The position numbers and the translations under genes are program-made. A DNA stretch of 50,657 nt from a virus, in IMG/VR virus record IMGVR_UViG_3300042010_000112, positions 1-50,657 of that record; one strand, given 5' to 3'. The notes beneath the pieces are model-generated. The model ran no database searches and had not been told where the DNA came from. It was given only the letters and a program-made list of their open reading frames with translations. The number at the start of each line of letters is the position of its first letter. The first letter of the stretch is position 1. This document shows positions 1 through 50,657 of this stretch, in pieces.

Positions 1-203
1 CATGATTACTTGCCCTCCATCGTACTGAAGCGTTGTATGGCGAGTAAGTAGATAAACCTTTCGGAACGGTACGACCTCTAGCGGAATGCCGCAACCAGCC
101 CGTGCTGTACATTAGGATGAAAAGCTCGCCCAGCGGCGATCTACCAACGGCCTCTTGTCCGTGGATAACCAGGGCTTGAATCCTGGATGCTGGGAACGAT
201 TTC
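1..203 (+). other. Structured gene-free leader before tRNA-Leu
   Basis: No convincing open reading frame is seen here. Several short self-complementary segments occur: a GCGG/CCGC hairpin near 91-102 and a CCAGG/CCTGG stem with a TTGAAT-containing loop near 169-186. A 7-bp pairing of CCCAGCG (129-135) with TGCTGGG (188-194) would enclose the latter, giving a tRNA-like outline of about 67 nt. It lacks a proper D-arm, a 7-nt T-loop and a CCA end, so it could be a decayed or highly divergent tRNA rather than a working one. It lies directly upstream of a normal tRNA and may be part of the same transcript. Confidence 0.3.
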
Positions 204-290
204 GCGGGGATGGTGGAGCGGTATACGCAGCGGCCTTAAAAGCCGCCGCCCAACTGGGCTCGCTGGGTTCGAATCCCGCTCCCCGCACCA
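204..290 (+). tRNA. tRNA-Leu(TAA)
   Basis: Class II tRNA with acceptor GCGGGGA pairing with TCCCCGC, a 5-bp anticodon stem GCGGC/GCCGC and loop CTTAAAA giving anticodon TAA, which reads UUA leucine codons. A long variable arm is followed by a T-arm with loop TTCGAAT, and CCA is encoded. A hairpin terminator at 299-317 follows closely. Confidence 0.95.
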
Positions 291-298
291 AACATAGT

Positions 299-317
299 GC
301 CTGCCTTTTGGGCAGGC
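299..317 (+). terminator. Hairpin terminator after tRNA-Leu
   Basis: GCCTGCC pairs with GGCAGGC around a TTTTG loop and is followed by TTTATGCC. The same trailing TTTATGCC follows many hairpins in this window. Confidence 0.7.
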
Positions 318-331
318 TTTATGCCGCGTTA

Positions 332-340
332 TGATATAAT
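332..340 (+). promoter_or_regulatory. Extended -10 promoter (TGATATAAT)
   Basis: TG-A-TATAAT is a perfect sigma70-type extended -10 box, 18 bp upstream of the start codon of the LamG-like gene. No good -35 box is seen; extended -10 promoters often do without one. A GGAG ribosome-binding site at 346-349 precedes the ATG. Confidence 0.55.
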
Positions 341-357
341 CTTAATGGAGCATAAAT

Positions 358-1083
358 ATGTTCGAATCACTATTGTCCAGTGGCCACCCAGGCGCTGCAG
401 AAACGGGGGATGTGGTATTCCTATATGACCCTGTTACAAATACGGATCTTGTTGGTGGTCCAGCAGTAACCACACTATCGGGTGGTGCAGTCGCAGATGA
501 AACTATTTTGATCAATGGGCAACCTACTCTTAAATTTCCATCCGTAACAGCAAAACATGTTATTACATTTCCTACGGATCTAAATTTAGTCCAAGGTAAT
601 TGGACATTGGAGTGGTCGTTTATCAACAACAGTGCGCCAACAGCTTATGCCAACGATTTCGTAATGTACTCTAGAACTGGTGGTGCAGGCGTTGGTCTAT
701 ATACCCGTTTTGGAGATGGTGGGTTCCTTAACCGTTGGGTATTGTCAGATCCAAGAGGTGCAGCAACTCCGAGTCTCACGCAACCTTTACCGTTCACTAA
801 AGCAGCATTGGTTGGGTTAACGACTAACGTAGCCCTGGTCAGTATTGCCGGCGTCATCCGGGTATACGTTAACGGCGTAGCTACAATGATGGCCCTGGGT
901 AACGGTAGCACCAACTACAACCAACCTACCTTTATAGCTGAAGGTATGGACAAGATTTATGCATTTGGTCTAGGTGATGTCAACTCTACTGTTCGAGCAG
1001 TACCAGGGAACCGTGGTCGTATTCGACTAAGTAACTTTGCTAGATATAAGAGCAACTACACTCCTGGCCCATTGACCCTGTAA
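358..1083 (+). CDS. LamG/concanavalin-like beta-sandwich protein, likely virion-associated
   Basis: A 241-residue protein with no signal peptide or membrane segment. The sequence is rich in Gly, Thr, Asn and Val in alternating beta-type runs. The order GNWTLEWSF (about residue 80), a central GVGLYTRFGDGG stretch, VIRVYVNG (about 167) and a late RGRIRLSNFARY motif is the pattern of LamG or concanavalin A-like lectin domains on phage tail, fibre or decoration proteins. This is family-pattern recognition, not a measured match. The ATG has a GGAG ribosome site and an extended -10 promoter upstream. It stands alone between tRNA genes, so it could be a moron gene inserted in the tRNA cluster. A role in adsorption or head decoration is inference. 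Confidence 0.6.
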   Translation: MFESLLSSGHPGAAETGDVVFLYDPVTNTDLVGGPAVTTLSGGAVADETILINGQPTLKFPSVTAKHVITFPTDLNLVQGNWTLEWSFINNSAPTAYANDFVMYSRTGGAGVGLYTRFGDGGFLNRWVLSDPRGAATPSLTQPLPFTKAALVGLTTNVALVSIAGVIRVYVNGVATMMALGNGSTNYNQPTFIAEGMDKIYAFGLGDVNSTVRAVPGNRGRIRLSNFARYKSNYTPGPLTL

Positions 1084-1086
1084 AAA

Positions 1087-1110
1087 AATACTACCAGTGT
1101 AATAATATAC
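1087..1110 (+). promoter_or_regulatory. Promoter-like element before the tRNA operon
   Basis: AATACT, six bases, then GTAATAATATAC. The same two-block arrangement with identical spacing occurs at 3029-3052 and, looser, at 3377-3400. It sits just upstream of tRNA-Leu(TAG) and after a stop codon, so it most likely starts the tRNA transcript. Confidence 0.5.
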
Positions 1111-1111
1111 A

Positions 1112-1196
1112 GCGGACATGGCGGAATTGGTAGACGCACTGGATTTAGGTTCCAGCGCCGCAAGGCGTGAGAGTTCGAGTCTCTCTGTCCGCACCA
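1112..1196 (+). tRNA. tRNA-Leu(TAG)
   Basis: Class II tRNA with acceptor GCGGACA/TGTCCGC, anticodon stem CTGGA/TCCAG and loop TTTAGGT giving anticodon TAG, reading CUA. A long variable arm and the T-loop TTCGAGT are present and CCA is encoded. First clear tRNA of an operon that ends at the terminator at 1710-1727. Confidence 0.93.
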
Positions 1197-1397
1197 AACG
1201 TGCTCTACGGAGCCAACAAGTAAGAGCGTAATCGTTAACGCTTCGTTAACCGAGGTCATGGTGAGAAAGGAGTGTGGTTCGATTCCACATGATAAGTCTT
1301 AAGGACAATAAGCCTTAAGTAACTCTGGTGAGACAAATGGTTCGGCCAGCTAGGCCGTTAAATGCATCGGCGGAATCCGATCAAGTAGCAAAGTTTT
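1197..1397 (+). other. Tandem tRNA-like debris inside the tRNA operon
   Basis: No coding potential. A textbook T-arm (TGTGG, loop TTCGATT, CCACA) lies at 1273-1289, and an anticodon-like arm (CTTC, loop GTTAACC, GAGG) lies about 25 bases before it, but no matching acceptor strands or CCA are found. Further on come a 7-bp hairpin CTTAAGG/CCTTAAG (1298-1319), a CGGCC/GGCCG hairpin near 1341-1355 and an ATCGG/CCGAT arm near 1366-1381. These look like remains of one or two tRNA genes, or unusual structured RNAs co-transcribed with the tRNAs. Confidence 0.45.
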
Positions 1398-1485
1398 GGA
1401 AGTATGGCCGAGTGGGTTAAGGCAGCAGTCTTGAAAACTGCCGGGTGTAACAGCCCCTAGAGTTCGAATCTCTATGCTTCCGCCA
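1398..1485 (+). tRNA. tRNA-Ser(TGA)
   Basis: Acceptor GGAAGTA/TGCTTCC, anticodon stem GCAGT/ACTGC with loop CTTGAAA, anticodon TGA reading UCA. Long class II variable arm, T-loop TTCGAAT, encoded CCA. Confidence 0.94.
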
Positions 1486-1492
1486 ATTTAGA

Positions 1493-1579
1493 GCTGAGAT
1501 GGCAGAGTGGACGAATGCGCGGGATTGCAAATCCTGTTTCGAAAGATCATCGGGGGTTCAAATCCCTCTCTTAGCTCCA
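1493..1579 (+). tRNA. tRNA with anticodon GCA (Cys) and a long variable arm
   Basis: Acceptor GCTGAGA pairs with TCTTAGC, T at position 73 and encoded CCA follow. The anticodon loop TTGCAAA gives GCA, and U73 plus GCA are the classical cysteine identity elements. The stretch between anticodon stem and T-stem is about 15 nt, which makes it a class II body more typical of Ser or Leu. It may be a chimeric tRNA evolved from a Ser or Leu gene. Confidence 0.85.
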
Positions 1580-1580
1580 A

Positions 1581-1656
1581 GCCGTTATAGCTCAGTAGGT
1601 AGAGCAACTCACTTGTAATGAGAAGGTCGCGGGTTCGATTCCTGCTGACGGCACCA
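1581..1656 (+). tRNA. tRNA-Thr(TGT)
   Basis: Ordinary 76-nt class I tRNA: acceptor GCCGTTA/TGACGGC, D-arm with AGTAGGT, anticodon loop CTTGTAA giving TGT (reads ACA), T-loop TTCGATT, CCA encoded. It begins one base after the preceding tRNA. Confidence 0.95.
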
Positions 1657-1709
1657 GATACGACGAAAACTCGTTGTTGCAACATTGGCCTTAGAGCCCC
1701 TTCGCATTG

Positions 1710-1727
1710 GCTCGCCTTCGGGTGAGC
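1710..1727 (+). terminator. TTCG hairpin terminator closing the tRNA operon
   Basis: GCTCGCC, loop TTCG, GGTGAGC, followed by TTTATGCCC. The in-frame ATG inside this motif is not used as a start; the real start of the next gene is at 1761. Confidence 0.75.
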
Positions 1728-1760
1728 TTTATGCCCACAATCAATCAAGAGGAATTTACA

Positions 1761-2147
1761 ATGTATCCACACAACTATTTCCCTAAACGTAAAACAGCAG
1801 CTGAGCGTCTGCGTGACGGCGAAGCATATCGGGCAATGTTAGATAAACAAACAGCAGCCGAAGCAGAGCGTACTCGGTTCAAAGGACCTGAGCCAATCCA
1901 GGAAGCCATAGTGGCTTATGGAGCTGGCTTACAACCATACTTCAATGACATCCGGGGTGATAGCACTTGGAGCAATGCACAGATCTGTGGTAAGTTAGAA
2001 ATAGCCATGCATGAGATCCGTGACGGCTTTACCGAAAGGCAGAAAGCTTATAAGACATATGAGCCTACGGTTGTATTTGTAGAAGAAGGCAGACGTGGAT
2101 ATTTCTCGTTGCGTTTAGATGGTTGGGAAATAGGGAAGATTAGCTAA
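1761..2147 (+). CDS. Hypothetical protein before RlmN-like gene
   Basis: A 128-residue protein starting MYPHNYFPKRK after a good GAGG ribosome site. An in-frame ATG at 1707 is rejected because it lies within the tRNA-operon terminator. The N-terminal half is charged and helix-prone with several Ala-Glu-Arg runs; the C-terminal part has alternating beta-like segments. No family is recognised. Its stop codon abuts the ATG of the radical SAM gene (TAATGG), so the two are translationally coupled and may act together. Confidence 0.7.
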   Translation: MYPHNYFPKRKTAAERLRDGEAYRAMLDKQTAAEAERTRFKGPEPIQEAIVAYGAGLQPYFNDIRGDSTWSNAQICGKLEIAMHEIRDGFTERQKAYKTYEPTVVFVEEGRRGYFSLRLDGWEIGKIS

Positions 2148-3028
2148 TGGATCTTATCTTTAAGCAACATGTTTCACAACTCGATCAATCGGTTAACTTC
2201 GAACACCGCTTTGCTGACCACCCTGGGATGCTAGAGGCACGTTACGTACGTCGGGTTGATGACTACTTCATTGTTTACTTGTCTTCTCAGACAGGTTGTG
2301 AACAGGCTTGCCGGATGTGTTGGCTGACAGCAACAGGGCAAAACAAGACACGCGATGTTACTGTACAGGAATACTTGGACCAGGCTAAAGAAGTCCTCAA
2401 GTATTACGATGAACGTAACCCAGCTAAGATGGTACACTTTAACTTCATGGCACGCGGTGAACCATTCGCCAATAAGATCTTTCTAGAGCATGCAGATGAA
2501 GTATTGGCTGGACTCGCCACTTTAGCTAAAGAACGTGGACTGGAATACAAGTTCCTGATTTCTACGATCTTTCCCGAAGAGGTAGGGTACATTGATCTTA
2601 CTGAGATCTTTAAAGAACCCGCGTTATATCCAGAACTGTACTACTCTATCTACAGCATGGACAAAAAGTTCCGTAGACGGTGGTTACCAAAGGCAGCCTC
2701 CCCAGAACGAGCATTAGACGAATTAAAGGCATGGCAAGAGCACACGGGTAAAATCCCAAAGATTCACTATGCGTTCATTAATAATGAAAACGATAGTCTT
2801 GGTGCAGTTAAAGCGATCTGTGACGAAATCGTTGAACTAGAACTCGATGTGAATTGGAACGTAGTTCGTTATAATCCACCAGAAGGACATTACTCCAAGG
2901 AAACAGTAGAAGGGCAAATACACTACCTAGCTGGTTACATTCGTAGTCGGTTACCTAAGGCACGTGTTAAAGTAATCCCTCGGGTTGGTACGGATGTCCA
3001 AGCGAGTTGTGGTACGTTCTTGAAATAA
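2147..3028 (+). CDS. RlmN-like radical SAM protein
   Basis: A 293-residue radical SAM enzyme. The cluster motif CxxxCxxC is C51, C55, C58 in the RlmN-style context SSQTGC. RGEP at 103-106 fits the SAM-binding GEP motif, the IYSMD and AFINNEND regions match later RlmN strands, and SCG near the end (C288) matches the methyl-carrier Cys of RlmN. Known RlmN proteins methylate A2503 of 23S rRNA and certain tRNAs. Two oddities: the N-terminal accessory domain of RlmN (about 90 residues) is missing, and the residue aligned with the second catalytic Cys (C118 of E. coli RlmN, seven before the first cluster Cys) is Tyr44. So it may have a different substrate or mechanism. The tRNA cluster next door makes a tRNA substrate attractive, but that is inference. 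Confidence 0.8.
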   Translation: MDLIFKQHVSQLDQSVNFEHRFADHPGMLEARYVRRVDDYFIVYLSSQTGCEQACRMCWLTATGQNKTRDVTVQEYLDQAKEVLKYYDERNPAKMVHFNFMARGEPFANKIFLEHADEVLAGLATLAKERGLEYKFLISTIFPEEVGYIDLTEIFKEPALYPELYYSIYSMDKKFRRRWLPKAASPERALDELKAWQEHTGKIPKIHYAFINNENDSLGAVKAICDEIVELELDVNWNVVRYNPPEGHYSKETVEGQIHYLAGYIRSRLPKARVKVIPRVGTDVQASCGTFLK

Positions 3029-3052
3029 AATACTGGTGCTGTAATAGTATAC
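3029..3052 (+). promoter_or_regulatory. Promoter-like element before ncRNA candidate
   Basis: AATACT, six bases, GTAATAGTATAC: same blocks and spacing as the element at 1087-1110 that precedes the tRNA operon. It directly follows the stop codon of the RlmN-like gene. Confidence 0.5.
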
Positions 3053-3360
3053 GACCAAGGCATGTGTTGTAAGCGGTTTACATGCTGAACGGTGGAAGAT
3101 ACAAATAACAACGACGGCTGTCAACCGTCAAACCGAATGTCTTATTTACGCATGTGACAGTGTGTCTATAAGAAGGTCGTGTAATAATGTTGTGGATATC
3201 CGATAGGGCCAGCCATTGGGTGCTGGACGTAGATATCTTCAATCTCTTATTAGGCGGCGCCGGATAACACCAAGATCTCTGATTAATTGGGGATAGAGCA
3301 GGCCGGCCTTGGAACTATCTGGTTTAACTTAAGTATTGAGTCCTACCTGCGGGTAGGGCT
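3053..3360 (+). ncRNA. Candidate structured noncoding RNA
   Basis: A stretch of roughly 300 nt without a plausible gene, bounded by a promoter-like element (3029-3052) and a terminator hairpin (3342-3357). It contains several hairpins: GCATGT/ACATGC (about 3060-3085), GACGG/CCGTC with a 7-nt loop CTGTCAA (about 3113-3131) that looks like an Asp GTC anticodon arm, a GATATC/GATATC stem enclosing CCAGC/GCTGG (about 3196-3237), and GCCGG/CCGGC enclosing a further stem (about 3258-3306). No complete tRNA fits. It could be a regulatory RNA, a decoy with a tRNA anticodon arm, or fused tRNA relics. Confidence 0.45.
3342..3357 (+). terminator. Terminator hairpin of the ncRNA candidate
   Basis: CCTACC, loop TGCG, GGTAGG, then GGCTTTATGC. 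Followed at once by another promoter-like element. Confidence 0.65.
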
Positions 3361-3376
3361 TTATGCTGTGTAAAAG

Positions 3377-3400
3377 AATACTCGCGGTAATACAATATAC
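3377..3400 (+). promoter_or_regulatory. Promoter-like element
   Basis: AATACT, four bases, GTAATACAATATAC; a looser copy of the elements at 1087 and 3029. It precedes the gene at 3466 by about 65 bp. Confidence 0.4.
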
Positions 3401-3465
3401 AGGACTATACGTTCAAGCACTTAGAAAGTTACGAGCATCGTAATTAACGCTTGAAAGGTATAAAC

Positions 3466-3777
3466 ATGTTTTACAACGATTGGTCCGAAAGTGGTATTGA
3501 TGGTTTGATGTCTGACTTCTCCATTCACGAAAGTGATTTGGCTGGTGTAACAATCATTCACGCTGACTATACTTACGAAGATTACAGTGGGTCCGCCTAC
3601 GTGCTCTACGTTAAGGAAGGAAAGTATTATGAAGTCCATGGTTCTCACTGCTCCTGTATGGGACTGGAAGGACAATGGGAGCCTGAAGAATGCGCCCTGT
3701 ACGAGTTGGCAGAAATGCTAACACGCCGAGGTGATTCCGTCATCGGTAAAGACCTTCAATCTTACTTGGATAGATGA
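3466..3777 (+). CDS. Conserved phage small protein with HCSCxGLEGQWEPE motif
   Basis: A 103-residue protein. The start is the ATG with AAAGG a few bases upstream; a TTG 15 bp earlier is rejected. The centre reads YEDYSGSAYVLYVKEGKYYEV, followed by HGSHCSCMGLEGQWEPE. I recall this motif from small uncharacterised proteins in many tailed phages and some bacteria. The His and two Cys could bind a metal, but no function is known to me. It stands as its own unit between a promoter-like element and the terminator at 3798-3817. Confidence 0.8.
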   Translation: MFYNDWSESGIDGLMSDFSIHESDLAGVTIIHADYTYEDYSGSAYVLYVKEGKYYEVHGSHCSCMGLEGQWEPEECALYELAEMLTRRGDSVIGKDLQSYLDR

Positions 3778-3797
3778 ACTGTAGTTCTGTAGCAAAG

Positions 3798-3817
3798 GAG
3801 TTCCCTTCGGGGAGCTC
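3798..3817 (+). terminator. TTCG hairpin terminator
   Basis: GAGTTCCC, loop TTCG, GGGAGCTC, then TTATGCC. An AATACT block at 3835-3840 follows and may be part of a weak promoter for the next gene. Confidence 0.7.
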
Positions 3818-3895
3818 TTATGCCGTTGTGTAGAAATACTCGATTGGACAATGTAGTGAACCAATAACCGTTAATCCCGCAATGAGGTTAGGACC

Positions 3896-4249
3896 ATGCG
3901 ATTCAATTGGGAACCCGGTCGACAAGGAACAGGTTACGAGAAATTACAACTCTTAAACCGTTGGAAGTTCTTTAGTCGATTTAAATGGGATCTTTACTTA
4001 CTGCGTTACCCGGTAGGCTCAGGTATCCCTAGACATCGTGATCCATTACCTAACCACAGGCATTACCGGTTAAACATCTATCTGCGCAACGCAAGTGCAG
4101 GTGGTGTCCCTGAACATGATGATGTAATCATAAGCAACCGCTTCTTTACATTGTTCAGACCAGATTTGTCAACACACAGCGTTAGCCCCGTAACTAAAGG
4201 TACGCGCTATGTCTTAAGCTTTGGCTTATCAAAACAAATTAACGTCTAA
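3896..4249 (+). CDS. Minimal 2OG-Fe(II) oxygenase-like protein
   Basis: A 117-residue protein showing the signature of the double-stranded beta-helix 2-oxoglutarate/Fe(II) dioxygenases. The HxD iron ligands are H47 and D49 (PRHRDP), the distal His is H94 (THSVSP), and R104 ten residues later (KGTRYVLSFG) would bind the 2OG carboxylate. RLNIYLR at 58-64 is the usual core strand. The family hydroxylates or demethylates proteins, nucleic acids or small molecules; the substrate here is unknown. At 117 residues it is near the minimum for a functional fold. The ATG follows a TTAGGA ribosome site. It lies just ahead of rtcB, whose start is 28 bp past its stop, so they probably share a transcript. 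Confidence 0.7.
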   Translation: MRFNWEPGRQGTGYEKLQLLNRWKFFSRFKWDLYLLRYPVGSGIPRHRDPLPNHRHYRLNIYLRNASAGGVPEHDDVIISNRFFTLFRPDLSTHSVSPVTKGTRYVLSFGLSKQINV

Positions 4250-4277
4250 ACTCTCTTTCCATCCGCGTGAGGTTTAT

Positions 4278-5543
4278 ATGAAACAAGAAACAAAGACATT
4301 TGAAATCATTGGTGGAGAACCCGAACCGGGAACTAAACCGATCAAAGGCTGGACTGTCGGCGTGCCGGTAGAACCAGAAGCTGTTAAACAACTGAAGAAC
4401 ATTGCTGCACTTCCGTTCATCTATTCCCACGTCGCAGTAATGCCTGACGTTCATTTGGGTAAAGGTGCAACGGTTGGTTCTGTGATCGCTACTAAAGGCG
4501 CTATCGTGCCAGCAGCAGTCGGTGTAGACATTGGGTGCGGAATGGCAGCCCAACGCCTGCGCTTCTCCTCAGACGCGCTTCCAGAGTCTCTGGGGCATCT
4601 CCGTGCCGCTATTGAATCGTGCGTACCTCATGGACGTACGGATAATGGCGGTAAGAACGATCGTGGTGCTTTTGGTACCGTGTCTATCTTCAATCATCAA
4701 GTGAAAGCTGTACGCGAAGAAGCTGAAAAGCTCCGCCGGCAACTGGACTCGATTGTTGAACGGCATCCAAAACTGAAGCGTGCTTCTGAGAAAGCCTGGA
4801 ACCACGTAGGTACACTTGGTACAGGTAACCACTTCATCGAACTGTGTCTAGATGAAACAGATCGTGTGTGGATTATGCTGCACTCTGGTTCTCGTGGTAT
4901 TGGTAACGCTATCGGTTCGTACTTCATCGAGAAAGCCAAAGAAGAGATGGGTCGGTTCTTCATCCATCTGCCGGACAAAGATCTGTCATATCTTCCAGAA
5001 GGTTCCCGTTACTACAACGATTACGTTGAAGCGGTATCCTGGGCGCAGCGCTTTGCTGCATTGAACCGTTCGGTAATGATGCACGCTGCACTGGGCGCTA
5101 TTCACCGTACGTTGGGTCTGCCGATTGATTCTGATATGGAAGCAATCAACTGCCACCACAACTACGTGTCTGAAGAACGACACATGGGACAAAACGTTAT
5201 CGTAACTCGTAAGGGTGCGGTAGCTGCTCATGAAGGTACTCTGGGGATCATCCCTGGATCGATGGGTGCTAAGTCTTTCATCGTTCGCGGTAAAGGTAAT
5301 CGTGATTCCTTCTGCTCGTGTTCGCATGGAGCTGGTCGTGTCATGTCGCGTACCCAAGCTGCCAAGACCTTTACACTGGAAGATCACATCCGTGACACAG
5401 CTGGTGTTGAATGCCGTAAGGATATCGAGGTAATCGATGAAACACCTAAGGCATACAAAAACATCGAAGACGTGATGTCTGCTCAGGAAGAACTGGTAGA
5501 TATCGTTCATACACTGAAACAATTCCTGTGCGTGAAAGGATGA
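4278..5543 (+). CDS. rtcB: RNA-splicing ligase RtcB
   Basis: A 421-residue RtcB, close to the usual length of 400-480. RtcB joins 2',3'-cyclic phosphate or 3'-phosphate RNA ends to 5'-OH ends using GTP and Mn2+, and repairs cleaved tRNA or rRNA. All key motifs are present: D57 and H59 in MPDVHLGKG, C87 in GVDIGCGM, H185 in GNHF, H202 in HSGSRG, HHNYV at 293-297, PGSMG at 326-330 and the guanylylated His H350 in SHGAGR. Start chosen at 4278, after a GTGAGG ribosome site; the longer ORF overlaps the upstream gene. It leads an operon with three unknown genes. No archease gene is seen. Its job here is most likely repair of tRNAs cut by host anticodon nucleases. Confidence 0.95.
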   Translation: MKQETKTFEIIGGEPEPGTKPIKGWTVGVPVEPEAVKQLKNIAALPFIYSHVAVMPDVHLGKGATVGSVIATKGAIVPAAVGVDIGCGMAAQRLRFSSDALPESLGHLRAAIESCVPHGRTDNGGKNDRGAFGTVSIFNHQVKAVREEAEKLRRQLDSIVERHPKLKRASEKAWNHVGTLGTGNHFIELCLDETDRVWIMLHSGSRGIGNAIGSYFIEKAKEEMGRFFIHLPDKDLSYLPEGSRYYNDYVEAVSWAQRFAALNRSVMMHAALGAIHRTLGLPIDSDMEAINCHHNYVSEERHMGQNVIVTRKGAVAAHEGTLGIIPGSMGAKSFIVRGKGNRDSFCSCSHGAGRVMSRTQAAKTFTLEDHIRDTAGVECRKDIEVIDETPKAYKNIEDVMSAQEELVDIVHTLKQFLCVKG

Positions 5544-5544
5544 T

Positions 5545-6504
5545 ATGGACTATACCGGATTCTGCCAAGCCGTTGAGGAGTTTGGATTAAAACATGTACG
5601 GGATGTGTCGAGTAGTTATTACTTAACACAAGCCCAAAAATACGTTTACATCATCGGACGTATCAACGAAGATCTTCGGCGCAGGTTCCCTGATGCCGAA
5701 TTCCAAACCGATTCTTGGTTTGACTTTGACCACGGCGACATAACCAAACAACATTGGTTCGTGTCATCTACAATCTACCAAAATGACCGCGCATTCCAAT
5801 ACCAGATCCGTATTATTCAAACGTATCTGCAGGAAGGTAGCGACTACGAAATTGAGAAAAAGGAAAGACCATACATGTCACGATTCCAAGACCGCGTACA
5901 GAAATACAGCCTCGACATCTTTGCTGAACTGACAGTCGATGCTAGTCTGTCTTCCAGCGAGTTCATCACCAAGTTCGAGAAAGCACTTATCGATAAACTA
6001 GAAGAGACCTATGACCGTAAAGGTTTTGAAGTGTCCCTGACAGTAAGTCATGGTAAGAGTGTTGTATATACTGCTTCGGTAGAAGATGCCATTGATGGTG
6101 CGGAAGTTACACTGGAAATTGGTCGTGAAGACTACATCGCCTCCACCGAAGAAAAGCCAGGTCTCAAGTGGACTAAAGACTTCAGTCTTGAAGCTGTTTA
6201 TAAAGAAGATCCTGAGTTCTTCAATAAACTGTCTAAGGTTCGGGCAACGATTGAATTCAGTCGTATCGCTACTAATGCACTGACTGATGCTTTCTTGACT
6301 AACGAAGAAGCTGTGGACAAGAACCTCGGTGCTTCCGTTATCCACGATTACGTAGCGCAGAAACTACAAGAAGCAGCACCACCTTGCGAGTTCACTATTA
6401 AAGTGGAAGTTGAAAATCGCACGGCAACGCTGCACGTAGAAGAAGCTACCACCAAAGTTAAGTTCCGCTTGCGCGCAACTCGTGAACTGGATACTGCTGA
6501 ATGA
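5545..6504 (+). CDS. Hypothetical protein in rtcB operon
   Basis: A 319-residue soluble protein with no recognised family. It begins one base after the rtcB stop, with its AAAGGA ribosome site inside the end of rtcB, so translation is coupled. The first 110 residues are rich in Tyr, Phe, Asp and Gln. The rest is a charged mix of helices and strands with many Glu and Lys, for example repeated segments of the type FEVSLTV and FTIKVEVE. No catalytic motif stands out. The strict coupling to rtcB makes a link with RNA repair possible, but untested. Confidence 0.75.
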   Translation: MDYTGFCQAVEEFGLKHVRDVSSSYYLTQAQKYVYIIGRINEDLRRRFPDAEFQTDSWFDFDHGDITKQHWFVSSTIYQNDRAFQYQIRIIQTYLQEGSDYEIEKKERPYMSRFQDRVQKYSLDIFAELTVDASLSSSEFITKFEKALIDKLEETYDRKGFEVSLTVSHGKSVVYTASVEDAIDGAEVTLEIGREDYIASTEEKPGLKWTKDFSLEAVYKEDPEFFNKLSKVRATIEFSRIATNALTDAFLTNEEAVDKNLGASVIHDYVAQKLQEAAPPCEFTIKVEVENRTATLHVEEATTKVKFRLRATRELDTAE

Positions 6505-6911
6505 AAAAGATTGTAATTGCTTTGGCCATCGCTTTTGCGTTGGCCGTTCCGGCTCATGCAGCTAGTGTTGTTCGTCAACACTCTGCCTGGGTGGAGTCTG
6601 CTAACTGTGTGTTGGTAGATCGTAAAGAATCCGTATCCGGTGGATTGGTCGGTGGTGCCGTAGGTGGTGTTGGTGGCGCTCTGGTTGGTAGCCTGTTCGG
6701 TAAGAAAGGACGTACGTTAGGTGCAATCGCTGGTGGCCTAGGTGGTGCAGCTTATGGCTCGTCTGGTGAAAAGATTTACAACTGCACGTTGCTCGCTACA
6801 TTGCAAGATGGTTCCAAACACATGATCACTAAGATCACCAATACCCAAATCACGACCCAAGACAAAATCGGTGTAGCTGAATTGTCTGATGGTTCTTTCC
6901 AAGCCCTCTAA
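6501..6911 (+). CDS. Exported glycine-zipper protein
   Basis: A 136-residue protein with a clear type I signal peptide (MKK, hydrophobic IVIALAIAFALAV, cleavage likely after PAHA at about residue 20). Residues 47-80 form a glycine zipper: GGLVGGAVGGVGGALVGSLFGKKG followed by TLGAIAGGLGGAAYG, typical of outer-membrane or periplasmic 2TM glycine-zipper (17-kDa antigen-like) proteins. The ATG overlaps the stop of the upstream gene (ATGA). In a phage, such a protein could alter the host envelope or membrane permeability; that is inference. Confidence 0.75.
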   Translation: MKKIVIALAIAFALAVPAHAASVVRQHSAWVESANCVLVDRKESVSGGLVGGAVGGVGGALVGSLFGKKGRTLGAIAGGLGGAAYGSSGEKIYNCTLLATLQDGSKHMITKITNTQITTQDKIGVAELSDGSFQAL

Positions 6912-6920
6912 GGTTAACAC

Positions 6921-8864
6921 ATGTCGATTACAACTGAGATCATTGCTTCGATCACCCACGCTATTCAAGAAGTGTCCCGTCCTCTGGCTAAACTTCCACC
7001 TAACTTTGGTTTGTTGGTAGCACGGTTCTTGCAAGCAGCACCGTATAACTATTCAACCAGCACTCAGACATTGGGTGACGGTAAATTCCATATCTTCCTG
7101 GATGATTTCAAACAGAAAGATTGGATGGTAACCATTGAGGTCAACGGTGACTTTGTTTACACCTTAGACGGTCCTCACGAAGTAGGTCGTGAAATTTGTG
7201 AAGCCACCGAAACAGTGGAGCCCTCCGTAGAAGGTCCAACCATCACTGGTATTACTGTGGCGGAAGCCATGGCTGTGATCAAGCATGCTATTGCTACGGA
7301 TGAAAGCTATGCCTGGGGCTGGCAATCCAACATCGCCATGCCTATCGTAGACGACCTGGGTATCGATGGTAAAATCGCTAACCGTTGTGCAGCACGTCTG
7401 CTGCGCCATTTCTTTGGTTACGATATCACCAATCAAAAAGAATACATCGCTCGCATGGCGTATCAAGAAGTACCTGATTCAGCAGAAAGCGATGACCCGG
7501 TCAACACCATCTACATCAATGTGACAGGTTATCAAGGTAATTCTGGCGCAGAAGCTTTGGCGCGCCGTTTGCCATTGTTTCTACAAGGGGGTGGTTACGA
7601 TACCCGTATCAATATCGCTGGTACCACCCTGTCTGAAGATGAGCGTTCCCTAGCTCTCCCGGTTCCTGGCACACGTATCGTTGTGACCGGCGTTGAATCA
7701 CGCTGGCACACCGATCGCAGCGGTCCATCCATTGAAGAAGGTGTGGATGTTGCTGTAGACGACCTGGGGGAAGATCCAGATTGTCCATCAGACGACGACC
7801 CGGATGCTCCTTTCGACTTAGAAGAACCAGAAGGTATTTTCGGTAGTGCAGTGAGTTCATATATCCAGGAACCTAAACTGGTATTGAAGGTGACCATTCC
7901 AGAATACGAATGCAACCCAACGCTGATTGTTGACGCACTGCGTGATCAATATCCTGATGCAGTACTGAAGGTCAAAATCAAACTGGATAGTTTCGGTTGT
8001 GATTCGATTAAGATCGGTTTGGCTCAACGTAAGGCATTGACCTTTACAATCGACCCAGCTGACCCAGATCCAAAAGGCACTGTCGATTTCATCCAGCGTG
8101 AACTCATGCGTTCTTATGGACTGAGTGATAAGTACGAAACCCCACGTAAACTGGATGATCCTGGGCAAGAAGTAGAAGATCTTACCCCACCAGACTTCGA
8201 TGATGAACGCACTGGTTATGCGGAACCCATGCTGCCCGAAGTAGCAGAGCCTTCACTGACAATGACACAGGAAAAGATGCAACTGTCTGATCCTGAACAT
8301 CGTCGCAATGCTTACCTGTTTGATCGCCGTGAAGGTGACCAAGTCCGTATCGTGATGTTCCACGTTGCTGTAGACGAGGAAGGCTTCGATGTAGAACAAA
8401 TCCTAGGTGAAGGCTACACTATCGTTGAAGCGTCCCCGAGTACGTTCTATGGCTTGCTGGAATCTATCTCTCCAGAAGTGGTGCGCTATTCGGCTGAACT
8501 CTACGAGAACAACGCGCGTTGGATCAATCGTTTTGGTAATGGCGAAGAAGTCTCTACTCGCCATCACGAAGGTCCGTTCACTCTGTTCAATATCTCGCAA
8601 GGTAGCATCCCTAAAGCTATCTACGCCGACATTGAAGAATGCTGGACTGCTTTCCAGAACGTTGATCGGTTGCCAGAACTTGCCGATTACCTGAATGATC
8701 CTACCATCATTATTGGTGTGGAAGATTATCTCAAGGTTACTCGCGGTGGTATGATGATCGTACGTGAGCACCCACGGTTGGAAGAACTGTTCTTGAAGTA
8801 CATCAAGTTCAAAGCTTTGAACAACCCACAAATCGATCGTTGGATTAAATCCTTCGGTCTGTAA
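6921..8864 (+). CDS. Large hypothetical acidic protein
   Basis: A 647-residue protein, the longest in the window, with no recognised domain. No signal peptide or membrane segment is seen. A very acidic linker rich in Asp, Glu and Pro spans about residues 270-310, and a second Asp/Glu/Pro-rich segment lies near 415-445, suggesting three separate folded parts. It is the last gene of the rtcB operon and ends just before the strand switch. Structural, regulatory and enzymatic roles are all open. Confidence 0.75.
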   Translation: MSITTEIIASITHAIQEVSRPLAKLPPNFGLLVARFLQAAPYNYSTSTQTLGDGKFHIFLDDFKQKDWMVTIEVNGDFVYTLDGPHEVGREICEATETVEPSVEGPTITGITVAEAMAVIKHAIATDESYAWGWQSNIAMPIVDDLGIDGKIANRCAARLLRHFFGYDITNQKEYIARMAYQEVPDSAESDDPVNTIYINVTGYQGNSGAEALARRLPLFLQGGGYDTRINIAGTTLSEDERSLALPVPGTRIVVTGVESRWHTDRSGPSIEEGVDVAVDDLGEDPDCPSDDDPDAPFDLEEPEGIFGSAVSSYIQEPKLVLKVTIPEYECNPTLIVDALRDQYPDAVLKVKIKLDSFGCDSIKIGLAQRKALTFTIDPADPDPKGTVDFIQRELMRSYGLSDKYETPRKLDDPGQEVEDLTPPDFDDERTGYAEPMLPEVAEPSLTMTQEKMQLSDPEHRRNAYLFDRREGDQVRIVMFHVAVDEEGFDVEQILGEGYTIVEASPSTFYGLLESISPEVVRYSAELYENNARWINRFGNGEEVSTRHHEGPFTLFNISQGSIPKAIYADIEECWTAFQNVDRLPELADYLNDPTIIIGVEDYLKVTRGGMMIVREHPRLEELFLKYIKFKALNNPQIDRWIKSFGL

Positions 8865-8885
8865 CAAAAAAAAAATAGGCATATT

Positions 8886-8905
8886 GGCTCTCCGCGAGGA
8901 GAGCC
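8886..8905. terminator. Bidirectional terminator at strand switch
   Basis: GGCTCTCC, loop GCGA, GGAGAGCC. On the plus strand it is followed by TTTATGCC; on the minus strand by a run of ten T within 20 bases. It closes both the rtcB operon and the minus-strand block. Confidence 0.85.
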
Positions 8906-8922
8906 TTTATGCCGTAACAAAG

Positions 8923-9435
8923 TTACATAGGGGAAAGTTTTACATCTGCAGGCAATGCATGAATGAAGCGAGTAGCCCCGCTCCGCAATACCAGAAAGCC
9001 TGCAAGGGGTTCATCAACAGCATGGATGTTCAACGATACAAAACCAGCCACGTCTTCATTCATTACATTTGGCCATTGCTGTACGAAATGGAAATTGACA
9101 TCATTACCATTCTTCAGCAGTTCACCAAACGCATCGTAGATCTGAGTTCTACGGGCAGCACCGAGATCTATTTTACCTGTTTGCGCAATCTCGGTATAAC
9201 GGGTGAATGCTTCACGCGTCAGGCACCACTCTTGTGGGTTCGCTGCGCCAGCCGTACCCTTCACTTGAATCTTTCTGCGGATTACTTCCGCATTACCTTG
9301 AACGATGACAGCCACATCATCTTCCAGGCGTTGAATGGAGCCACGCAGCAGAGTACCAGTTACGCTATAAAACTCAACTGGTACCGATTGATCTTTGCTG
9401 GTATAAAAGCTTACCAGTGCTTTCAGGTGAGACAT
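8923..9435 (-). CDS. Hypothetical protein
   Basis: A 170-residue soluble protein starting MSHLKALVSFYTS. The N-terminal half reads like a small beta-barrel (VEFYSVTGTLLRGSIQRLEDD, then VIVQGN), which resembles Sm/Hfq-type or similar barrels, but I cannot confirm this. The C-terminal half is mixed helix and strand. It is the last gene of the minus-strand block, ending at the bidirectional terminator. No family is recognised. Confidence 0.7.
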   Translation of the reverse strand: MSHLKALVSFYTSKDQSVPVEFYSVTGTLLRGSIQRLEDDVAVIVQGNAEVIRRKIQVKGTAGAANPQEWCLTREAFTRYTEIAQTGKIDLGAARRTQIYDAFGELLKNGNDVNFHFVQQWPNVMNEDVAGFVSLNIHAVDEPLAGFLVLRSGATRFIHALPADVKLSPM

Positions 9436-9450
9436 GTCAATGCTCCGAAC

Positions 9451-9624
9451 TTATGCACACAGAGGCGTAACGATGTACATCTTCCAGTCACGCACGTTCT
9501 GACCGATAGTCAGGAAAGGATGTTCTGCTTTGAGATCCAGACCAGTTGCAGTCCTGGTAGTAACTTCGTTACCGTTCAGATCTTTAACTTCCAGGTTGTA
9601 CATGTCCATGTTTTGCAGTTCCAT
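9451..9624 (-). CDS. Small hypothetical protein
   Basis: A 57-residue protein beginning MELQNMDMYNLEVKDLNG and ending YIVTPLCA. It has an AGAGGAAAT ribosome site 5-8 bases upstream of the ATG and fills the gap before the 170-residue gene. Beta-type composition, no membrane segment. Not recognised. A TATATTAC-like element (TATATCAC) lies about 40 bp upstream. Confidence 0.7.
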   Translation of the reverse strand: MELQNMDMYNLEVKDLNGNEVTTRTATGLDLKAEHPFLTIGQNVRDWKMYIVTPLCA

Positions 9625-9664
9625 GATAATTTCCTCTTACGATGTTGGGGGCTGTTGCAATTAA

Positions 9665-9672
9665 GTGATATA
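9665..9672 (-). promoter_or_regulatory. TATATTAC-like promoter element (variant TATATCAC)
   Basis: Read on the minus strand TATATCAC, one mismatch from the TATATTAC repeated at four other intergenic sites. It lies upstream of the 57-residue gene. Confidence 0.35.
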
Positions 9673-9685
9673 GATCTGAGATTGT

Positions 9686-9955
9686 TTAAAACCCAGTCGC
9701 CCGCATAAAACCAATCGCCATAAAGATGGCGATCCACATGAAACAAATAATGGTAGCCCAGGAGAAAGGCATGTTCTCGTGGTACCAGCCAGCCACTTTC
9801 ATTTTGCTGACGACTCGAACAAAGTCCCATTCGGCCATGTGCCGCTCAAACTTCCATTCGATCCAGTAGATCTGGCAGATTGCCACGAACCTGGCACCAT
9901 AGTGCAATAAGGCCAGAACGAGAACACCACTTAGAGCAAGATCAAAAGTTGCCAT
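9686..9955 (-). CDS. Small membrane protein
   Basis: An 89-residue protein with two predicted membrane helices: ALSGVLVLALLHYGARFVAI near the N-terminus and ATIICFMWIAIFMAIGFM near the C-terminus, separated by a charged region. ATG at 9955 is preferred; a GTG 12 bp upstream is possible. It overlaps the end of the next upstream gene, itself a two-helix membrane protein, so they may form a pair. Confidence 0.65.
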   Translation of the reverse strand: MATFDLALSGVLVLALLHYGARFVAICQIYWIEWKFERHMAEWDFVRVVSKMKVAGWYHENMPFSWATIICFMWIAIFMAIGFMRATGF

Positions 9956-9957
9956 GG

Positions 9958-10302
9958 TTAAGTCCACTTCGGTAAGTGATAGACGTTAGTGATGTCCAGT
10001 GCAATAAGGATCAGCCAGTACACCATGGACAACAGCACGCCGCCACTTAATGTCCAAGTCACCCAACTCAACTTACTTTCAAACATAACCGTACGGAAGA
10101 GCTTATTAAAAAGCATAGTCCGTGCTTCCTGGTATGGATCTACCGAAGAATCCCAACCTGGTTTCAGAGGACGCATCACTCGACGGATGTCATCATCGCT
10201 TGGATTGAACCGACGTTCAATGACAAGCTGGCAGACCATGAACCAACCCATCCAAGCTAGGAAAAGGAGCCCACAGCCCACTGTGCTAATTTGTGTTATC
10301 AT
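9958..10302 (-). CDS. Two-helix membrane protein
   Basis: A 114-residue protein with helices GCGLLFLAWMGWFMVCQLVI at the N-terminus and WTLSGGVLLSMVYWLILIAL near residue 90, and a charged loop between them. The ATG immediately follows the stop codon of the 47-residue gene (TAGATG). No family is recognised. Confidence 0.65.
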   Translation of the reverse strand: MITQISTVGCGLLFLAWMGWFMVCQLVIERRFNPSDDDIRRVMRPLKPGWDSSVDPYQEARTMLFNKLFRTVMFESKLSWVTWTLSGGVLLSMVYWLILIALDITNVYHLPKWT

Positions 10303-10446
10303 CTACCCTACCATCGCCTTAATTAGTTCTAATGCCGCTACGAGGACTACAGAGCCTATAAAAGCCATCATCGTAACACGTTGTATGGTATCAAGTCGGA
10401 TTGCTTTCTGCCGACGGTGCATCCTATCTAAAAGAGGGTTATCCAC
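10303..10446 (-). CDS. Small single-helix membrane protein, GTG start
   Basis: A 47-residue protein starting (GTG) MDNPLLDRMHRRQKAI with one membrane helix MMAFIGSVVLVAALELI. A clear AAGGA ribosome site lies 7 bases upstream of the GTG, overlapping the stop codon region of the HslV-like gene. An internal ATG at residue 9 has no ribosome site. With the two genes after it, it makes a run of three small membrane proteins. Confidence 0.6.
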   Translation of the reverse strand: MDNPLLDRMHRRQKAIRLDTIQRVTMMAFIGSVVLVAALELIKAMVG

Positions 10447-10455
10447 AACAAATCC

Positions 10456-11151
10456 TTAGTTGACGTATTGTTTCTTATTCACTGTATCCAACAGATCAAT
10501 ACGTGCTTGAATCTTATTTAAAATTTGTTTATTTTGTCGTTCAGTCAGACGTTGGTCTTTTACATAGGCCTTAGTCGCTGGAACGTAATAATCAAATTCA
10601 TGGCTGACAGTGTCACAGTGATTCGAGGCTATGACAAAACATTCCAGTGAAGTCATGCTTTTGTCTAGCAGTGGATTAACACCATCAACTGCTGCACGCC
10701 CGGAACCCAGATGCATGGGTAGTTCAGTGCTGCTATTGATGTGGCTACCATTGGAGGTGATAACTGTACCTTCCCCATCCTCAGTGACAACCATCATGGA
10801 CGTTGCACCATTGAACACACGTCGTGCACTATTTGGCCGTATATTAACTTCGACTCTGGTATAAGCGTCAAGGTCAACACCAGCTGCCAGTGCATTCAAC
10901 AGTTCGCTGGTATTACCCACCGACCCGGCAAATGAGACCACACTGATTTTCTTGCCATTAAATGTGGCATTCTCAGGAAAGATGAGTTTACTAACGTCAT
11001 TGTAATAAACATCAACTCCCTTAGCGGCTCTACGGAAATCGACATAGCCAGATTTCTTAACCGGCTTACGGCCGATGGTATTAGTGCCGATAGTCTGACG
11101 CATGAGCTTGTCTGCGATTAACGTTTTTCCATCATAGACAATGTACGTCAT
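10456..11151 (-). CDS. HslV/proteasome-like Ntn-hydrolase fold protein
   Basis: A 231-residue protein. The start MTYIVYDGKTLIADKLMR resembles the opening strands of HslV or proteasome beta-type proteins (a Thr followed by DG..L..D), and several phages carry related proteins. ISVVSFAGSVGNTSELLNAL at about 68-87 fits the conserved Gly-rich turn and following helix, and HLGSGRAAVDG near 146-156 fits the GSG motif late in the family. If Thr2 is exposed by Met removal it could be the N-terminal nucleophile. No HslU-like ATPase lies nearby. A structural comparison would be needed for certainty; the C-terminal 50 residues are charged and lie outside the core. Confidence 0.5.
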   Translation of the reverse strand: MTYIVYDGKTLIADKLMRQTIGTNTIGRKPVKKSGYVDFRRAAKGVDVYYNDVSKLIFPENATFNGKKISVVSFAGSVGNTSELLNALAAGVDLDAYTRVEVNIRPNSARRVFNGATSMMVVTEDGEGTVITSNGSHINSSTELPMHLGSGRAAVDGVNPLLDKSMTSLECFVIASNHCDTVSHEFDYYVPATKAYVKDQRLTERQNKQILNKIQARIDLLDTVNKKQYVN

Positions 11152-11318
11152 TTACGAAACACCCACTCTATCAGTACATAAATCCCCATCCAGATCAGTG
11201 CATTACCAATCCAGTAATTCCAGGTATCCATGTCGAAATGCAACCCATAGCGCTGTTCTAATCCAGTTTGGATAAACAACACGCTAAGTATTAATAAAGA
11301 AAAACGACCTAACGACAT
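11148..11318 (-). CDS. Small two-helix membrane protein
   Basis: A 56-residue protein beginning MSLGRFSLLILSVLF with two hydrophobic stretches: FSLLILSVLFIQTGL and YWIGNALIWMGIYVLIEWVF. The start has a TGGAGCAG ribosome site; a longer reading frame beginning in the TTTATGCC motif after the hairpin is rejected. It overlaps the start of the HslV-like gene by four bases. Confidence 0.6.
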   Translation of the reverse strand: MSLGRFSLLILSVLFIQTGLEQRYGLHFDMDTWNYWIGNALIWMGIYVLIEWVFRK

Positions 11319-11338
11319 ATCTGCTCCAGACGGCATAA

Positions 11339-11358
11339 AGCCAGCACAGCGGCTGGCT
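11339..11358 (-). terminator. Hairpin terminator
   Basis: AGCCAGC pairs with GCTGGCT; on the minus strand it is followed by TTTATGCC. It separates the unit at 11466 and above from the small membrane gene. The 107 bp from 11359 to 11465 hold no gene; two GAATTC-containing blocks sit in inverted context there. Confidence 0.6.
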
Positions 11359-11465
11359 CTATTAATAGGTGGAATTCACGTGGCACCAACACACCGACGG
11401 GTAGGTGATAAGTTGGGAGATGTTCCACGGAATTCCGATTCGTCTACATATAATTGCATAACGAG

Positions 11466-11762
11466 TTATTCTTCACCAGCCCTGAGATAATAAATACGTA
11501 TCTCGTGCCGGTCATCATAACCTGCCATGGAATGTTGTTCGACGATCCAACCAGCTTTACGGTAATGTTCAGCAAGGTACTTGACTACTTCTGAATCTAT
11601 CCAGGCATAGTCTTCGTTCATACGGGCGTGAATATACGGATATCCACGACCATCCTCAGTATCGCGAGATTCTAATATCGCGGCATTGAGGATTTCAGAA
11701 TATTTGGCGATTTCCTCGCCGTACAACGATTGAATCCGATCTTGTTTAGTTGGGATTTCCAT
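11466..11762 (-). CDS. Hypothetical protein
   Basis: A 98-residue soluble protein beginning MEIPTKQDRIQSLYGEEI. The ATG overlaps the stop of the upstream gene as TAATG; an ATG four codons earlier is possible. Helical N-terminal half, then strands with HEIRIYYLRAGEE at the end. Not recognised. Confidence 0.65.
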   Translation of the reverse strand: MEIPTKQDRIQSLYGEEIAKYSEILNAAILESRDTEDGRGYPYIHARMNEDYAWIDSEVVKYLAEHYRKAGWIVEQHSMAGYDDRHEIRIYYLRAGEE

Positions 11763-11983
11763 TACTGCTTCCATCGTTTGCGGACAGGTCGATATAAAAT
11801 GGTGCCGAGCCTAGCGAAGATTACTGCCATCGCTAGACCCGCACCCGCCACCCATGGGGAGCCGTTGGCCAACCCCGCCATGATACTGACGCCAGCTACA
11901 AAAGCAATGGCCCATGAAAAGGCCATTGCTAATGCTAAACCTGTAGTCGCTGCTTCTTTTATTAGCGTTTCTTTTGCGCTCAC
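11762..11983 (-). CDS. Small Ala/Gly-rich membrane protein
   Basis: A 73-residue protein with two membrane helices (TTGLALAMAFSWAIAFVAGV and WVAGAGLAMAVIFARLGTIL) and a basic tail RPVRKRWKQ. Topology and size would also fit a holin, but no lysis genes are near and many similar small membrane genes lie in this block, so this is not called. Confidence 0.6.
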   Translation of the reverse strand: MSAKETLIKEAATTGLALAMAFSWAIAFVAGVSIMAGLANGSPWVAGAGLAMAVIFARLGTILYRPVRKRWKQ

Positions 11984-11992
11984 TTAGTGGCC

Positions 11993-12442
11993 TTAGTCGT
12001 ATGCAGCATGAAAGTTAAACGTATGGAATGTTTGAATCCGGTATTTGTATTTACGGATCAATTCCTGGAAGAACTCTTTGGTGTAATGCTTACGCGCACC
12101 GAATCGTTCTACGTTGTGGAGATCTCGCTCAGTCACGCTGACAGCTTCGTTGCACAGAGTGCGACGTAAGTATGCCACTGCGTCATTGCGATCCTTCAGC
12201 GTACGCTCAGGGAGCACCTCGATGTTGATATGCAGGGCACTGCCATGTACAGGACAGGTAGCAGTGAGGTACGGGGTGAGCGATGTGTCTTCTGGTACAA
12301 CCATTCGCACAACAGTGTCTTCCGAGAAAGTCACGTGTTCGTCAGCTTCAAACTGACGGCGGATAACGGTGGCCTTGCAGAGAAACCGCAACAGAGTAGC
12401 TTTCTGGAACGGCAGTTCTTCTTCAGTAAATGTGTAATACAT
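11993..12442 (-). CDS. Hypothetical protein
   Basis: A 149-residue protein starting MYYTFTEEELPFQKATL after an AGAGGAACGCT ribosome site. The longer reading frame runs back through a terminator hairpin and is rejected. Two segments, VTFSEDTVVRMVVPEDTSL and SALHINIEVLPERTLKDR, suggest a mixed fold; the end is aromatic and His-rich. No family is recognised. Confidence 0.65.
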   Translation of the reverse strand: MYYTFTEEELPFQKATLLRFLCKATVIRRQFEADEHVTFSEDTVVRMVVPEDTSLTPYLTATCPVHGSALHINIEVLPERTLKDRNDAVAYLRRTLCNEAVSVTERDLHNVERFGARKHYTKEFFQELIRKYKYRIQTFHTFNFHAAYD

Positions 12443-12481
12443 AGCGTTCCTCTTTTCGTCTAATGGTCTTAACAGCATAAA

Positions 12482-12499
12482 GCTCACCCGAAGGTGAGC
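12482..12499 (-). terminator. TTCG hairpin terminator
   Basis: On the minus strand GCTCACC, loop TTCG, GGTGAGC, then TTTATGC. Confidence 0.7.
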
Positions 12500-12502
12500 C
12501 AA

Positions 12503-12674
12503 TGATTGTGTCTGGCAACCCAGATCACAGGCGTCAGTCGATGACGTCCGCCGGAGGAGGTGCGAGGGAATCTAACCCTGCTAGTCGTTTAGCACTAAGT
12601 TGTTAAAGAGCGATCAAGAGAAAGGAAACAACACATGCAGTATCACCACATATATAGTTGTACACTCTTCTCTG
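12503..12674. other. Gene-free structured stretch
   Basis: No ORF with a ribosome site is seen. Complementary blocks GTGC/GCAC surround a segment with GCTA/TAGC and AGGG/CCCT pairings (about 12571-12606), reminiscent of the tRNA-like debris near the left end, and CCTCCTCCGGCGGA is GC-rich on the minus strand. A small RNA is possible. Confidence 0.3.
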
Positions 12675-13109
12675 TCAAACGAGTTCTCGTGATGGAGGAT
12701 CTTCAAGCGTCCAGTCTAAATTGGTCGGGGGTTCCAGATACTCACCTTTCGGTTTAAATATACACCTGGTAATCCGGCCCTCGTGGCGCACGACCTGACA
12801 GTTCGCTTCTAAGACAACCTCATACTGTCGTGACAGCTTCATCAACGCCTTATCGAGTTCAGTGCGTTCTAAGACTTCACCCAGTTCGCCGCTCCGGCGT
12901 TGTGGGATATTCTTAGGGTCTCCCCAATCAATGATTATCTCAAAGATTGTAGCACCGTACTCAGGATGATACCCGTATTGACGAATCTTAAATAGATCAG
13001 TGTCTTTGTCTGCGTAGGACGCTAGACACGTTAACGGTTCTCCCGCAACCCGAGAGAACGTAAGGGGTACTGGGGTAGGTATGATATCAACCAACACCAA
13101 GTGAGACAT
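12675..13109 (-). CDS. Hypothetical protein
   Basis: A 144-residue protein, MSHLVLVDIIPTPVPLTF at the start. Its ATG overlaps the stop of the upstream gene (TAATG). It has strand-rich ends and a helical middle (LGEVLERTELDKALMKLSRQ). The last residues are Pro-rich and acidic. Not recognised. Last gene before a gene-free stretch. Confidence 0.65.
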   Translation of the reverse strand: MSHLVLVDIIPTPVPLTFSRVAGEPLTCLASYADKDTDLFKIRQYGYHPEYGATIFEIIIDWGDPKNIPQRRSGELGEVLERTELDKALMKLSRQYEVVLEANCQVVRHEGRITRCIFKPKGEYLEPPTNLDWTLEDPPSRELV

Positions 13110-13759
13110 TAAGCCTCCCGACGCTTATTCCGGGTACGCTCAACGTGGCGATCAACAATAACGAAGTCAAGGTCGTCTTCATCAAAGATCTCTGGGAACT
13201 GACGAATCAATGCCCGAGTGATAATCGACTTAGCTGCTTTGTCATCGATGTAGTTGTACAGAATCACACCACGGTGATACAGGAAGAAAGGATACCAGCG
13301 GTTGTTCAGTGCAAGTTCACCTTCGAACCCACCGTACGACAGGGTATCGCCATTTGGGTGTTCACGATAAACGTCTAGTTGAACGTTACCGTCAGTGTGC
13401 AGCTGGAGCAGGTCATTACCCTGCCCACCAAAAATCGTTGGTCGTTTACGGGAACTAACTACGTCGGAGATAGAATCCATCAGACGTGGCATGTCTGTAA
13501 CCAGTTCCTGGATGTCGCAGATCTTTTCAAGACCATCGCGAATTTCTTTCTCGATCAAATCGCGGATCTCGATCGACCAATTCTGGGCCGGCGCTTCCAG
13601 GATGTGAACACCGAACCATGCAAAACCGTTACTGTGTTTGACTTTGATGCAAAGATGAGGAATGTTGCCCTCACCATATTGTTTATTTGAGGTGTAGTTT
13701 TCGATTCTCTTTAAGAGGATCTTGATGTTATCAGGGACCTCGACGATGTGTGCTGACAT
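13109..13759 (-). CDS. Hypothetical protein
   Basis: A 216-residue soluble protein. The first third contains HLCIKVKHSNGFAWFGVHIL; the middle is helical with many acidic residues; a later segment GGFEGELALNNRWYPFFLYH is strand-like; the C-terminus is strongly basic (RHVERTRNKRREA), which could contact nucleic acid. No family is recognised. Coupled by overlap to the downstream 144-residue gene. Confidence 0.65.
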   Translation of the reverse strand: MSAHIVEVPDNIKILLKRIENYTSNKQYGEGNIPHLCIKVKHSNGFAWFGVHILEAPAQNWSIEIRDLIEKEIRDGLEKICDIQELVTDMPRLMDSISDVVSSRKRPTIFGGQGNDLLQLHTDGNVQLDVYREHPNGDTLSYGGFEGELALNNRWYPFFLYHRGVILYNYIDDKAAKSIITRALIRQFPEIFDEDDLDFVIVDRHVERTRNKRREA

Positions 13760-13836
13760 GATGCATAAACCTTTTGGACATTTGGGAATTCATTGATTGC
13801 TGAGACATTTTGCTCACCAGATAATAAAGCGTAGTA

Positions 13837-14508
13837 TTAATCTACAGCTTTGAAGTTAAGGTTCACCCCGTAAACGTTGGCATCGATATAAGCTTGACGC
13901 TTTTCCCATTCTTCATCACGGTCTTTGAACGTGGTAATGAACGAGATATCGAACCCGCGTTGGTTCAGGATGTCCGATGCTTGATCCGTAACGAAGTCAC
14001 ACAGCTTGGCGTTACGAGAACCACCAGCCATGTTTACCAGACGAACATAGAAGCTACTGAGAATAGTAGACATCGCCGTATCAGCCTGGCGGTTAGTTAC
14101 AACGAAGTAAGCATGGGTAGCACGATGACGTACAACATACAACGAACCCGCACCAGTCTTATCGATCTGTTTGCGAGAGGCCAGCAGGTTTGCTTCGTAA
14201 AGCTCGTTTTCCAATTCTTGTGCAGAGAAGCGGACTGGCTGGGTCAGAAACCACAGCTCCAGTTCAGCTCCACGGGCTTTGGCTTTCTTAACAACATCAG
14301 CAGTCGCTTGAGTTTTGCTGTGAAACGCAGTGATAACACCAGCAAAGTTCTTGGTCTCACCCAACCAGACTTCACCAGTGTCGCCAATCAAGATTGCAAA
14401 GAACCCACCTTTGCAAGACTTAGGTGCGGTGCGTTGTTTCGTGAAATCCGCCATGTAACGGCGCAGGATGCCACGGGAAATATCACGATTCGACTTAGCT
14501 TGGGACAC
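13837..14508 (-). CDS. Hypothetical protein, weak GIY-YIG-like features
   Basis: A 223-residue protein starting at GTG with AGGAGT seven bases upstream. The longer ORF runs through a promoter element and is rejected. Residues 35-60 (GGFFAILIGDTGEVWLGETKNF) and the later E-containing helix LENELYEANLLASRKQID have the layout of a GIY-YIG nuclease (strand, turn, V-x-x-G, distant Glu), but the GIY and YIG triplets are not intact, so this is only a lead. The gene directly follows a TATATTAC element at 14543-14550 and heads its transcript, so it is probably an early gene. Confidence 0.6.
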   Translation of the reverse strand: MSQAKSNRDISRGILRRYMADFTKQRTAPKSCKGGFFAILIGDTGEVWLGETKNFAGVITAFHSKTQATADVVKKAKARGAELELWFLTQPVRFSAQELENELYEANLLASRKQIDKTGAGSLYVVRHRATHAYFVVTNRQADTAMSTILSSFYVRLVNMAGGSRNAKLCDFVTDQASDILNQRGFDISFITTFKDRDEEWEKRQAYIDANVYGVNLNFKAVD

Positions 14509-14542
14509 GGTACAAACTCCTAATGTGTGTAATTCTAATAAT

Positions 14543-14550
14543 GTAATATA
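14543..14550 (-). promoter_or_regulatory. TATATTAC promoter element
   Basis: Exact TATATTAC on the minus strand, 35 bp upstream of the GTG start of the 223-residue gene and within the gap after the preceding stop. On the plus strand it reads ATTCT, six bases, GTAATATA, matching the spacing of the elements near 1087 and 3029. Confidence 0.55.
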
Positions 14551-14573
14551 GCCTTCAGAAGCGTTTAAACTTC

Positions 14574-14900
14574 TTACTCTCTTTCGGCTTTCCACTCGAT
14601 GAATTCTTTTACTGGGCGCTGGGCTACGGATGAATTGTAACAGGCCTGTTCATCTAATGGTGACATGCTGGCACCACGATTGTCAAACATTGTTTGCGCA
14701 ACACAACCCGCACGTAGGTAAGCACGAGCCGCCATGTTTGGTTGCACTTCTTCACGCAGCCACTGTGATATCAACGCATCGTCTGGATTAGCTGGAGCGA
14801 AGAAGGGGGCTTTGTTGAGAATCAGTACGGCCAGGATCATAGCCACCGCAAAAAGAGCCAAGCCCGGTACGAACCACGTCGCGTGTCTTAAACGTTTCAT
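14574..14900 (-). CDS. Membrane-anchored hypothetical protein
   Basis: A 108-residue protein with one N-terminal helix (FVPGLALFAVAMILAVLILN) and a soluble C-terminal part containing two Cys (AGCVAQ, QACYNS) that could form a disulphide in the periplasm. It overlaps the upstream gene by four bases (ATGA-type). The upstream protein has the same plan, so the two may be a pair. Confidence 0.65.
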   Translation of the reverse strand: MKRLRHATWFVPGLALFAVAMILAVLILNKAPFFAPANPDDALISQWLREEVQPNMAARAYLRAGCVAQTMFDNRGASMSPLDEQACYNSSVAQRPVKEFIEWKAERE

Positions 14901-15307
14901 TTCTTACTCCAATAGGCCTGCGCCTCTTCGGTTTTGGTATCAGCTTCTTTCAGACAACCCTGTACCTGAACGTCACTCAAGCGATTGTACTTATCTTCGG
15001 CTGCGGTTTCTATGAAACACTTTTCCAAGTAGCTTTTACGTAGAAAGTTGGTTTCCCGCATAACCTGGAAATCTTTATCGGCTTTATCAAACTCTAGCCG
15101 ATATTTCATCAGCCAGACTTCGACATTGATATGGCTTTCACTAGCATCGTAACCCAGAATGGTGGCAATCTGGGCAACCGGAGCTTCTGCTGGAGGTGGG
15201 GCCTCTTCTTTCTGTGCCCACTTGTAGATACCAACTGCAAGGGCGATCAAGAGAATGGCCCATTCAATGAAACCCAGTGAGTAACCAAACAACTTAGCTT
15301 TACGCAT
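14897..15307 (-). CDS. Membrane-anchored hypothetical protein
   Basis: A 136-residue protein. One N-terminal helix (GFIEWAILLIALAVGIYKW) is followed by a Pro/Ala linker (EEAPPPAEAPVAQ) and a helical charged domain with two Cys (EKCFIE and VQGCLKE). The GGGGATTGTG ribosome site favours the ATG at 15307. Likely inner membrane with a periplasmic domain; not recognised. Confidence 0.65.
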   Translation of the reverse strand: MRKAKLFGYSLGFIEWAILLIALAVGIYKWAQKEEAPPPAEAPVAQIATILGYDASESHINVEVWLMKYRLEFDKADKDFQVMRETNFLRKSYLEKCFIETAAEDKYNRLSDVQVQGCLKEADTKTEEAQAYWSKK

Positions 15308-15330
15308 CACAATCCCCTAACGAAATAAAT

Positions 15331-15348
15331 GCAGCCCCGAAGGGCTGC
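15331..15348 (-). terminator. TTCG hairpin terminator
   Basis: GCAGCCC, loop TTCG on the minus strand, GGGCTGC, followed by ATTTATTTCG. Confidence 0.65.
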
Positions 15349-15350
15349 GT

Positions 15351-15557
15351 TTATGCAACTTCAGTAAAGTGCAACACCGACATCGGTGGACACTCTGGAT
15401 TACTACCACGCATGTAGAAGTAACCAGCCAAGTTCTCATGCGGACCTACCACACGGAACTCATCGCCTTCTCGGCCCAGAACAATATGCGAACGACCACG
15501 ACGGGCACGAACAGCAAGATCTTGTTTCAGACGGACGACTTGTCTTTTTTGCAGCAT
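15351..15557 (-). CDS. Small SH3-like protein
   Basis: A 68-residue protein, basic N-terminus (MLQKRQVVRLKQDLAVRARRGRS), then strand-rich with VLGREGDEFRVVGPH. The pattern of short strands around Gly turns resembles small SH3-like barrels; other small proteins of this type occur at 21175 and 21685. No function known. Confidence 0.6.
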   Translation of the reverse strand: MLQKRQVVRLKQDLAVRARRGRSHIVLGREGDEFRVVGPHENLAGYFYMRGSNPECPPMSVLHFTEVA

Positions 15558-15606
15558 TGGTATTACCTGTTGATTGATTGTAGGGTCATCTAATAGACGA
15601 CTCTAG

Positions 15607-16518
15607 TTATTCTTTATTAAACAGTTCGGCAACAGCCTGACGGAATGCAACCCATTCACCAGTCCATACGCCTGTGCGTGCATCAGGAAGACGCCACATC
15701 TGATCATTGTAATGCAGGTCAGCATAACGCATTTCTTTCTTCCAACCATTCCGCATTTTACGAAGCTGTGTAGCACACGAATAACGGACAGCACGATCCC
15801 CATCATTCTTGTCGTCAAAGCAGATACCTGGGCCACCATCCAAACGTACACGCAAAGCCTGAGCCGCTTCAACCAGACGATTCGTAACGTTCTGCCAACG
15901 AATGGCACGCTGTTGGATATCCAGATATTCATCCATGCGATAGTTCTGACCACCTGGAGTATGAGACATCCACTCAGGGAACAACACAGTCATGTAATGA
16001 ATCCATGCTGGATCATTGGTCAGTTCTTTATAGCGCTCGAACAGTTGTTCCTTTTTAATGCTTTTCGCAACTTCATTGCGCTCAACATTTGGAAGAGTCA
16101 TCGATTCGTCACGGTTGCCTTTCCGCAAAAGAAAGGCTTTCATGGCTACACGAAATTCTTCCCAGAGTTTGGTATCGTTTTTGCTTTCACCCACAGACCA
16201 TTCGTCAACAGCAGACCAGATCTTCAACCCATCACACAGAGCACGCCATTTCTTACGGTCAGCACTGAAAGTACCATGTTCGAGATAGCGCTGCAACAGC
16301 CCTACCGGCGTATAACGAATCGGCTTACCCAACTGCCCCACATGAGACACACCTGCTTTCTCTGCTATAGACAGGAACACCTTACAGGCGTTGTAGGTGG
16401 TTTCTACTCGCTCTTCAATCGGGACGTTCAGATCGTAGCTGATCCCGGTAGGAAAGAAAGATTGAAACCATGGTTGGGTTTTGGTCAGGAATACTACGTG
16501 ACTCATTTGCGAATTCAT
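15607..16518 (-). CDS. Hypothetical protein, alpha-rich
   Basis: A 303-residue soluble protein, largely helical with many Trp, Arg and Lys. Notable segments are YTPVGLLQRYLEHGTF (about 70-85), a long helical middle, and GGPGICFDDKNDGDRAVRYS near 230-250. Its ATG overlaps the preceding stop (TAATG); a second ATG four codons in is possible. No domain recognised. Confidence 0.7.
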   Translation of the reverse strand: MNSQMSHVVFLTKTQPWFQSFFPTGISYDLNVPIEERVETTYNACKVFLSIAEKAGVSHVGQLGKPIRYTPVGLLQRYLEHGTFSADRKKWRALCDGLKIWSAVDEWSVGESKNDTKLWEEFRVAMKAFLLRKGNRDESMTLPNVERNEVAKSIKKEQLFERYKELTNDPAWIHYMTVLFPEWMSHTPGGQNYRMDEYLDIQQRAIRWQNVTNRLVEAAQALRVRLDGGPGICFDDKNDGDRAVRYSCATQLRKMRNGWKKEMRYADLHYNDQMWRLPDARTGVWTGEWVAFRQAVAELFNKE

Positions 16519-16865
16519 TAAAGATAGCCCTTAAGAAGCTGGATTACTTTTTCGAGAGATTCTGGATTTACCGGTCCCAAAGGACGAGGGTAAATATCCA
16601 TTTTCTTTTCTTCTAGGTATTCAACAAAAATAGCCATAGTTGGCTCACCCAAATGCTTCACACGGATGATGTCTTCTACAACTTCACCTTTCTTGTTCAA
16701 AGACGTATAAACGGTTACAATGAAACACAACCCTCTTACGCAATCGAACATATCAACTTGAGAGATGAACTTATTTTTGTTTGCCAGGTGCCACGGTGTA
16801 TGCTTCGGACCAGATGGGTTAGGAAACTTAGCCATCATGGTTTTCTCTTGAGACGTCATTGCCAT
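16518..16865 (-). CDS. Hypothetical protein
   Basis: A 115-residue protein starting MAMTSQEKTMMAKFPNPSG. The middle LCFIVTVYTSLNKKGEVVED and IIRVKHLGEPTMAIFVEYL are strand-like, and the end is helical (LEKVIQLLKGYL). Translationally coupled to the 303-residue gene. Not recognised. Confidence 0.65.
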   Translation of the reverse strand: MAMTSQEKTMMAKFPNPSGPKHTPWHLANKNKFISQVDMFDCVRGLCFIVTVYTSLNKKGEVVEDIIRVKHLGEPTMAIFVEYLEEKKMDIYPRPLGPVNPESLEKVIQLLKGYL

Positions 16866-16892
16866 AACAGTTGAAACCCCTGACGATATAAA

Positions 16893-16910
16893 GCGAGCCC
16901 GAAGGCTCGC
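16893..16910 (-). terminator. TTCG hairpin terminator
   Basis: GCGAGCC, loop TTCG, GGCTCGC on the minus strand, then TTTATATCG. Confidence 0.7.
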
Positions 16911-16913
16911 CTA

Positions 16914-17279
16914 TTATGCTGCTGTTGCCTGACGATCCAGCAGATAGTTATCACGCACAATGCGCCACTGATCTGCAAGATTAATTCGGTTGTAGTTCGA
17001 CTTCAAGTGTTTCAGGAAATCTTTAGGTGGCCGTGCTGCAAGCCCCTCCAGATCTTCAGGGTCCCATGGACTGCCGGTTACCGAGACTTGTGCTGCCAGG
17101 CCCAGTTCCAACATCTCCAGAGCTTTCTGCTCCAGGATAGCCTCGCCACGATAGCCAGGCATACCTGGGAACAGATCCAAGAACTTAGGCCACTGTTCTA
17201 GGATGTATTCTTTACGCAAACGCGCCAGTTTCTGATCTTTAGTTTCGACCATGGTCGATTGAATAGTAGTATTACCCAC
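16914..17279 (-). CDS. Hypothetical helical protein, GTG start
   Basis: A 121-residue protein. GTG at 17279 is chosen because AAGGA lies seven bases upstream; the ATG at 17252 has no ribosome site. Helical and charged throughout, with a Trp-rich LEQWPKFLDLFPGMPG segment. It overlaps the end of the upstream gene by a few bases. Not recognised. Confidence 0.65.
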   Translation of the reverse strand: MGNTTIQSTMVETKDQKLARLRKEYILEQWPKFLDLFPGMPGYRGEAILEQKALEMLELGLAAQVSVTGSPWDPEDLEGLAARPPKDFLKHLKSNYNRINLADQWRIVRDNYLLDRQATAA

Positions 17280-17694
17280 GACTGTATCCTTGTTTGATTG
17301 CACCTACGAATGGTTCGCCAGACAAATGGAAGTTCTGACACACCATTGGTTTAAAACGTAGATTTAAACTTGCATGCATATCGACTTTATACAAAGACAA
17401 TGTGTGCGTGCAGGTTCGCACTCCTTCATTGGAATGACCTGGATCGAATGGGTAACGCTCCATCAACTTGCGCATCTCAGGAATGATGAAATCGATGATC
17501 CACTGGTTATGATCCAGTTGACCACCAAACTGAGTAATAGTTGGTAGGCGTGCCCACTGCTGCAAATCACTTGCACCACGCAAATCGAAGTACCAACTAT
17601 CATCCGGATCATCGGAATGATGGCCAAACAACATGAACGTCTTGTTGTCAGCCTTGCGTACTACTTCGACAACATAGAACGATTCATTTACCAT
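17272..17694 (-). CDS. Hypothetical protein
   Basis: A 140-residue protein beginning MVNESFYVVEVVRKADNK after a strong GAGGAGAAG ribosome site; the longer frame overlaps the upstream gene and is rejected. It contains HHSDDPDDSWYFDLRGA and RTCTHTLSLYKVDMHASL. Mixed strand and helix; His and Asp are frequent but no known motif is formed. Confidence 0.65.
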   Translation of the reverse strand: MVNESFYVVEVVRKADNKTFMLFGHHSDDPDDSWYFDLRGASDLQQWARLPTITQFGGQLDHNQWIIDFIIPEMRKLMERYPFDPGHSNEGVRTCTHTLSLYKVDMHASLNLRFKPMVCQNFHLSGEPFVGAIKQGYSRG

Positions 17695-18232
17695 CTTTCT
17701 TCTCCTCAGACACATGCCACACGATTTCGGATTTTGTAACCAGAGCATCACGACCGATATAATCGACCGTTACCACACCCGCCTTGTTAATCTGCACATG
17801 CAGAATATCAGAACGGCTATGGATGGCAAGTTCTTTCAGTGTCCGCACATAACGTGGACGACAATCATACAACACACCATCTTCACCGCCGACACCATCA
17901 TCGGTATCTTCGAGATCAATAAAGAACTCTTTGGTATTGGGGTAGATGTCGTACGTGTTAAAACGATCGTCAATAATGAATGCCTCGACACATGCCCCGA
18001 GACCCGAACCATTAGTGAGATATACATTCTCCAAAGTAAACACACGTTTTACTTTGCGGTCGCTTTTACACCAGATGATGAAAGCAATCACCACCGGAAT
18101 AAACCAAATAACCCCCCAGGTTATTAATCGCAGGAGTGGTTGGCCTTTATCAGTGATCAGCACATTACAAACTATATTCAGAGAAGTCCATTGCCAAACA
18201 ACTACAAATAAAAAGAACAGTACACCGCGCAT
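17684..18232 (-). CDS. Two-helix membrane protein with soluble domain
   Basis: A 182-residue protein with two N-terminal helices (GVLFFLFVVVWQWTSLNIV and LITWGVIWFIPVVIAFIIW) and a basic stop KSDRKVKR. The soluble C-terminal part of about 115 residues is strand-rich with an acidic loop (LEDTDDGVGGEDG). The soluble domain is probably cytoplasmic by the positive-inside rule. Not recognised. Confidence 0.65.
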   Translation of the reverse strand: MRGVLFFLFVVVWQWTSLNIVCNVLITDKGQPLLRLITWGVIWFIPVVIAFIIWCKSDRKVKRVFTLENVYLTNGSGLGACVEAFIIDDRFNTYDIYPNTKEFFIDLEDTDDGVGGEDGVLYDCRPRYVRTLKELAIHSRSDILHVQINKAGVVTVDYIGRDALVTKSEIVWHVSEEKKDGK

Positions 18233-18241
18233 AACTTCCCC

Positions 18242-18406
18242 TTAAGCTGCCAAAGTGGCGCCAATCAAAACTGCAGTGGTAAAACCCATCAGCAATGCGC
18301 TGTATTTAGTATTATCGTGTCTCGGCCCATAAGCCATCAGTGATGCAACCGTGCTACCAAATGCAACAACGGTAAGTATCCCAAACAAACCTGCAACCAA
18401 ACCCAT
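18242..18406 (-). CDS. Small two-helix membrane protein
   Basis: A 54-residue protein MGLVAGLFGILTVVAFGS..., with a second hydrophobic helix LLMGFTTAVLIGATLAA and a short charged hinge GPRHDNTKYS. An AGGAAAT ribosome site precedes the ATG. Two-helix hairpin topology. Confidence 0.6.
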   Translation of the reverse strand: MGLVAGLFGILTVVAFGSTVASLMAYGPRHDNTKYSALLMGFTTAVLIGATLAA

Positions 18407-18430
18407 AGCTTATTTCCTAAGATGGCATAA

Positions 18431-18452
18431 GGGTAAGCCCGAAGGCCTACCC
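18431..18452 (-). terminator. TTCG hairpin terminator overlapping a stop codon
   Basis: GGGTAGGCC, loop TTCG, GGCTTACCC on the minus strand with one mismatch, then TTATGCC. The stop codon of the 98-residue gene lies in the 5' arm. Confidence 0.6.
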
Positions 18453-18743
18453 TTTAAAGTCGATTTCAAACACAGCGTCTGAACTTCGGCGTTGGATGTT
18501 CCACAACAGAATGTAGTATTCTCCAGGAGGCTGTTTCAGCTTCTGTAGAAACTTGGTGACTTCAGCAGGCTCATTTGCATAACCTGATGCCATCATCATA
18601 CCGACATGGTAATCCGCTGTATCAGCGAGGGTGTTAGAAGTACCCTTAGGGCACCACAACAGTTTCTTCACCTTGGACGCTTCGCACACTTGACCGATCG
18701 GATCAGCACCCAACCGGTCACGACTTAGTCGCACACAGTGCAT
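18447..18743 (-). CDS. Hypothetical protein
   Basis: A 98-residue protein MHCVRLSRDRLGADPIG with two Cys in the first 31 residues. The end PPGEYYILLWNIQRRSSDAVFEIDFKG is strand-like. Starts at the stop codon of the upstream gene (TAATG). Not recognised. Confidence 0.6.
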   Translation of the reverse strand: MHCVRLSRDRLGADPIGQVCEASKVKKLLWCPKGTSNTLADTADYHVGMMMASGYANEPAEVTKFLQKLKQPPGEYYILLWNIQRRSSDAVFEIDFKG

Positions 18744-19141
18744 TAGGCTTTGCCCCGTTCCATGGACAGACCTTCTACACGCTGACGACGAGTGACGTCA
18801 CCATTGACAGCCACGATAGCTTCGTCTTTGGTGATGACCACAAAGTCACCGATGGTAAACATCGAGTATTCAGCCAATGTGGCTTGATCGATGTTCTTAC
18901 CACTACGCAGGATCTTGATCAGATCACGCACGGTGGCTGCAGCGTGTTGGTTACCCAGGCATGCTACGGCTTGAACGGTTTTGCCTTCGAACTTAGCGTC
19001 GTCCGGAGTTTGGAACCATTCGTTGAATTCTTGCGATTCCTCGTTAGAGGTGATCGAGAACTGGTCAGCGGTTACTTTCAGCAGATAGTGGTGTGTCGAC
19101 TGATTGAACAGCTTCATGTTTAGAGTTTCAGTTGGGGACAT
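18743..19141 (-). CDS. Hypothetical protein
   Basis: A 132-residue protein beginning MSPTETLNMKLFNQS. AAGGAAG lies just upstream of the ATG at 19141, which overlaps the end of the preceding gene. Contains VQAVACLGNQHAAATVRDL and a strand-rich YSMFTIGDFVVITKDEAIV; basic tail. No family recognised. Confidence 0.65.
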   Translation of the reverse strand: MSPTETLNMKLFNQSTHHYLLKVTADQFSITSNEESQEFNEWFQTPDDAKFEGKTVQAVACLGNQHAAATVRDLIKILRSGKNIDQATLAEYSMFTIGDFVVITKDEAIVAVNGDVTRRQRVEGLSMERGKA

Positions 19142-19502
19142 CTTTTACTTCCTTCTTGACGTAATACGGCAAACATGCCACAGGTTCATTTTCAAAGGTT
19201 TGAACAACCAGCAAGTGATACCTGCCGATTGGTACATTCGAGACAGCAGTGCTACCGATTTCGATCATCGCTCTGCGGGCTTGTTGGAAGTCCATGAAGT
19301 AAACACGTTCAATGGGTTCACCAAGCTTCACAAAATGTGCTTTCCGCGTAGATCTAAATCGGGAATACACTTTACCAACAACGCGAGCATATTCGTAAAG
19401 CGGATTACTCGATTCATCCGCTAACACGATGTAATACTTGCGTCCCCAGTTTACGTTCTGCCTTTGGTCAGACTTGTAGTCCCACGGGTTCGGCATACAC
19501 AT
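19128..19502 (-). CDS. Hypothetical protein
   Basis: A 124-residue protein beginning MCMPNPWDYKSDQR. Strand-rich with several Tyr, Arg and Val; VGKVYSRFRSTRKAHFVKLG resembles a small barrel. It overlaps both neighbours by 14-35 bases, the usual packing in this block. Not recognised. Confidence 0.6.
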   Translation of the reverse strand: MCMPNPWDYKSDQRQNVNWGRKYYIVLADESSNPLYEYARVVGKVYSRFRSTRKAHFVKLGEPIERVYFMDFQQARRAMIEIGSTAVSNVPIGRYHLLVVQTFENEPVACLPYYVKKEVKDVPN

Positions 19503-19728
19503 ACCCTTCAGCTACGGGTTCCATCATTGCTTCTGTGACAGGAGCATTCCGATAGGGTTCGCCAAATACACGAACACCATACGGTTCTTCTTTGGATGGG
19601 TCGTACGACATGATTCGAACAACCATGCCTTTAGAGGCATATACAACTTGCCCCACACCGGGTTTGTTAATGAACACGTCAGTATTCAACATGACATATT
19701 CACAAACTTTAAATTTACGATCAGCCAT
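19468..19728 (-). CDS. Small SH3-like protein
   Basis: An 86-residue protein beginning MADRKFKVCEYVMLN after TGAGG; the longer frame runs into the upstream gene and is rejected. VVYASKGMVVRIMSYDP and YGVRVFGEPYRN give the short-strand pattern of a small barrel. Not recognised. Confidence 0.6.
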   Translation of the reverse strand: MADRKFKVCEYVMLNTDVFINKPGVGQVVYASKGMVVRIMSYDPSKEEPYGVRVFGEPYRNAPVTEAMMEPVAEGYVYAEPVGLQV

Positions 19729-19735
19729 TGCAACC

Positions 19736-20359
19736 TCAGTGCAGATAACGAGCCAGACTCTGGCGCGCTGGATGTTCATCAAATTTGATCTTGGCGCCGA
19801 ATGGTTCAGTTTCCAAAATCGTTTGCGGCGAATGAGAGTACCCCTCATCCCATGGAAGTTTTCCATCAGCGTCCTGGAAAACCAGCTGCACTATTTTAGC
19901 GTTAGCCCGTTCTTCTTCGGTATAGAAGGCTGCATGCTGCCAACCTTGCCCAGCAAACCAACGATCTTTATCAACCACCCGCAAATGCAAGCGGTGGTGA
20001 GGTTCAATCGGAGCTGCTGTTGTATAACCGCGATGTTGAACAGCAAAGGCATAGAAGTCTTCAAGATCCACATCACCATCGATGAGTTCTTTATTCCATT
20101 CCAGATAAGCCAGGATGTCGCCGATGTAACTGCGGGCACGACCCAGTTCTATATCTGAAAGATTCATACCAATCACAATATCGGGTTGCCCATAGCGAGC
20201 GTTACCGATGGTTGCGATTACAGGAGGGAGATCGGTATCACGACCACTCTCAATGAATTCCCACTTAGCCTCACCGAGATTATCTCGGATCTGCTCCACA
20301 GCCATCAAACGAATTTCAGCAATACCATCCTTACTGTGAAAATGGGTGTAAGACAACAT
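19736..20359 (-). CDS. DUF4262-like protein
   Basis: A 207-residue protein. VIATIGNARYGQPDIVIGM at about 47-65 resembles the TxGl...hPElivvG opening of DUF4262 proteins, and QLVFQDADGKLPWDEGY near residue 160-177 closely fits their closing QlvwpDkdGrfPW motif. The match is from memory. DUF4262 proteins occur in bacteria and phages with no settled function. The interior contains HHRLHLRVVD and GWQHAAFY, also in keeping with the family. Confidence 0.6.
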   Translation of the reverse strand: MLSYTHFHSKDGIAEIRLMAVEQIRDNLGEAKWEFIESGRDTDLPPVIATIGNARYGQPDIVIGMNLSDIELGRARSYIGDILAYLEWNKELIDGDVDLEDFYAFAVQHRGYTTAAPIEPHHRLHLRVVDKDRWFAGQGWQHAAFYTEEERANAKIVQLVFQDADGKLPWDEGYSHSPQTILETEPFGAKIKFDEHPARQSLARYLH

Positions 20360-20368
20360 TACTCGCCC

Positions 20369-20704
20369 TCAGTTTAGGAGACAGTAGTCCGTATCATTAG
20401 AGACACGAATCTCTGCCTCGACTCTTTTAGAATCTTTCATTGTGTTAAGTGGTATTTCAATCAACTTGATATCCGGCTCCCACGCGTATTGCGCTTGCAG
20501 CTTTTTACATGGGTGCTTTCCAGCTCGCAACTGTGCAATCTGTTTATCCACCTCGGCGCTCACAGTACGGGAATGCCCTGTGATGAACCAACCACTGGAG
20601 ATGTGATCGATTACATAAGCGCCTTGGGTTACTAACATGCTACGGGCTCCACGACCATGAACCGTCGAAGACCACGAATATGACTTTTCTTCTATCTTGT
20701 ACAT
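20369..20704 (-). CDS. Hypothetical protein
   Basis: A 111-residue protein beginning MYKIEEKSYSWSSTVHG. TTGGAG lies eight bases before this ATG; a TTG-started extension is rejected. Mixed composition, with two Cys (HPCKKLQ and DYCLLN). Not recognised. Confidence 0.6.
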   Translation of the reverse strand: MYKIEEKSYSWSSTVHGRGARSMLVTQGAYVIDHISSGWFITGHSRTVSAEVDKQIAQLRAGKHPCKKLQAQYAWEPDIKLIEIPLNTMKDSKRVEAEIRVSNDTDYCLLN

Positions 20705-20744
20705 CACGCACTCCAATAATCACATTGGATTTAGGGTGCGAGTA

Positions 20745-21182
20745 TTACTTAGCAGCCAATTGCTTAGAATGCTCGGATGGTCGCAGCAGTTTGTTAGCCC
20801 AGTCCAGGAAAGCGCTAACCAGTGGCACAGAGCTCACCAGGCGCTCTTCTACGAGACGTTCGCGCGCATCTGGAATGATGGGTGCTTCGTCGGGTGTAGT
20901 TGGCACAGCGTCCAGCTGAAGGCTTTTCAGATGTTCGATAAAAGCGAACCGTTTTTCCAGGTAAATAACCCGAGACGGCGAACAGTTGTCTTCGAATGCC
21001 CACAGATACAGTTCTTGCAGGTTAACGGCTTTTGGAAAGCCAGGAACATGTTCTTTACGGAATTGATCCAGCGACAAAAGCTTGATCAATGTATCTTGAT
21101 CAGCTTGACCAGGAATGTACGGGTGTGGTACCAAATGACTTTTGCAAACTTCACGGACTTTGTTATTGAGTTCATTAGCCAT
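20745..21182 (-). CDS. Hypothetical helical protein
   Basis: A 145-residue protein starting MANELNNKVREVCKSH with AAGGATC upstream. Helical, with a Leu/Trp-rich middle (LQELYLWAFEDN) and a Pro/Asp/Glu linker. The longer frame lies over the upstream small gene and is rejected. Not recognised. Confidence 0.6.
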   Translation of the reverse strand: MANELNNKVREVCKSHLVPHPYIPGQADQDTLIKLLSLDQFRKEHVPGFPKAVNLQELYLWAFEDNCSPSRVIYLEKRFAFIEHLKSLQLDAVPTTPDEAPIIPDARERLVEERLVSSVPLVSAFLDWANKLLRPSEHSKQLAAK

Positions 21183-21354
21183 GTTGCACTTGATCCTTAG
21201 TAACGTAAAAGTCAACCCCTGCAGCGTTCTTGACGTTGAGGGTATCGCCCAGGTCTTCCAGCAGTTCCAAAGCATCACCTTTGTGTGCCAAGGTACAACC
21301 GCCTTCCATCTCTCCAAAAGAGAACTTGATGTCTTCTTTAGCTGTTAATGTCAT
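21175..21354 (-). CDS. Small SH3-like protein
   Basis: A 59-residue protein, MTLTAKEDIKFSFG at the start, followed by KGDALELLEDLGDTLNV and FYVTKDQVQ. The order strand, KGD turn, strand, DxGDTL turn, strand is typical of small SH3-like barrel proteins in phages. AAGGATC ribosome site upstream inside the previous gene. Confidence 0.6.
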   Translation of the reverse strand: MTLTAKEDIKFSFGEMEGGCTLAHKGDALELLEDLGDTLNVKNAAGVDFYVTKDQVQHG

Positions 21355-21685
21355 TCGCCCAGAGATCCTTGTTAAAACCGCCAGTGTTGTGCTCGACACC
21401 CGACTTGGAAATCAGCATTTCGATTTCCGCATGGATGTCGGCCAGTTGGTAGATCAAATCAGCACGGCGCAGTTTCTCCGCAGAGAAGCCAGCAACGCGT
21501 TCCGCTTGGAATGCCAGATGGAAAATGGATTCAGCGGTTTGGCCAGTGGTATCGATACCTACCCGACTGATGATGCGCACAGTCTTCAGGTAAGTGAGGG
21601 TATGGATATTCTTGTTCAGATAATCCACTTCCAGATCGATACCGTAAACCTGACTGATGTATTCTTGAATGTTATCAAATTGCAT
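21338..21685 (-). CDS. Hypothetical protein with C-terminal INS signature
   Basis: A 115-residue mostly helical protein. Starts in a TAATG overlap with the upstream gene. It ends FNKDLWANDINS. The aromatic residue followed by a few residues and (I/V)NS at the very end recurs in six other proteins (3' ends at 29346, 29758, 32568, 32867, 33716, 33986). No family recognised. Confidence 0.65.
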   Translation of the reverse strand: MQFDNIQEYISQVYGIDLEVDYLNKNIHTLTYLKTVRIISRVGIDTTGQTAESIFHLAFQAERVAGFSAEKLRRADLIYQLADIHAEIEMLISKSGVEHNTGGFNKDLWANDINS

Positions 21686-21969
21686 TATTTGTACTCGTTG
21701 AAGGTGTCTTCTAGGTCGTTGGGATTTACAGAGCCGACTTCACCGAAGTTGTCGACATTAGAACAAACAAACAAATCGCCAGGTCGAAGATCATCGGGAT
21801 GTTCGATCTTGATCTGGTCGCCTTCGTTTGCATACGGGATGTCATGATGTTGGCCGTTGCGATCCAAGATAGTGATGAAGATATCACGGGCAGCGGTTAG
21901 AACCATTCCCGGTTCTACTTTGGCAGCCGCGATTCCACATACAGCTACGCGCAGTAGAGTACCGATCAT
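21685..21969 (-). CDS. Hypothetical barrel-like protein
   Basis: A 94-residue protein. GMVLTAARDIFITILD, then ANEGDQIKIEHPDDLRPGDLFVC gives a small beta-barrel pattern similar to the 59-residue protein downstream. The N-terminal MIGTLLRVAVCGIAAAKV is mildly hydrophobic but short for a membrane helix. GGAGAC ribosome site. It heads its group. Confidence 0.6.
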   Translation of the reverse strand: MIGTLLRVAVCGIAAAKVEPGMVLTAARDIFITILDRNGQHHDIPYANEGDQIKIEHPDDLRPGDLFVCSNVDNFGEVGSVNPNDLEDTFNEYK

Positions 21970-22064
21970 GTTTTGTCTCCTTAGTATGTTGTTGCTAAGT
22001 TGTTATTTGCTACTCCCATGTCTAAGGAGTAATGTAAAGCTGTAATTTTTTGCAACATAAAAGA

Positions 22065-22078
22065 GTCCCCGAAGGGAC
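22065..22078 (-). terminator. TTCG hairpin terminator
   Basis: GTCCC, loop TTCG on the minus strand, GGGAC, then TCTTTTATG and six T shortly after. Confidence 0.7.
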
Positions 22079-22083
22079 CCCAT

Positions 22084-22545
22084 TTAGTCGAACTGCAATT
22101 TCAAACCAACAACCGGACTTTCCCGGTCAACGTGGATGGTACAGTAGCCAGTAGTCGGATCAAGCACGAGGTGGAAACCCCAACGCAACCCACACAACTT
22201 AGTCACATGACCAATTTCAATCTTTGCCTTGCCTTTGCTGACATAGGCTGGATCTTGCAGAACCGTCGGTGCCATCTTGGTGATGTTGTGCACTTGCAGG
22301 TTATCGCCGCGGTCGATGTAAGCAATTGCTTTTACCGACAACGTTTTGGACTTTCCATTGTTCTGACACAACGCGTACAGGTCAACCGGTTCATCACCAG
22401 TTACTTTAACGTAACCAGTTTCAACAATATCTCCACTCGGCAGACTTACTCGCTGAGGCATGGATTGTTGATGTTGAACGAAAAGATGACCGTTGGTGTT
22501 TCGTTGCAGTACAGGGAATTGTCCCGGACTAAGTTTTTCTGACAT
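22084..22545 (-). CDS. Hypothetical protein
   Basis: A 153-residue soluble protein starting MSEKLSPGQFPVLQRN with GAGGAA upstream. Strand-rich; VSLPSGDIVETGYVKVTGDE and GRVTK-like segments. Three Cys are spread (ALCQN, KLCGL, GYCTI). Its first 100 bp are overlapped by a small membrane gene in another frame. Not recognised. Confidence 0.65.
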   Translation of the reverse strand: MSEKLSPGQFPVLQRNTNGHLFVQHQQSMPQRVSLPSGDIVETGYVKVTGDEPVDLYALCQNNGKSKTLSVKAIAYIDRGDNLQVHNITKMAPTVLQDPAYVSKGKAKIEIGHVTKLCGLRWGFHLVLDPTTGYCTIHVDRESPVVGLKLQFD

Positions 22546-22640
22546 GCGATGTTCCTCACGAACGTTGACGATACGACGATACCGAGTGTCATTACGACAC
22601 CTAAGAGGAATGTGATCTCGCTGAGTAGCGGGGCATTCAC
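22446..22640 (-). CDS. Small membrane protein overlapping its neighbour
   Basis: A 64-residue protein with a GTG start after GTGAGGTAAA, and one membrane helix EITFLLGVVMTLGIVVSSTFV. It alone covers the 105 bp between two genes and then runs 100 bp into the start of the 153-residue gene in a different frame. Overlap of this size is unusual here; the C-terminal half may be tolerated rather than functional. Confidence 0.45.
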   Translation of the reverse strand: MNAPLLSEITFLLGVVMTLGIVVSSTFVRNIACQKNLVRDNSLYCNETPTVIFSFNINNPCLSE

Positions 22641-22650
22641 TTTACCTCAC

Positions 22651-23064
22651 TTACGCTTTGCTCCATTTAAGCTTTGCGATCGGCTTAGAAAGATTGGTTT
22701 GTTCAAAGCGTGTAATACGCTGACCTACCATTCTGATTTGCAGCCGGAAGAACAAGATCTCTTCAGAGCTTCGTAGGATTGGGTTCAGTAATGCAGCATC
22801 CCCCGGCGTATGGTATCGCACGACACCGTTAGTGATCGTGATATAGAAGTCATTCAATCCAGCATTAAGCTTCTTACCACCATCCTCAGCGGTAAGCTTA
22901 TGGTTTTCAACAACACGTTGATTGCCATACATCGTGGTAATGTCGACAGAATCGAAGTTCATTACCAGCACAGGTTTGCTGAGCCATTTAAGCAAGCACC
23001 ACAAACCTACAAATGCTCCAAATACAAGCAGAGCCAATTTAGTTGCATCAACCTCAAACATCAT
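22651..23064 (-). CDS. Membrane-anchored hypothetical protein
   Basis: A 137-residue protein with one N-terminal helix (LALLVFGAFVGLWCLLKWL). The rest is strand-rich (FYITITNGVVRYH), ending in a basic segment. GAGGAGGC lies directly before ATGATG; either Met could be used. It overlaps the upstream stop. Not recognised. Confidence 0.65.
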   Translation of the reverse strand: MMFEVDATKLALLVFGAFVGLWCLLKWLSKPVLVMNFDSVDITTMYGNQRVVENHKLTAEDGGKKLNAGLNDFYITITNGVVRYHTPGDAALLNPILRSSEEILFFRLQIRMVGQRITRFEQTNLSKPIAKLKWSKA

Positions 23065-23333
23065 GCCTCCTCAACGTACGCCTTAGTTGCTTTTATAGTG
23101 TTCGCTACGGAGTGACCTTTCGGTATTTCTAGTTCCAAAAGATCTTCTCCTGTAGCTAGACTTCGTACGCTTTCCAACGTTCCATCCAGACCGATATTAA
23201 ACTCTACCGCTCCAGATGGGTGAACACCAAGTGAGCGCCAAGATACCAAATCCGAATCAATAATGAAGTGCCGCAATTTACCTAAGAATTCAGTAACCCA
23301 CACATTGCCGCATTTGATCAACTTGACGCCCAC
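23061..23333 (-). CDS. Hypothetical protein, GTG start
   Basis: A 90-residue protein beginning (GTG) MGVKLIKCGNVWVTEFLG. TAGGAG is 7-9 bases upstream. The longer frame overlaps the previous gene and has no ribosome site. Strand-rich; not recognised. Confidence 0.6.
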   Translation of the reverse strand: MGVKLIKCGNVWVTEFLGKLRHFIIDSDLVSWRSLGVHPSGAVEFNIGLDGTLESVRSLATGEDLLELEIPKGHSVANTIKATKAYVEEA

Positions 23334-23349
23334 GATTGCCGCTCCTATG

Positions 23350-23775
23350 TTATTCGTGTTTTGCCATTTCGTCACGCAAGAGGTCACCCAATGTACGTGC
23401 TGGCTTTTTCTTTACTATAAGATCACCGAACTCAAGTTCTTTTGCCACAGTTTCGAGTTCTTTCAGATCAGTCAAAACAGTCTCAAACATCTGCTTGCGC
23501 CCGGTCATAACAGAGACCGGACCAGATGCAGCATTCCCTTCTTCCAGAAGCGCAATGGCCACAGTGTAGTCATTGATTTCTTTTTGAATCATCTTGGTGG
23601 TATAGCCACCACCCCAACGGAAACGCAGGTTCATGCCACCAACCCGTGATTCCGGAAAACGCTTCAGCAACGCACCGAAGTGTTCTTGTGGAACGTAGAA
23701 GCCAAAAGCACGATACATCGCAACGATGTTTTTGAAATCGGCTTTTGGTGGGAGGCTATAATTCAACAGATCCAT
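23350..23775 (-). CDS. Hypothetical helical protein
   Basis: A 141-residue protein, MDLLNYSLPPKADFKN at the start, mostly helical with FYVPQEHFGALLKRFPESR and a charged C-terminus. Rich in Lys, Glu and Leu after residue 100, possibly coiled coil. Not recognised. Confidence 0.65.
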   Translation of the reverse strand: MDLLNYSLPPKADFKNIVAMYRAFGFYVPQEHFGALLKRFPESRVGGMNLRFRWGGGYTTKMIQKEINDYTVAIALLEEGNAASGPVSVMTGRKQMFETVLTDLKELETVAKELEFGDLIVKKKPARTLGDLLRDEMAKHE

Positions 23776-23778
23776 CGT

Positions 23779-24210
23779 TTAATCCTTAGGCACGAATGCT
23801 TTGTAGTGCTTCATTTTGTAAAGCATCGGTGTGAACTCACGACCAAACCGGTGCTTGTAGAGAGGGTTCTTCAAATCACAGTTATCATTCATCCAAGCCA
23901 ATGCACGCTCCTGAATGTCCTGGATAGATCTGCCCATTACCAATACGTGTGCAGTCCTATATTGGTATTTGGCTTCAGCATTCCAAGCTTCGTTAGCGAC
24001 ACACACGGCTACTTCGAATACACCGTAACCACCAAAGCCATCGTACTGGCAGTTTTGCCAAGTAAGATCTTGAGGTTCGATGATCAGAAGATCACTGTAC
24101 GTATAAGCTGTGCGAATACGGATATCCGACATACTGGTCTTGCTTTCAATCTCATCCAAGTGGTATTCTTGGGAGATCACATAACGCCGTAGATCACGCA
24201 GTTCCTGCAT
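23779..24210 (-). CDS. Hypothetical protein
   Basis: A 143-residue protein. The ATG at 24210 lies nine bases after AAAGGA; two in-frame starts a few codons earlier are too close to it. Aromatic-rich with YDGFGGYGVFEVAVCVANEAW. Overlaps the upstream gene by 17 bases. Not recognised. Confidence 0.6.
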   Translation of the reverse strand: MQELRDLRRYVISQEYHLDEIESKTSMSDIRIRTAYTYSDLLIIEPQDLTWQNCQYDGFGGYGVFEVAVCVANEAWNAEAKYQYRTAHVLVMGRSIQDIQERALAWMNDNCDLKNPLYKHRFGREFTPMLYKMKHYKAFVPKD

Positions 24211-24931
24211 GTGCTTCATTCCTTTCACGGAGATCTTTCAACATGGCGATACCAGCCGCATCCCACAAGTTGAAAGCGCAGATGGTAGCCGAGTAATGCA
24301 ACACATCGGAAGTATGAGGGTTGGCACGAGAAGCATGGACGTTAACGATTTCTTCGTGTTCTTCAATCGCGGTGATTTGGAACCCAGCAGCCCGTAGACG
24401 AGTCAAACCGTCATAGACCATAACCAGTTCTTCTTCTACCATGTTATCGGTGTAGCGAGAGATCTGTGCCAGCATATCTTCCCACGTGATGTAACCAACA
24501 CGACCAGTCGATACTTGAGTGGTGTTGATCGGCCACGGCAAGAAACACGACGCATAGGCATCATAGAGCTCATCACGCTTATGCAGTGATTTACGTTTAC
24601 GTTCTACATCAGCATGGGTTTCAGCACGTTGTACAACTTTGAATGGCGTGCAAGCATTGCCATTCTCAGTAATACCATGATAACCGATCTCATCACGAGC
24701 ATTACCCATCATTTCGCTGTTAGCCAAACCTTGAGCAAACTGTTCAGCTTCTTTAGGGCTGTCAAAACGAATCACCCGAGAATCCAGCGTATTGAAACGA
24801 GTTACATGCCGGTCCTGCTCCCAGAAATGTTCATGCATCCCCAGTGAACCAAACTCGTTCACATAAGCGCGGGAACGCATTGAGTTTTCACTACGAATCG
24901 GAGTATCGATGTAAACTACACATTGAGTCAT
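24194..24931 (-). CDS. Hypothetical protein
   Basis: A 245-residue soluble protein, MTQCVVYIDTPIRSENS at the start. A mixed N-terminal part with RVIRFDSPKEAEQFAQGL (a typical strand-helix) and a helical C-terminal part. HYSATICAFNLWDAAGIAML near the end is mildly hydrophobic but not a clear membrane helix. No catalytic motif is recognised. Confidence 0.65.
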   Translation of the reverse strand: MTQCVVYIDTPIRSENSMRSRAYVNEFGSLGMHEHFWEQDRHVTRFNTLDSRVIRFDSPKEAEQFAQGLANSEMMGNARDEIGYHGITENGNACTPFKVVQRAETHADVERKRKSLHKRDELYDAYASCFLPWPINTTQVSTGRVGYITWEDMLAQISRYTDNMVEEELVMVYDGLTRLRAAGFQITAIEEHEEIVNVHASRANPHTSDVLHYSATICAFNLWDAAGIAMLKDLRERNEAHAGTA

Positions 24932-24933
24932 TC

Positions 24934-25158
24934 TTAAAGTACCTTGTTATTTTCTTTATCAAACAGCACGTTAACGCTGAAGAAGCTAGATACGGTGAAC
25001 CGGTGTGGCCAACCGAGTGGTTTTGGATCAGGTGTGACGGTGTCATCAATGACAAAGCCCACCACGTTATTTTCAACCCTTACCAGACGATCCGGCATGT
25101 AAACTTTAGGGCCGAACTTCGGGCACGTATCATACACACCGTCAGCTAGATTGTGCAT
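24934..25158 (-). CDS. Small hypothetical protein
   Basis: A 74-residue protein [16 protein letters not shown], strand-rich, with [20 protein letters not shown] and FSVNVLF. It overlaps the end of cca by 13 bases, with AAAGG inside cca as ribosome site. Not recognised. Confidence 0.6.
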
Positions 25159-26390
25159 TGAGGTATACCTTTCTTGTAAGCTTTCAAAGCCATCAGTCTT
25201 GCTAACCTGAGTGCTTTACCTAGGTCTGGACCTTTGTACCCTTTTTCAATCAGTGGCTGTGTTTCCACAAGGCGCACTGTGTTAGCTGCACAACGCATGT
25301 ACTCAGCTTGTGGGTATGCACGATGTTCCAAACCATCTCGACCCCTGGCATCCATCTCACATGCGCGGATGAAATCCTCGAATCGTTGTGGCCTGCGATA
25401 TATGTCAAAGCTTTGCAACAACTCCAACAATTTCTTTGGCGTTAGTTCCATAGCCCGATGACAATGGGTGTGGTATTGACACACCAGCGATGCTAATTGC
25501 TGGCAATCCTTCGGCACTTTAAATCGAGCATTGACATCATTAACTAATGGCACCCCCGACTTTTCATGCTTCAGATGTTGTGGCCATTCCTCTTTAGGAG
25601 TTACACCTTTACCCAGATCATGCAACAAACATGCCCAACGAATCGGTAACGATTGCTGAAACAATGATGCCTGTCGCAATACACTCAAGATATGTAAGCC
25701 AGTACAGATCTCTGGATGATGTGCCGCAGGCTGTGGTACACCAAACAACGCATCAACCTCTGGTAGCAATACCTTTAGCGCACCACAATCCCGTAACACT
25801 TCGATAAAGACATGTGGGTCATCTTCCATTAACGCACGAGATATTTCTTTCCAACTGCGTTCAGCGGCTAATGTTTTCAGTTCACCAGATTCACTGAGTT
25901 GACGCATCAACTCTAATGTTTCAGGTGCCACTGTAAACCCCAAGCATGCATAACGGGCTGCAAAGCGAGCTACCCGTAATACACGCAATGGATCTTCAGC
26001 AAAAGCCGGAGATACATGACGCAGCACTCGATCTTGCAAATCACGCAGACCATTGTAAGGATCAATCAGGTTTAGTTGATCATCCTCAGCAATAGCATTA
26101 ATCGTCAAATCACGACGACTAAGATCTTCTTCCAACGTTACATCAGAACTGGCATGGAAAGTAAAGCCACCATAACCAGTTCCACTTTTACGTTCGGTAC
26201 GAGCCAGCGCGTATTCTTCACTCGTCTCCGGATGTAAGAACACAGGGAAATCAGTACCGACTGGTTTGTAGCCTTGCTCTAACATTTCCTCAGTAGTAGA
26301 ACCAACCACTACCCAGTCTACGTCAGTTACAGGGAAACCCAGCAATCGGTCACGTACGGCGCCGCCGACTTTATAAACTGTTGGTTTCAT
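25146..26390 (-). CDS. cca: CCA-adding tRNA nucleotidyltransferase (multifunctional Cca, HD type)
   Basis: A 414-residue protein that follows the E. coli Cca sequence over nearly its full length. It adds and repairs the 3'-CCA end of tRNAs without a template. The nucleotidyltransferase domain has GGAVRD (9-14), the metal-binding D23 and D25 in [12 protein letters not shown] (63-70), RRDLTINA (92-99) and the EDPLRVLR motif (132-139). The HD phosphohydrolase domain typical of the gamma/betaproteobacterial enzyme has CHPE-like HHPE (224-227) and HDLGKG (257-262), and would give 2',3'-cyclic phosphatase and phosphodiesterase activity. The tRNAs in this window already encode CCA, so its role is more likely tRNA end repair. 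Probably acquired from a host. Confidence 0.96.
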
Positions 26391-26689
26391 TTGCAGTGCA
26401 CCATTTGTTCTTTGAAGTCTTCTCGCTCCCGATGGAACAATTGACCTTTTTCAGCATCCCAATAAACGAACAACCGTTCATCACGACGCCAGCCAGCACC
26501 CATAGACTGACCCAGGTATTTGTAACGGGTTTCAGGGCGCAATGCATAAACCACTTCGCCCTTGAATAATTGGTTCGCTGCATAGCGAGCCTTTATGTTC
26601 CGTTTCACACATTCCCGGTGCAATGGACCTTCGTACCGATCTGGGTTAGCATCAACCCAGTCGAGTTCCCATTGTAATGCGTTACTCAT
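26387..26689 (-). CDS. Hypothetical protein upstream of cca
   Basis: A 100-residue protein [19 protein letters not shown], basic and Tyr/Arg-rich, with [25 protein letters not shown]. It overlaps cca by four bases (ATGA) and the previous gene by eight, so all three are coupled. Not recognised; a helper role for Cca is speculative. Confidence 0.65.
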
Positions 26690-27383
26690 GACCGAAGGAC
26701 TTCATCACGTGAGCGATCTTGAAAGCCATCAAGTGATCCATGACCTTGTGGAGTTCTTCATCATTGGTTGGAAGGAACCGAAGTTCTTCGCCAAGATTCC
26801 AGATGTAAGGAACCCCAGTATCTTCCTCGATCATTTCACAAACAGTCAGAGAACCTTTCTCATGCCATTCGTAAGGGTCCAAATGGATTTCCTTACGTTG
26901 CAGAGTCATGAACTCTTTCTTGAGCTCGATCATTTCAATCACGTACAATGCATCATGACCGTCTTTCGGCAGATAGGTCATGAAACCTTCTTCTTTACGA
27001 CATGGTTGGTAATGACCTTCCATGTAGTTGTGAATGGTGTCTACTTCTGCTGCTGCTTTGGTATCATGTGGATTGAACTGTACAGTAATAGGCAATGGAT
27101 TCCCATTGTTATCCAACAGGTTCAGGCGACGTTTCAACAGATGGCGGAATTTAACCCAGCTCCCCTGCCAGAACTCGATGAATACCCATTCACCAGTCGG
27201 TGCATCGGAACCACCTTGAAAGAAAGCCCCCGAACCTTCACGAGCTTTGTAGTATTCACAGGCATAACGGTTGCTGTTCATGAAGCGGGAGAAGATTTGA
27301 TGTACCGACTCGGTAACATGTTTACCGTGGATGTTAATGCCAGGCCCTTTACCGGGTTGTGGACGAACTGGGATAGCGATCAT
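26682..27383 (-). CDS. Hypothetical protein
   Basis: A 233-residue soluble protein. GPGINIHGKHVTES near the start, then FIEFWQGSWVKFRHLLKRR, helices with many Glu and Lys, and a His-rich C-terminus. No family recognised. It overlaps both neighbours by 4-8 bases. Confidence 0.65.
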   Translation of the reverse strand: MIAIPVRPQPGKGPGINIHGKHVTESVHQIFSRFMNSNRYACEYYKAREGSGAFFQGGSDAPTGEWVFIEFWQGSWVKFRHLLKRRLNLLDNNGNPLPITVQFNPHDTKAAAEVDTIHNYMEGHYQPCRKEEGFMTYLPKDGHDALYVIEMIELKKEFMTLQRKEIHLDPYEWHEKGSLTVCEMIEEDTGVPYIWNLGEELRFLPTNDEELHKVMDHLMAFKIAHVMKSFGHE

Positions 27384-27676
27384 GCGACTTGCTCCTTAAA
27401 TTGGTACAGACGTGAGTTTGCAGAAGGACTAGCGTTCAAACGTTTACGGCTCATAATGCGTACGGGCCGTACCCATGTATCAGAAACCTTTAGTAGCTTG
27501 CGCATCTCGTTCATCGGCATACCCATCAGGTCATCAATGACTTGCTTGGCATCAGCACACGAGTTGAAAGTAACCGCATTCCGTTCTTGTGGGGTAACGG
27601 TACTGCGACCACTGTCTTTGCGAGTGAGGTACACATGATCCCCACCCCGGATAATCTCAAGTACGTATTCAGACAT
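27380..27676 (-). CDS. Small hypothetical protein
   Basis: A 98-residue protein MSEYVLEIIRGGDHVYLT, then a region TFNSCADAKQVIDDLMGMPM that has a strand-helix pattern, and a basic C-terminal part (RPVRIMSRKRLN). Not recognised. Confidence 0.6.
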   Translation of the reverse strand: MSEYVLEIIRGGDHVYLTRKDSGRSTVTPQERNAVTFNSCADAKQVIDDLMGMPMNEMRKLLKVSDTWVRPVRIMSRKRLNASPSANSRLYQFKEQVA

Positions 27677-28194
27677 CAGCTAAGCTCCACTGCATGTAAA
27701 GTGTACCAGCCTTTGAAGAATTTGTAGTAAGTCCGCTCTTCTTGTATCTCTACAACAACCGGACCATTCTTCCAGTTATGAACTGCCTCCATCCACGACA
27801 TCTTTTTGACTTCGTAATGGATGTAGGTATCGCGAGCAGCACGATACGTGTCGAATACCATAGCAAACCGAGGATATTGATTCAGTCCGTTGGTTAGATG
27901 CGACAGATCAGCCGGAGGACCAATAACTGCTGCATTCAGAAGCGCCTGACGCTCTTCAATGTTTTCGCAATGCTGAGCTAGGAACGTGTGCTTCCAACGT
28001 TTTTCCAGCCCGCTCCAATCTTGATAACGGAAGCGGATCATGTAACGACGATCCCCTCCTTTACCCGGAGCATTGTTCAAACGAGCATCTTGCCAAGCCG
28101 CACCACAGACGACTAAGCAAATCAAAGCTGCTACCGTAACCATTCCCATTAAGAACAGTTGAATGCCATGGGCATTTTCAATAAACGCTACCAT
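27676..28194 (-). CDS. Membrane-anchored hypothetical protein
   Basis: A 172-residue protein with one N-terminal helix (GIQLFLMGMVTVAALICLVVCG) and a basic, Trp/Tyr/Arg-rich soluble part of about 130 residues (YMIRFRYQDWSGLEKRWKH). The family is not known. Confidence 0.65.
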   Translation of the reverse strand: MVAFIENAHGIQLFLMGMVTVAALICLVVCGAAWQDARLNNAPGKGGDRRYMIRFRYQDWSGLEKRWKHTFLAQHCENIEERQALLNAAVIGPPADLSHLTNGLNQYPRFAMVFDTYRAARDTYIHYEVKKMSWMEAVHNWKNGPVVVEIQEERTYYKFFKGWYTLHAVELS

Positions 28195-28226
28195 TACTTT
28201 TCCTTGTTTCGGACAAAAAAGAAAAC

Positions 28227-28242
28227 GGGCCGGAATTGGCCC
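28227..28242 (-). terminator. Hairpin terminator
   Basis: GGGCC/GGCCC with a 6-nt loop; on the minus strand followed by GTTTTCTTTTTTG. Confidence 0.6.
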
Positions 28243-28251
28243 ATCTCTTAA

Positions 28252-28614
28252 TCACACCGGGTCAATAACAATACCACCCATAAAACTAATGGAGGCACGT
28301 TTATTGATTTCCGATGTATTAAAGATGAGTTTGTTAAAGCGTTCGGCTGTAAAGCGTTTAATAGGAGTGTCAATTCGAAAGGGTGCATTCTCGAATCCTT
28401 CACCTGCCCATACTACACGATACATCCAAATGTCATCACGGATATCCAGACTGATCTTAATCAGTTCACGGTCTGGTTTATCGCCGAACAATTCAGCGAG
28501 AGGGGATTCATCACCAAAGAAGATGTGAAACTCACGTACACTCAGCGACAACGATTTTGCAAACACTGCAGCTCTGCTCTTCTGTGCAACAGAAATCTGT
28601 TCTTTGCTAGCCAT
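28252..28614 (-). CDS. Hypothetical protein, single-gene early unit
   Basis: A 120-residue protein MASKEQISVAQKSRAAVF. The ATG at 28614 has GGAAG upstream; a TTG-started extension is rejected. Contains ELIKISLDIRDDIWMYRVV and SISFMGGIVIDPV. It is alone between a TATATTAC element (28648-28655) and the hairpin at 28227-28242, so it is a one-gene transcript. Confidence 0.65.
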   Translation of the reverse strand: MASKEQISVAQKSRAAVFAKSLSLSVREFHIFFGDESPLAELFGDKPDRELIKISLDIRDDIWMYRVVWAGEGFENAPFRIDTPIKRFTAERFNKLIFNTSEINKRASISFMGGIVIDPV

Positions 28615-28647
28615 AATGTATTCTTCCAAGTCTTATAACTCACAAAA

Positions 28648-28655
28648 GTAATATA
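28648..28655 (-). promoter_or_regulatory. TATATTAC promoter element
   Basis: Exact TATATTAC on the minus strand, 34 bp before the start of the 120-residue gene, with AAACTATTTAAAAGCC just upstream. Confidence 0.55.
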
Positions 28656-28712
28656 GGCTTTTAAATAGTTTAAATCAACAGCTTTCTAAAACAAAAAAAA
28701 AGAAGGCATAAA

Positions 28713-28730
28713 GCTTCCCCGAAGGGAAGC
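28713..28730 (-). terminator. TTCG hairpin terminator
   Basis: GCTTCCC, loop TTCG, GGGAAGC on the minus strand, then TTTATGCC and a run of eight or more T. Strong terminator directly after the BIG2 gene. Confidence 0.85.
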
Positions 28731-28737
28731 GATATGT

Positions 28738-29286
28738 TTAGGCTGTAACGGTAACAGTCTTGGTGATGCTGTACAGGCCAGCTTCAGCAATAGTGATAAC
28801 CGAGGTACCGGCTTCAACACCAGTAACTTCACCAGTTGCAGATACGGTGGCCTTAGCCGGAGTACCCGAAGTGAAGGTTGGTGCAGCAGTGTACGGCTGA
28901 CCGTTCTTAGTGACGGTAACAACCAGTTGCACTTTAGCGCCAACAGCGACGCTAGGTGTAGCAGGAGTTGCAGTAGCAACGTAAACATCAGGTGGAGTAA
29001 CTTTCGCTTTAACAGAGAAAGCAACAACCAGACGCTTAGGTTCCTGGACGACTTCTACGTCTTTCCAGCCAGCAGCTTCAACAGCCGCTTTCAGGGAAGC
29101 TTGTGCAGAGTTAGTCAAAACTTGACCGTCAACGATAACACGCAGCGATGGGTTTTCGATCTCATCATTGGTGACGTAGTCAACAGTACGTTGTTCGGTG
29201 AGGCGGGCATTGATTGCAGCTTCAATCGGGGCAACGTCAAGTGCAACACGTGCAGCAATAGCATCAGCTTTGTTCAGAATAGCCAT
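28738..29286 (-). CDS. BIG2 (Ig-like) domain protein, likely virion component
   Basis: A 182-residue protein. The N-terminal 95 residues are Ala-rich and mixed. Residues about 105-182 form a bacterial Ig-like (BIG_2) domain: PSVAVGAKVQLVVTVTKNG, then SGTPAKATVSATGEVTGVEAG and TSVITI. Such domains decorate phage capsids, tails or fibres and bind surfaces weakly. An AAGGAG ribosome site, bias to frequently used codons and a strong terminator suggest high expression as a structural protein. It is followed by its own terminator, a one-gene unit. Confidence 0.8.
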   Translation of the reverse strand: MAILNKADAIAARVALDVAPIEAAINARLTEQRTVDYVTNDEIENPSLRVIVDGQVLTNSAQASLKAAVEAAGWKDVEVVQEPKRLVVAFSVKAKVTPPDVYVATATPATPSVAVGAKVQLVVTVTKNGQPYTAAPTFTSGTPAKATVSATGEVTGVEAGTSVITIAEAGLYSITKTVTVTA

Positions 29287-29345
29287 ATCGGGCTCCTTGT
29301 GATCACAGAAATCTACGGATGTAGATACATAAGATCACACAGAGC

Positions 29346-29750
29346 CTAGCTATTAATGTCAGCGCAATGGCTGTCCCAGTATGTTACTAAACCAAAATCA
29401 ATGACCTCATGAGGGGGATTGATGGACTCTCCTCCTTCATCGAGCAACTGCATGTTGCACTCATCGATTGTGTCTAATACCATCCTGACACCTATCCGCA
29501 TGCATTCAATTGCATCCGGTGTTACGCTAGCCATTTCTGTTAATCCATCTAGCCGATCTTCGATGTGCTGAACAAACAACCCTTGCGACGCTCGAGTTCC
29601 AGCAATCTTAGCGTTCTCTTCACCCTTGGTTCCGACTATCTGCAAGATATGTGCATCGATATCCTGCGTCAAGTCAATACCGTCTAGCTTAGAACTCGCT
29701 ATGAAGTTACGCAACTTGTTTCTTTCAAAAGCACATTCAGCTTCGGGCAT
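29346..29750 (-). CDS. Hypothetical protein with C-terminal INS signature
   Basis: A 134-residue helical protein beginning MPEAECAFERNKLRNFI after GAGGTTGTC. Paralogue of the upstream gene: MRIGVRMVLDTIDECNMQLLD aligns with FRSGMNRGVECVFNAIDTKN of that protein. Both end in an aromatic-x-(I)NS tail (here YWDSHCADINS). No known family. Confidence 0.65.
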   Translation of the reverse strand: MPEAECAFERNKLRNFIASSKLDGIDLTQDIDAHILQIVGTKGEENAKIAGTRASQGLFVQHIEDRLDGLTEMASVTPDAIECMRIGVRMVLDTIDECNMQLLDEGGESINPPHEVIDFGLVTYWDSHCADINS

Positions 29751-29757
29751 GACAACC

Positions 29758-30111
29758 TCAACTGTTGATATAGCTAGACCACCGATCAATCATCGGAATC
29801 ATATCCGGACCATGATCAGTAATCTGTACGTTGAGCATTCGATCATCGCCATCAATCAGCAACATGTTCTTGGTGTCGATGGCGTTGAACACACACTCAA
29901 CACCACGGTTCATACCAGACCGGAAGGCCTGAGACATTGTAGAACCTTTATCGAACTTAGGTGGCAGCTGATCCAACACGTTAGCCTGAACTTCAGCAAA
30001 GAAGAAACCACGTGCCATCTCGGATTCTTCTTCTAGTTCTCTTTCCAGGTCGGCAACTATGGAGTAGGCTTTTTCAAGCTCTTCCTTAGTTACCTTTGAA
30101 CGGTTATTCAC
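29758..30111 (-). CDS. Hypothetical protein with C-terminal INS signature, GTG start
   Basis: A 117-residue protein starting at GTG eight bases after GAGGA, overlapping the upstream stop. The first 45 residues are charged and coiled-coil-like (EELEKAYSIVADLERELEEE). The later half is paralogous to the downstream 134-residue protein, and it ends IDRWSSYINS. Confidence 0.65.
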   Translation of the reverse strand: MNNRSKVTKEELEKAYSIVADLERELEEESEMARGFFFAEVQANVLDQLPPKFDKGSTMSQAFRSGMNRGVECVFNAIDTKNMLLIDGDDRMLNVQITDHGPDMIPMIDRWSSYINS

Positions 30112-30568
30112 AAGCAGAGTCCTCAATGATGGGTTCGATCTCGGTAACACTGATACGGTTGTAGATTACTTGCAACGCAACCTGACCGCCTTCTAGTTGT
30201 TCCAGATCCATCCCGAAGTCGTATGCCACCAAATCCTTTTCATGGGACTCGTCAATGCCATCCAGCGAACTAGCGCTCCGGGCAAAGGTATCTACTACAG
30301 AGAACCGACCGAGCTTTTCAGCGTGGTCGTATTCCAGACAGATTGGGGTTTCGAGTTTTGCAACAACATCAATGCCATGCTTCTTGTAACGGAAGCCAGT
30401 CAACCAGGTTGGTTTTGGCGTATGCACAACCTCAGGGAAATCAGCATCGACCCACTGCTTCAAGCCACCACCGGTAGCATTGATGAGCCATTCCCACGTA
30501 GCGTAGGCAATGAGTCCGATAATCACGAGTGCAACAAGGCCGAGGGTAGCAGCAGGAGCGGTGAACAT
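30104..30568 (-). CDS. Membrane-anchored hypothetical protein
   Basis: A 154-residue protein with one N-terminal helix (TLGLVALVIIGLIAYATWEWL). The soluble part is strand-rich and acidic, with KHGIDVVAKLETPICLEYDH and VALQVIYNRISVTEIEPI. AAGGAAT ribosome site. Not recognised. Confidence 0.65.
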   Translation of the reverse strand: MFTAPAATLGLVALVIIGLIAYATWEWLINATGGGLKQWVDADFPEVVHTPKPTWLTGFRYKKHGIDVVAKLETPICLEYDHAEKLGRFSVVDTFARSASSLDGIDESHEKDLVAYDFGMDLEQLEGGQVALQVIYNRISVTEIEPIIEDSACE

Positions 30569-30583
30569 TTTTATTCCTTGGGG

Positions 30584-30691
30584 TCAGCTTAGACCAGTTT
30601 GAGAGACGAGGGCGATGTACAGTGCTCCAGCTAGAGCCAACCCCAATGGGTTACGATACTCGTAGAAGAAGGCAATAAGCGCGTGTTTCAT
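30584..30691 (-). CDS. Very small membrane protein
   Basis: A 35-residue protein MKHALIAFFYEYRNPLG followed by LALAGALYIALVSQTG, one membrane helix. It fills the gap between two genes; the ribosome site is weak (GGA about ten bases upstream). Confidence 0.45.
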   Translation of the reverse strand: MKHALIAFFYEYRNPLGLALAGALYIALVSQTGLS

Positions 30692-30738
30692 TTTAGCAAT
30701 CCAGAGGGGTTGTATACATACTGATACGCCGCCAGTAT

Positions 30739-31017
30739 TTATTCCTCAGAACGCTTATGCATGATTACATCTCGAAATGTTTTGGGGTCATCCATTTCCC
30801 GAGAGTATGCAAATTCATGCCACTTATCATAGATCTCCATGGGGAGATGATTAGCTTCGGCCATTGTTCGAAATCCAAGAGTTATGCCCAAGATGATACC
30901 ATGGCGAGTACCCTCGTGGTAATATATACAAGCAGTTGATGGATCGTTAGCTTCTGCGTATGATGGTCCCTGAGATTCCACGATCATGTTGTGGAACAGC
31001 TCTTGGTAATCAGCCAT
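30739..31017 (-). CDS. Hypothetical helical protein
   Basis: A 92-residue protein beginning MADYQELFHNMIVESQG; the ATG overlaps the upstream stop (TATGGCTGA). HEGTRHGIILGITLGFRTMAE resembles the central helix of the paralogous proteins at 29346 and 29758, but it lacks the INS end (it ends HKRSEE). Possibly a distant family member. Confidence 0.6.
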   Translation of the reverse strand: MADYQELFHNMIVESQGPSYAEANDPSTACIYYHEGTRHGIILGITLGFRTMAEANHLPMEIYDKWHEFAYSREMDDPKTFRDVIMHKRSEE

Positions 31018-31243
31018 AGTGCAGGTCAACATGTTTTTCGAAGCACGTAAGCATCACGTCATCTTTGATGTCATCTGCCTTTTCCATAGTGAGTGGTTCA
31101 CCGGCCTTAGCAAAGTGACTGAAATAACCAATGGTCAATCGAGAACCTTCAATGAGCTGGGTAAGCGTATGTGCTTCGCCTGCCGAGTTATCATCCAAGT
31201 ATTCAACCAAGCCACCAAAGAACTTATCTGGATCAGGAATCAT
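31010..31243 (-). CDS. Hypothetical helical protein
   Basis: A 77-residue protein beginning MIPDPDKFFGGLVEYLDD with GAGGTTGTA upstream; the longer frame passes through the terminator and is rejected. Helical and acidic; LIEGSRLTIGYFSHFAKAG resembles the central helix of neighbouring proteins. Not recognised. Confidence 0.6.
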   Translation of the reverse strand: MIPDPDKFFGGLVEYLDDNSAGEAHTLTQLIEGSRLTIGYFSHFAKAGEPLTMEKADDIKDDVMLTCFEKHVDLHYG

Positions 31244-31272
31244 TACAACCTCACAAAAGAAAACAACAGAAA

Positions 31273-31292
31273 GCCTACCCCGAAGGGTAGGC
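31273..31292 (-). terminator. TTCG hairpin terminator after SPFH gene
   Basis: GCCTACCC, loop TTCG, GGGTAGGC on the minus strand, then TTTCTGTTGTTTTCTTTTG. Confidence 0.75.
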
Positions 31293-31309
31293 GTTCTATT
31301 CAAGCAGAG

Positions 31310-32173
31310 TTACTTGTTGAAGATACGGTTCGAAAGACCAGCGCTGCCCATAGCCTCGTAAGGTACGAAAACAGCAGCTTTGTTTTCCGCCATTTGACCT
31401 TGAACGTCCAGAGCTTTGTAAGCCAGCAACATTGGGCTCAGACCATCAGCAGTGATGGCGTTAGAGTCACGCAGGGTCTTGGCACGGGTCAGCTCGATAT
31501 CACGGTCCAGTTGCGCAAGAGCCAGAGCGTTGGTACGCTTGGTGGTCTCGATCGCTTGCTGGTTGGTTTCAGTTTCGATAGCCAGACGACGTTCCGATTG
31601 CTTCTCGATAGCAACGGTGATAACATCAGGGTATTTCAAGTTACCCAGAGTAACGTTGGAAACTTCCAGAGGAGAGTTAGCCATTGCCTTCACCAGACGC
31701 TCACTGAGATCTTTGGTGATGTTATCGAAGTTAGCACCAACGTCTTCGGTCTTATACTTGCCCACAACCGAACGGGATACCGATTGCACAACGTCTAGGC
31801 CATACACACCGTAGACTTGCTGCAGAGTAACGCGTTTGTCTTTCACTTGGATGTCGTTGAACATCTGGTTCAGGACTTTCTCGTTACCGCCGATGCGAGT
31901 ACGGAAGCGAACATCGAAGGTCAGGTCGAGCTTGTCGTCCATCTTCACGGTGATGGTTTCAGCAACGGTACGGGTACCAGTTTCCAGCAGGACCAGTTCA
32001 TCACGGCCCCACAGGGTTTCTTTACCCGGTTCCAGGATTTCTTTGTTGTAGCCAGTAGTGGTCAGAACCTTACCTTTGAAAGCAGGAGGAATGACTTCGA
32101 ACGAGCAACCTTGCAGCGCAACGACAGCGATCATGGCGAGTGCAGCGGATTTGATTACAGACAACAGTTTCAT
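31310..32173 (-). CDS. SPFH/prohibitin-like lipoprotein
   Basis: A 287-residue protein with a lipoprotein signal (MKLLSVIKSAALAMIAVVAL, lipobox LQGC with C23). The SPFH or Band 7 domain spans about residues 30-190, with TVKMDDKLDLTFDVRFR, VYGLDVVQSVSRSVVGKYK and SPLEVSNVTLGNLKYPDVI, followed by the long Ala/Glu/Arg coiled coil KQSERRLAIETETNQQAIET that drives oligomerisation in prohibitins and flotillins. Such proteins form large rings on membranes and restrain FtsH or organise membrane areas. Here it would be in the outer leaflet of the inner membrane or on the outer membrane, facing the periplasm. The gene before it encodes a two-helix membrane protein and could be its partner. Probably highly expressed. 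SPFH genes occur in some large phages; their role is unsettled. Confidence 0.85.
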   Translation of the reverse strand: MKLLSVIKSAALAMIAVVALQGCSFEVIPPAFKGKVLTTTGYNKEILEPGKETLWGRDELVLLETGTRTVAETITVKMDDKLDLTFDVRFRTRIGGNEKVLNQMFNDIQVKDKRVTLQQVYGVYGLDVVQSVSRSVVGKYKTEDVGANFDNITKDLSERLVKAMANSPLEVSNVTLGNLKYPDVITVAIEKQSERRLAIETETNQQAIETTKRTNALALAQLDRDIELTRAKTLRDSNAITADGLSPMLLAYKALDVQGQMAENKAAVFVPYEAMGSAGLSNRIFNK

Positions 32174-32213
32174 GCAACTTTTCCTTTTGAATTCGATTTG
32201 TGTGCAGCGTGGT

Positions 32214-32558
32214 TTACTTGTTCAGATTGCCAGCGTCAATTTCTTTACGCAGTGCAGCGGCAGCTTCTTTTGCAGATTGTGGAGAAGCAGTTTCATGCTT
32301 CACCGGAGTGCTTTTTTCAGTCAGCGTACCGACTTGATCAAAGCGTGCACGATCGCCTTCGGTGTTATGCACACCAACGTTAACGAACGTAAGCAGCCAG
32401 ACCACTGGCAGAATGAACGTCCAGACCCAACGAGTACGTGGAGTGATCCAGGCCATCCATTCAGCTTTGCTGCGGATCAACCAGGTGAGAAACACTGCGA
32501 GCACAATCAGGCCCATTACGGCACCGATGACACTACCTTGCCAATATACTGGAAACAT
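32214..32558 (-). CDS. Two-helix membrane protein upstream of SPFH gene
   Basis: A 114-residue protein with two membrane helices (SVIGAVMGLIVLAVFLTWLI and WTFILPVVWLLTFVNVGVHN) linked by a Trp/Arg-rich loop, and a charged Ala/Glu/Lys-rich tail of about 45 residues that could form a coiled coil. AAGGAAAACAG ribosome site. It is 40 bp from the SPFH lipoprotein and shares its transcript, so it is a good candidate partner. Confidence 0.7.
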   Translation of the reverse strand: MFPVYWQGSVIGAVMGLIVLAVFLTWLIRSKAEWMAWITPRTRWVWTFILPVVWLLTFVNVGVHNTEGDRARFDQVGTLTEKSTPVKHETASPQSAKEAAAALRKEIDAGNLNK

Positions 32559-32567
32559 CTGTTTTCC

Positions 32568-32867
32568 TTAGGAGTTAATTGAAGCGGTCCATTCGTCGGA
32601 CATCTGTTGATGCACGAGGTCATCAATAGTACCGTTTTGTGCATCAGCTACGGTGAAGAACCCGTGGGTATCAAACACCGACAGCGTTTGTCCTACTGTG
32701 CGATTGTAGAGCCCTTCCAATGCACCAAGAACACTTTCTTTGGTGAACGCTTCATTACCAGCGCCACCCTCGTCGACGCGTGCATCTTTGTATGCATCAC
32801 AAACGAGTTGATCACGATCCTGGCTAAGCTTATCCAACATGCCAGCTTCTTTCAGGGTGACGGCCAT
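32568..32867 (-). CDS. Hypothetical protein with C-terminal INS signature
   Basis: A 99-residue helical acidic protein. The ATG overlaps the upstream stop (TGATG); a TTG one codon earlier is possible. It ends MSDEWTASINS. Not recognised otherwise. Confidence 0.65.
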   Translation of the reverse strand: MAVTLKEAGMLDKLSQDRDQLVCDAYKDARVDEGGAGNEAFTKESVLGALEGLYNRTVGQTLSVFDTHGFFTVADAQNGTIDDLVHQQMSDEWTASINS

Positions 32868-33493
32868 CAAGAGTTAACTGCTTCTGACCAGGATTCGGTC
32901 AGTGCAGCGGACAGGCCTTGAACAGTAGAGATACCACCGGAAGCGAAGGCTTCTTCCAGGACGCTGACGGTACCAACGATTGCGGTATCGACAGCAGTAG
33001 CGACGGTGAGTTCGCCATTGGCAGCAGAGCGAACAGCGTTGATGGATGCCAGTACTACGGCATTGTTCTTATCAGTGGTGTTTCCGGTAGCAGCTTCAGT
33101 CACGACATGATTCCTTGTTTGAGTATCCCAGAGGTTCAGGTGAACACCCCAGAGTTCGGTATGGTTTGCAACCATAGCGACTTTGTTGTTGATTATGCAC
33201 GCGGTATCGGTAATGGCGTCTTGGACGGCACCACGGATTACTGCATGGTATTGCAGAGGCAAGTGATTTTTTGCACGGTCCACGATAATATCGCGTTGGC
33301 GTTTCAAACCATTTCGGAGTGGTTCCAGTGCATATGAAGGTTCTTCATAAGCAGTCCATGACATTTCACCGTCACGGGAAGGATGTGGAATACCTAGCTC
33401 ATTAAGCTCTTTGGCTATGTAGTAATCCAGGTTATGGTCATCATCCTCAGCACTCTCCCATACCTCTTCACTAACTAGGGGTTCCAGGGGCAA
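32867..33493 (-). CDS. Hypothetical protein with C-terminal VNS signature, probable TTG start
   Basis: A 208-residue protein. The reading frame has no ATG near its beginning; TTG at 33493 sits seven bases after GGAGG and is the best start (a GTG at 33541 lacks a ribosome site). First part is mixed and charged; from residue 110 it is Ala/Val/Thr-rich and helical (NAVVLASINAVRSAANGELT, VATAVDTAIVGTVSVLEEAF). It ends TESWSEAVNS. Length, composition and tail link it to the neighbouring INS proteins. Confidence 0.6.
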   Translation of the reverse strand: MPLEPLVSEEVWESAEDDDHNLDYYIAKELNELGIPHPSRDGEMSWTAYEEPSYALEPLRNGLKRQRDIIVDRAKNHLPLQYHAVIRGAVQDAITDTACIINNKVAMVANHTELWGVHLNLWDTQTRNHVVTEAATGNTTDKNNAVVLASINAVRSAANGELTVATAVDTAIVGTVSVLEEAFASGGISTVQGLSAALTESWSEAVNS

Positions 33494-33716
33494 AGAAATC
33501 CTCCAGTGATACTTTCTCCTCGGCTCGATGGATTGCACCAATTGCTTGGGTAATACGATCTTTTGTTCCGTGGAAAAGAATACCTGCTTTGGTTAGTGCA
33601 TCCAGCGTAGCTTCTACGCCAGGAGCCAGTCGTTCGAAATCATCTTCATCCAGAGATCGGCTCCAATCAATCAGTTCACGAGCCGCAACATCAATCTCGT
33701 TCTGACGATGGCCCAT
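33471..33716 (-). CDS. Hypothetical helical protein
   Basis: An 81-residue acidic helical protein MGHRQNEIDVAARELIDWS. The ATG overlaps the upstream stop as TAATG. It contains VEATLDALTKAGILFHGTKD and ITQAIGAIHRAEE, similar in type to its neighbours, but ends FFAPGTPS rather than INS. Confidence 0.6.
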   Translation of the reverse strand: MGHRQNEIDVAARELIDWSRSLDEDDFERLAPGVEATLDALTKAGILFHGTKDRITQAIGAIHRAEEKVSLEDFFAPGTPS

Positions 33717-33976
33717 TACGAATTGACTTCTTCGATGAAACGATCGGCAGCACCCATGAACTCGGTTGCGCAACCACCAGCCGATACTTCCAGGCAGAAA
33801 GCGTTCTCGTAGGTACGAGCGGTTTCAGCGATGGCGTGGATGATACCTTGCTCTTGCGGCATGGCTTCTGCTTCGATACGGATACCGACCAGACTGTCCA
33901 GAATTTCGCGTTGTTTGTTGTCGTTGGCTTCAGCTACGCCAGCTACTAGTTCATCAGCGTTTTCGATAGTGCTCAT
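33716..33976 (-). CDS. Hypothetical protein with C-terminal VNS signature
   Basis: An 86-residue acidic helical protein MSTIENADELVAGVAEAND, ending AADRFIEEVNS. AAGGACATGCA ribosome site. Shares the N-terminal MST and C-terminal tail with the next upstream gene, suggesting duplication. Confidence 0.65.
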   Translation of the reverse strand: MSTIENADELVAGVAEANDNKQREILDSLVGIRIEAEAMPQEQGIIHAIAETARTYENAFCLEVSAGGCATEFMGAADRFIEEVNS

Positions 33977-33985
33977 TGCATGTCC

Positions 33986-34279
33986 TTACGAATTGATTGC
34001 AGCGATGTATGCTTCCGATAACTCATCGTTATCAAAGAAGGGTTGGTCACCCAGTTTAACCCCTGGTGGTTCATGAGGGAAAATTTGGGCTTGTGACTCG
34101 ATGGCTTGAAGCGTCAACAGCGTGGTGTCTTGGATTGCCCCTTTAACCGCTACTGCTTGATCAATAGTAAAACCAAGATCTTGGTCATCGAGTTTGTCTT
34201 GAACTTGTTGGTTTGCATCAAGTAGATCAGCGAGCAGCTTTTCGCGGGCGTTGATCATACCAGTGGTGCGTGTGCTCAT
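33986..34279 (-). CDS. Hypothetical protein with C-terminal INS signature
   Basis: A 97-residue acidic helical protein MSTRTTGMINAREKLLADL, ending ELSEAYIAAINS. Its start overlaps the upstream stop (ATGA). A run of polar helices with TIDQAVAVKGAIQDTTLLTL resembles the core helix of the other INS proteins. Confidence 0.65.
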   Translation of the reverse strand: MSTRTTGMINAREKLLADLLDANQQVQDKLDDQDLGFTIDQAVAVKGAIQDTTLLTLQAIESQAQIFPHEPPGVKLGDQPFFDNDELSEAYIAAINS

Positions 34280-34458
34280 ACGTGTACGTCCACCAGATAT
34301 TCTGGATTTGGTTTCAGTTCCAATCGGTCCTTCTGTTGGATAGGTTCGGGCGATTCTTTTACAACAGGACGCTGTGGGGTATGGATTAATGCGCCACCCA
34401 TAACCCCAGCTAGGATTTCTTCAAACGACAGATTCTCCGGGAACGGTTCTTTTGCCAT
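34276..34458 (-). CDS. Small hypothetical protein
   Basis: A 60-residue protein MAKEPFPENLSFEEILAGV with AGAGGACATTGAAC upstream; the longer frame overlaps the previous gene. Pro/Glu/Lys-rich second half, probably disordered. Confidence 0.55.
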   Translation of the reverse strand: MAKEPFPENLSFEEILAGVMGGALIHTPQRPVVKESPEPIQQKDRLELKPNPEYLVDVHV

Positions 34459-34759
34459 GTTCAATGTCCTCTCCATGTAACCAACTAAGGACGATTTCAT
34501 CCTCATCTGTTAGCGAACCCACGTACAAAATTTCTGCTTCACCATCATAGCAGAACTGGTGCGGGGTTATCCCTGTCTTCTTCATAAGCCATTTGCGACG
34601 TTCGGTTACATGCTCTTCGCAAGACTCATAGAACCGCCCACAAGCTTGTGTGACGATGTATTCACCCGGTAGGGGTATATGGTCCGGCGTAAGCCACCAG
34701 AACTCGTTCCGTAGCCTTTTGAGTTGTTTCTCTAATACATCGCAAATGTCTTCAGTCAT
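34421..34759 (-). CDS. Hypothetical protein
   Basis: A 112-residue protein MTEDICDVLEKQLKRLRNE with a helical N-terminus, then IPLPGEYIVTQACGRFYES. Four Cys (DIC, QAC, ESC, QFC) could bind metal but do not form a known motif. Overlaps both neighbours. Confidence 0.6.
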   Translation of the reverse strand: MTEDICDVLEKQLKRLRNEFWWLTPDHIPLPGEYIVTQACGRFYESCEEHVTERRKWLMKKTGITPHQFCYDGEAEILYVGSLTDEDEIVLSWLHGEDIEHGKRTVPGESVV

Positions 34760-35034
34760 ACTGCCATTTCTGCCAAGGTGAGTTCTTTTTCGGCGGGAGG
34801 CAACATGAAGCCCAACGAGTTCCGGTCTGACGCCAAAGCAATTTCTTTACGTTGTTCAGCATCCGGCACCAACAGGTACTGGAAGTATTCACCACGATCA
34901 GAAAACGCCCACACTGCCATGCCCTGTTCTTTCATCAGGTTCATGAACTTGGTTTCAGTTTCTTTGTCGTCTTTACGGAACGAACACAACACGTCACCAG
35001 GACGGAATGTGTCGATAGTTGCCAGATCAATCAC
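34756..35034 (-). CDS. Hypothetical protein
   Basis: A 92-residue protein MIDLATIDTFRPGDVLCSF. A strand-turn FRPGDVLCSF opens it, then helices with many charged residues. Starts with overlap to the upstream gene. Not recognised. Confidence 0.6.
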   Translation of the reverse strand: MIDLATIDTFRPGDVLCSFRKDDKETETKFMNLMKEQGMAVWAFSDRGEYFQYLLVPDAEQRKEIALASDRNSLGFMLPPAEKELTLAEMAV

Positions 35035-35392
35035 GCTTTGTTACCTCTTCTTCATCTTTATCAACCAGTGCCCAATACTCTTCGTAATAGGCCACGGTTG
35101 GTAAGGTGTATTCGATTGCCGTACCCAGTTCCGCAATTGGTGCATCGTAGAACTCAATACCAATGAAACCCAGCGAGCGCAATTCACGCGCGATCTTTTT
35201 ACCCGCAAGCGATTCGCCACGGATATCAACCGGATGGTGAACTACAAACACCAAACCATGGCGGGTAACCCGAGTAGGTTGTGGTACCGGTTTTTCGTAG
35301 TGCAGGTCCATTACCGCTTTAACTACCGCATCGGCGATAGCTTCTTGGATCTCAACAACATGCTTGTCCGCATCTGGATACATGTGACACAT
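35027..35392 (-). CDS. Hypothetical protein
   Basis: A 121-residue soluble protein. Helical N-terminal part (VEIQEAIADAVVKAVMDL), then GLVFVVHHPVDIRGESL and a strand-helix LRSLGFIGIEFYDAPIAEL. Acidic C-terminus. Not recognised. Confidence 0.6.
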   Translation of the reverse strand: MCHMYPDADKHVVEIQEAIADAVVKAVMDLHYEKPVPQPTRVTRHGLVFVVHHPVDIRGESLAGKKIARELRSLGFIGIEFYDAPIAELGTAIEYTLPTVAYYEEYWALVDKDEEEVTKRD

Positions 35393-35715
35393 TACACGCC
35401 TGCCTTGTGGATAGTGATAGACATCCGGGTATACCCATCTCGGAAATCATTGAAGTGTACGGAGCTGAACTCTTTTTCTGCGAGTGCATCTCGTACAGCA
35501 TGTTGTACGTATTCGGTGACAGCGAACGGGAGTTCGATGAACCACTTCCATTCATCGCCATTGTCCTGCGCTTTGATAAAAGGTTCGTCGTCCCCTTCAT
35601 CAGACCGAAACTCTTTAATAACCCGCGCAAGAATATCTTCCACTTCTTTTGCGGTGCCAATTTTGATAAGTTCATTCCGATCCGGGATCTGGCTCAATAG
35701 TTGTGCTACGCTCAT
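35392..35715 (-). CDS. Hypothetical protein
   Basis: A 107-residue protein MSVAQLLSQIPDRNELIKI with AAGGTTGGTA upstream. Helical N-terminal half, acidic middle (RSDEGDDEPF), then WKWFIELPFAVTEYVQHAV. It overlaps the upstream gene by about 44 bp. Not recognised. Confidence 0.6.
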   Translation of the reverse strand: MSVAQLLSQIPDRNELIKIGTAKEVEDILARVIKEFRSDEGDDEPFIKAQDNGDEWKWFIELPFAVTEYVQHAVRDALAEKEFSSVHFNDFRDGYTRMSITIHKAGV

Positions 35716-36181
35716 TACCAACCTTCATGCGTTTCAGTATGTCGATGATCTGACCATCGAATTGATTCGTTTCTACCGCGTCTGTGATGCACACCAGTCC
35801 CGGTTCCATGTCTTGCGGTTGCCACACTAATCCACTACGTAAAACAAATGCCGCCATAATCGGAGAACTGTCGTTAGACAACTCTCCAAGTATGTGTAAA
35901 TTCGTTACCGCTTCCAACCCGCCTCTGCTAACTGGCTTGCCGAAAGATTGCCTTTGCAACCCAGTCGTGCTACTAACTGAGGTGGGGGCGAGAAAGACAG
36001 AACCCGACGATTTGCCGCATGTTGGGTTTGTTCTTCCGTCAGTTGCTGCGAATGCTGATACATGGTGCGTTTCTCCGGCACGGTCTATTATTTCTAGAGT
36101 TGGGTGCACGTAGAGTCTGAAGGTTTGATCTTGATCAAGCTGCCACTCCCCACGAACAATAGCCAATTTTGCATAAGCCAT
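35672..36181 (-). CDS. Hypothetical protein, first gene of an early-type transcript
   Basis: A 169-residue protein MAYAKLAIVRGEWQLDQDQ. Strand-rich N-terminus (FRLYVHPTLEIIDRAG), Ser/Thr/Gly-rich middle and a helical part near the end (IIDILKRMKVGNE). It lies 30 bp after a TATATTAC element and heads the run of genes down to 28738 or an internal terminator. Not recognised. Confidence 0.65.
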   Translation of the reverse strand: MAYAKLAIVRGEWQLDQDQTFRLYVHPTLEIIDRAGETHHVSAFAATDGRTNPTCGKSSGSVFLAPTSVSSTTGLQRQSFGKPVSRGGLEAVTNLHILGELSNDSSPIMAAFVLRSGLVWQPQDMEPGLVCITDAVETNQFDGQIIDILKRMKVGNERSTTIEPDPGSE

Positions 36182-36210
36182 TGCTTTGCTCCTATAACAG
36201 ATGCATACAA

Positions 36211-36218
36211 GTAATATA
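36211..36218 (-). promoter_or_regulatory. TATATTAC promoter element
   Basis: Exact TATATTAC on the minus strand, about 30 bp upstream of the 169-residue gene and just after the terminator at 36259-36276, so a clean transcript boundary. Confidence 0.55.
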
Positions 36219-36258
36219 GATCTGAGATTTTTTGGACTAAAAAAAAGAAAGGATAGCT

Positions 36259-36276
36259 GCCTCCCCGAAGGGAGGC
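36259..36276 (-). terminator. TTCG hairpin terminator
   Basis: GCCTCCC, loop TTCG, GGGAGGC on the minus strand, then AGCTATCCTTTC and a run of T. Confidence 0.85.
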
Positions 36277-36283
36277 AAACTGA

Positions 36284-36727
36284 TTACGAATCGAATCCTT
36301 TTGTCGACAGTTGTTTAGGTACTTTGTAGACAGTGCCTTTGATCTCGTTGGCTGCACAGAGTTGCTTCATGCGAAGAGCCACCAATTCTACTTTCGTATA
36401 TTTGGTTAAGCTCTTCGCAAGCTTGTCTATGTCGGCCGAATCATACTGCTTGCGGATAAAGGCCGTAGCTTCACGAACCATAGACCACGCAACAACCATT
36501 TCAGTATTGCTTTGATAATTGGCAATCTCATGGTCAGCCCAGGCATTGATCGCATCGTCATCAAAACCCGCATCGATCTTTGCTGCGGATACCGCCGAAG
36601 CGGATTCCACATAGTTGCAGATCTGGGTGTTGATTCGAACATCATCAAACTCGACAGCTTTGGCACTACATGAGAACACCATTGCCATCGTGATACCGAG
36701 TGCTATCCAAGGAGCTACCGGCCTCAT
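36284..36727 (-). CDS. Exported hypothetical protein
   Basis: A 147-residue protein with a signal peptide (VAPWIALGITMAMVFSCSAKA, cleavage likely after AKA near residue 24). The mature part is helical with two Cys (TQICNYV and KQLCAAN) that probably form a disulphide in the periplasm. It starts in an ATGA overlap with the upstream gene. Function unknown. Confidence 0.7.
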   Translation of the reverse strand: MRPVAPWIALGITMAMVFSCSAKAVEFDDVRINTQICNYVESASAVSAAKIDAGFDDDAINAWADHEIANYQSNTEMVVAWSMVREATAFIRKQYDSADIDKLAKSLTKYTKVELVALRMKQLCAANEIKGTVYKVPKQLSTKGFDS

Positions 36728-37191
36728 TCGGAGATACCATCGATCTTGAGTGGATCAACTTGATCTTCGTCTGGCATCACACGGTTTTCCAGGTTGTAGC
36801 AAACCGCTTGTACGTCGAAATGTTTTGCTTGCATTTCGGCATACTTCAGTTCAACATACTTGGGCTTCTTATCGAAGTCCGCTGGCAACACCGTAAGTTC
36901 CATGTGATAGCCTTGCTGCATCAAACGCGTAGCCAATTCACGAGGGCCGTTGTATGGATCGATTGGTTGCTCTTGACCGGATGTTTCTTGATCGTACTTG
37001 AGCATGGATTCGTAGTGGCGACGTACAATGTCTTCACCACGAGAGTTATCCACAATGATCCACAGCACAGCCTTAGGGCTACCCATAGCAGGGACAGCTA
37101 CAGTGTTCAATGACTTACGGAAGAGAGCTTCCGCTTCCACGTAACGCTCACCAAAGACATCACGTAGTTGACGAATCAGATTCATGTCCAT
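36724..37191 (-). CDS. Hypothetical protein
   Basis: A 155-residue soluble protein MDMNLIRQLRDVFGERYVE. AVLWIIVDNSRGEDIVRRHY at about 40-60 looks like a strand-turn-helix, and LATRLMQQGYHMELTVLPADFD follows. The C-terminal part is charged. Not recognised; neighbours are exported proteins but this one has no signal peptide. Confidence 0.65.
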   Translation of the reverse strand: MDMNLIRQLRDVFGERYVEAEALFRKSLNTVAVPAMGSPKAVLWIIVDNSRGEDIVRRHYESMLKYDQETSGQEQPIDPYNGPRELATRLMQQGYHMELTVLPADFDKKPKYVELKYAEMQAKHFDVQAVCYNLENRVMPDEDQVDPLKIDGISE

Positions 37192-37195
37192 AATT

Positions 37196-37576
37196 TTACT
37201 CGTAGATAACGTAGTTTGTGTTCATGGCTTCCAGGCAATTGGAAGACTGCTTTTGAATAATTGCAGCGGGCTTGTAAGCCTTCTTCAAAGCTACACGGAC
37301 GCTTGGTACATTCAGCTTTGCTAATACAGCACCCATGTATTCTGCTGGATGCTTTTTCGGATCTGAGCTTTCTTTATCGAGGTACGACATGATCTCGATA
37401 TTAGAACTACCGCCTTGCATCATGCGGATAGTATCGGAAACAAACTTGTCGGCAACCAAACAACTTTTCTGCGTGATCACCGCTTTGCCGTTTGGTTCAG
37501 GTGCAGCGTAAACCGGATGACATGACATCAGTCCTAGCGAAAGCAAGGACGTAGTAATTAGTTTTAGGAATCGCAT
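37196..37576 (-). CDS. Exported hypothetical protein
   Basis: A 126-residue protein with an N-terminal signal (LKLITTSLLSLGLMSCHPVYA). Both signal peptidase I (after VYA) and a lipobox LMSC with C19 are possible; the first looks more likely since a Gly or Ser before C usually requires a stronger L-x-G/A-C. The mature part has two Cys (QKSCLVA and SSNCLEA). Resembles in plan the protein at 36284. Confidence 0.65.
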   Translation of the reverse strand: MRFLKLITTSLLSLGLMSCHPVYAAPEPNGKAVITQKSCLVADKFVSDTIRMMQGGSSNIEIMSYLDKESSDPKKHPAEYMGAVLAKLNVPSVRVALKKAYKPAAIIQKQSSNCLEAMNTNYVIYE

Positions 37577-37989
37577 GGATCACTCCAGAAGTGGTCGAGT
37601 GGATCATACAACCAGACTTTACGGTCTTCGATATTGATTTGGTAAATGTCAAGCAAACGATCCCTGGGAATATTAAGGATGTCCATTACCGAAACCAAAT
37701 CGCCGAATTGAATGTCTGCAATGATTACCCAGCCTTGTGCAGCATGGGTGATAACACGGGTGAGTAGGGTTTGCTCCCCTATTTCTTTTTTGCCGTCCCA
37801 CAGTGTTACAACCTGCCCCGTCCACTCTTGGGTGGAATACATCATCGGAGGATTAGGCTTCAACATCCATTCACGACGAGCATGTTGCCACAGCTCCAGC
37901 AATTCGTTTTCCATCCGATACCGGCGACGGACTTGACCTTGCAACACCCCAGCTAACAACGCAATACAGCCAGATTCAAGATGCTCCAT
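37564..37989 (-). CDS. Hypothetical protein
   Basis: A 141-residue protein MEHLESGCIALLAGVLQ. Helical N-terminus, then EWTGQVVTLWDGKKEIG and WVIIADIQFGDLVSVMDILN (strand-helix), ending VWLYDPLDHFWSD. Overlaps both neighbours by about 13 bases. An internal ATG at 37914 has no ribosome site. Not recognised. Confidence 0.6.
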   Translation of the reverse strand: MEHLESGCIALLAGVLQGQVRRRYRMENELLELWQHARREWMLKPNPPMMYSTQEWTGQVVTLWDGKKEIGEQTLLTRVITHAAQGWVIIADIQFGDLVSVMDILNIPRDRLLDIYQINIEDRKVWLYDPLDHFWSDPCDS

Positions 37990-38248
37990 TTTTTACCCCA
38001 AAGTAAATCAAAATAGCAACGGCGGAAAACATAGACCAAACGAGCAAGTTAGCCACACACAACAGCTTGAAATAATCAAACTTGGCGCGACAATGTTCGA
38101 TGTAGTCTGCTCCGTGAATTCTCGGCTTGTAATTTACAGCCATCCGATTCGATTCACGCCCCAAGGCAAACGCCCGATATAAGAGCCAACATCCACACAA
38201 TCCCAACGGGACAAGATATATGATCAGTGGAATGACGGGATACGTCAC
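37976..38248 (-). CDS. Two-helix membrane protein, GTG start
   Basis: A 90-residue protein with helices PVIPLIIYLVPLGLCGCWLL and LLCVANLLVWSMFSAVAILI, linked by a basic cytoplasmic-type loop. GTG start overlapping the upstream stop (GTGA). Not recognised. Confidence 0.65.
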   Translation of the reverse strand: MTYPVIPLIIYLVPLGLCGCWLLYRAFALGRESNRMAVNYKPRIHGADYIEHCRAKFDYFKLLCVANLLVWSMFSAVAILIYFGVKNGAS

Positions 38249-38727
38249 GCCGCTGCACTCCGTACAGATTTGTTCTGCATCGAAGTAAAAGCTTCAGCTA
38301 CGTCTTCACTGGCGATAGCCGAGAATCCGTTACCGCCTTGGTTCAGTTCACGACGTTCACCATTGACGGTGTAATCGCTCATGACCTGAGTCAAGGCCAT
38401 AGCAAGCTCGCTGGCGATCCACAGGTAGTTTTTACCCCAGGGTTTGCTGGTGGCCGTTTCTACTGTAGTTACCCCTACATCGCCTCGACGCAGGGTATGA
38501 TGAACTTCTTCCCATTTACCGGAAGGTTTCTTTTCGATACGCAAAATGATTACATCTGCGCCTTTATCACGAACCTTAGCAAAGATCAGATTCGTATGTG
38601 GGTTGAGTTGGAACAGTCGGGATGGTTCCTCATCCAACATGTTCATGTAACCACCAGAAAGGAAGTCACGAGTTGCAGCATCGATCATTGCCAATCCGAT
38701 ACGTTTAGCGTTAGTAGCTTTGTTCAT
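38245..38727 (-). CDS. Hypothetical protein
   Basis: A 160-residue protein MNKATNAKRIGLAMIDAAT. The ATG at 38727 lies seven bases after AAGG; a longer frame from 38763 overlaps the upstream gene and has no ribosome site. HTNLIFAKVRDKGADVIILRI is a strand pair; WIASELAMALTQVMSDY a helix. Similar in outline to the upstream protein (both begin with a helical DRW/DFLSGGYMNML part, then short strands), possibly paralogous. Confidence 0.65.
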   Translation of the reverse strand: MNKATNAKRIGLAMIDAATRDFLSGGYMNMLDEEPSRLFQLNPHTNLIFAKVRDKGADVIILRIEKKPSGKWEEVHHTLRRGDVGVTTVETATSKPWGKNYLWIASELAMALTQVMSDYTVNGERRELNQGGNGFSAIASEDVAEAFTSMQNKSVRSAAA

Positions 38728-38737
38728 TATTGTGGCC

Positions 38738-39175
38738 TTAAATGCTGCAGAGAGTTCTTGCATCGGTTATTTCTTGAACGGAATAGCGATCACCATTCCA
38801 GCAGTACCCACACATAGCGCTAGTAATAACACCATGTAAATTTGTAGCGACTTCCAGGGTAGTATAGTTGGGTGATTCAACAACTACCCCAAGCACCCGG
38901 AAATGGTAATCCAGACGAACACGGATTTTATACCATTCATCTGGATTGTGATTCTGCCGTGTAATAATGAAAACATGCTCAGGTGTTTCCTTGCTGAGTT
39001 CTTCAACTGCAACAGTTACCCGGTCTGTTTTATCACCATCACACCGTACATAAAAAGGTGTACCTTCCTTAGCGAACCGGCTAAGAAGATTCACATAACC
39101 AAATTCCAACCAACGGTCAATCAGACCAGCCGCCATGTGGCTAGCCAGATCTTTCGATGCTTCGGCGGTATTCAT
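38738..39175 (-). CDS. Hypothetical protein, possible paralogue of its downstream neighbour
   Basis: A 145-residue protein MNTAEASKDLASHMAAGLI, with FGYVNLLSRFAKEGTPFYVR, then DRVTVAVEELSKETPEHVFI and a helix. It shares with the 160-residue protein the order DRW/DFL-GY-N-L followed by strands with EHVFIITRQ against ADVIILRIEK. No family known. Confidence 0.65.
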   Translation of the reverse strand: MNTAEASKDLASHMAAGLIDRWLEFGYVNLLSRFAKEGTPFYVRCDGDKTDRVTVAVEELSKETPEHVFIITRQNHNPDEWYKIRVRLDYHFRVLGVVVESPNYTTLEVATNLHGVITSAMCGYCWNGDRYSVQEITDARTLCSI

Positions 39176-39888
39176 TACTTGCCTTCCATTTCCTGGATTT
39201 GTTTTTGGATGTCTTCAAGCGAGTCTTTAACATAACGCTCGTTATGCTGCTTTGCCAGAATACGTTTTTCTTCCTGTGTCGGTGACGCTGTTGGGTTCAC
39301 TGGAAAGTTAAACGTTTTCATATCCATACCGAATGGTTGGGGATGGTCAGCTTCCATACCTAGAGGCTTAGCCAATTCTTCTTCATCCCAATCTTTCATG
39401 TGATGAGTCGAATATTCGGGGATAGCTTGTTTAGCCATACGTGCACCCCATTTACCACTAGGGGCATCATAGCCGAACTGCTGCGAACGTCGACGACGAA
39501 TCAACGTATCGGTTGGGTCAGCCCAGAAAATGTATGACCAAGCTTCTTGCTCTTCGTATACTGTTCGAGCTTGTACTTCCCCTTCCCGCATATTAACCCA
39601 TGGCTGGATTTCATGCAAGAAGAACGCGAGTTTGGTTTCTTCATGTTTCCAGCTACTGTTTACTTTCAGATGCCAGTAACTGCCATTGATTGGATCATTA
39701 TCAACCCAACGCAGGCTACCACCTTTGTAATCTTCGAAATCACCAGGAACGCCCCGCCCTGTCAACATGTCATTCATGTCAGGGATGTTACCTTCACCCA
39801 TGCAGTGCTTGGACAACCATACAGCAATCTGCGGAGGCAAAGCGCCACTCAAACGCAGATCAATTTGTACGCCAGTGTAATGGCCCAT
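39175..39888 (-). CDS. Hypothetical phage protein
   Basis: A 237-residue protein. The first 130 residues, MGHYTGVQIDLRLSGALPP, GGSLRWVDND, WHLKVNSSWKHEETKLAF and FLHEIQPWV, resemble small proteins found in many phages that pair a two-layer beta fold with Trp-rich strands. The last third is charged with a probable coiled coil (EEKRILAKQHNERYVKDSLE). Function unknown. Confidence 0.65.
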   Translation of the reverse strand: MGHYTGVQIDLRLSGALPPQIAVWLSKHCMGEGNIPDMNDMLTGRGVPGDFEDYKGGSLRWVDNDPINGSYWHLKVNSSWKHEETKLAFFLHEIQPWVNMREGEVQARTVYEEQEAWSYIFWADPTDTLIRRRRSQQFGYDAPSGKWGARMAKQAIPEYSTHHMKDWDEEELAKPLGMEADHPQPFGMDMKTFNFPVNPTASPTQEEKRILAKQHNERYVKDSLEDIQKQIQEMEGK

Positions 39889-40264
39889 TGTTAAATTCCT
39901 CTTTAAAATCGTGAAGTTTTAAAACTTTGCGTGAGATGATTGCATCAGGTTCAAATCGACATTGGTTATAACCACACTCGGCATCTTTCACATCGAGTTT
40001 AATTATACGCCCGCCTCTTTCATAAAGCAAATCGATTGGACAGCCATTTAACCAGCTCAACATCTGAGGTACGCCAGTAAACCCATAGAGCTTACCGAAT
40101 GCTTCGTCCCCACGTGTTAAACCATCATCGCTAGGTGTGGGTTGGCAGCGTGCCCCTTCGAATGGAAAGTATTCCGATAGTCCACCCGCTAGGGAAAACT
40201 CATAGCCAACGTCAGCAGCGTATAACCCGCCACCTTCTATAGCTTCAATCCGAAATACCCTCAT
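39860..40264 (-). CDS. Hypothetical protein
   Basis: A 134-residue protein MRVFRIEAIEGGGLYAADV, Gly-rich beta-type start, with FEGARCQPTPSDDGLTRG and NGCPIDLLYERGGRIIKLDV. Three Cys. Overlaps both neighbours by about 20-29 bases. Not recognised. Confidence 0.6.
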   Translation of the reverse strand: MRVFRIEAIEGGGLYAADVGYEFSLAGGLSEYFPFEGARCQPTPSDDGLTRGDEAFGKLYGFTGVPQMLSWLNGCPIDLLYERGGRIIKLDVKDAECGYNQCRFEPDAIISRKVLKLHDFKEEFNNGPLHWRTN

Positions 40265-40526
40265 CCCGCAATTCCTCTTGTTCCATTTCCAAAGCTTGTA
40301 TCGTCAGATCTTTTGCGTAGCGAATTTCAGCAGTCTGTATTTGGTGGTATGCAAACCCTGCCACGTTCCAACCAAAGCCGAATAGGTTAGCGCAAAGCAA
40401 GAACATGACTGTCTTTGGCCATTTGCCATTTTCTTGTTCGACGGATTGCAACAAGGCCATTGCTGAGAAGGCACACAATGCACCGCACAAATACCACCAG
40501 GTACCGATATAAATTCCGAAGAACAT
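40245..40526 (-). CDS. Two-helix membrane protein
   Basis: A 93-residue protein with helices YIGTWWYLCGALCAFSAMALL and TVMFLLCANLFGFGWNVAGFA, then a charged helical tail (IQALEMEQEELRDEG). AAGGAAAG ribosome site. Not recognised. Confidence 0.65.
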   Translation of the reverse strand: MFFGIYIGTWWYLCGALCAFSAMALLQSVEQENGKWPKTVMFLLCANLFGFGWNVAGFAYHQIQTAEIRYAKDLTIQALEMEQEELRDEGISD

Positions 40527-40552
40527 CTTTCTTTCCTTTTAAAAACAAGTGA

Positions 40553-40568
40553 GCCCTCTTTCGAGGGC
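40553..40568 (-). terminator. Hairpin terminator
   Basis: GCCCTC, loop GAAA on the minus strand, GAGGGC; then TCACTTGTTTTTAAAAGG. Confidence 0.6.
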
Positions 40569-40577
40569 CCTTGTTAG

Positions 40578-40784
40578 TTAAGCTTTATGGAGGCGTTCAA
40601 TAGCTTCCCGTTGCAGTGCATTTCTTTCCGTATCAGAGAGACTGAATACCGCCAGTGTCTCTGCTACAGCCACACCAACTGGCTTATGGGTTTCACGTGC
40701 CTCTGCGACAGCAGCTCGCAGTACATCAGACAGGTAACCCGCACGAATCTGGGTGGAGGCGTGCAGCAGATCTTCGTACTTCAT
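40578..40784 (-). CDS. Small helical protein
   Basis: A 68-residue all-helical protein MKYEDLLHASTQIRAGYLS, Ala/Glu/Arg-rich, ending LQREAIERLHKA. AAGGAAGTAAA ribosome site. Last gene before a terminator. Not recognised. Confidence 0.6.
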   Translation of the reverse strand: MKYEDLLHASTQIRAGYLSDVLRAAVAEARETHKPVGVAVAETLAVFSLSDTERNALQREAIERLHKA

Positions 40785-40883
40785 TTTACTTCCTTACTGT
40801 GGGTTTGAGCCTACATTCTACCACAGGCTCACCTATTGTCAACACTTAGTTTGATGAAACATGCATCTTTTTACGGTGCAGCT

Positions 40884-41144
40884 TTACAACGTGATTTGCT
40901 TGCAGGTGGATTCACGACGCACTGTATCACCACCAGTGCTACCGTATTTGTCGGTAGACACTTTAAGCTCACCATTAACGGTGATTGCGCCGATATGGAA
41001 AGACGCTTCCAATGCCCGGCAAACAGACATTGAATTCGATCCTTCAATAATCGTTGTTTCTTTTACTGGAACCGGAGCGCGAGAATTGCTGCCACTGAAA
41101 CCAATCATCACGGTCATAAATGCAACGGCTACTGTGCCCATCAT
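40884..41144 (-). CDS. Membrane-anchored or exported small protein
   Basis: An 86-residue protein with a hydrophobic N-terminus (MMGTVAVAFMTVMIGFSGS) that may be a signal anchor. The remaining part is Ser/Thr/Val-rich with two Cys (MSVCRAL and STCKQI). AAGGGATTTA ribosome site, ATGATG start. It follows the TATATTAC element at 41175-41182. Confidence 0.6.
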   Translation of the reverse strand: MMGTVAVAFMTVMIGFSGSNSRAPVPVKETTIIEGSNSMSVCRALEASFHIGAITVNGELKVSTDKYGSTGGDTVRRESTCKQITL

Positions 41145-41163
41145 TAAATCCCTTTTGTGTGTG

Positions 41164-41182
41164 ATACTATCAATGTAATATA
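41164..41182 (-). promoter_or_regulatory. TATATTAC promoter element with AGTAT downstream
   Basis: On the minus strand TATATTAC, six bases, AGTAT; on the plus strand this reads ATACT-N6-GTAATATA, the same blocks and spacing as the elements at 1087-1110 and 3029-3052. It sits 31 bp before the 86-residue gene. Confidence 0.55.
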
Positions 41183-41226
41183 GGCTTATAAAACTTTTAA
41201 ATCAAACAAAAAAGAAAATGTCATAA

Positions 41227-41246
41227 GGCTCACCCGAAGGTGAGCC
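41227..41246 (-). terminator. TTCG hairpin terminator
   Basis: GGCTCACC, loop TTCG, GGTGAGCC on the minus strand, then TTATGACATTTTCTTTTTTG. Confidence 0.85.
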
Positions 41247-41252
41247 AATATG

Positions 41253-41453
41253 TTATTCTGTTCCGTCCATCCACTTAGTGACTTCAGGCTGCCATGTGCT
41301 GAAACCATTCTTACCAGTCACTGAATCATCTTCAGTGTGGTAAACTCCGACGTACCACTGTTCGAATGGTTCGAAGTAATACAAAACCCGCTGTTGGTCA
41401 GAGGGGCGATCATTGCCATCATAGACAGCTTTTGTACCAATCGGTTCACGCAT
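41253..41453 (-). CDS. Small hypothetical protein
   Basis: A 66-residue protein MREPIGTKAVYDGNDRPSD, Trp/Tyr/Asp-rich (YYFEPFEQWYVGVYHTEDD). AAGGAAG ribosome site four bases before ATG. Not recognised. Confidence 0.6.
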   Translation of the reverse strand: MREPIGTKAVYDGNDRPSDQQRVLYYFEPFEQWYVGVYHTEDDSVTGKNGFSTWQPEVTKWMDGTE

Positions 41454-41462
41454 GTTACTTCC

Positions 41463-41735
41463 TTAGATGTCAGGACGTTCGTCTGTCCATTCTTTAGTCT
41501 TCATACCGGATTTCTCCAACTGGTAGTCATACCGATGTTGACGCGCATCTTTTGCCCAACCACGACAAGTCTTACAGCTGCAGTTCATAGCCTTACGTTT
41601 ACGCCAACCGGTAGGCTTCTGCTGTGGTAACCAATAGTCGTTCCGGTTATACATCTTCCAGATAGACAACTGATTACGGAAAGAACGATAGTCTTCGTAG
41701 CGGTTTGATGCACGGGTTTGTTTGTCTGCGGACAT
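41463..41735 (-). CDS. Small basic Cys-containing protein
   Basis: A 90-residue basic protein. KAMNCSCKTCRGWAKDARQH near residue 48-67 has CxCxxC, which resembles short zinc-binding knuckles in phage proteins that follow a charged stretch. N-terminal half is Arg/Tyr/Trp-rich. Possible RNA or metal binding; not recognised. Confidence 0.6.
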   Translation of the reverse strand: MSADKQTRASNRYEDYRSFRNQLSIWKMYNRNDYWLPQQKPTGWRKRKAMNCSCKTCRGWAKDARQHRYDYQLEKSGMKTKEWTDERPDI

Positions 41736-41756
41736 TGCGAATTCTCACACTGCGGT

Positions 41757-41779
41757 GCCCGCCCCGAATTGAGGCGGGC
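41757..41779 (-). terminator. Hairpin terminator
   Basis: GCCCGCC/GGCGGGC with a 9-nt loop between the 94-residue and the 90-residue genes; no T-run, so it may be weak. Confidence 0.5.
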
Positions 41780-41794
41780 TACCGTATGCTTAAA

Positions 41795-42079
41795 TTACAC
41801 ATTGGTTATCTCCTCATTGTTAGCCAGAAAGTAATCTGCTTTGCACGTGTCAACCTGACCAGCATCAGTCAGGATAATAAAATTGGAAACAGACACTACC
41901 AGCAGAATCTTTTCTAATTGGATAGACAGGGTAGGTTTAATACCCAACCCAGTCACACCCTGATTGTGATCCATCCAAACGCAGTGTTCACCAACCAAGT
42001 CTATTACGTCTTGAGTATTGGTGCCGTCCCATTGGATTGCATTGAAAGGTGCAGGAATACGCCGATAACGTTTATGCAT
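41795..42079 (-). CDS. Conserved phage small protein (YRRxPxxxxAIQW family)
   Basis: A 94-residue protein MHKRYRRIPAPFNAIQWDG, then DVIDLVGEH, and a C-terminal half ending CKADYFLANNEE. This matches the pattern of a widespread small phage protein that opens KYRKKPVxxEAxQW, has a FLG helix and ends with a PCKPDIFxxTYE-like segment. No role is known. Starts by overlapping the upstream stop. Confidence 0.7.
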   Translation of the reverse strand: MHKRYRRIPAPFNAIQWDGTNTQDVIDLVGEHCVWMDHNQGVTGLGIKPTLSIQLEKILLVVSVSNFIILTDAGQVDTCKADYFLANNEEITNV

Positions 42080-42473
42080 CTTTAACGATATCAAAAAGAG
42101 ATTGCATGTATTCACGAGTTCCGCTATCATAGCCGTCACTGTCTTCCCAGATGTAATAATCTGGTTTAAGCTTCAGTGTGCCATAACCAACGGTGATGTG
42201 TGCTTCACCATTAGACCAAAAGATGTAGTGTGCATATGGACCAACGAATTGTTGCAAGCCAACTTGGCTAATGCCATCCCAACGATAAGCTAGGCGGGCA
42301 CTATCCGTACCCTTCCGTTTGATTACTGTATTGCCTTTGGTGCGGGTAGCTTCAAATTTAGCTTTGGTTGAAGCCAGCATCATGGTAGACGCAGTACGGT
42401 TCAGTAAGCCCCGATACCACTCCCCAAACTGGGAAAGCAGATCTAATGTAGAAGGAAGCTTGATCTGTTTCAC
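42072..42473 (-). CDS. Hypothetical protein
   Basis: A 133-residue protein MKQIKLPSTLDLLSQFGEW, helical and basic N-terminal part, then GPYAHYIFWSNGEAHITVGY and YYIWEDSDGYDS, Tyr-rich strands. Not recognised. Confidence 0.65.
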   Translation of the reverse strand: MKQIKLPSTLDLLSQFGEWYRGLLNRTASTMMLASTKAKFEATRTKGNTVIKRKGTDSARLAYRWDGISQVGLQQFVGPYAHYIFWSNGEAHITVGYGTLKLKPDYYIWEDSDGYDSGTREYMQSLFDIVKDA

Positions 42474-42733
42474 AATGCAATCGCCGGCATGAGTTTGTTG
42501 GAACCACTGTTAAATTCGACAACAACCTTTTCACCAACCAGGTCTGAATAGTCACCATCAACAGCAATCGATTTTGGCCCATCGTCTACAATAAGCACGG
42601 CTACACAGTTTACCAGCTTGTCACCTTCGATATCACACTTGGTGGCAAGAACTTCACCCACAACAACTGGTTGTGCGGCGTACAACGGCAATGCCCAGCA
42701 CAAAGCTGTCACTGCGATAAGTTTACGGATCAT
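42470..42733 (-). CDS. Exported small protein, paralogue of 43206 gene
   Basis: An 87-residue protein with a signal peptide (MIRKLIAVTALCWALPLYA, cleavage after YAA or LYA near 19). Mature part: VVVGEVLATKCDIEGDK, NCVAVLIVDDGPK, DGDYSDLVGEKVVVEF. The order G-x-L/V-x-T-x-C, a second C, and NYS/DYS-x3-G-x-x-V-x-V is shared with the lipoprotein two genes away, which suggests duplication. AAGGAAGCAGC ribosome site. Confidence 0.7.
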   Translation of the reverse strand: MIRKLIAVTALCWALPLYAAQPVVVGEVLATKCDIEGDKLVNCVAVLIVDDGPKSIAVDGDYSDLVGEKVVVEFNSGSNKLMPAIAL

Positions 42734-43209
42734 GCTGCTTCCTTTTCTACTAAGCTTTTAGCAATCTTCATTGCGTGATTGTAATCGGTGACCACTTCGC
42801 CATTCAAGAACTTCTCGAAATAGCTACTGATGTCAACTGGACCTTTGAGTGTTTCGCGTGTGGAAGAACAGCAACGCGCGTAAGGGTTGTCGATGTAGCG
42901 CTCTACCAGAGCCACCATTTCTGGTTGTTCTTGTTTGGTGGACTCAGGTAGACACATCCACAGCAGTAGATAGTGGTTGATCTTGAGTAACCCACCAACA
43001 CGGATTACATCACGAGCCAACCAATATTCCATCAGATACTTGAATGCCACGTAAAACTTGGACAGATCTGTTTCACCCATCAACAACTTGTACCATGGGT
43101 ATTCTGCCAGAGGAGAGGCTTTCCACTCTGCGTGACGAGCAATTAGGTCCTCACGCATTTTAAGCACGTAAGCCGTTTCTTTAGCTCGTTGTTCTTCGTA
43201 CGGACTCAT
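42730..43209 (-). CDS. Hypothetical helical protein
   Basis: A 159-residue mostly helical protein MSPYEEQRAKETAYVLKM. KYLMEYWLARDVIRVGGLLK and INHYLLLWMCLP are amphipathic rather than membrane helices. Lies between two paralogous exported proteins. Not recognised. Confidence 0.65.
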   Translation of the reverse strand: MSPYEEQRAKETAYVLKMREDLIARHAEWKASPLAEYPWYKLLMGETDLSKFYVAFKYLMEYWLARDVIRVGGLLKINHYLLLWMCLPESTKQEQPEMVALVERYIDNPYARCCSSTRETLKGPVDISSYFEKFLNGEVVTDYNHAMKIAKSLVEKEAA

Positions 43210-43505
43210 TTTGAATTCTCCAACACACGGTATTCATCTTCATCTACTTTGATTACAGTTACCTCTCTGCCAATCGAACGACTGTAGTTAGCATCTGCAG
43301 CAAAACCTTTTGTTTCACCCGTCTCAGAACGAACTGCAACCAAGCATTCGTCTTCCGTTGGGAGAGCCCCACCACCACGAGGGTAATAGATGTTACCGTT
43401 TTTGCATGTAGCACCAATCAAAGTGCCAGTCATGATAAAATCGGCTTGACGTGGTTTACAACCCAGCAACAGAAATGGGATCAAGCACAGGGCAAAGCGT
43501 TTCAT
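43206..43505 (-). CDS. Small lipoprotein
   Basis: A 99-residue protein with a textbook lipoprotein signal: MKRFALCLIPF then LLLGC with C16, followed by KPRQ. The mature part GTLIGATCKNGNIYYPRG, DECLVAVRS and NYSRSIGREVTVI is related to the exported protein at 42470. Inner- or outer-membrane lipoprotein; possible superinfection-type role is inference. Confidence 0.75.
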   Translation of the reverse strand: MKRFALCLIPFLLLGCKPRQADFIMTGTLIGATCKNGNIYYPRGGGALPTEDECLVAVRSETGETKGFAADANYSRSIGREVTVIKVDEDEYRVLENSK

Positions 43506-43621
43506 TACTTTTGGTCCAGTTGATGTGACTTAACAACAGTCAATTGCATTTCAATGAGAGCACCAGCAGTGATGATGGTACCAATGAGCACGGCAAAGAC
43601 AATGGCAAGGAAGCGTTTCAC
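43505..43621 (-). CDS. Very small membrane protein, GTG start
   Basis: A 38-residue protein (GTG) MKRFLAIVFAVLIGTIIT then AGALIEMQ and a basic tail. One membrane helix. Its stop overlaps the ATG of the lipoprotein (TAATG). AGAG lies upstream. Possibly a signal-anchor microprotein. Confidence 0.55.
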   Translation of the reverse strand: MKRFLAIVFAVLIGTIITAGALIEMQLTVVKSHQLDQK

Positions 43622-43639
43622 GGTGATATCTCTTTTTTA

Positions 43640-43996
43640 TTAGCCTATTGCTTGAGCAATATTGAATGGCTTTGGTTTTTCTACTTGACGATGAGATTCA
43701 AAGACGTGATCGTCTAAGTAATTCAAAACGAGAGCATCCTCTCGCCAGCGTCGGGTAAAGAAAGATTTTTTCAGGACAATTGATACACGGTACGTATGAC
43801 GACTATCCGTATTGATGCAAGCGATGATCTCTTTGATGCAGGAGAATCGATCAGGTGCTAACGACTTCATTACAGCAATCACTTCAGCAGTATTACCACG
43901 AGTGTAAAATTTAGTCACGTTCTTTCCTTCTTTGTAAGTAGTCAATGGTTCTGGTGCTACCCAAGGGATCTCACTACCGCCCATATCAAAGATCAT
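43640..43996 (-). CDS. Hypothetical protein
   Basis: A 118-residue protein MIFDMGGSEIPWVAPEPLT after GGAGGTAAG. RHTYRVSIVLKKSFFTRRW is a basic strand region; two Cys in FSCIKEIIACIN. Not recognised. Confidence 0.65.
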   Translation of the reverse strand: MIFDMGGSEIPWVAPEPLTTYKEGKNVTKFYTRGNTAEVIAVMKSLAPDRFSCIKEIIACINTDSRHTYRVSIVLKKSFFTRRWREDALVLNYLDDHVFESHRQVEKPKPFNIAQAIG

Positions 43997-44015
43997 CTTA
44001 CCTCCATGGCATAAA

Positions 44016-44031
44016 CGGACCCAAAGGTCCG
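44016..44031 (-). terminator. Hairpin terminator after RNA ligase
   Basis: CGGACC, loop TTTG on the minus strand, GGTCCG, then TTTATGCC and the ribosome site of the next gene. Confidence 0.65.
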
Positions 44032-44038
44032 CGTATGA

Positions 44039-45409
44039 TTAATCGTCAGCTTTCTTGAGCAAGTACGAGTTCGAGATAGCTTTCCACGACATTACGCGTT
44101 TCAGCGACTTGAACACGATACCTTCACGATAGGTACCTTTCTTCTGGTTGAAAGCACGTTGACCTTCAGCCATGGCCAGGACATCTTTAACAGTCCACTC
44201 TTTCGGAATTACGAAACGTTCGTGCATCACAGGAACGTAGGTCAGACCCAGTTCTTCTACGATCTTACGAGCTTCTTCCGGCAGAACTTCTTCGTTACCG
44301 TTGCGGTACACGTTGAAGATGTGGTATTCGTGTTCTTCTACACCTTCGAAGCCAGACTGGATGTCAGGACCGATCTGCTCACCTTGCAGGGTGATGAACT
44401 CACCGGTACGAGCATGGTAGGCTTTCAGCTTACCCAGGATGTCGTACTTAGCGATAGTGCGGGTGTAGTTGTTATCACCACCTTCGGTCTTCGCTTTCCA
44501 CTCTGGAACAGTGATACCATTCCAACGGATGCGCAGTTTGAAGTTACCTTCGTCATCTTTGGTTTTCTTCCAAGAAACGATCTTACGGTTACGTGCCAGG
44601 AAAGTACCAACCCAGTAACGCAGCTGTTCGGTAAAGGTCCATTCTTCGCCACCGATACCCAGCTCGTAATTACGCGAGCAGACACCAGTACGAACACCAC
44701 CATCATTGATGCAGAAAGCAGTCATCGATTGACCGTCGAGTTTGTAAGTTACTTCAAACTCTTCTTCTTCCGATTGAGCTACCGAGAAAGCAACAGTTTT
44801 GTTCTGTACGCGGTCTTGATCGGACTTAATCAGTTGAGCAGGCCATGGCATCAGAGTGCCACCGATGTTACCGAGGATCTTACGGATCAAACGGCTGTAC
44901 CAACCCGAGTTACCCACAGCAGCAGGCCCATCGCGTTCGGTTTGTGGCTTTGGCTCGTACTTCAGGATACCGAGTTCCAGAGTCAGGTTAGTATCAACCG
45001 GAGCGTCTTTGAACTTATCGGGAACCGGAACCAGCAAACCTTGCGACAGTTCTTTACGCAGTTTGATAGTGGTCAGGCGGTGGTAGTTCTCGCCGTTAAC
45101 ACGACGGTTAGACGAACGACGTTCTTCCAGGAAACCAAACAGTGCTACGTTCGACAGCGGTAGCAGGGAATCGATCTCACAGTAAACAGCGCGTTCGCCT
45201 TTCTTGTACTCGCCAATCTTGACGCACAGTTGCCAACCACCAACGACAGCCAGTTCCAATGCATCGGCATTAGGGTGCTTAACAACGTCATCGATAACAA
45301 CAATACGTGCAAGCTTGCGATCTTTTTCTACAACACCAAAACCTTCTTTGATCGGCTTGTCAACCAGAACAGTTTCAGCTACAACTGGAGTAACCACTTC
45401 TTGGGTCAT
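44039..45409 (-). CDS. RNA ligase (DRB0094/Rnl5-like)
   Basis: A 456-residue protein with an N-terminal OB-type domain (ADALELAVVGGWQLCVKIGE, about 48-67, and LRKELSQGLLVPV, about 117-129) and a C-terminal nucleotidyltransferase domain. Motif I is K223 in YKLDG, the AMP-accepting Lys. LQGEQIG at about 341-347 fits motif IIIa, EGIVFKS at 429-435 motif IV, and K443 in SWKAISNSYLLK motif V. The N-terminal OB fold before the ligase domain is the layout of DRB0094-type ligases, which seal 3'-OH/5'-P nicks in RNA. Start MTQEVVT chosen after GAGGAAG; the longer frame overlaps upstream sequence. With RtcB, it gives the phage two ligases of different end chemistry. Good candidate for tRNA repair. Confidence 0.88.
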   Translation of the reverse strand: MTQEVVTPVVAETVLVDKPIKEGFGVVEKDRKLARIVVIDDVVKHPNADALELAVVGGWQLCVKIGEYKKGERAVYCEIDSLLPLSNVALFGFLEERRSSNRRVNGENYHRLTTIKLRKELSQGLLVPVPDKFKDAPVDTNLTLELGILKYEPKPQTERDGPAAVGNSGWYSRLIRKILGNIGGTLMPWPAQLIKSDQDRVQNKTVAFSVAQSEEEEFEVTYKLDGQSMTAFCINDGGVRTGVCSRNYELGIGGEEWTFTEQLRYWVGTFLARNRKIVSWKKTKDDEGNFKLRIRWNGITVPEWKAKTEGGDNNYTRTIAKYDILGKLKAYHARTGEFITLQGEQIGPDIQSGFEGVEEHEYHIFNVYRNGNEEVLPEEARKIVEELGLTYVPVMHERFVIPKEWTVKDVLAMAEGQRAFNQKKGTYREGIVFKSLKRVMSWKAISNSYLLKKADD

Positions 45410-45473
45410 TGCATCTTCCTCGTGGGATATTGAAACAGATCTCTCTGTATTCAATAATCCACACGAGTACTTT

Positions 45474-45857
45474 TTAGCAGATAACCGTAAGGGCAGTGGT
45501 CTTGTTGTTACTAACGCCACTACTAACCCGGAAGGTCCACGCGTTGTAACCTACACGCCAGTATGGATAACGCAGCACGATTACTTGCATGTCACCGGTA
45601 TACTGCGTTTGCAACGTCTTAACGATTTGATCAACCGAGTACGTCTTTTCTTTCAGTTCCGACAGTTCAGCAATGGTCGTCTTCTTAACCGACCACGTCC
45701 GGGTAACCATGGTTAGCAACCAGATGATCCAAACTACGAAGGCAATGAAACCATCGATCAGGCTGTTTTGAATCCACCAATACCAACCGGTATCAGCGGG
45801 CTTGCGTTTCTTTACTTCACCTGTAATCAAAGAAAACAGGTAAATCAGCTTTTCCAT
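45474..45857 (-). CDS. Membrane-associated hypothetical protein
   Basis: A 127-residue protein with one membrane helix (GFIAFVVWIIWLLTMVTRTW near residues 36-55), a basic N-terminal segment before it and a strand-rich C-terminal domain (MQVIVLRYPYWRVGYNAWTF). It ends 64 bp before the RNA ligase gene. Not recognised. Confidence 0.65.
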   Translation of the reverse strand: MEKLIYLFSLITGEVKKRKPADTGWYWWIQNSLIDGFIAFVVWIIWLLTMVTRTWSVKKTTIAELSELKEKTYSVDQIVKTLQTQYTGDMQVIVLRYPYWRVGYNAWTFRVSSGVSNNKTTALTVIC

Positions 45858-45863
45858 TTTGTC

Positions 45864-46295
45864 TCACTTCTTCTTTTTAGGTTTACCCGATACTTCATGG
45901 GTATAGTCTGTATGGTGTTCATTTGGAATGAAATCCAGTTGTAGGATTTCAATGACTCGACCTTGGGCATCTTGCACCATACGTGCACCCAGAGTTACGC
46001 CACCACTTTCACGGGCGTGTTTCAGCGCGTCACGAAGTGGACCATGGTAATGAGCCACGAAAGTATAGGTGCCGTCTGTAACGTTGTGTGTAGGCTCTTT
46101 TAGTACAGAGCATACGCTCGTTGGGTTTATCTGTCCCAACCGCCACAGACGACGTTTGGCGTCCTTGTACGGTGTAAGGTTAGGAACACCAGCTTCTGTT
46201 TGCATGCCAATGGCTTTGTATTTCTTTACATAAGCTTCCAGTGCTTCTAGATAACCGTCTGGTTTGCCTTTTAGATCAATCGTTGTCCGGAACAT
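45864..46295 (-). CDS. Hypothetical protein with basic tail
   Basis: A 143-residue protein MFRTTIDLKGKPDGYLEAL, with LRDALKHARESGGVTLGARM and ILQLDFIPNEHH, ending KPKKKK. The basic tail could contact nucleic acid or membrane. Its ATG lies within the end of the upstream gene. Not recognised. Confidence 0.65.
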   Translation of the reverse strand: MFRTTIDLKGKPDGYLEALEAYVKKYKAIGMQTEAGVPNLTPYKDAKRRLWRLGQINPTSVCSVLKEPTHNVTDGTYTFVAHYHGPLRDALKHARESGGVTLGARMVQDAQGRVIEILQLDFIPNEHHTDYTHEVSGKPKKKK

Positions 46296-46818
46296 CTTGT
46301 TCTGCCTCTTTTACGTTCAGCCAATATGCATAAATGGCTTTGTCTTTGGGACGCTGGATAAGGAAGTCACAGAAATGCAAAGCATATTCACGTGGACTGG
46401 TGTCGGCACCAATTGCTTCCTGAATAGCTGTGCTAAGTTCATTAGCGACTTGCTTCACTATTACAGCATCATCTGTTTTGGTTAGCTCACCCTTCAGTGC
46501 CATGTCCAATAGGACTTCCAGCATTGTATGGGTAGTAGATTCGAATGACAGGTTGTGTCGAATCAAAACTGCATTTAATGAGCATTTGCCACTGAGGAAA
46601 TCTTCGATCTCATTCAATGGGTGTGGATTGTTGGTAAAGCGTGGAACGTCCTCGCCATCCAGGTAGTCATGGATCTGAGCTACCGTGCGATCAGCATACT
46701 GCGAAACAGTTTTGGTTGTGGTAGGACTATAACGGTTGGTACGACCCGTTAATTTTTCATCCTTCTTCAGATTCATCAAAGCACAACGTTCTTCGAGTTG
46801 CAGTTCGCGCTGGAACAT
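46276..46818 (-). CDS. Hypothetical helical protein
   Basis: A 180-residue protein MFQRELQLEERCALMNLKK, mostly helical: MLEVLLDMALKGELTKTDD, QVANELSTAIQEAIGAD and YALHFCDFLIQRPKDK. Acidic tail. Not recognised. Confidence 0.65.
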   Translation of the reverse strand: MFQRELQLEERCALMNLKKDEKLTGRTNRYSPTTTKTVSQYADRTVAQIHDYLDGEDVPRFTNNPHPLNEIEDFLSGKCSLNAVLIRHNLSFESTTHTMLEVLLDMALKGELTKTDDAVIVKQVANELSTAIQEAIGADTSPREYALHFCDFLIQRPKDKAIYAYWLNVKEAEQDVPDND

Positions 46819-46820
46819 GA

Positions 46821-47096
46821 TTAGTCTTCCTGTTTAATGGGATAGTCGATTGCTTGAAAACGGACGTTCGTAATTGGACGTTCGTGATCAACCATGTGGA
46901 GATGGGTTACGTCTTTGATTGTGTTCAGCCAGTTAGCTACTACACCAGCCTCAGCACCAAACACTTGAGCTTCTTCAACATCCTGCACTTTGGTAAAGCT
47001 GTAATGCTTACCATCGTGAGAAACACCAGCTACCAAACCGACACTGTTCTTATCCAGTATCGGATACACGGTTACAGCAATAACTTTCTTAGTCAT
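46821..47096 (-). CDS. Small hypothetical protein
   Basis: A 91-residue protein MTKKVIAVTVYPILDKNSV, alpha/beta: an opening strand, GVSHDGKHYSFTKVQD, then helix VFGAEAGVVANWLNTI. Stands between the ThyA terminator and the 180-residue gene. Not recognised. Confidence 0.6.
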   Translation of the reverse strand: MTKKVIAVTVYPILDKNSVGLVAGVSHDGKHYSFTKVQDVEEAQVFGAEAGVVANWLNTIKDVTHLHMVDHERPITNVRFQAIDYPIKQED

Positions 47097-47113
47097 GACA
47101 ACTCCGAATAAAA

Positions 47114-47131
47114 GCCTCCCCGAAGGGAGGC
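47114..47131 (-). terminator. TTCG hairpin terminator after thyA
   Basis: GCCTCCC, loop TTCG, GGGAGGC on the minus strand, then TTTTATTCGG. Confidence 0.75.
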
Positions 47132-47140
47132 CTTATGTTG

Positions 47141-48565
47141 TTAAACAGCTACAGGGGCTTCAATGGCTGGTTGTGGATTGTAACCAATCACTTCCAGGTC
47201 ATGATAAGTCATATCCAGGATCGATGTGCCGACTGGCAAGTTGATCTTCAGACGTGGTAGCTCCTGATCAGGAATGCGCTGTTGTTGCAGATCCACTTGG
47301 TCCAAATGGTTCAAGTAAATGTGGGCATCGCCGACCATGTGGATCAGTTCTTCACCGTACATATTAAACTGGTGTGCCAGCTTGTGCGTCAGCGAGGAAT
47401 AGAATGTCAGGTTATATGGCGCACCCAAGAACACGTCATTGGAACGCATGTAGAACAGACAAGTCAAGCCACGACGTGGAATATTCAATGCATCACAGTA
47501 CGCGTGCAGCTTGACGTCATCGCGCTGATATGCGTTATCAATTACGGTACAGAACAAATCCAGTGGATAAGGTGCATGTGTCGTATAAATGTCAGCATGA
47601 CTACGTTTGGCGATGTCTTGATAAAGTTCCTTTTGTTCCCGTGCAAACCGCTCAACATAAATGTCATAGCGTTCACATGGGTCTAATTCACGAGTCCAGA
47701 ACTGAATGAACGAATGGCAAGGTGGCAAAGCTTGCTCATCTACAAACAATGGATTCCATGGACACAAAATCAAACGACGAGAATCAGGGTTGTGTTCCAG
47801 ATTCTTCAACAGCTCAGCGAATTGATCGAAGTCACGATGGTAGATGTCTTTGGTAGAGACGTCATCCGATACAGGGGTCATTGAACCCATGTACTCGAAC
47901 CCACGCGCATGCATCTTCATGTGTTCTTCGTTACTCAGTGGATCAACCATCCGAGTGTCAGGGATGCTACGGAACATTGCACCGTAAACTTTACCGAGTT
48001 CGCCATCAACAACTTCTTGATCGGAGATACCCAGAGCAGTATAGAACTCAAACCACAGAGGATCTTCTTTATCTTCCCACCGTTTTACGTTCACATTGTT
48101 GTCCGATTTATCTAGGACCATGTGTCGCTCGTTAGGAAACACGTAGATCTTGTAATCATCTCCGACATGGAGTAGAGTCCAATGCTCAATTTCTTCCTCA
48201 GTTGACCCAGCACTGAAGACACCTGGCTCTTCCCAACCGAAATGGTTACGCTTGTAGGCACGACGCATTTCTTTCAGCAACCGCGGGCGGTAAGTACCTG
48301 TACCTTCCAGTACCCATTCATCCCAGATGTTGCAGTTGTTCTCTTTTAAGAACTTCAGACGGGTATCACCGGAGATCATCCAGTCTTCTTCGACTTGACC
48401 GGTTTTGATGTGAATCTTTTTGGTTGATACTGCAGCCAAACGGTTGCCGCGAATATCATAGCGGCGTACTACACCTGGTGCCGAGATAGTGCCGGTGTTA
48501 GTACGATCTTCTTTCTTTACACCGCGCTCTAGAACTTCGCGCTGCATTGACAAATACTGGTCCAT
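47141..48565 (-). CDS. thyA: Thymidylate synthase ThyA with three large insertions
   Basis: A 474-residue protein; ordinary ThyA is about 264. It converts dUMP to dTMP with methylenetetrahydrofolate. Conserved parts in order: NIWDEW (79-84), ELGKVYG (189-195), RRLILCPWNP (263-272), the catalytic C283 in LPPCHSFIQFW, LTCLFYMRSNDVFLG (367-381) with N385 in APYN, GDAHIYLNHLDQ (412-423), and a C-terminal GYNPQPAIEAPVAV. The Asn at 385, not Asp, favours dUMP over dCMP. Compared with E. coli ThyA about 100 residues are inserted after WDEW, about 45 after VYGAMFR and about 65 after FIQFW. The inserts are in frame and not intein-like: no Cys/Asn splice pair or nuclease motif is seen. Start at ATG after AGGAGAATT. 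Confidence 0.92.
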   Translation of the reverse strand: MDQYLSMQREVLERGVKKEDRTNTGTISAPGVVRRYDIRGNRLAAVSTKKIHIKTGQVEEDWMISGDTRLKFLKENNCNIWDEWVLEGTGTYRPRLLKEMRRAYKRNHFGWEEPGVFSAGSTEEEIEHWTLLHVGDDYKIYVFPNERHMVLDKSDNNVNVKRWEDKEDPLWFEFYTALGISDQEVVDGELGKVYGAMFRSIPDTRMVDPLSNEEHMKMHARGFEYMGSMTPVSDDVSTKDIYHRDFDQFAELLKNLEHNPDSRRLILCPWNPLFVDEQALPPCHSFIQFWTRELDPCERYDIYVERFAREQKELYQDIAKRSHADIYTTHAPYPLDLFCTVIDNAYQRDDVKLHAYCDALNIPRRGLTCLFYMRSNDVFLGAPYNLTFYSSLTHKLAHQFNMYGEELIHMVGDAHIYLNHLDQVDLQQQRIPDQELPRLKINLPVGTSILDMTYHDLEVIGYNPQPAIEAPVAV

Positions 48566-48587
48566 CAAATTCTCCTGTGGTTATACA

Positions 48588-49175
48588 TCATTGCCACAAT
48601 GCGTTATTTTTCCACGTAGGGTGGCTTGGGGCGAATACCACACAAAGATCTTTGTTATGATGCGCTACCAAAGCTGGCCAACTGGTTTGCTTTCTGAATC
48701 CGATCTGTAAGGATGTCATCGTGTGATCATGAATGTCGAGGATGTTGGACAGTTGGATACCAGCAGCCAGATTAGGGACACGGTACAAACCTTTATCCAG
48801 TTCTTGATACAACACTTCTTCAACGTGTTCCATTGTGAAAGTCAACCGAACTTTCGCAAATTCCATCAGGCCCAAATGTTGCACCGTATATTGACCGGTG
48901 GTCTCATTGAACTGAATGGTTGTCATGAGTTCATCGAACGGCAGACGGTTCCGATAGATGTTGATATGTTTACGATCACCGTAGCTGGTGAACTGAATAT
49001 GAAACCCACCTTTAGGCATCGCCCCTTCGGCAGTCAGCAATGTGCCATCAACAAAGGCGATGTCCTTTCCGACGAGATCTGAATGGGCACCACTTTTATG
49101 GGTATCGAAGTTGAGAACCACATCAAATTCAACACGTTCCGCTTTTGGTTTTTCACAACCTGCGCAGCAACTCAT
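48588..49175 (-). CDS. Hypothetical protein with Cys-rich start
   Basis: A 195-residue protein. MSCCAGCEKPKAERV at the N-terminus holds three Cys, which may bind metal. The rest is strand-rich (FHIQFTSYGDRKHINIYRN and YTVQHLGLMEFAKVRLTFTM). It lies between the NAMPT-like and thyA genes. Not recognised. Confidence 0.65.
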   Translation of the reverse strand: MSCCAGCEKPKAERVEFDVVLNFDTHKSGAHSDLVGKDIAFVDGTLLTAEGAMPKGGFHIQFTSYGDRKHINIYRNRLPFDELMTTIQFNETTGQYTVQHLGLMEFAKVRLTFTMEHVEEVLYQELDKGLYRVPNLAAGIQLSNILDIHDHTMTSLQIGFRKQTSWPALVAHHNKDLCVVFAPSHPTWKNNALWQ

Positions 49176-49210
49176 TTAACACCTCGTAATGACAAAAAAG
49201 AAAATAGGAT

Positions 49211-49228
49211 GGGGACCCGAAGGTCCCC
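49211..49228 (-). terminator. TTCG hairpin terminator after NAMPT-like gene
   Basis: GGGGACC, loop TTCG, GGTCCCC on the minus strand, then ATCCTATTTTCTTTTTTG. Confidence 0.85.
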
Positions 49229-49234
49229 GTCCGA

Positions 49235-50657
49235 TTATGCGGCTTCTTCTACTTCAGGAGCAAACTCACGTTGGATCGATGCTTCAATACGTGCACGCAT
49301 ATCACCAAGTGTTACTTGACGCAGGAACTTACCATTACGGAACAATGGCTTCAGTTCGCCAGAACCGTTCAGCAGGTCATCCCAGGTCATATCGACTTCT
49401 TGTTCGAGACGGTAGTTGAAATCCGAATCCTGTACCACGCGCAGGAAGCCTTTAGCCGACTTCTTGGACAGTGCAGTTTTTGGATCTTTGTACAGCTCGA
49501 TCAGTTCGTCATTCACTTCGCAAGCAGTGGCTTTCATCGCCATGCCGAAAGTATCACGAGTGTTCATCTGGTAGGTATAAGAACCGATACCCAGAACCAC
49601 GTTAGACGATGCGTAGCCTTTCTCAGCCAGACGGCGGAAGATTTGCTCTGCACGTTCAACAGTGATAGAGTCACCGTAGATCAGACCGATGTATTCGTTC
49701 AGGACTTTGTAGCCCTTAGTGTTTACATGGCCACCGAAAGAAGCCCACAGCGATTCGATCGCACCACGTGCTTCCACTTCGCGCATCTCACGACCGAGTA
49801 GTTCTTCGGCAGTGGAGTTGCTGAACTGATGTGGGTTTCTGTGGTTTTGCAATTCGTAGAACTTATCGCCGATACGGATAGCTTCACCGTTAACAGCTTC
49901 CCAACCGATGTTGTGCAGGGCTGCAACGAAGTCTTCGCGAGAATTGTACTCGACCAGATAGAAGCCACAGATCACATGAACCGGATTGCCCGAGTCAGGA
50001 CGAACTACAACTTTAGCCAGACCGAGTTCGTTCTTGATTCGGCTTTCGATTTCGGCACGGATCGATGGTAACAGATCGGCAACTACCGACCAGAAGTCAA
50101 ACGAATCGCATACCAGCGAGATGATACCGGTCTTGACTTTCTGCAGGATGATTTCCAGAATGTATTCGCGCTCACATTCCAGTTTCAGCTTGTCGATGAA
50201 AGCAGCCCAGTTTTCAGGAGCGATGGTCTCACTATCTTTGTCCAGCCACTTCAGCTTTTGTTTCAGGCGGGACAGGATGTTTGCAGTGGCTACGGCGTGC
50301 TCAGTAGCAGTAACCGAACCAGCAATCAACTCCTTATCGGAATCGGCGTGATACAAGCCCTCCAGGTAATCGATAGCCGGAACGGTATCGGTACCAGTAA
50401 ACGACAACATGTGACCAGCGTTCGAACGACCAGCAGCTTCTGGGCCAGGCATACCACGGAACGAGAAGTCATGACCCTGCCATTGCACGTGCAGGTTATT
50501 GTCACAGGTCTCTTCGGCCCAGTGCTCCATGACCCGACGATATTCGTAGGCGATGGTTGCGTTAGTGATCGACTGCCAGTTATACGAACTGGTGATGGTT
50601 TCCAGATAGTTAACCAACCAGTAATGTTCTTTCTCATCATCGGAACTGTAAACAACC
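49235..50657 (-). CDS. nadV: Nicotinamide phosphoribosyltransferase-like protein (partial, 5' end outside)
   Basis: At least 473 residues; the frame runs off the right edge without a start, so the TTG at 50617 is not the true start. It resembles NAMPT/NadV, which makes NMN from nicotinamide and PRPP. Recognisable parts are YWLVNYLETI, FRGMPGPEAAGRSNAGHMLSF cut here to its core GMPGPEAAG, FTGTDTVPAI, TEHAV (matching the catalytic EHS His), DSFDFW, VVRPDSGNP, GLIYGDSI and ASSNVVLGIGSYTY. A related phage family uses ADP-ribose pyrophosphate instead (Namat in the NAD+ restoration route NARP1), and the two cannot be told apart here. The genes just beyond the edge are needed to decide. Confidence 0.85.
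   Translation of the reverse strand, partial: VVYSSDDEKEHYWLVNYLETITSSYNWQSITNATIAYEYRRVMEHWAEETCDNNLHVQWQGHDFSFRGMPGPEAAGRSNAGHMLSFTGTDTVPAIDYLEGLYHADSDKELIAGSVTATEHAVATANILSRLKQKLKWLDKDSETIAPENWAAFIDKLKLECEREYILEIILQKVKTGIISLVCDSFDFWSVVADLLPSIRAEIESRIKNELGLAKVVVRPDSGNPVHVICGFYLVEYNSREDFVAALHNIGWEAVNGEAIRIGDKFYELQNHRNPHQFSNSTAEELLGREMREVEARGAIESLWASFGGHVNTKGYKVLNEYIGLIYGDSITVERAEQIFRRLAEKGYASSNVVLGIGSYTYQMNTRDTFGMAMKATACEVNDELIELYKDPKTALSKKSAKGFLRVVQDSDFNYRLEQEVDMTWDDLLNGSGELKPLFRNGKFLRQVTLGDMRARIEASIQREFAPEVEEAA

Follow-up and report, generated by a model that had tools for sequence, protein, structure and literature searches.

The window analysed here is the whole of a 50,657-base virus record (IMG/VR, IMGVR_UViG_3300042010_000112). 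Its source is a phiKZ-like jumbo phage, whose closest named relatives are the Pseudomonas phages D6, RVTF4, Psa21 and 201phi2-1. The features around the locus, given by window position, are as follows.

204-1656: run of tRNA genes (tRNA-Leu, Leu, Ser, Cys, Thr; ARAGORN) next to the locus
2147-3028: RlmN-like radical SAM gene directly 5' of the RNA gene (Pfam Radical_SAM, below the cut-off)
3029-3052, plus strand: promoter-like block, AATACT-N6-GTAATAGTATAC, beginning directly after the RlmN-like stop codon
3053-3365, plus strand: RNA gene, predicted transcript (synteny in 7 genomes plus covariation)
3338-3361, plus strand: terminator hairpin of about 10 pairs, followed by TTTATG
3466-3777: small gene with no family assigned, 3' of the RNA gene
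4278-5540: RtcB gene (E 2.5e-126), downstream of the RNA gene
11330-11448, minus strand: RNA-A, a second small RNA gene

Between the RNA and RtcB, positions 3896-4249 encode a small protein with weak similarity to 2OG-Fe(II) oxygenases, below the Pfam cut-off.

Borders of the RNA gene and its promoter class

The earlier note on this DNA had described a gene-free stretch at 3053-3360, preceded by the same block as the tRNA operon and closed by a hairpin terminator, and each of these elements was recovered. AATACT-N6-GTAATAnTATAC is present in two exact copies in 50.6 kb, at 1087 and 3029, against about 4e-5 expected by simple arithmetic; the copy at 1087 directly precedes tRNA-Leu (1112). No plus-strand open reading frame of at least 40 amino acids was found between 3029 and 3450. 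The terminator is seen at 3338-3361, and 7 of 9 of its pairs carry double changes in the alignment of relatives. The stretch itself is real, but its ends needed adjustment: the likely transcript runs from about 3049-3053 to about 3365, just past the terminator hairpin. The RNA would be about 310 nt long, and the gene including its promoter-like block occupies 3029-3361.

A third promoter-like block, a close relative of the exact one, was observed at 3377, ahead of the open reading frame at 3466-3777. The leader that it opens (3377-3465) holds an inverted repeat, CGTTCAAGC / GCTTGAA, which is conserved in several relatives.

The stretch could be read as a cis element, that is, as the leader of the downstream gene or the 3' UTR of the RlmN-like gene and not as a separate RNA, and its position between two co-directional genes suits this reading. 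However, a promoter block stands before it and a terminator after it, the next gene has its own block at 3377, and homologs of the RNA core in other phages adjoin quite different genes. We consider a cis element very unlikely.

We scanned 15 genomes for the motif class TACT-N7-TRATANTATRY, with the reversed pattern as the control. When up to one mismatch was allowed, related genomes had 3-8 sites per ~300 kb compared to 0-2 for the control, and one of the 15 genomes had no site. Exact sites numbered 36 in the 15 genomes. By manual tally, 25 of the 36 precede a tRNA at a distance of up to about 210 nt, and the remainder precede window-type RNA (3), other apparently noncoding stretches (4) or protein genes (4). 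Among the motif-led protein genes is the nuclear shell gene of phiKZ, PHIKZ054 (NC_004629 45470-45491). The motif is also found in phiKZ at 270616-270595 on the minus strand, just before a ~100-nt ncRNA between PHIKZ298 and PHIKZ297. The block in the window falls within this phiKZ-like stable-RNA promoter class, the sites of which lie a short distance ahead of tRNA and ncRNA genes and are rarer when the pattern is reversed. We infer that it is a putative promoter driving transcription of the RNA gene, of a class otherwise mainly serving tRNA genes. The conserved part of phiKZ late promoters is only a TATG overlapping the start (PMC7598289), and the ending of many motif sites in TATG or TATA would fit promoters of that type. 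For the phiKZ ncRNA, the authors of the Grad-seq study mapped no start site and favoured processing from a 3' UTR (PMC8545117), and some sites of the motif may therefore not be promoters.

Three further stretches were noticed in the relatives. A ~290-nt conserved noncoding stretch with a terminator follows the motif at L117 (genome G004) and L120 (G006). At L112 (Psa21) and L130 (G001), a conserved noncoding stretch of ~120 nt has the motif on one side and a gene on the other. At L107 (Viktualia) and L115 (G004), an apparent structured RNA (GCGCCTCGTAAGCGTGAGAAGACCC .. GAGGGAAAAGACCCGTAG) is transcribed behind a tRNA.

Conservation and fold of the short form

A gene-free gap of ~320-390 nt after the RlmN-like gene is also present in D6, RVTF4 and Psa21, and the IMG/VR genomes L005, L007, L008 and L013 have it at the same position. 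L014 and L015 carry the same stretch, and the distinct genomes total 8 including the window. BLASTN with the gap as the query gave matches at the edges only; shared motifs became visible once the gap sequences were aligned. RlmN and RtcB are neighbours for part of the RNA family only. In bacterial contigs, the RlmN-like gene was found at 13 loci, none of them titled Pseudomonas.

The minimum free energy (MFE) of the window strand was -103.6 kcal/mol (z -2.6), and 0 of 100 shuffles were as good. The nested stems reported in the earlier note are present, but the topology drawn from them was incomplete, as a pseudoknot and a loop-loop contact escape both the eye and MFE folding. The proposed fold has the following parts, all on the plus strand.

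3060-3085: hairpin 1, stem GCATGT/ACATGC, with pseudoknot strand 1 in its loop
3074-3079: pseudoknot strand 1, CGGTTT
3113-3129: hairpin C, stem GACGG/CCGTC, loop CTGTCAA at 3118-3124
3130-3135: pseudoknot strand 2, AAACCG, behind hairpin C and pairing with 3074-3079
3140-3173: hairpin 3, apical loop GTGACA at 3154-3159, predicted to kiss the loop of hairpin C
3176-3258: long variable arm, base GTCGT (3176-3180) / GCGGC (3254-3258)
3260-3326: 3' arm, with the hairpin GC-AGGCCG-GC at 3298-3307

With this structure, 88.7% of cells were paired in the 8 distinct sequences, compared to 67.7% when shuffled and 38-47% with slid partners, the last being a control that favours the proposed structure because the structure was built from the same alignment. 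Double changes were found in 41 of 58 pairs versus 25.3 in shuffles, although such counts do not fully separate out phylogeny, and the covariation score was 0.67 versus 0.24. None of 500 shuffles reached any of these measures. The case is carried by the size of the gap between observed and control values, together with independent genomes found later. Built on the 5' 118 nt of the RNA, covariance model R1 found one copy in each of the 7 other genomes of the short-form group, with E values of 1e-12 to 1e-22.

Individual helices follow the same pattern. The letters of the hairpin 1 stem differ almost completely among genomes, yet pairing is complete (4-6 pairs). Hairpin C has double changes in 5 of 5 pairs and is 96-100% paired. 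The pseudoknot strands read CGGUUU/AAACCG, GCGGU/ACCGC or GUGGU/ACCAC depending on the genome, and UUUCGG/CCGAAG in a second group; in L005, L007 and Psa21, the uninterrupted pairing is CGG/CCG only. RNAalifold paired the hairpin 1 loop with sequence after the terminator (columns 51-55 / 357-361); we rejected this as a GU-rich chance pairing because the loop changes in step with its other partner, the strand that follows hairpin C. At the base of the long variable arm, two U-G wobbles are common to all eight genomes. The loop of the 3' arm contains a self-complementary GGCC at 3301-3304, a possible self-pairing site.

On this covariation, the RNA has a compact core in which an H-type pseudoknot joins hairpin 1 to the strand behind hairpin C, with two long arms projecting from it. 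The covariance analysis that the earlier note had proposed thus revealed extensive compensatory changes in related phages. With synteny in 8 genomes and 9 more cores elsewhere, its stand-alone structured ncRNA with a promoter and terminator of its own is upheld, on firmer grounds than the note had offered, and the structured RNA gene at this stretch is almost certainly real. Judged from the sequences, giant Pseudomonas phages appear to keep this gene for its folded shape and not for its letters.

The hairpin C loop and the tRNA question

Hairpin C had been taken for an anticodon-like arm with Asp GTC in position, and the RNA for a possible tRNA mimic, an anticodon-nuclease decoy or the relics of fused tRNAs. 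The description of the arm was accurate: a 5-bp stem closes the 7-nt loop CTGTCAA at 3118-3124, all eight close genomes have GUC where an anticodon would lie, and RtcB and tRNA genes are close by. It was also correct that no complete tRNA fits, as neither ARAGORN nor the Rfam tRNA model (RF00005) gave a cloverleaf in the stretch. However, the D-arm, T-arm and CCA are absent. U33 is not kept even among close genomes (CTGTCAA, CAGTCAA, CCGTCAA), and the anticodon letters are not stable, becoming GCC or ACC in relatives (TCGCCAA, ATGCCAAA, TGACCAG, CACCA), and in each case the loop of hairpin 3 changes with them.

In 15 of 15 genomes, 4-6 complementary pairs link the loop of hairpin C with the apical loop of hairpin 3; for a few sequences, the loop borders were assigned manually on the basis of the folds. 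The contact is UGUCA/UGACA in the window, and the kissing pairs co-vary among lineages as GUCA/UGAC, GCCA/UGGC and ACCA/UGGU. In the 15-genome alignment A6, pair 12-51 is GC in 11 genomes and AU in 4, pair 13-50 is UA in 8 and CG in 6 (the one unpaired cell being a one-column alignment shift in G004), and pair 14-49 is CG in all 15. When loops were swapped between classes, the contact often fell to 2-3 pairs. Complementary loops were also present in two genomes outside the training of the covariance model, G009 and G005.

On this sequence evidence, the supposed anticodon loop kisses the loop of hairpin 3, and CTGTCAA is one half of a kissing loop within the same RNA and not an anticodon. The loop-loop covariation largely refutes the tRNA mimic, decoy or relic, which we regard as extremely improbable, and we rejected it as an account of the RNA.

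The wider family, its function and its relatives in kind

Core homologs were sought first in the sequence that follows the promoter motif in further genomes and then by DNA similarity. They were found in PhiPA3, PA1C and its near relatives, HPP-Temi, 201phi2-1, Viktualia, L010 (G004) and L012 (G006). A second covariance model, R2, found the two genomes outside its training, G009 (E 8e-12) and G005 (E 9e-11), both with the motif upstream and with ACCA/UGGU loops. The total is 17 distinct genomes, 8 with the short form and 9 with a fused form, with near-identical relatives left out; the core alignment joins few independent lineages, by hand-curated boundaries. Weak model matches in HRDY3 (E 0.04), PA1C (0.41) and phiKZ/G004 (0.6-0.7) were taken as chance, as were the matches examined beyond known genomes when broad DNA patterns were run on viral contigs. 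The core was not detected in phiKZ, KTN4, EL, OBP, Noxifer, Goslar, Phabio or the enterobacterial jumbo phages RAY and FBKp24; an empty search alone shows little, but this absence would mean that nucleus-forming phages as a whole do not require the RNA.

In the nine genomes with the fused form, a 5' domain consisting of ATCTCCC, a stem, CCCGTC and GGTGC precedes the core. Window-type phages carry this domain as a separate small RNA, RNA-A, which was found in the window, Psa21 (L111), L126, L134 and RVTF4 (L176); no copy was located in D6, L008 or L013. RNA-A shares the ATCTCCC..CCCGTC..GGTGC module with the 5' domain in 201phi2-1, PhiPA3, PA1C and others. Its fold has a z of -4.1, and it has a terminator and a degenerate promoter block. 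Phabio has RNA-A alone. A small basic protein of the RHPxQLRIV type, a possible partner, is encoded after the fused RNA in 201phi2-1-like genomes and, in Phabio, after the lone RNA-A (L101, L121, L125, L191, L196). A resemblance of CCCGUC and GAAGU to 16S rRNA h44 was dropped because 8-letter matches are expected at these lengths.

The conserved C-rich UCUCCC of RNA-A could pair with Shine-Dalgarno sequences. This would suit a trans-acting regulatory sRNA, in which the loops and UCUCCC pair with phage or host mRNAs and the structure serves mainly for stability; the promoter, the terminator and the small size of the RNA are also consistent with an sRNA. However, typical sRNAs have conserved seed letters and less elaborate folding, whereas the conserved loop letters of the core are explained by internal pairing and change between lineages, and we consider this reading unlikely. 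We find it similarly unlikely that the RNA copies the shape of a host RNA and acts as an inhibitor of, or a decoy for, a host defence or host RNA-binding protein. Fast divergence of sequence with preservation of shape, patchy distribution and a variable gene neighbourhood would agree with a decoy, but no Rfam RNA has a similar sequence and structure. None of the Rfam 15 families, including GOLLD, ROOL and OLE, was matched at the gathering threshold, and the best match in E-value mode was a chance-level lncRNA (0.15).

Our preferred reading, to which we assign a probability of roughly 0.6, is that phiKZ-like jumbo Pseudomonas phages carry a stand-alone gene for a structural ncRNA, which probably forms a particle in a GOLLD- or ROOL-like way. 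The GGCC hexaloop at the end of the 3' arm, [UA]GGCC[AG] with varying closing pairs, is found in 13 of 15 genomes and could join two copies of the RNA, so that the RNA is probably an RNA-only or RNA-protein particle. The hexaloop is missing from D6 and L013 (the other GGCC of L013 lies outside the 3' arm), and self-pairing is therefore not universal. The candidate particle would act within a neighbourhood of tRNAs, RNA modification and RNA repair (the tRNA genes, the RlmN-like enzyme and RtcB); a role as a particle or in translation is, taken by itself, tentative. A speculative version of comparable weight is an undescribed family of phage RNA particles in which the 5' domain A and the pseudoknot-kissing core B are joined in certain jumbo phages and transcribed apart in others, the RNA pairing with itself through the GGCC hexaloop and influencing translation or RNA repair in the infected cell.

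To our knowledge, nucleus-forming jumbo phages have been studied almost only for their proteins, and few ncRNAs have been reported from them. We found no description of this RNA in the open-access literature searched, and earlier reports elsewhere may exist. The family has a testable fold and occurs in cultured phages (PhiPA3, PA1C, 201phi2-1, Psa21 and D6). It is also a case of one RNA whose domains are joined in one set of genomes and encoded apart in another, and its promoter motif flags further RNA genes.

Four known systems invite comparison. Hairpin C resembles the anticodon arm of a tRNA (RF00005), but the other tRNA parts are absent and its loop covaries with another loop. Dimer-initiation kissing loops of the HIV-1 type are short hairpins with a self-complementary hexaloop; here the hexaloop is UGGCCA or a variant, known from sequence, and the likeness is an analogy and not a relationship. 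The ncRNA between PHIKZ298 and PHIKZ297, which was detected on Northern blots and by Grad-seq (PMC8545117), likewise lies directly behind the same promoter-like motif in a tRNA-rich region. However, it is about 100 nt with two stem-loops, and the Grad-seq authors proposed that it arises by processing of a 3' UTR; as a candidate homolog it was rejected, having no match to the core models.

GOLLD and ROOL are encoded close to tRNA islands and make kissing-loop contacts (PMC12286853). The RNA described here is likewise phage-encoded and near tRNA genes, has no conserved coding and folds elaborately, with pseudoknots and kissing loops; in GOLLD, too, the 3' part is conserved and the 5' part less so (PMC12286853). 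In contrast, it is about 310 nt (split) to ~510 nt (fused) where GOLLD members exceed 800 nt, its domain order and motifs differ, it has no Rfam match, and a homo-oligomeric, RNA-only complex is suggested by the self-complementary hexaloop in 13 of 15 genomes. Free-standing, structured, near tRNAs and with a covarying pseudoknot and kissing loops, it has the marks of an ornate phage RNA. By this analogy, the RNA would work like GOLLD and ROOL yet form a separate family, a compact relative in kind of the ornate phage RNAs.

Follow-up and report, generated by a model that had tools for sequence, protein, structure and literature searches.

Short motifs at the free C-terminus that dock or sort proteins are known from several systems, among them the C-terminal tip of bacterial SSB, PDZ ligands and the peroxisomal signal PTS1. 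In nucleus-forming phages, most of whose genes have no known function, the PicA import pathway has been reported to read surface residues of folded cargo and not a terminal signal (PMC12908238). In this work, we analysed a viral DNA stretch of 50.7 kb, hereafter the window, in which seven small genes encode proteins with a common C-terminal end. Our results indicate that this end represents a real and previously undescribed C-terminal motif, and with moderate confidence we take its most likely role to be that of a docking tag recognised by a single putative phage-encoded partner.

Among 50,697 phage records, the only near DNA match was Pseudomonas phage D6 (307 kb), at 82.5% over 13% of the 14 kb queried. 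Phage D6 carries genes for a PhuZ tubulin and a multisubunit RNA polymerase, and ChmA homologues are encoded by D6 and the other genomes compared; on these grounds, the window is a fragment of a nucleus-forming (PhuZ/ChmA) jumbo phage of Pseudomonas that belongs to the Psa21/D6 group. All seven minus-strand genes originally described as ending in [IV]NS were confirmed, both in their open reading frames and in their ends: gene A (33986..34279; 97 aa, ending AYIAAINS), gene B (33716..33976; 86 aa, RFIEEVNS), gene C (32867..33493; 208 aa, within a 224 aa frame reaching 33541, SWSEAVNS), gene D (32568..32867; 99 aa, EWTASINS), gene E (29758..30111; 117 aa from a likely GTG at 30111, within a 130 aa frame reaching 30150, RWSSYINS), gene F (29346..29750; 134 aa from a likely ATG at 29750, or 147 aa from a TTG, YWDSHCADINS) and gene G (21338..21685; 115 aa, with a variable linker followed by LWANDINS). 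As had been described, six of them flank on both sides an SPFH/Band_7 lipoprotein gene (31310..32173, minus strand; Pfam Band_7, 1.2e-13), a context gene in the middle of the cluster, and gene G lies 8 kb from the other six. The acidic character of the proteins was likewise corroborated (their pI is 4.1-5.0, whereas the small genes of the window have a median of 5.8), but their supposedly similar length was not, since with the likely starts they range from 86 to 208 aa.

The terminal codons of these genes are AAC AGC TAA, AAT AGC TAG, AAC AGT TGA, AAC TCC TAA, AAC TCT TGA and, twice, AAT TCG TAA; Asn is thus written as AAC or AAT, Ser with both AGY and TCN codons, and the stop codons differ as well, so that selection acts on the protein. 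A DNA-level element over the stop codons was ruled out, given that the Asn and Ser codons vary and that the sequences following the stops are unrelated. The SPFH protein was also considered as the partner of the tail. A related SPFH is carried by 138 phage records, and the stretches around it in KPP10, RisingSun and Miami were without such tails; conversely, the gene is absent from phiKZ and 201phi2-1, both of which have tailed proteins, so that SPFH is not a required partner, and its candidacy was not supported. The C-terminus of ChmA was inspected as a further model for the tail, and the motif was not found in it.

Beyond the window, conservation of the end was borne out, although not strictly as [IV]NS, because Thr or Asn can be last and Ser second last; the family motif is the broader [YWF]-x(2-3)-[IV]-[NS]-[NST]-COOH. 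Genomes outside the Psa21 group bearing this motif include PA1C, 201phi2-1, PhiPA3, Phabio and Noxifer. Tailed small proteins number about 5-12 per genome, 12 to 80 times expectation, and have otherwise unlike bodies. For these counts, genes were called with our own caller, Noxifer was covered for 150 of its 278 kb, and the expectation was taken from internal protein positions. The proteome scan found motif-type C-termini in significant excess, relative both to internal positions and to shuffles, in 11 of 12 genomes outside the window. In these enriched genomes, whole or partial, 5-11 full motifs were seen against 0.11-0.42 expected, including D6 (7 vs 0.26), Psa21 (10 vs 0.32) and the metagenomic genomes G002 (10 vs 0.30) and G003 (8 vs 0.31); the window itself contained 6 against 0.09 expected, the seventh tailed gene (29346) having been missed by the gene caller. 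The genome displaying no enrichment was that of phiKZ, with PHIKZ186 as its sole tailed protein (1 vs 0.35 expected); together with its PHIKZ258 homologue, which ends VNRG, this indicates that the tag can be lost, a point that counts against the docking-tag reading. Among 88 tails outside the window, whose last three residues (Ile/Val, Asn/Ser and Ser/Asn/Thr) were fixed by the search pattern, position -7 is mostly Tyr, Trp or Phe, position -6 often Phe or Ala, and acidic residues or Ala predominate at positions -5 and -4.

Orthologues of most of the seven genes are present in D6, Psa21, RVTF4 and the metagenomic genomes G001-G003. The original prediction would have been contradicted by orthologues devoid of the tail; each recognised Psa21-group orthologue was found to end in [IV]N[ST], Thr being tolerated as the last residue in Psa21 and RVTF4. 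Gene E orthologues end in YINS in seven genomes; homologues of gene F were found in Psa21 and RVTF4, and those of gene D in D6, Psa21, G002 and G003, and the last ~65 aa of gene C are shared by RVTF4 and HPP-Temi. Retention of the motif while the preceding linker diverges is clearest in gene G, where, across seven genomes, identity is 100% in the terminal INS but 30-33% in the 25 columns preceding it, with 49% for the body. The gene B alignment is conserved throughout and thus uninformative on tail versus linker.

Such a distribution could also arise by descent, and a rather unlikely alternative is that the tailed proteins constitute one ancient paralogous family, namely a small helix-hairpin-helix protein expanded by tandem duplication, in which the tail is the most constrained edge of the fold (e.g., a dimer interface). 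Consistent with this, tailed genes occur in tandem arrays, and profile comparisons (hhalign) carried out with the last 8 residues removed join 33716 to 32867 (83%); they also uphold the predicted paralogy of 29346 and 29758, with a probability of 88-90%, and Psa21 261780 is joined weakly. In addition, phrog_11061 unites PHIKZ258 with the PA1C tailed proteins 21215 and 22083, and a long helix, a hairpin and a C-terminal helix are seen in both the PHIKZ186 and the gene E model. In the AlphaFold model of the PHIKZ186 family (mean pLDDT 81), the fold is alpha/beta, a helix lies at the C-terminus and the final NINS is loose; the gene E model is less good (mean pLDDT 74), and its C-terminal helix extends to the terminus with low confidence. 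Foldseek searches with the former gave no match below 0.001 in the PDB and, in BFVD, its own family plus weak matches including Ralstonia phage RSF1; the gene E model gave nothing of note beyond its Psa21 relatives. As some tailed genes are paralogues, part of the tail sharing must reflect descent. Against a single family, however, gene G without its tail shows no homology to the other tailed proteins (0.1-0.8% by hhalign), and a variable linker precedes its tail. Moreover, the tailless bodies fall into about 30 clusters (single sequences, E<1e-3), a count higher than the number of origins, since remote homology escapes searches with single sequences, but from which it follows that the tail is common to many bodies. 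The original description of the bodies as diverged is qualified by the partly shared ancestry of the 33716/32867 and 29346/29758 pairs. The body of the 201phi2-1 protein at 230892 belongs to phrog_3849 (3e-31), which is present in about 80 other phage records, mostly from E. coli, Salmonella and related hosts; this body is thus found in unrelated phages and is tail-free where checked, the homologue of Salmonella phage S19cd (Felixounavirus) stopping at 104 aa without the motif. In 201phi2-1 (FFSEVSN), Viktualia (FFAEVST) and Phabio (FFDEINT) the protein is extended by ~25 aa, and this added end is the clearest case for a portable tag. At the sequence level, then, the motif sits on non-homologous bodies, and gene families and tag are entwined, both descent and the tag contributing.

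The terminal residues also vary by genome. The unlinked tailed gene near thymidylate kinase belongs to the PHIKZ186 family (phrog_16459), whose tail is conserved in every complete genome examined, as FANINS and close variants in the Psa21 group, FEEVNT in PA1C, FFEDVNS in phiKZ, FEDVSN in 201phi2-1 and Viktualia, FDEISN in PhiPA3, FDDINN in Noxifer and FDDISS in Phabio; in 201phi2-1, VSN also ends most other tailed proteins. Predictions of the terminal dipeptide were fixed before the genomes were read: that for PhiPA3 (SN) held, with SN in 4/5 tailed proteins and SS in 1/5, that for Noxifer (NN) mostly held (NN five times, NS three times), and that for Phabio (SS) failed, its eleven full motifs having mixed ends (SS, NT, NN, NS, ST and SN). 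In a comparison of seven genomes, the terminal dipeptide depends on the genome (mutual-information permutation, p=5e-5), as do positions -2 (p=5e-5) and -1 (p=6e-4) taken singly; within-genome paralogy may inflate this association. The PHIKZ186 orthologue mostly carries the dipeptide of its own genome, which, for an unlinked gene, descent alone leaves unexplained. Phages phiKZ (NS), PhiPA3 (SN) and PA1C (NT) have P. aeruginosa as a common host and differ in their ends; the end is therefore not dictated by the host but varies with the phage. The simplest reading, suggested by the dipeptide variation, is that the end co-evolves with one phage-encoded partner.

Genome-specific co-variation would also be expected if the tailed proteins assembled with each other, the tail being a self- or hetero-oligomer contact used by all members without a separate receptor. 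Clustering of the tailed genes fits this possibility, and phiKZ, with its single tailed gene, would form a homo-oligomer; the bodies, however, differ greatly in length and sequence, and we consider mutual assembly improbable. Still less credence can be given to the tail as a nuclear import signal read by PicA/Imp1. In its favour, the PhiPA3 proteins gp222, gp308 and gp313 were labelled near nuclear RecA: all three rank within the top 25 of RecA miniTurboID, and gp222 ranks within that of ChmA too (PMC10643120). Matched by coordinates and accession, these correspond to 3/5 of the PhiPA3 tailed proteins (hypergeometric p=0.0024, or p=0.03 with 150 detectable proteins as background). Each was detected in 1-2 of 3 trials (PMC10643120), and labelling could reflect abundance. 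On the other hand, none of the PhiPA3 tailed proteins, these three included, is among the nuclear GFP fusions named in that study (PMC10643120), and the pathway's reported use of a folded cargo surface is at odds with a terminal signal. Chance or compositional bias of C-termini, to which the lack of enrichment in phiKZ by itself would conform, is refuted by the counts in the other genomes (Poisson P 6e-5 to 6e-13) and by conservation of the tails across orthologues, leaving it a negligible probability. Packaging into the virion, one of the roles originally suggested, was not supported: in the phiKZ record PHIKZ186 carries no structural-protein note and a neighbour gene has one; in the 201phi2-1 record gp378 carries no virion mass-spectrometry note and other genes have one; and the labelling of gp222, gp308 and gp313 is near RecA (PMC10643120).

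Binding to a common partner, also part of the original prediction, is well supported by the unlike bodies, the appended tail, the diverging linkers and the dipeptide co-variation, from which we infer that the partner is shared. Under this docking-tag reading, a short linear motif, [YWF]-x(2-3)-[IV]-[NS]-[NST]-COOH, usually borne on a short acidic terminal helix, marks between 5 and 12 small proteins per genome in the majority of the Pseudomonas nucleus-forming jumbo phages examined. The aromatic residue and the Ile/Val would lie on one face of the helix, with the free carboxylate and the two polar residues recognised by a presumably single, phage-encoded partner that reads the tail, gathering different small proteins at one site. 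Proximity labelling hints, more weakly, that this site may be in, or at, the phage nucleus and close to RecA/UvsX, which is the best lead to its location. As a tentative possibility, a phage-encoded adaptor at the RecA/replication site might recruit fast-changing small effectors via the tag, tag and reader co-evolving to yield lineage-specific dipeptides, and existing proteins being recruited by gaining the tag. The published labelling of three of the five PhiPA3 tailed proteins near RecA (PMC10643120) accords with the docking-tag reading, as does the finding that knockdown of the uncharacterised PHIKZ186 strongly blocks phiKZ, this gene being one of the strongest hits in an antisense screen, scoring +++ for plaques and +++ for ChmA (PMC12571901).

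A sequence-readable end would group dozens of genes of nucleus-forming phages, PHIKZ186 included, into one testable system, and predicts a common partner. With a partner residing in the phage nucleus, the tail would join PicA as a second rule for addressing proteins; with one located elsewhere, a new hub would be indicated. The tail also offers a simple experimental handle, by three-residue deletion or carboxylate block, and C-terminal GFP or Flag fusions of tailed proteins may be inactive.

Regarding described families, Pfam searches with the tailed proteins gave no convincing match, and the original remark that no named family has this end still holds as far as the searches reached, the literature on PHIKZ186, PHIKZ258 and the C-terminal motif having yielded no description. 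The families phrog_16459 (PHIKZ186) and phrog_11061 (PHIKZ258) include tailed proteins and are without names; neither covers the seven window proteins, which did not match their profiles. The third, phrog_3849, supplies the body of the protein that is tailed in 201phi2-1, Viktualia and Phabio, whereas the FelixO1-type homologue examined is ~25 residues shorter and lacks the motif. With PicA/Imp1 of Chimalliviridae the tail shares the same phages and a recognition that differs between phage species, but PicA/Imp1 is reported to read surface residues of folded proteins (PMC12908238), and the tail is terminal. As in the SSB tip, PDZ ligands and PTS1, a few residues at the free C-terminus of unlike proteins are involved, with hydrophobic residues near the carboxylate; unlike in these systems, the last residues are polar, the receptor is putative, the sequence matches none of the three, and the tail has so far been seen only in nucleus-forming phages of Pseudomonas.

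The SPFH/Band_7 lipoprotein gene (window 31310-32173, minus strand) has relatives in 138 phage records, which come from very different kinds of phage and include 88-kb KPP10-type phages as well as Vibrio, Erwinia and Klebsiella jumbo phages. Identity is about 60% in many of these records, and the gene looks like a mover between phages. It is preceded by a gene for a small protein with hydrophobic stretches (window 32214-32558, minus strand), and, judged by position and size, the two may form a conserved pair; small genes of similar size likewise precede the SPFH gene in KPP10, RisingSun and Miami.

The product of a further minus-strand gene (window 28738-29286) matches the bacterial Ig-like domain Big_2 (Pfam, 1.4e-6), and the 'major head protein' annotation carried by the gene at the matching place in D6 and Psa21 looks doubtful. 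The 414-aa ORF at window 25146-26390 (minus strand) presumably resembles bacterial CCA-adding tRNA nucleotidyltransferase.

In phiKZ, the uncharacterised PHIKZ186 (phiKZ 200099-200503; 10099-10503 of the phiKZ stretch L166) is one of the small proteins with the [YWF]-x(2-3)-[IV]-[NS]-[NST] end. Antisense knockdown marks it as important for phage growth (PMC12571901), its predicted alpha/beta fold is unassigned, and it deserves separate study. Tailed genes are otherwise almost absent from this genome, which also encodes PHIKZ258 (phiKZ stretch L019, 13822-14196), a homologue of the tailed proteins. Its C-terminal end, YFIFVNRG, retains the motif as far as VN, after which RG is added; as read from its sequence, PHIKZ258 offers a naturally occurring case of an altered tail.
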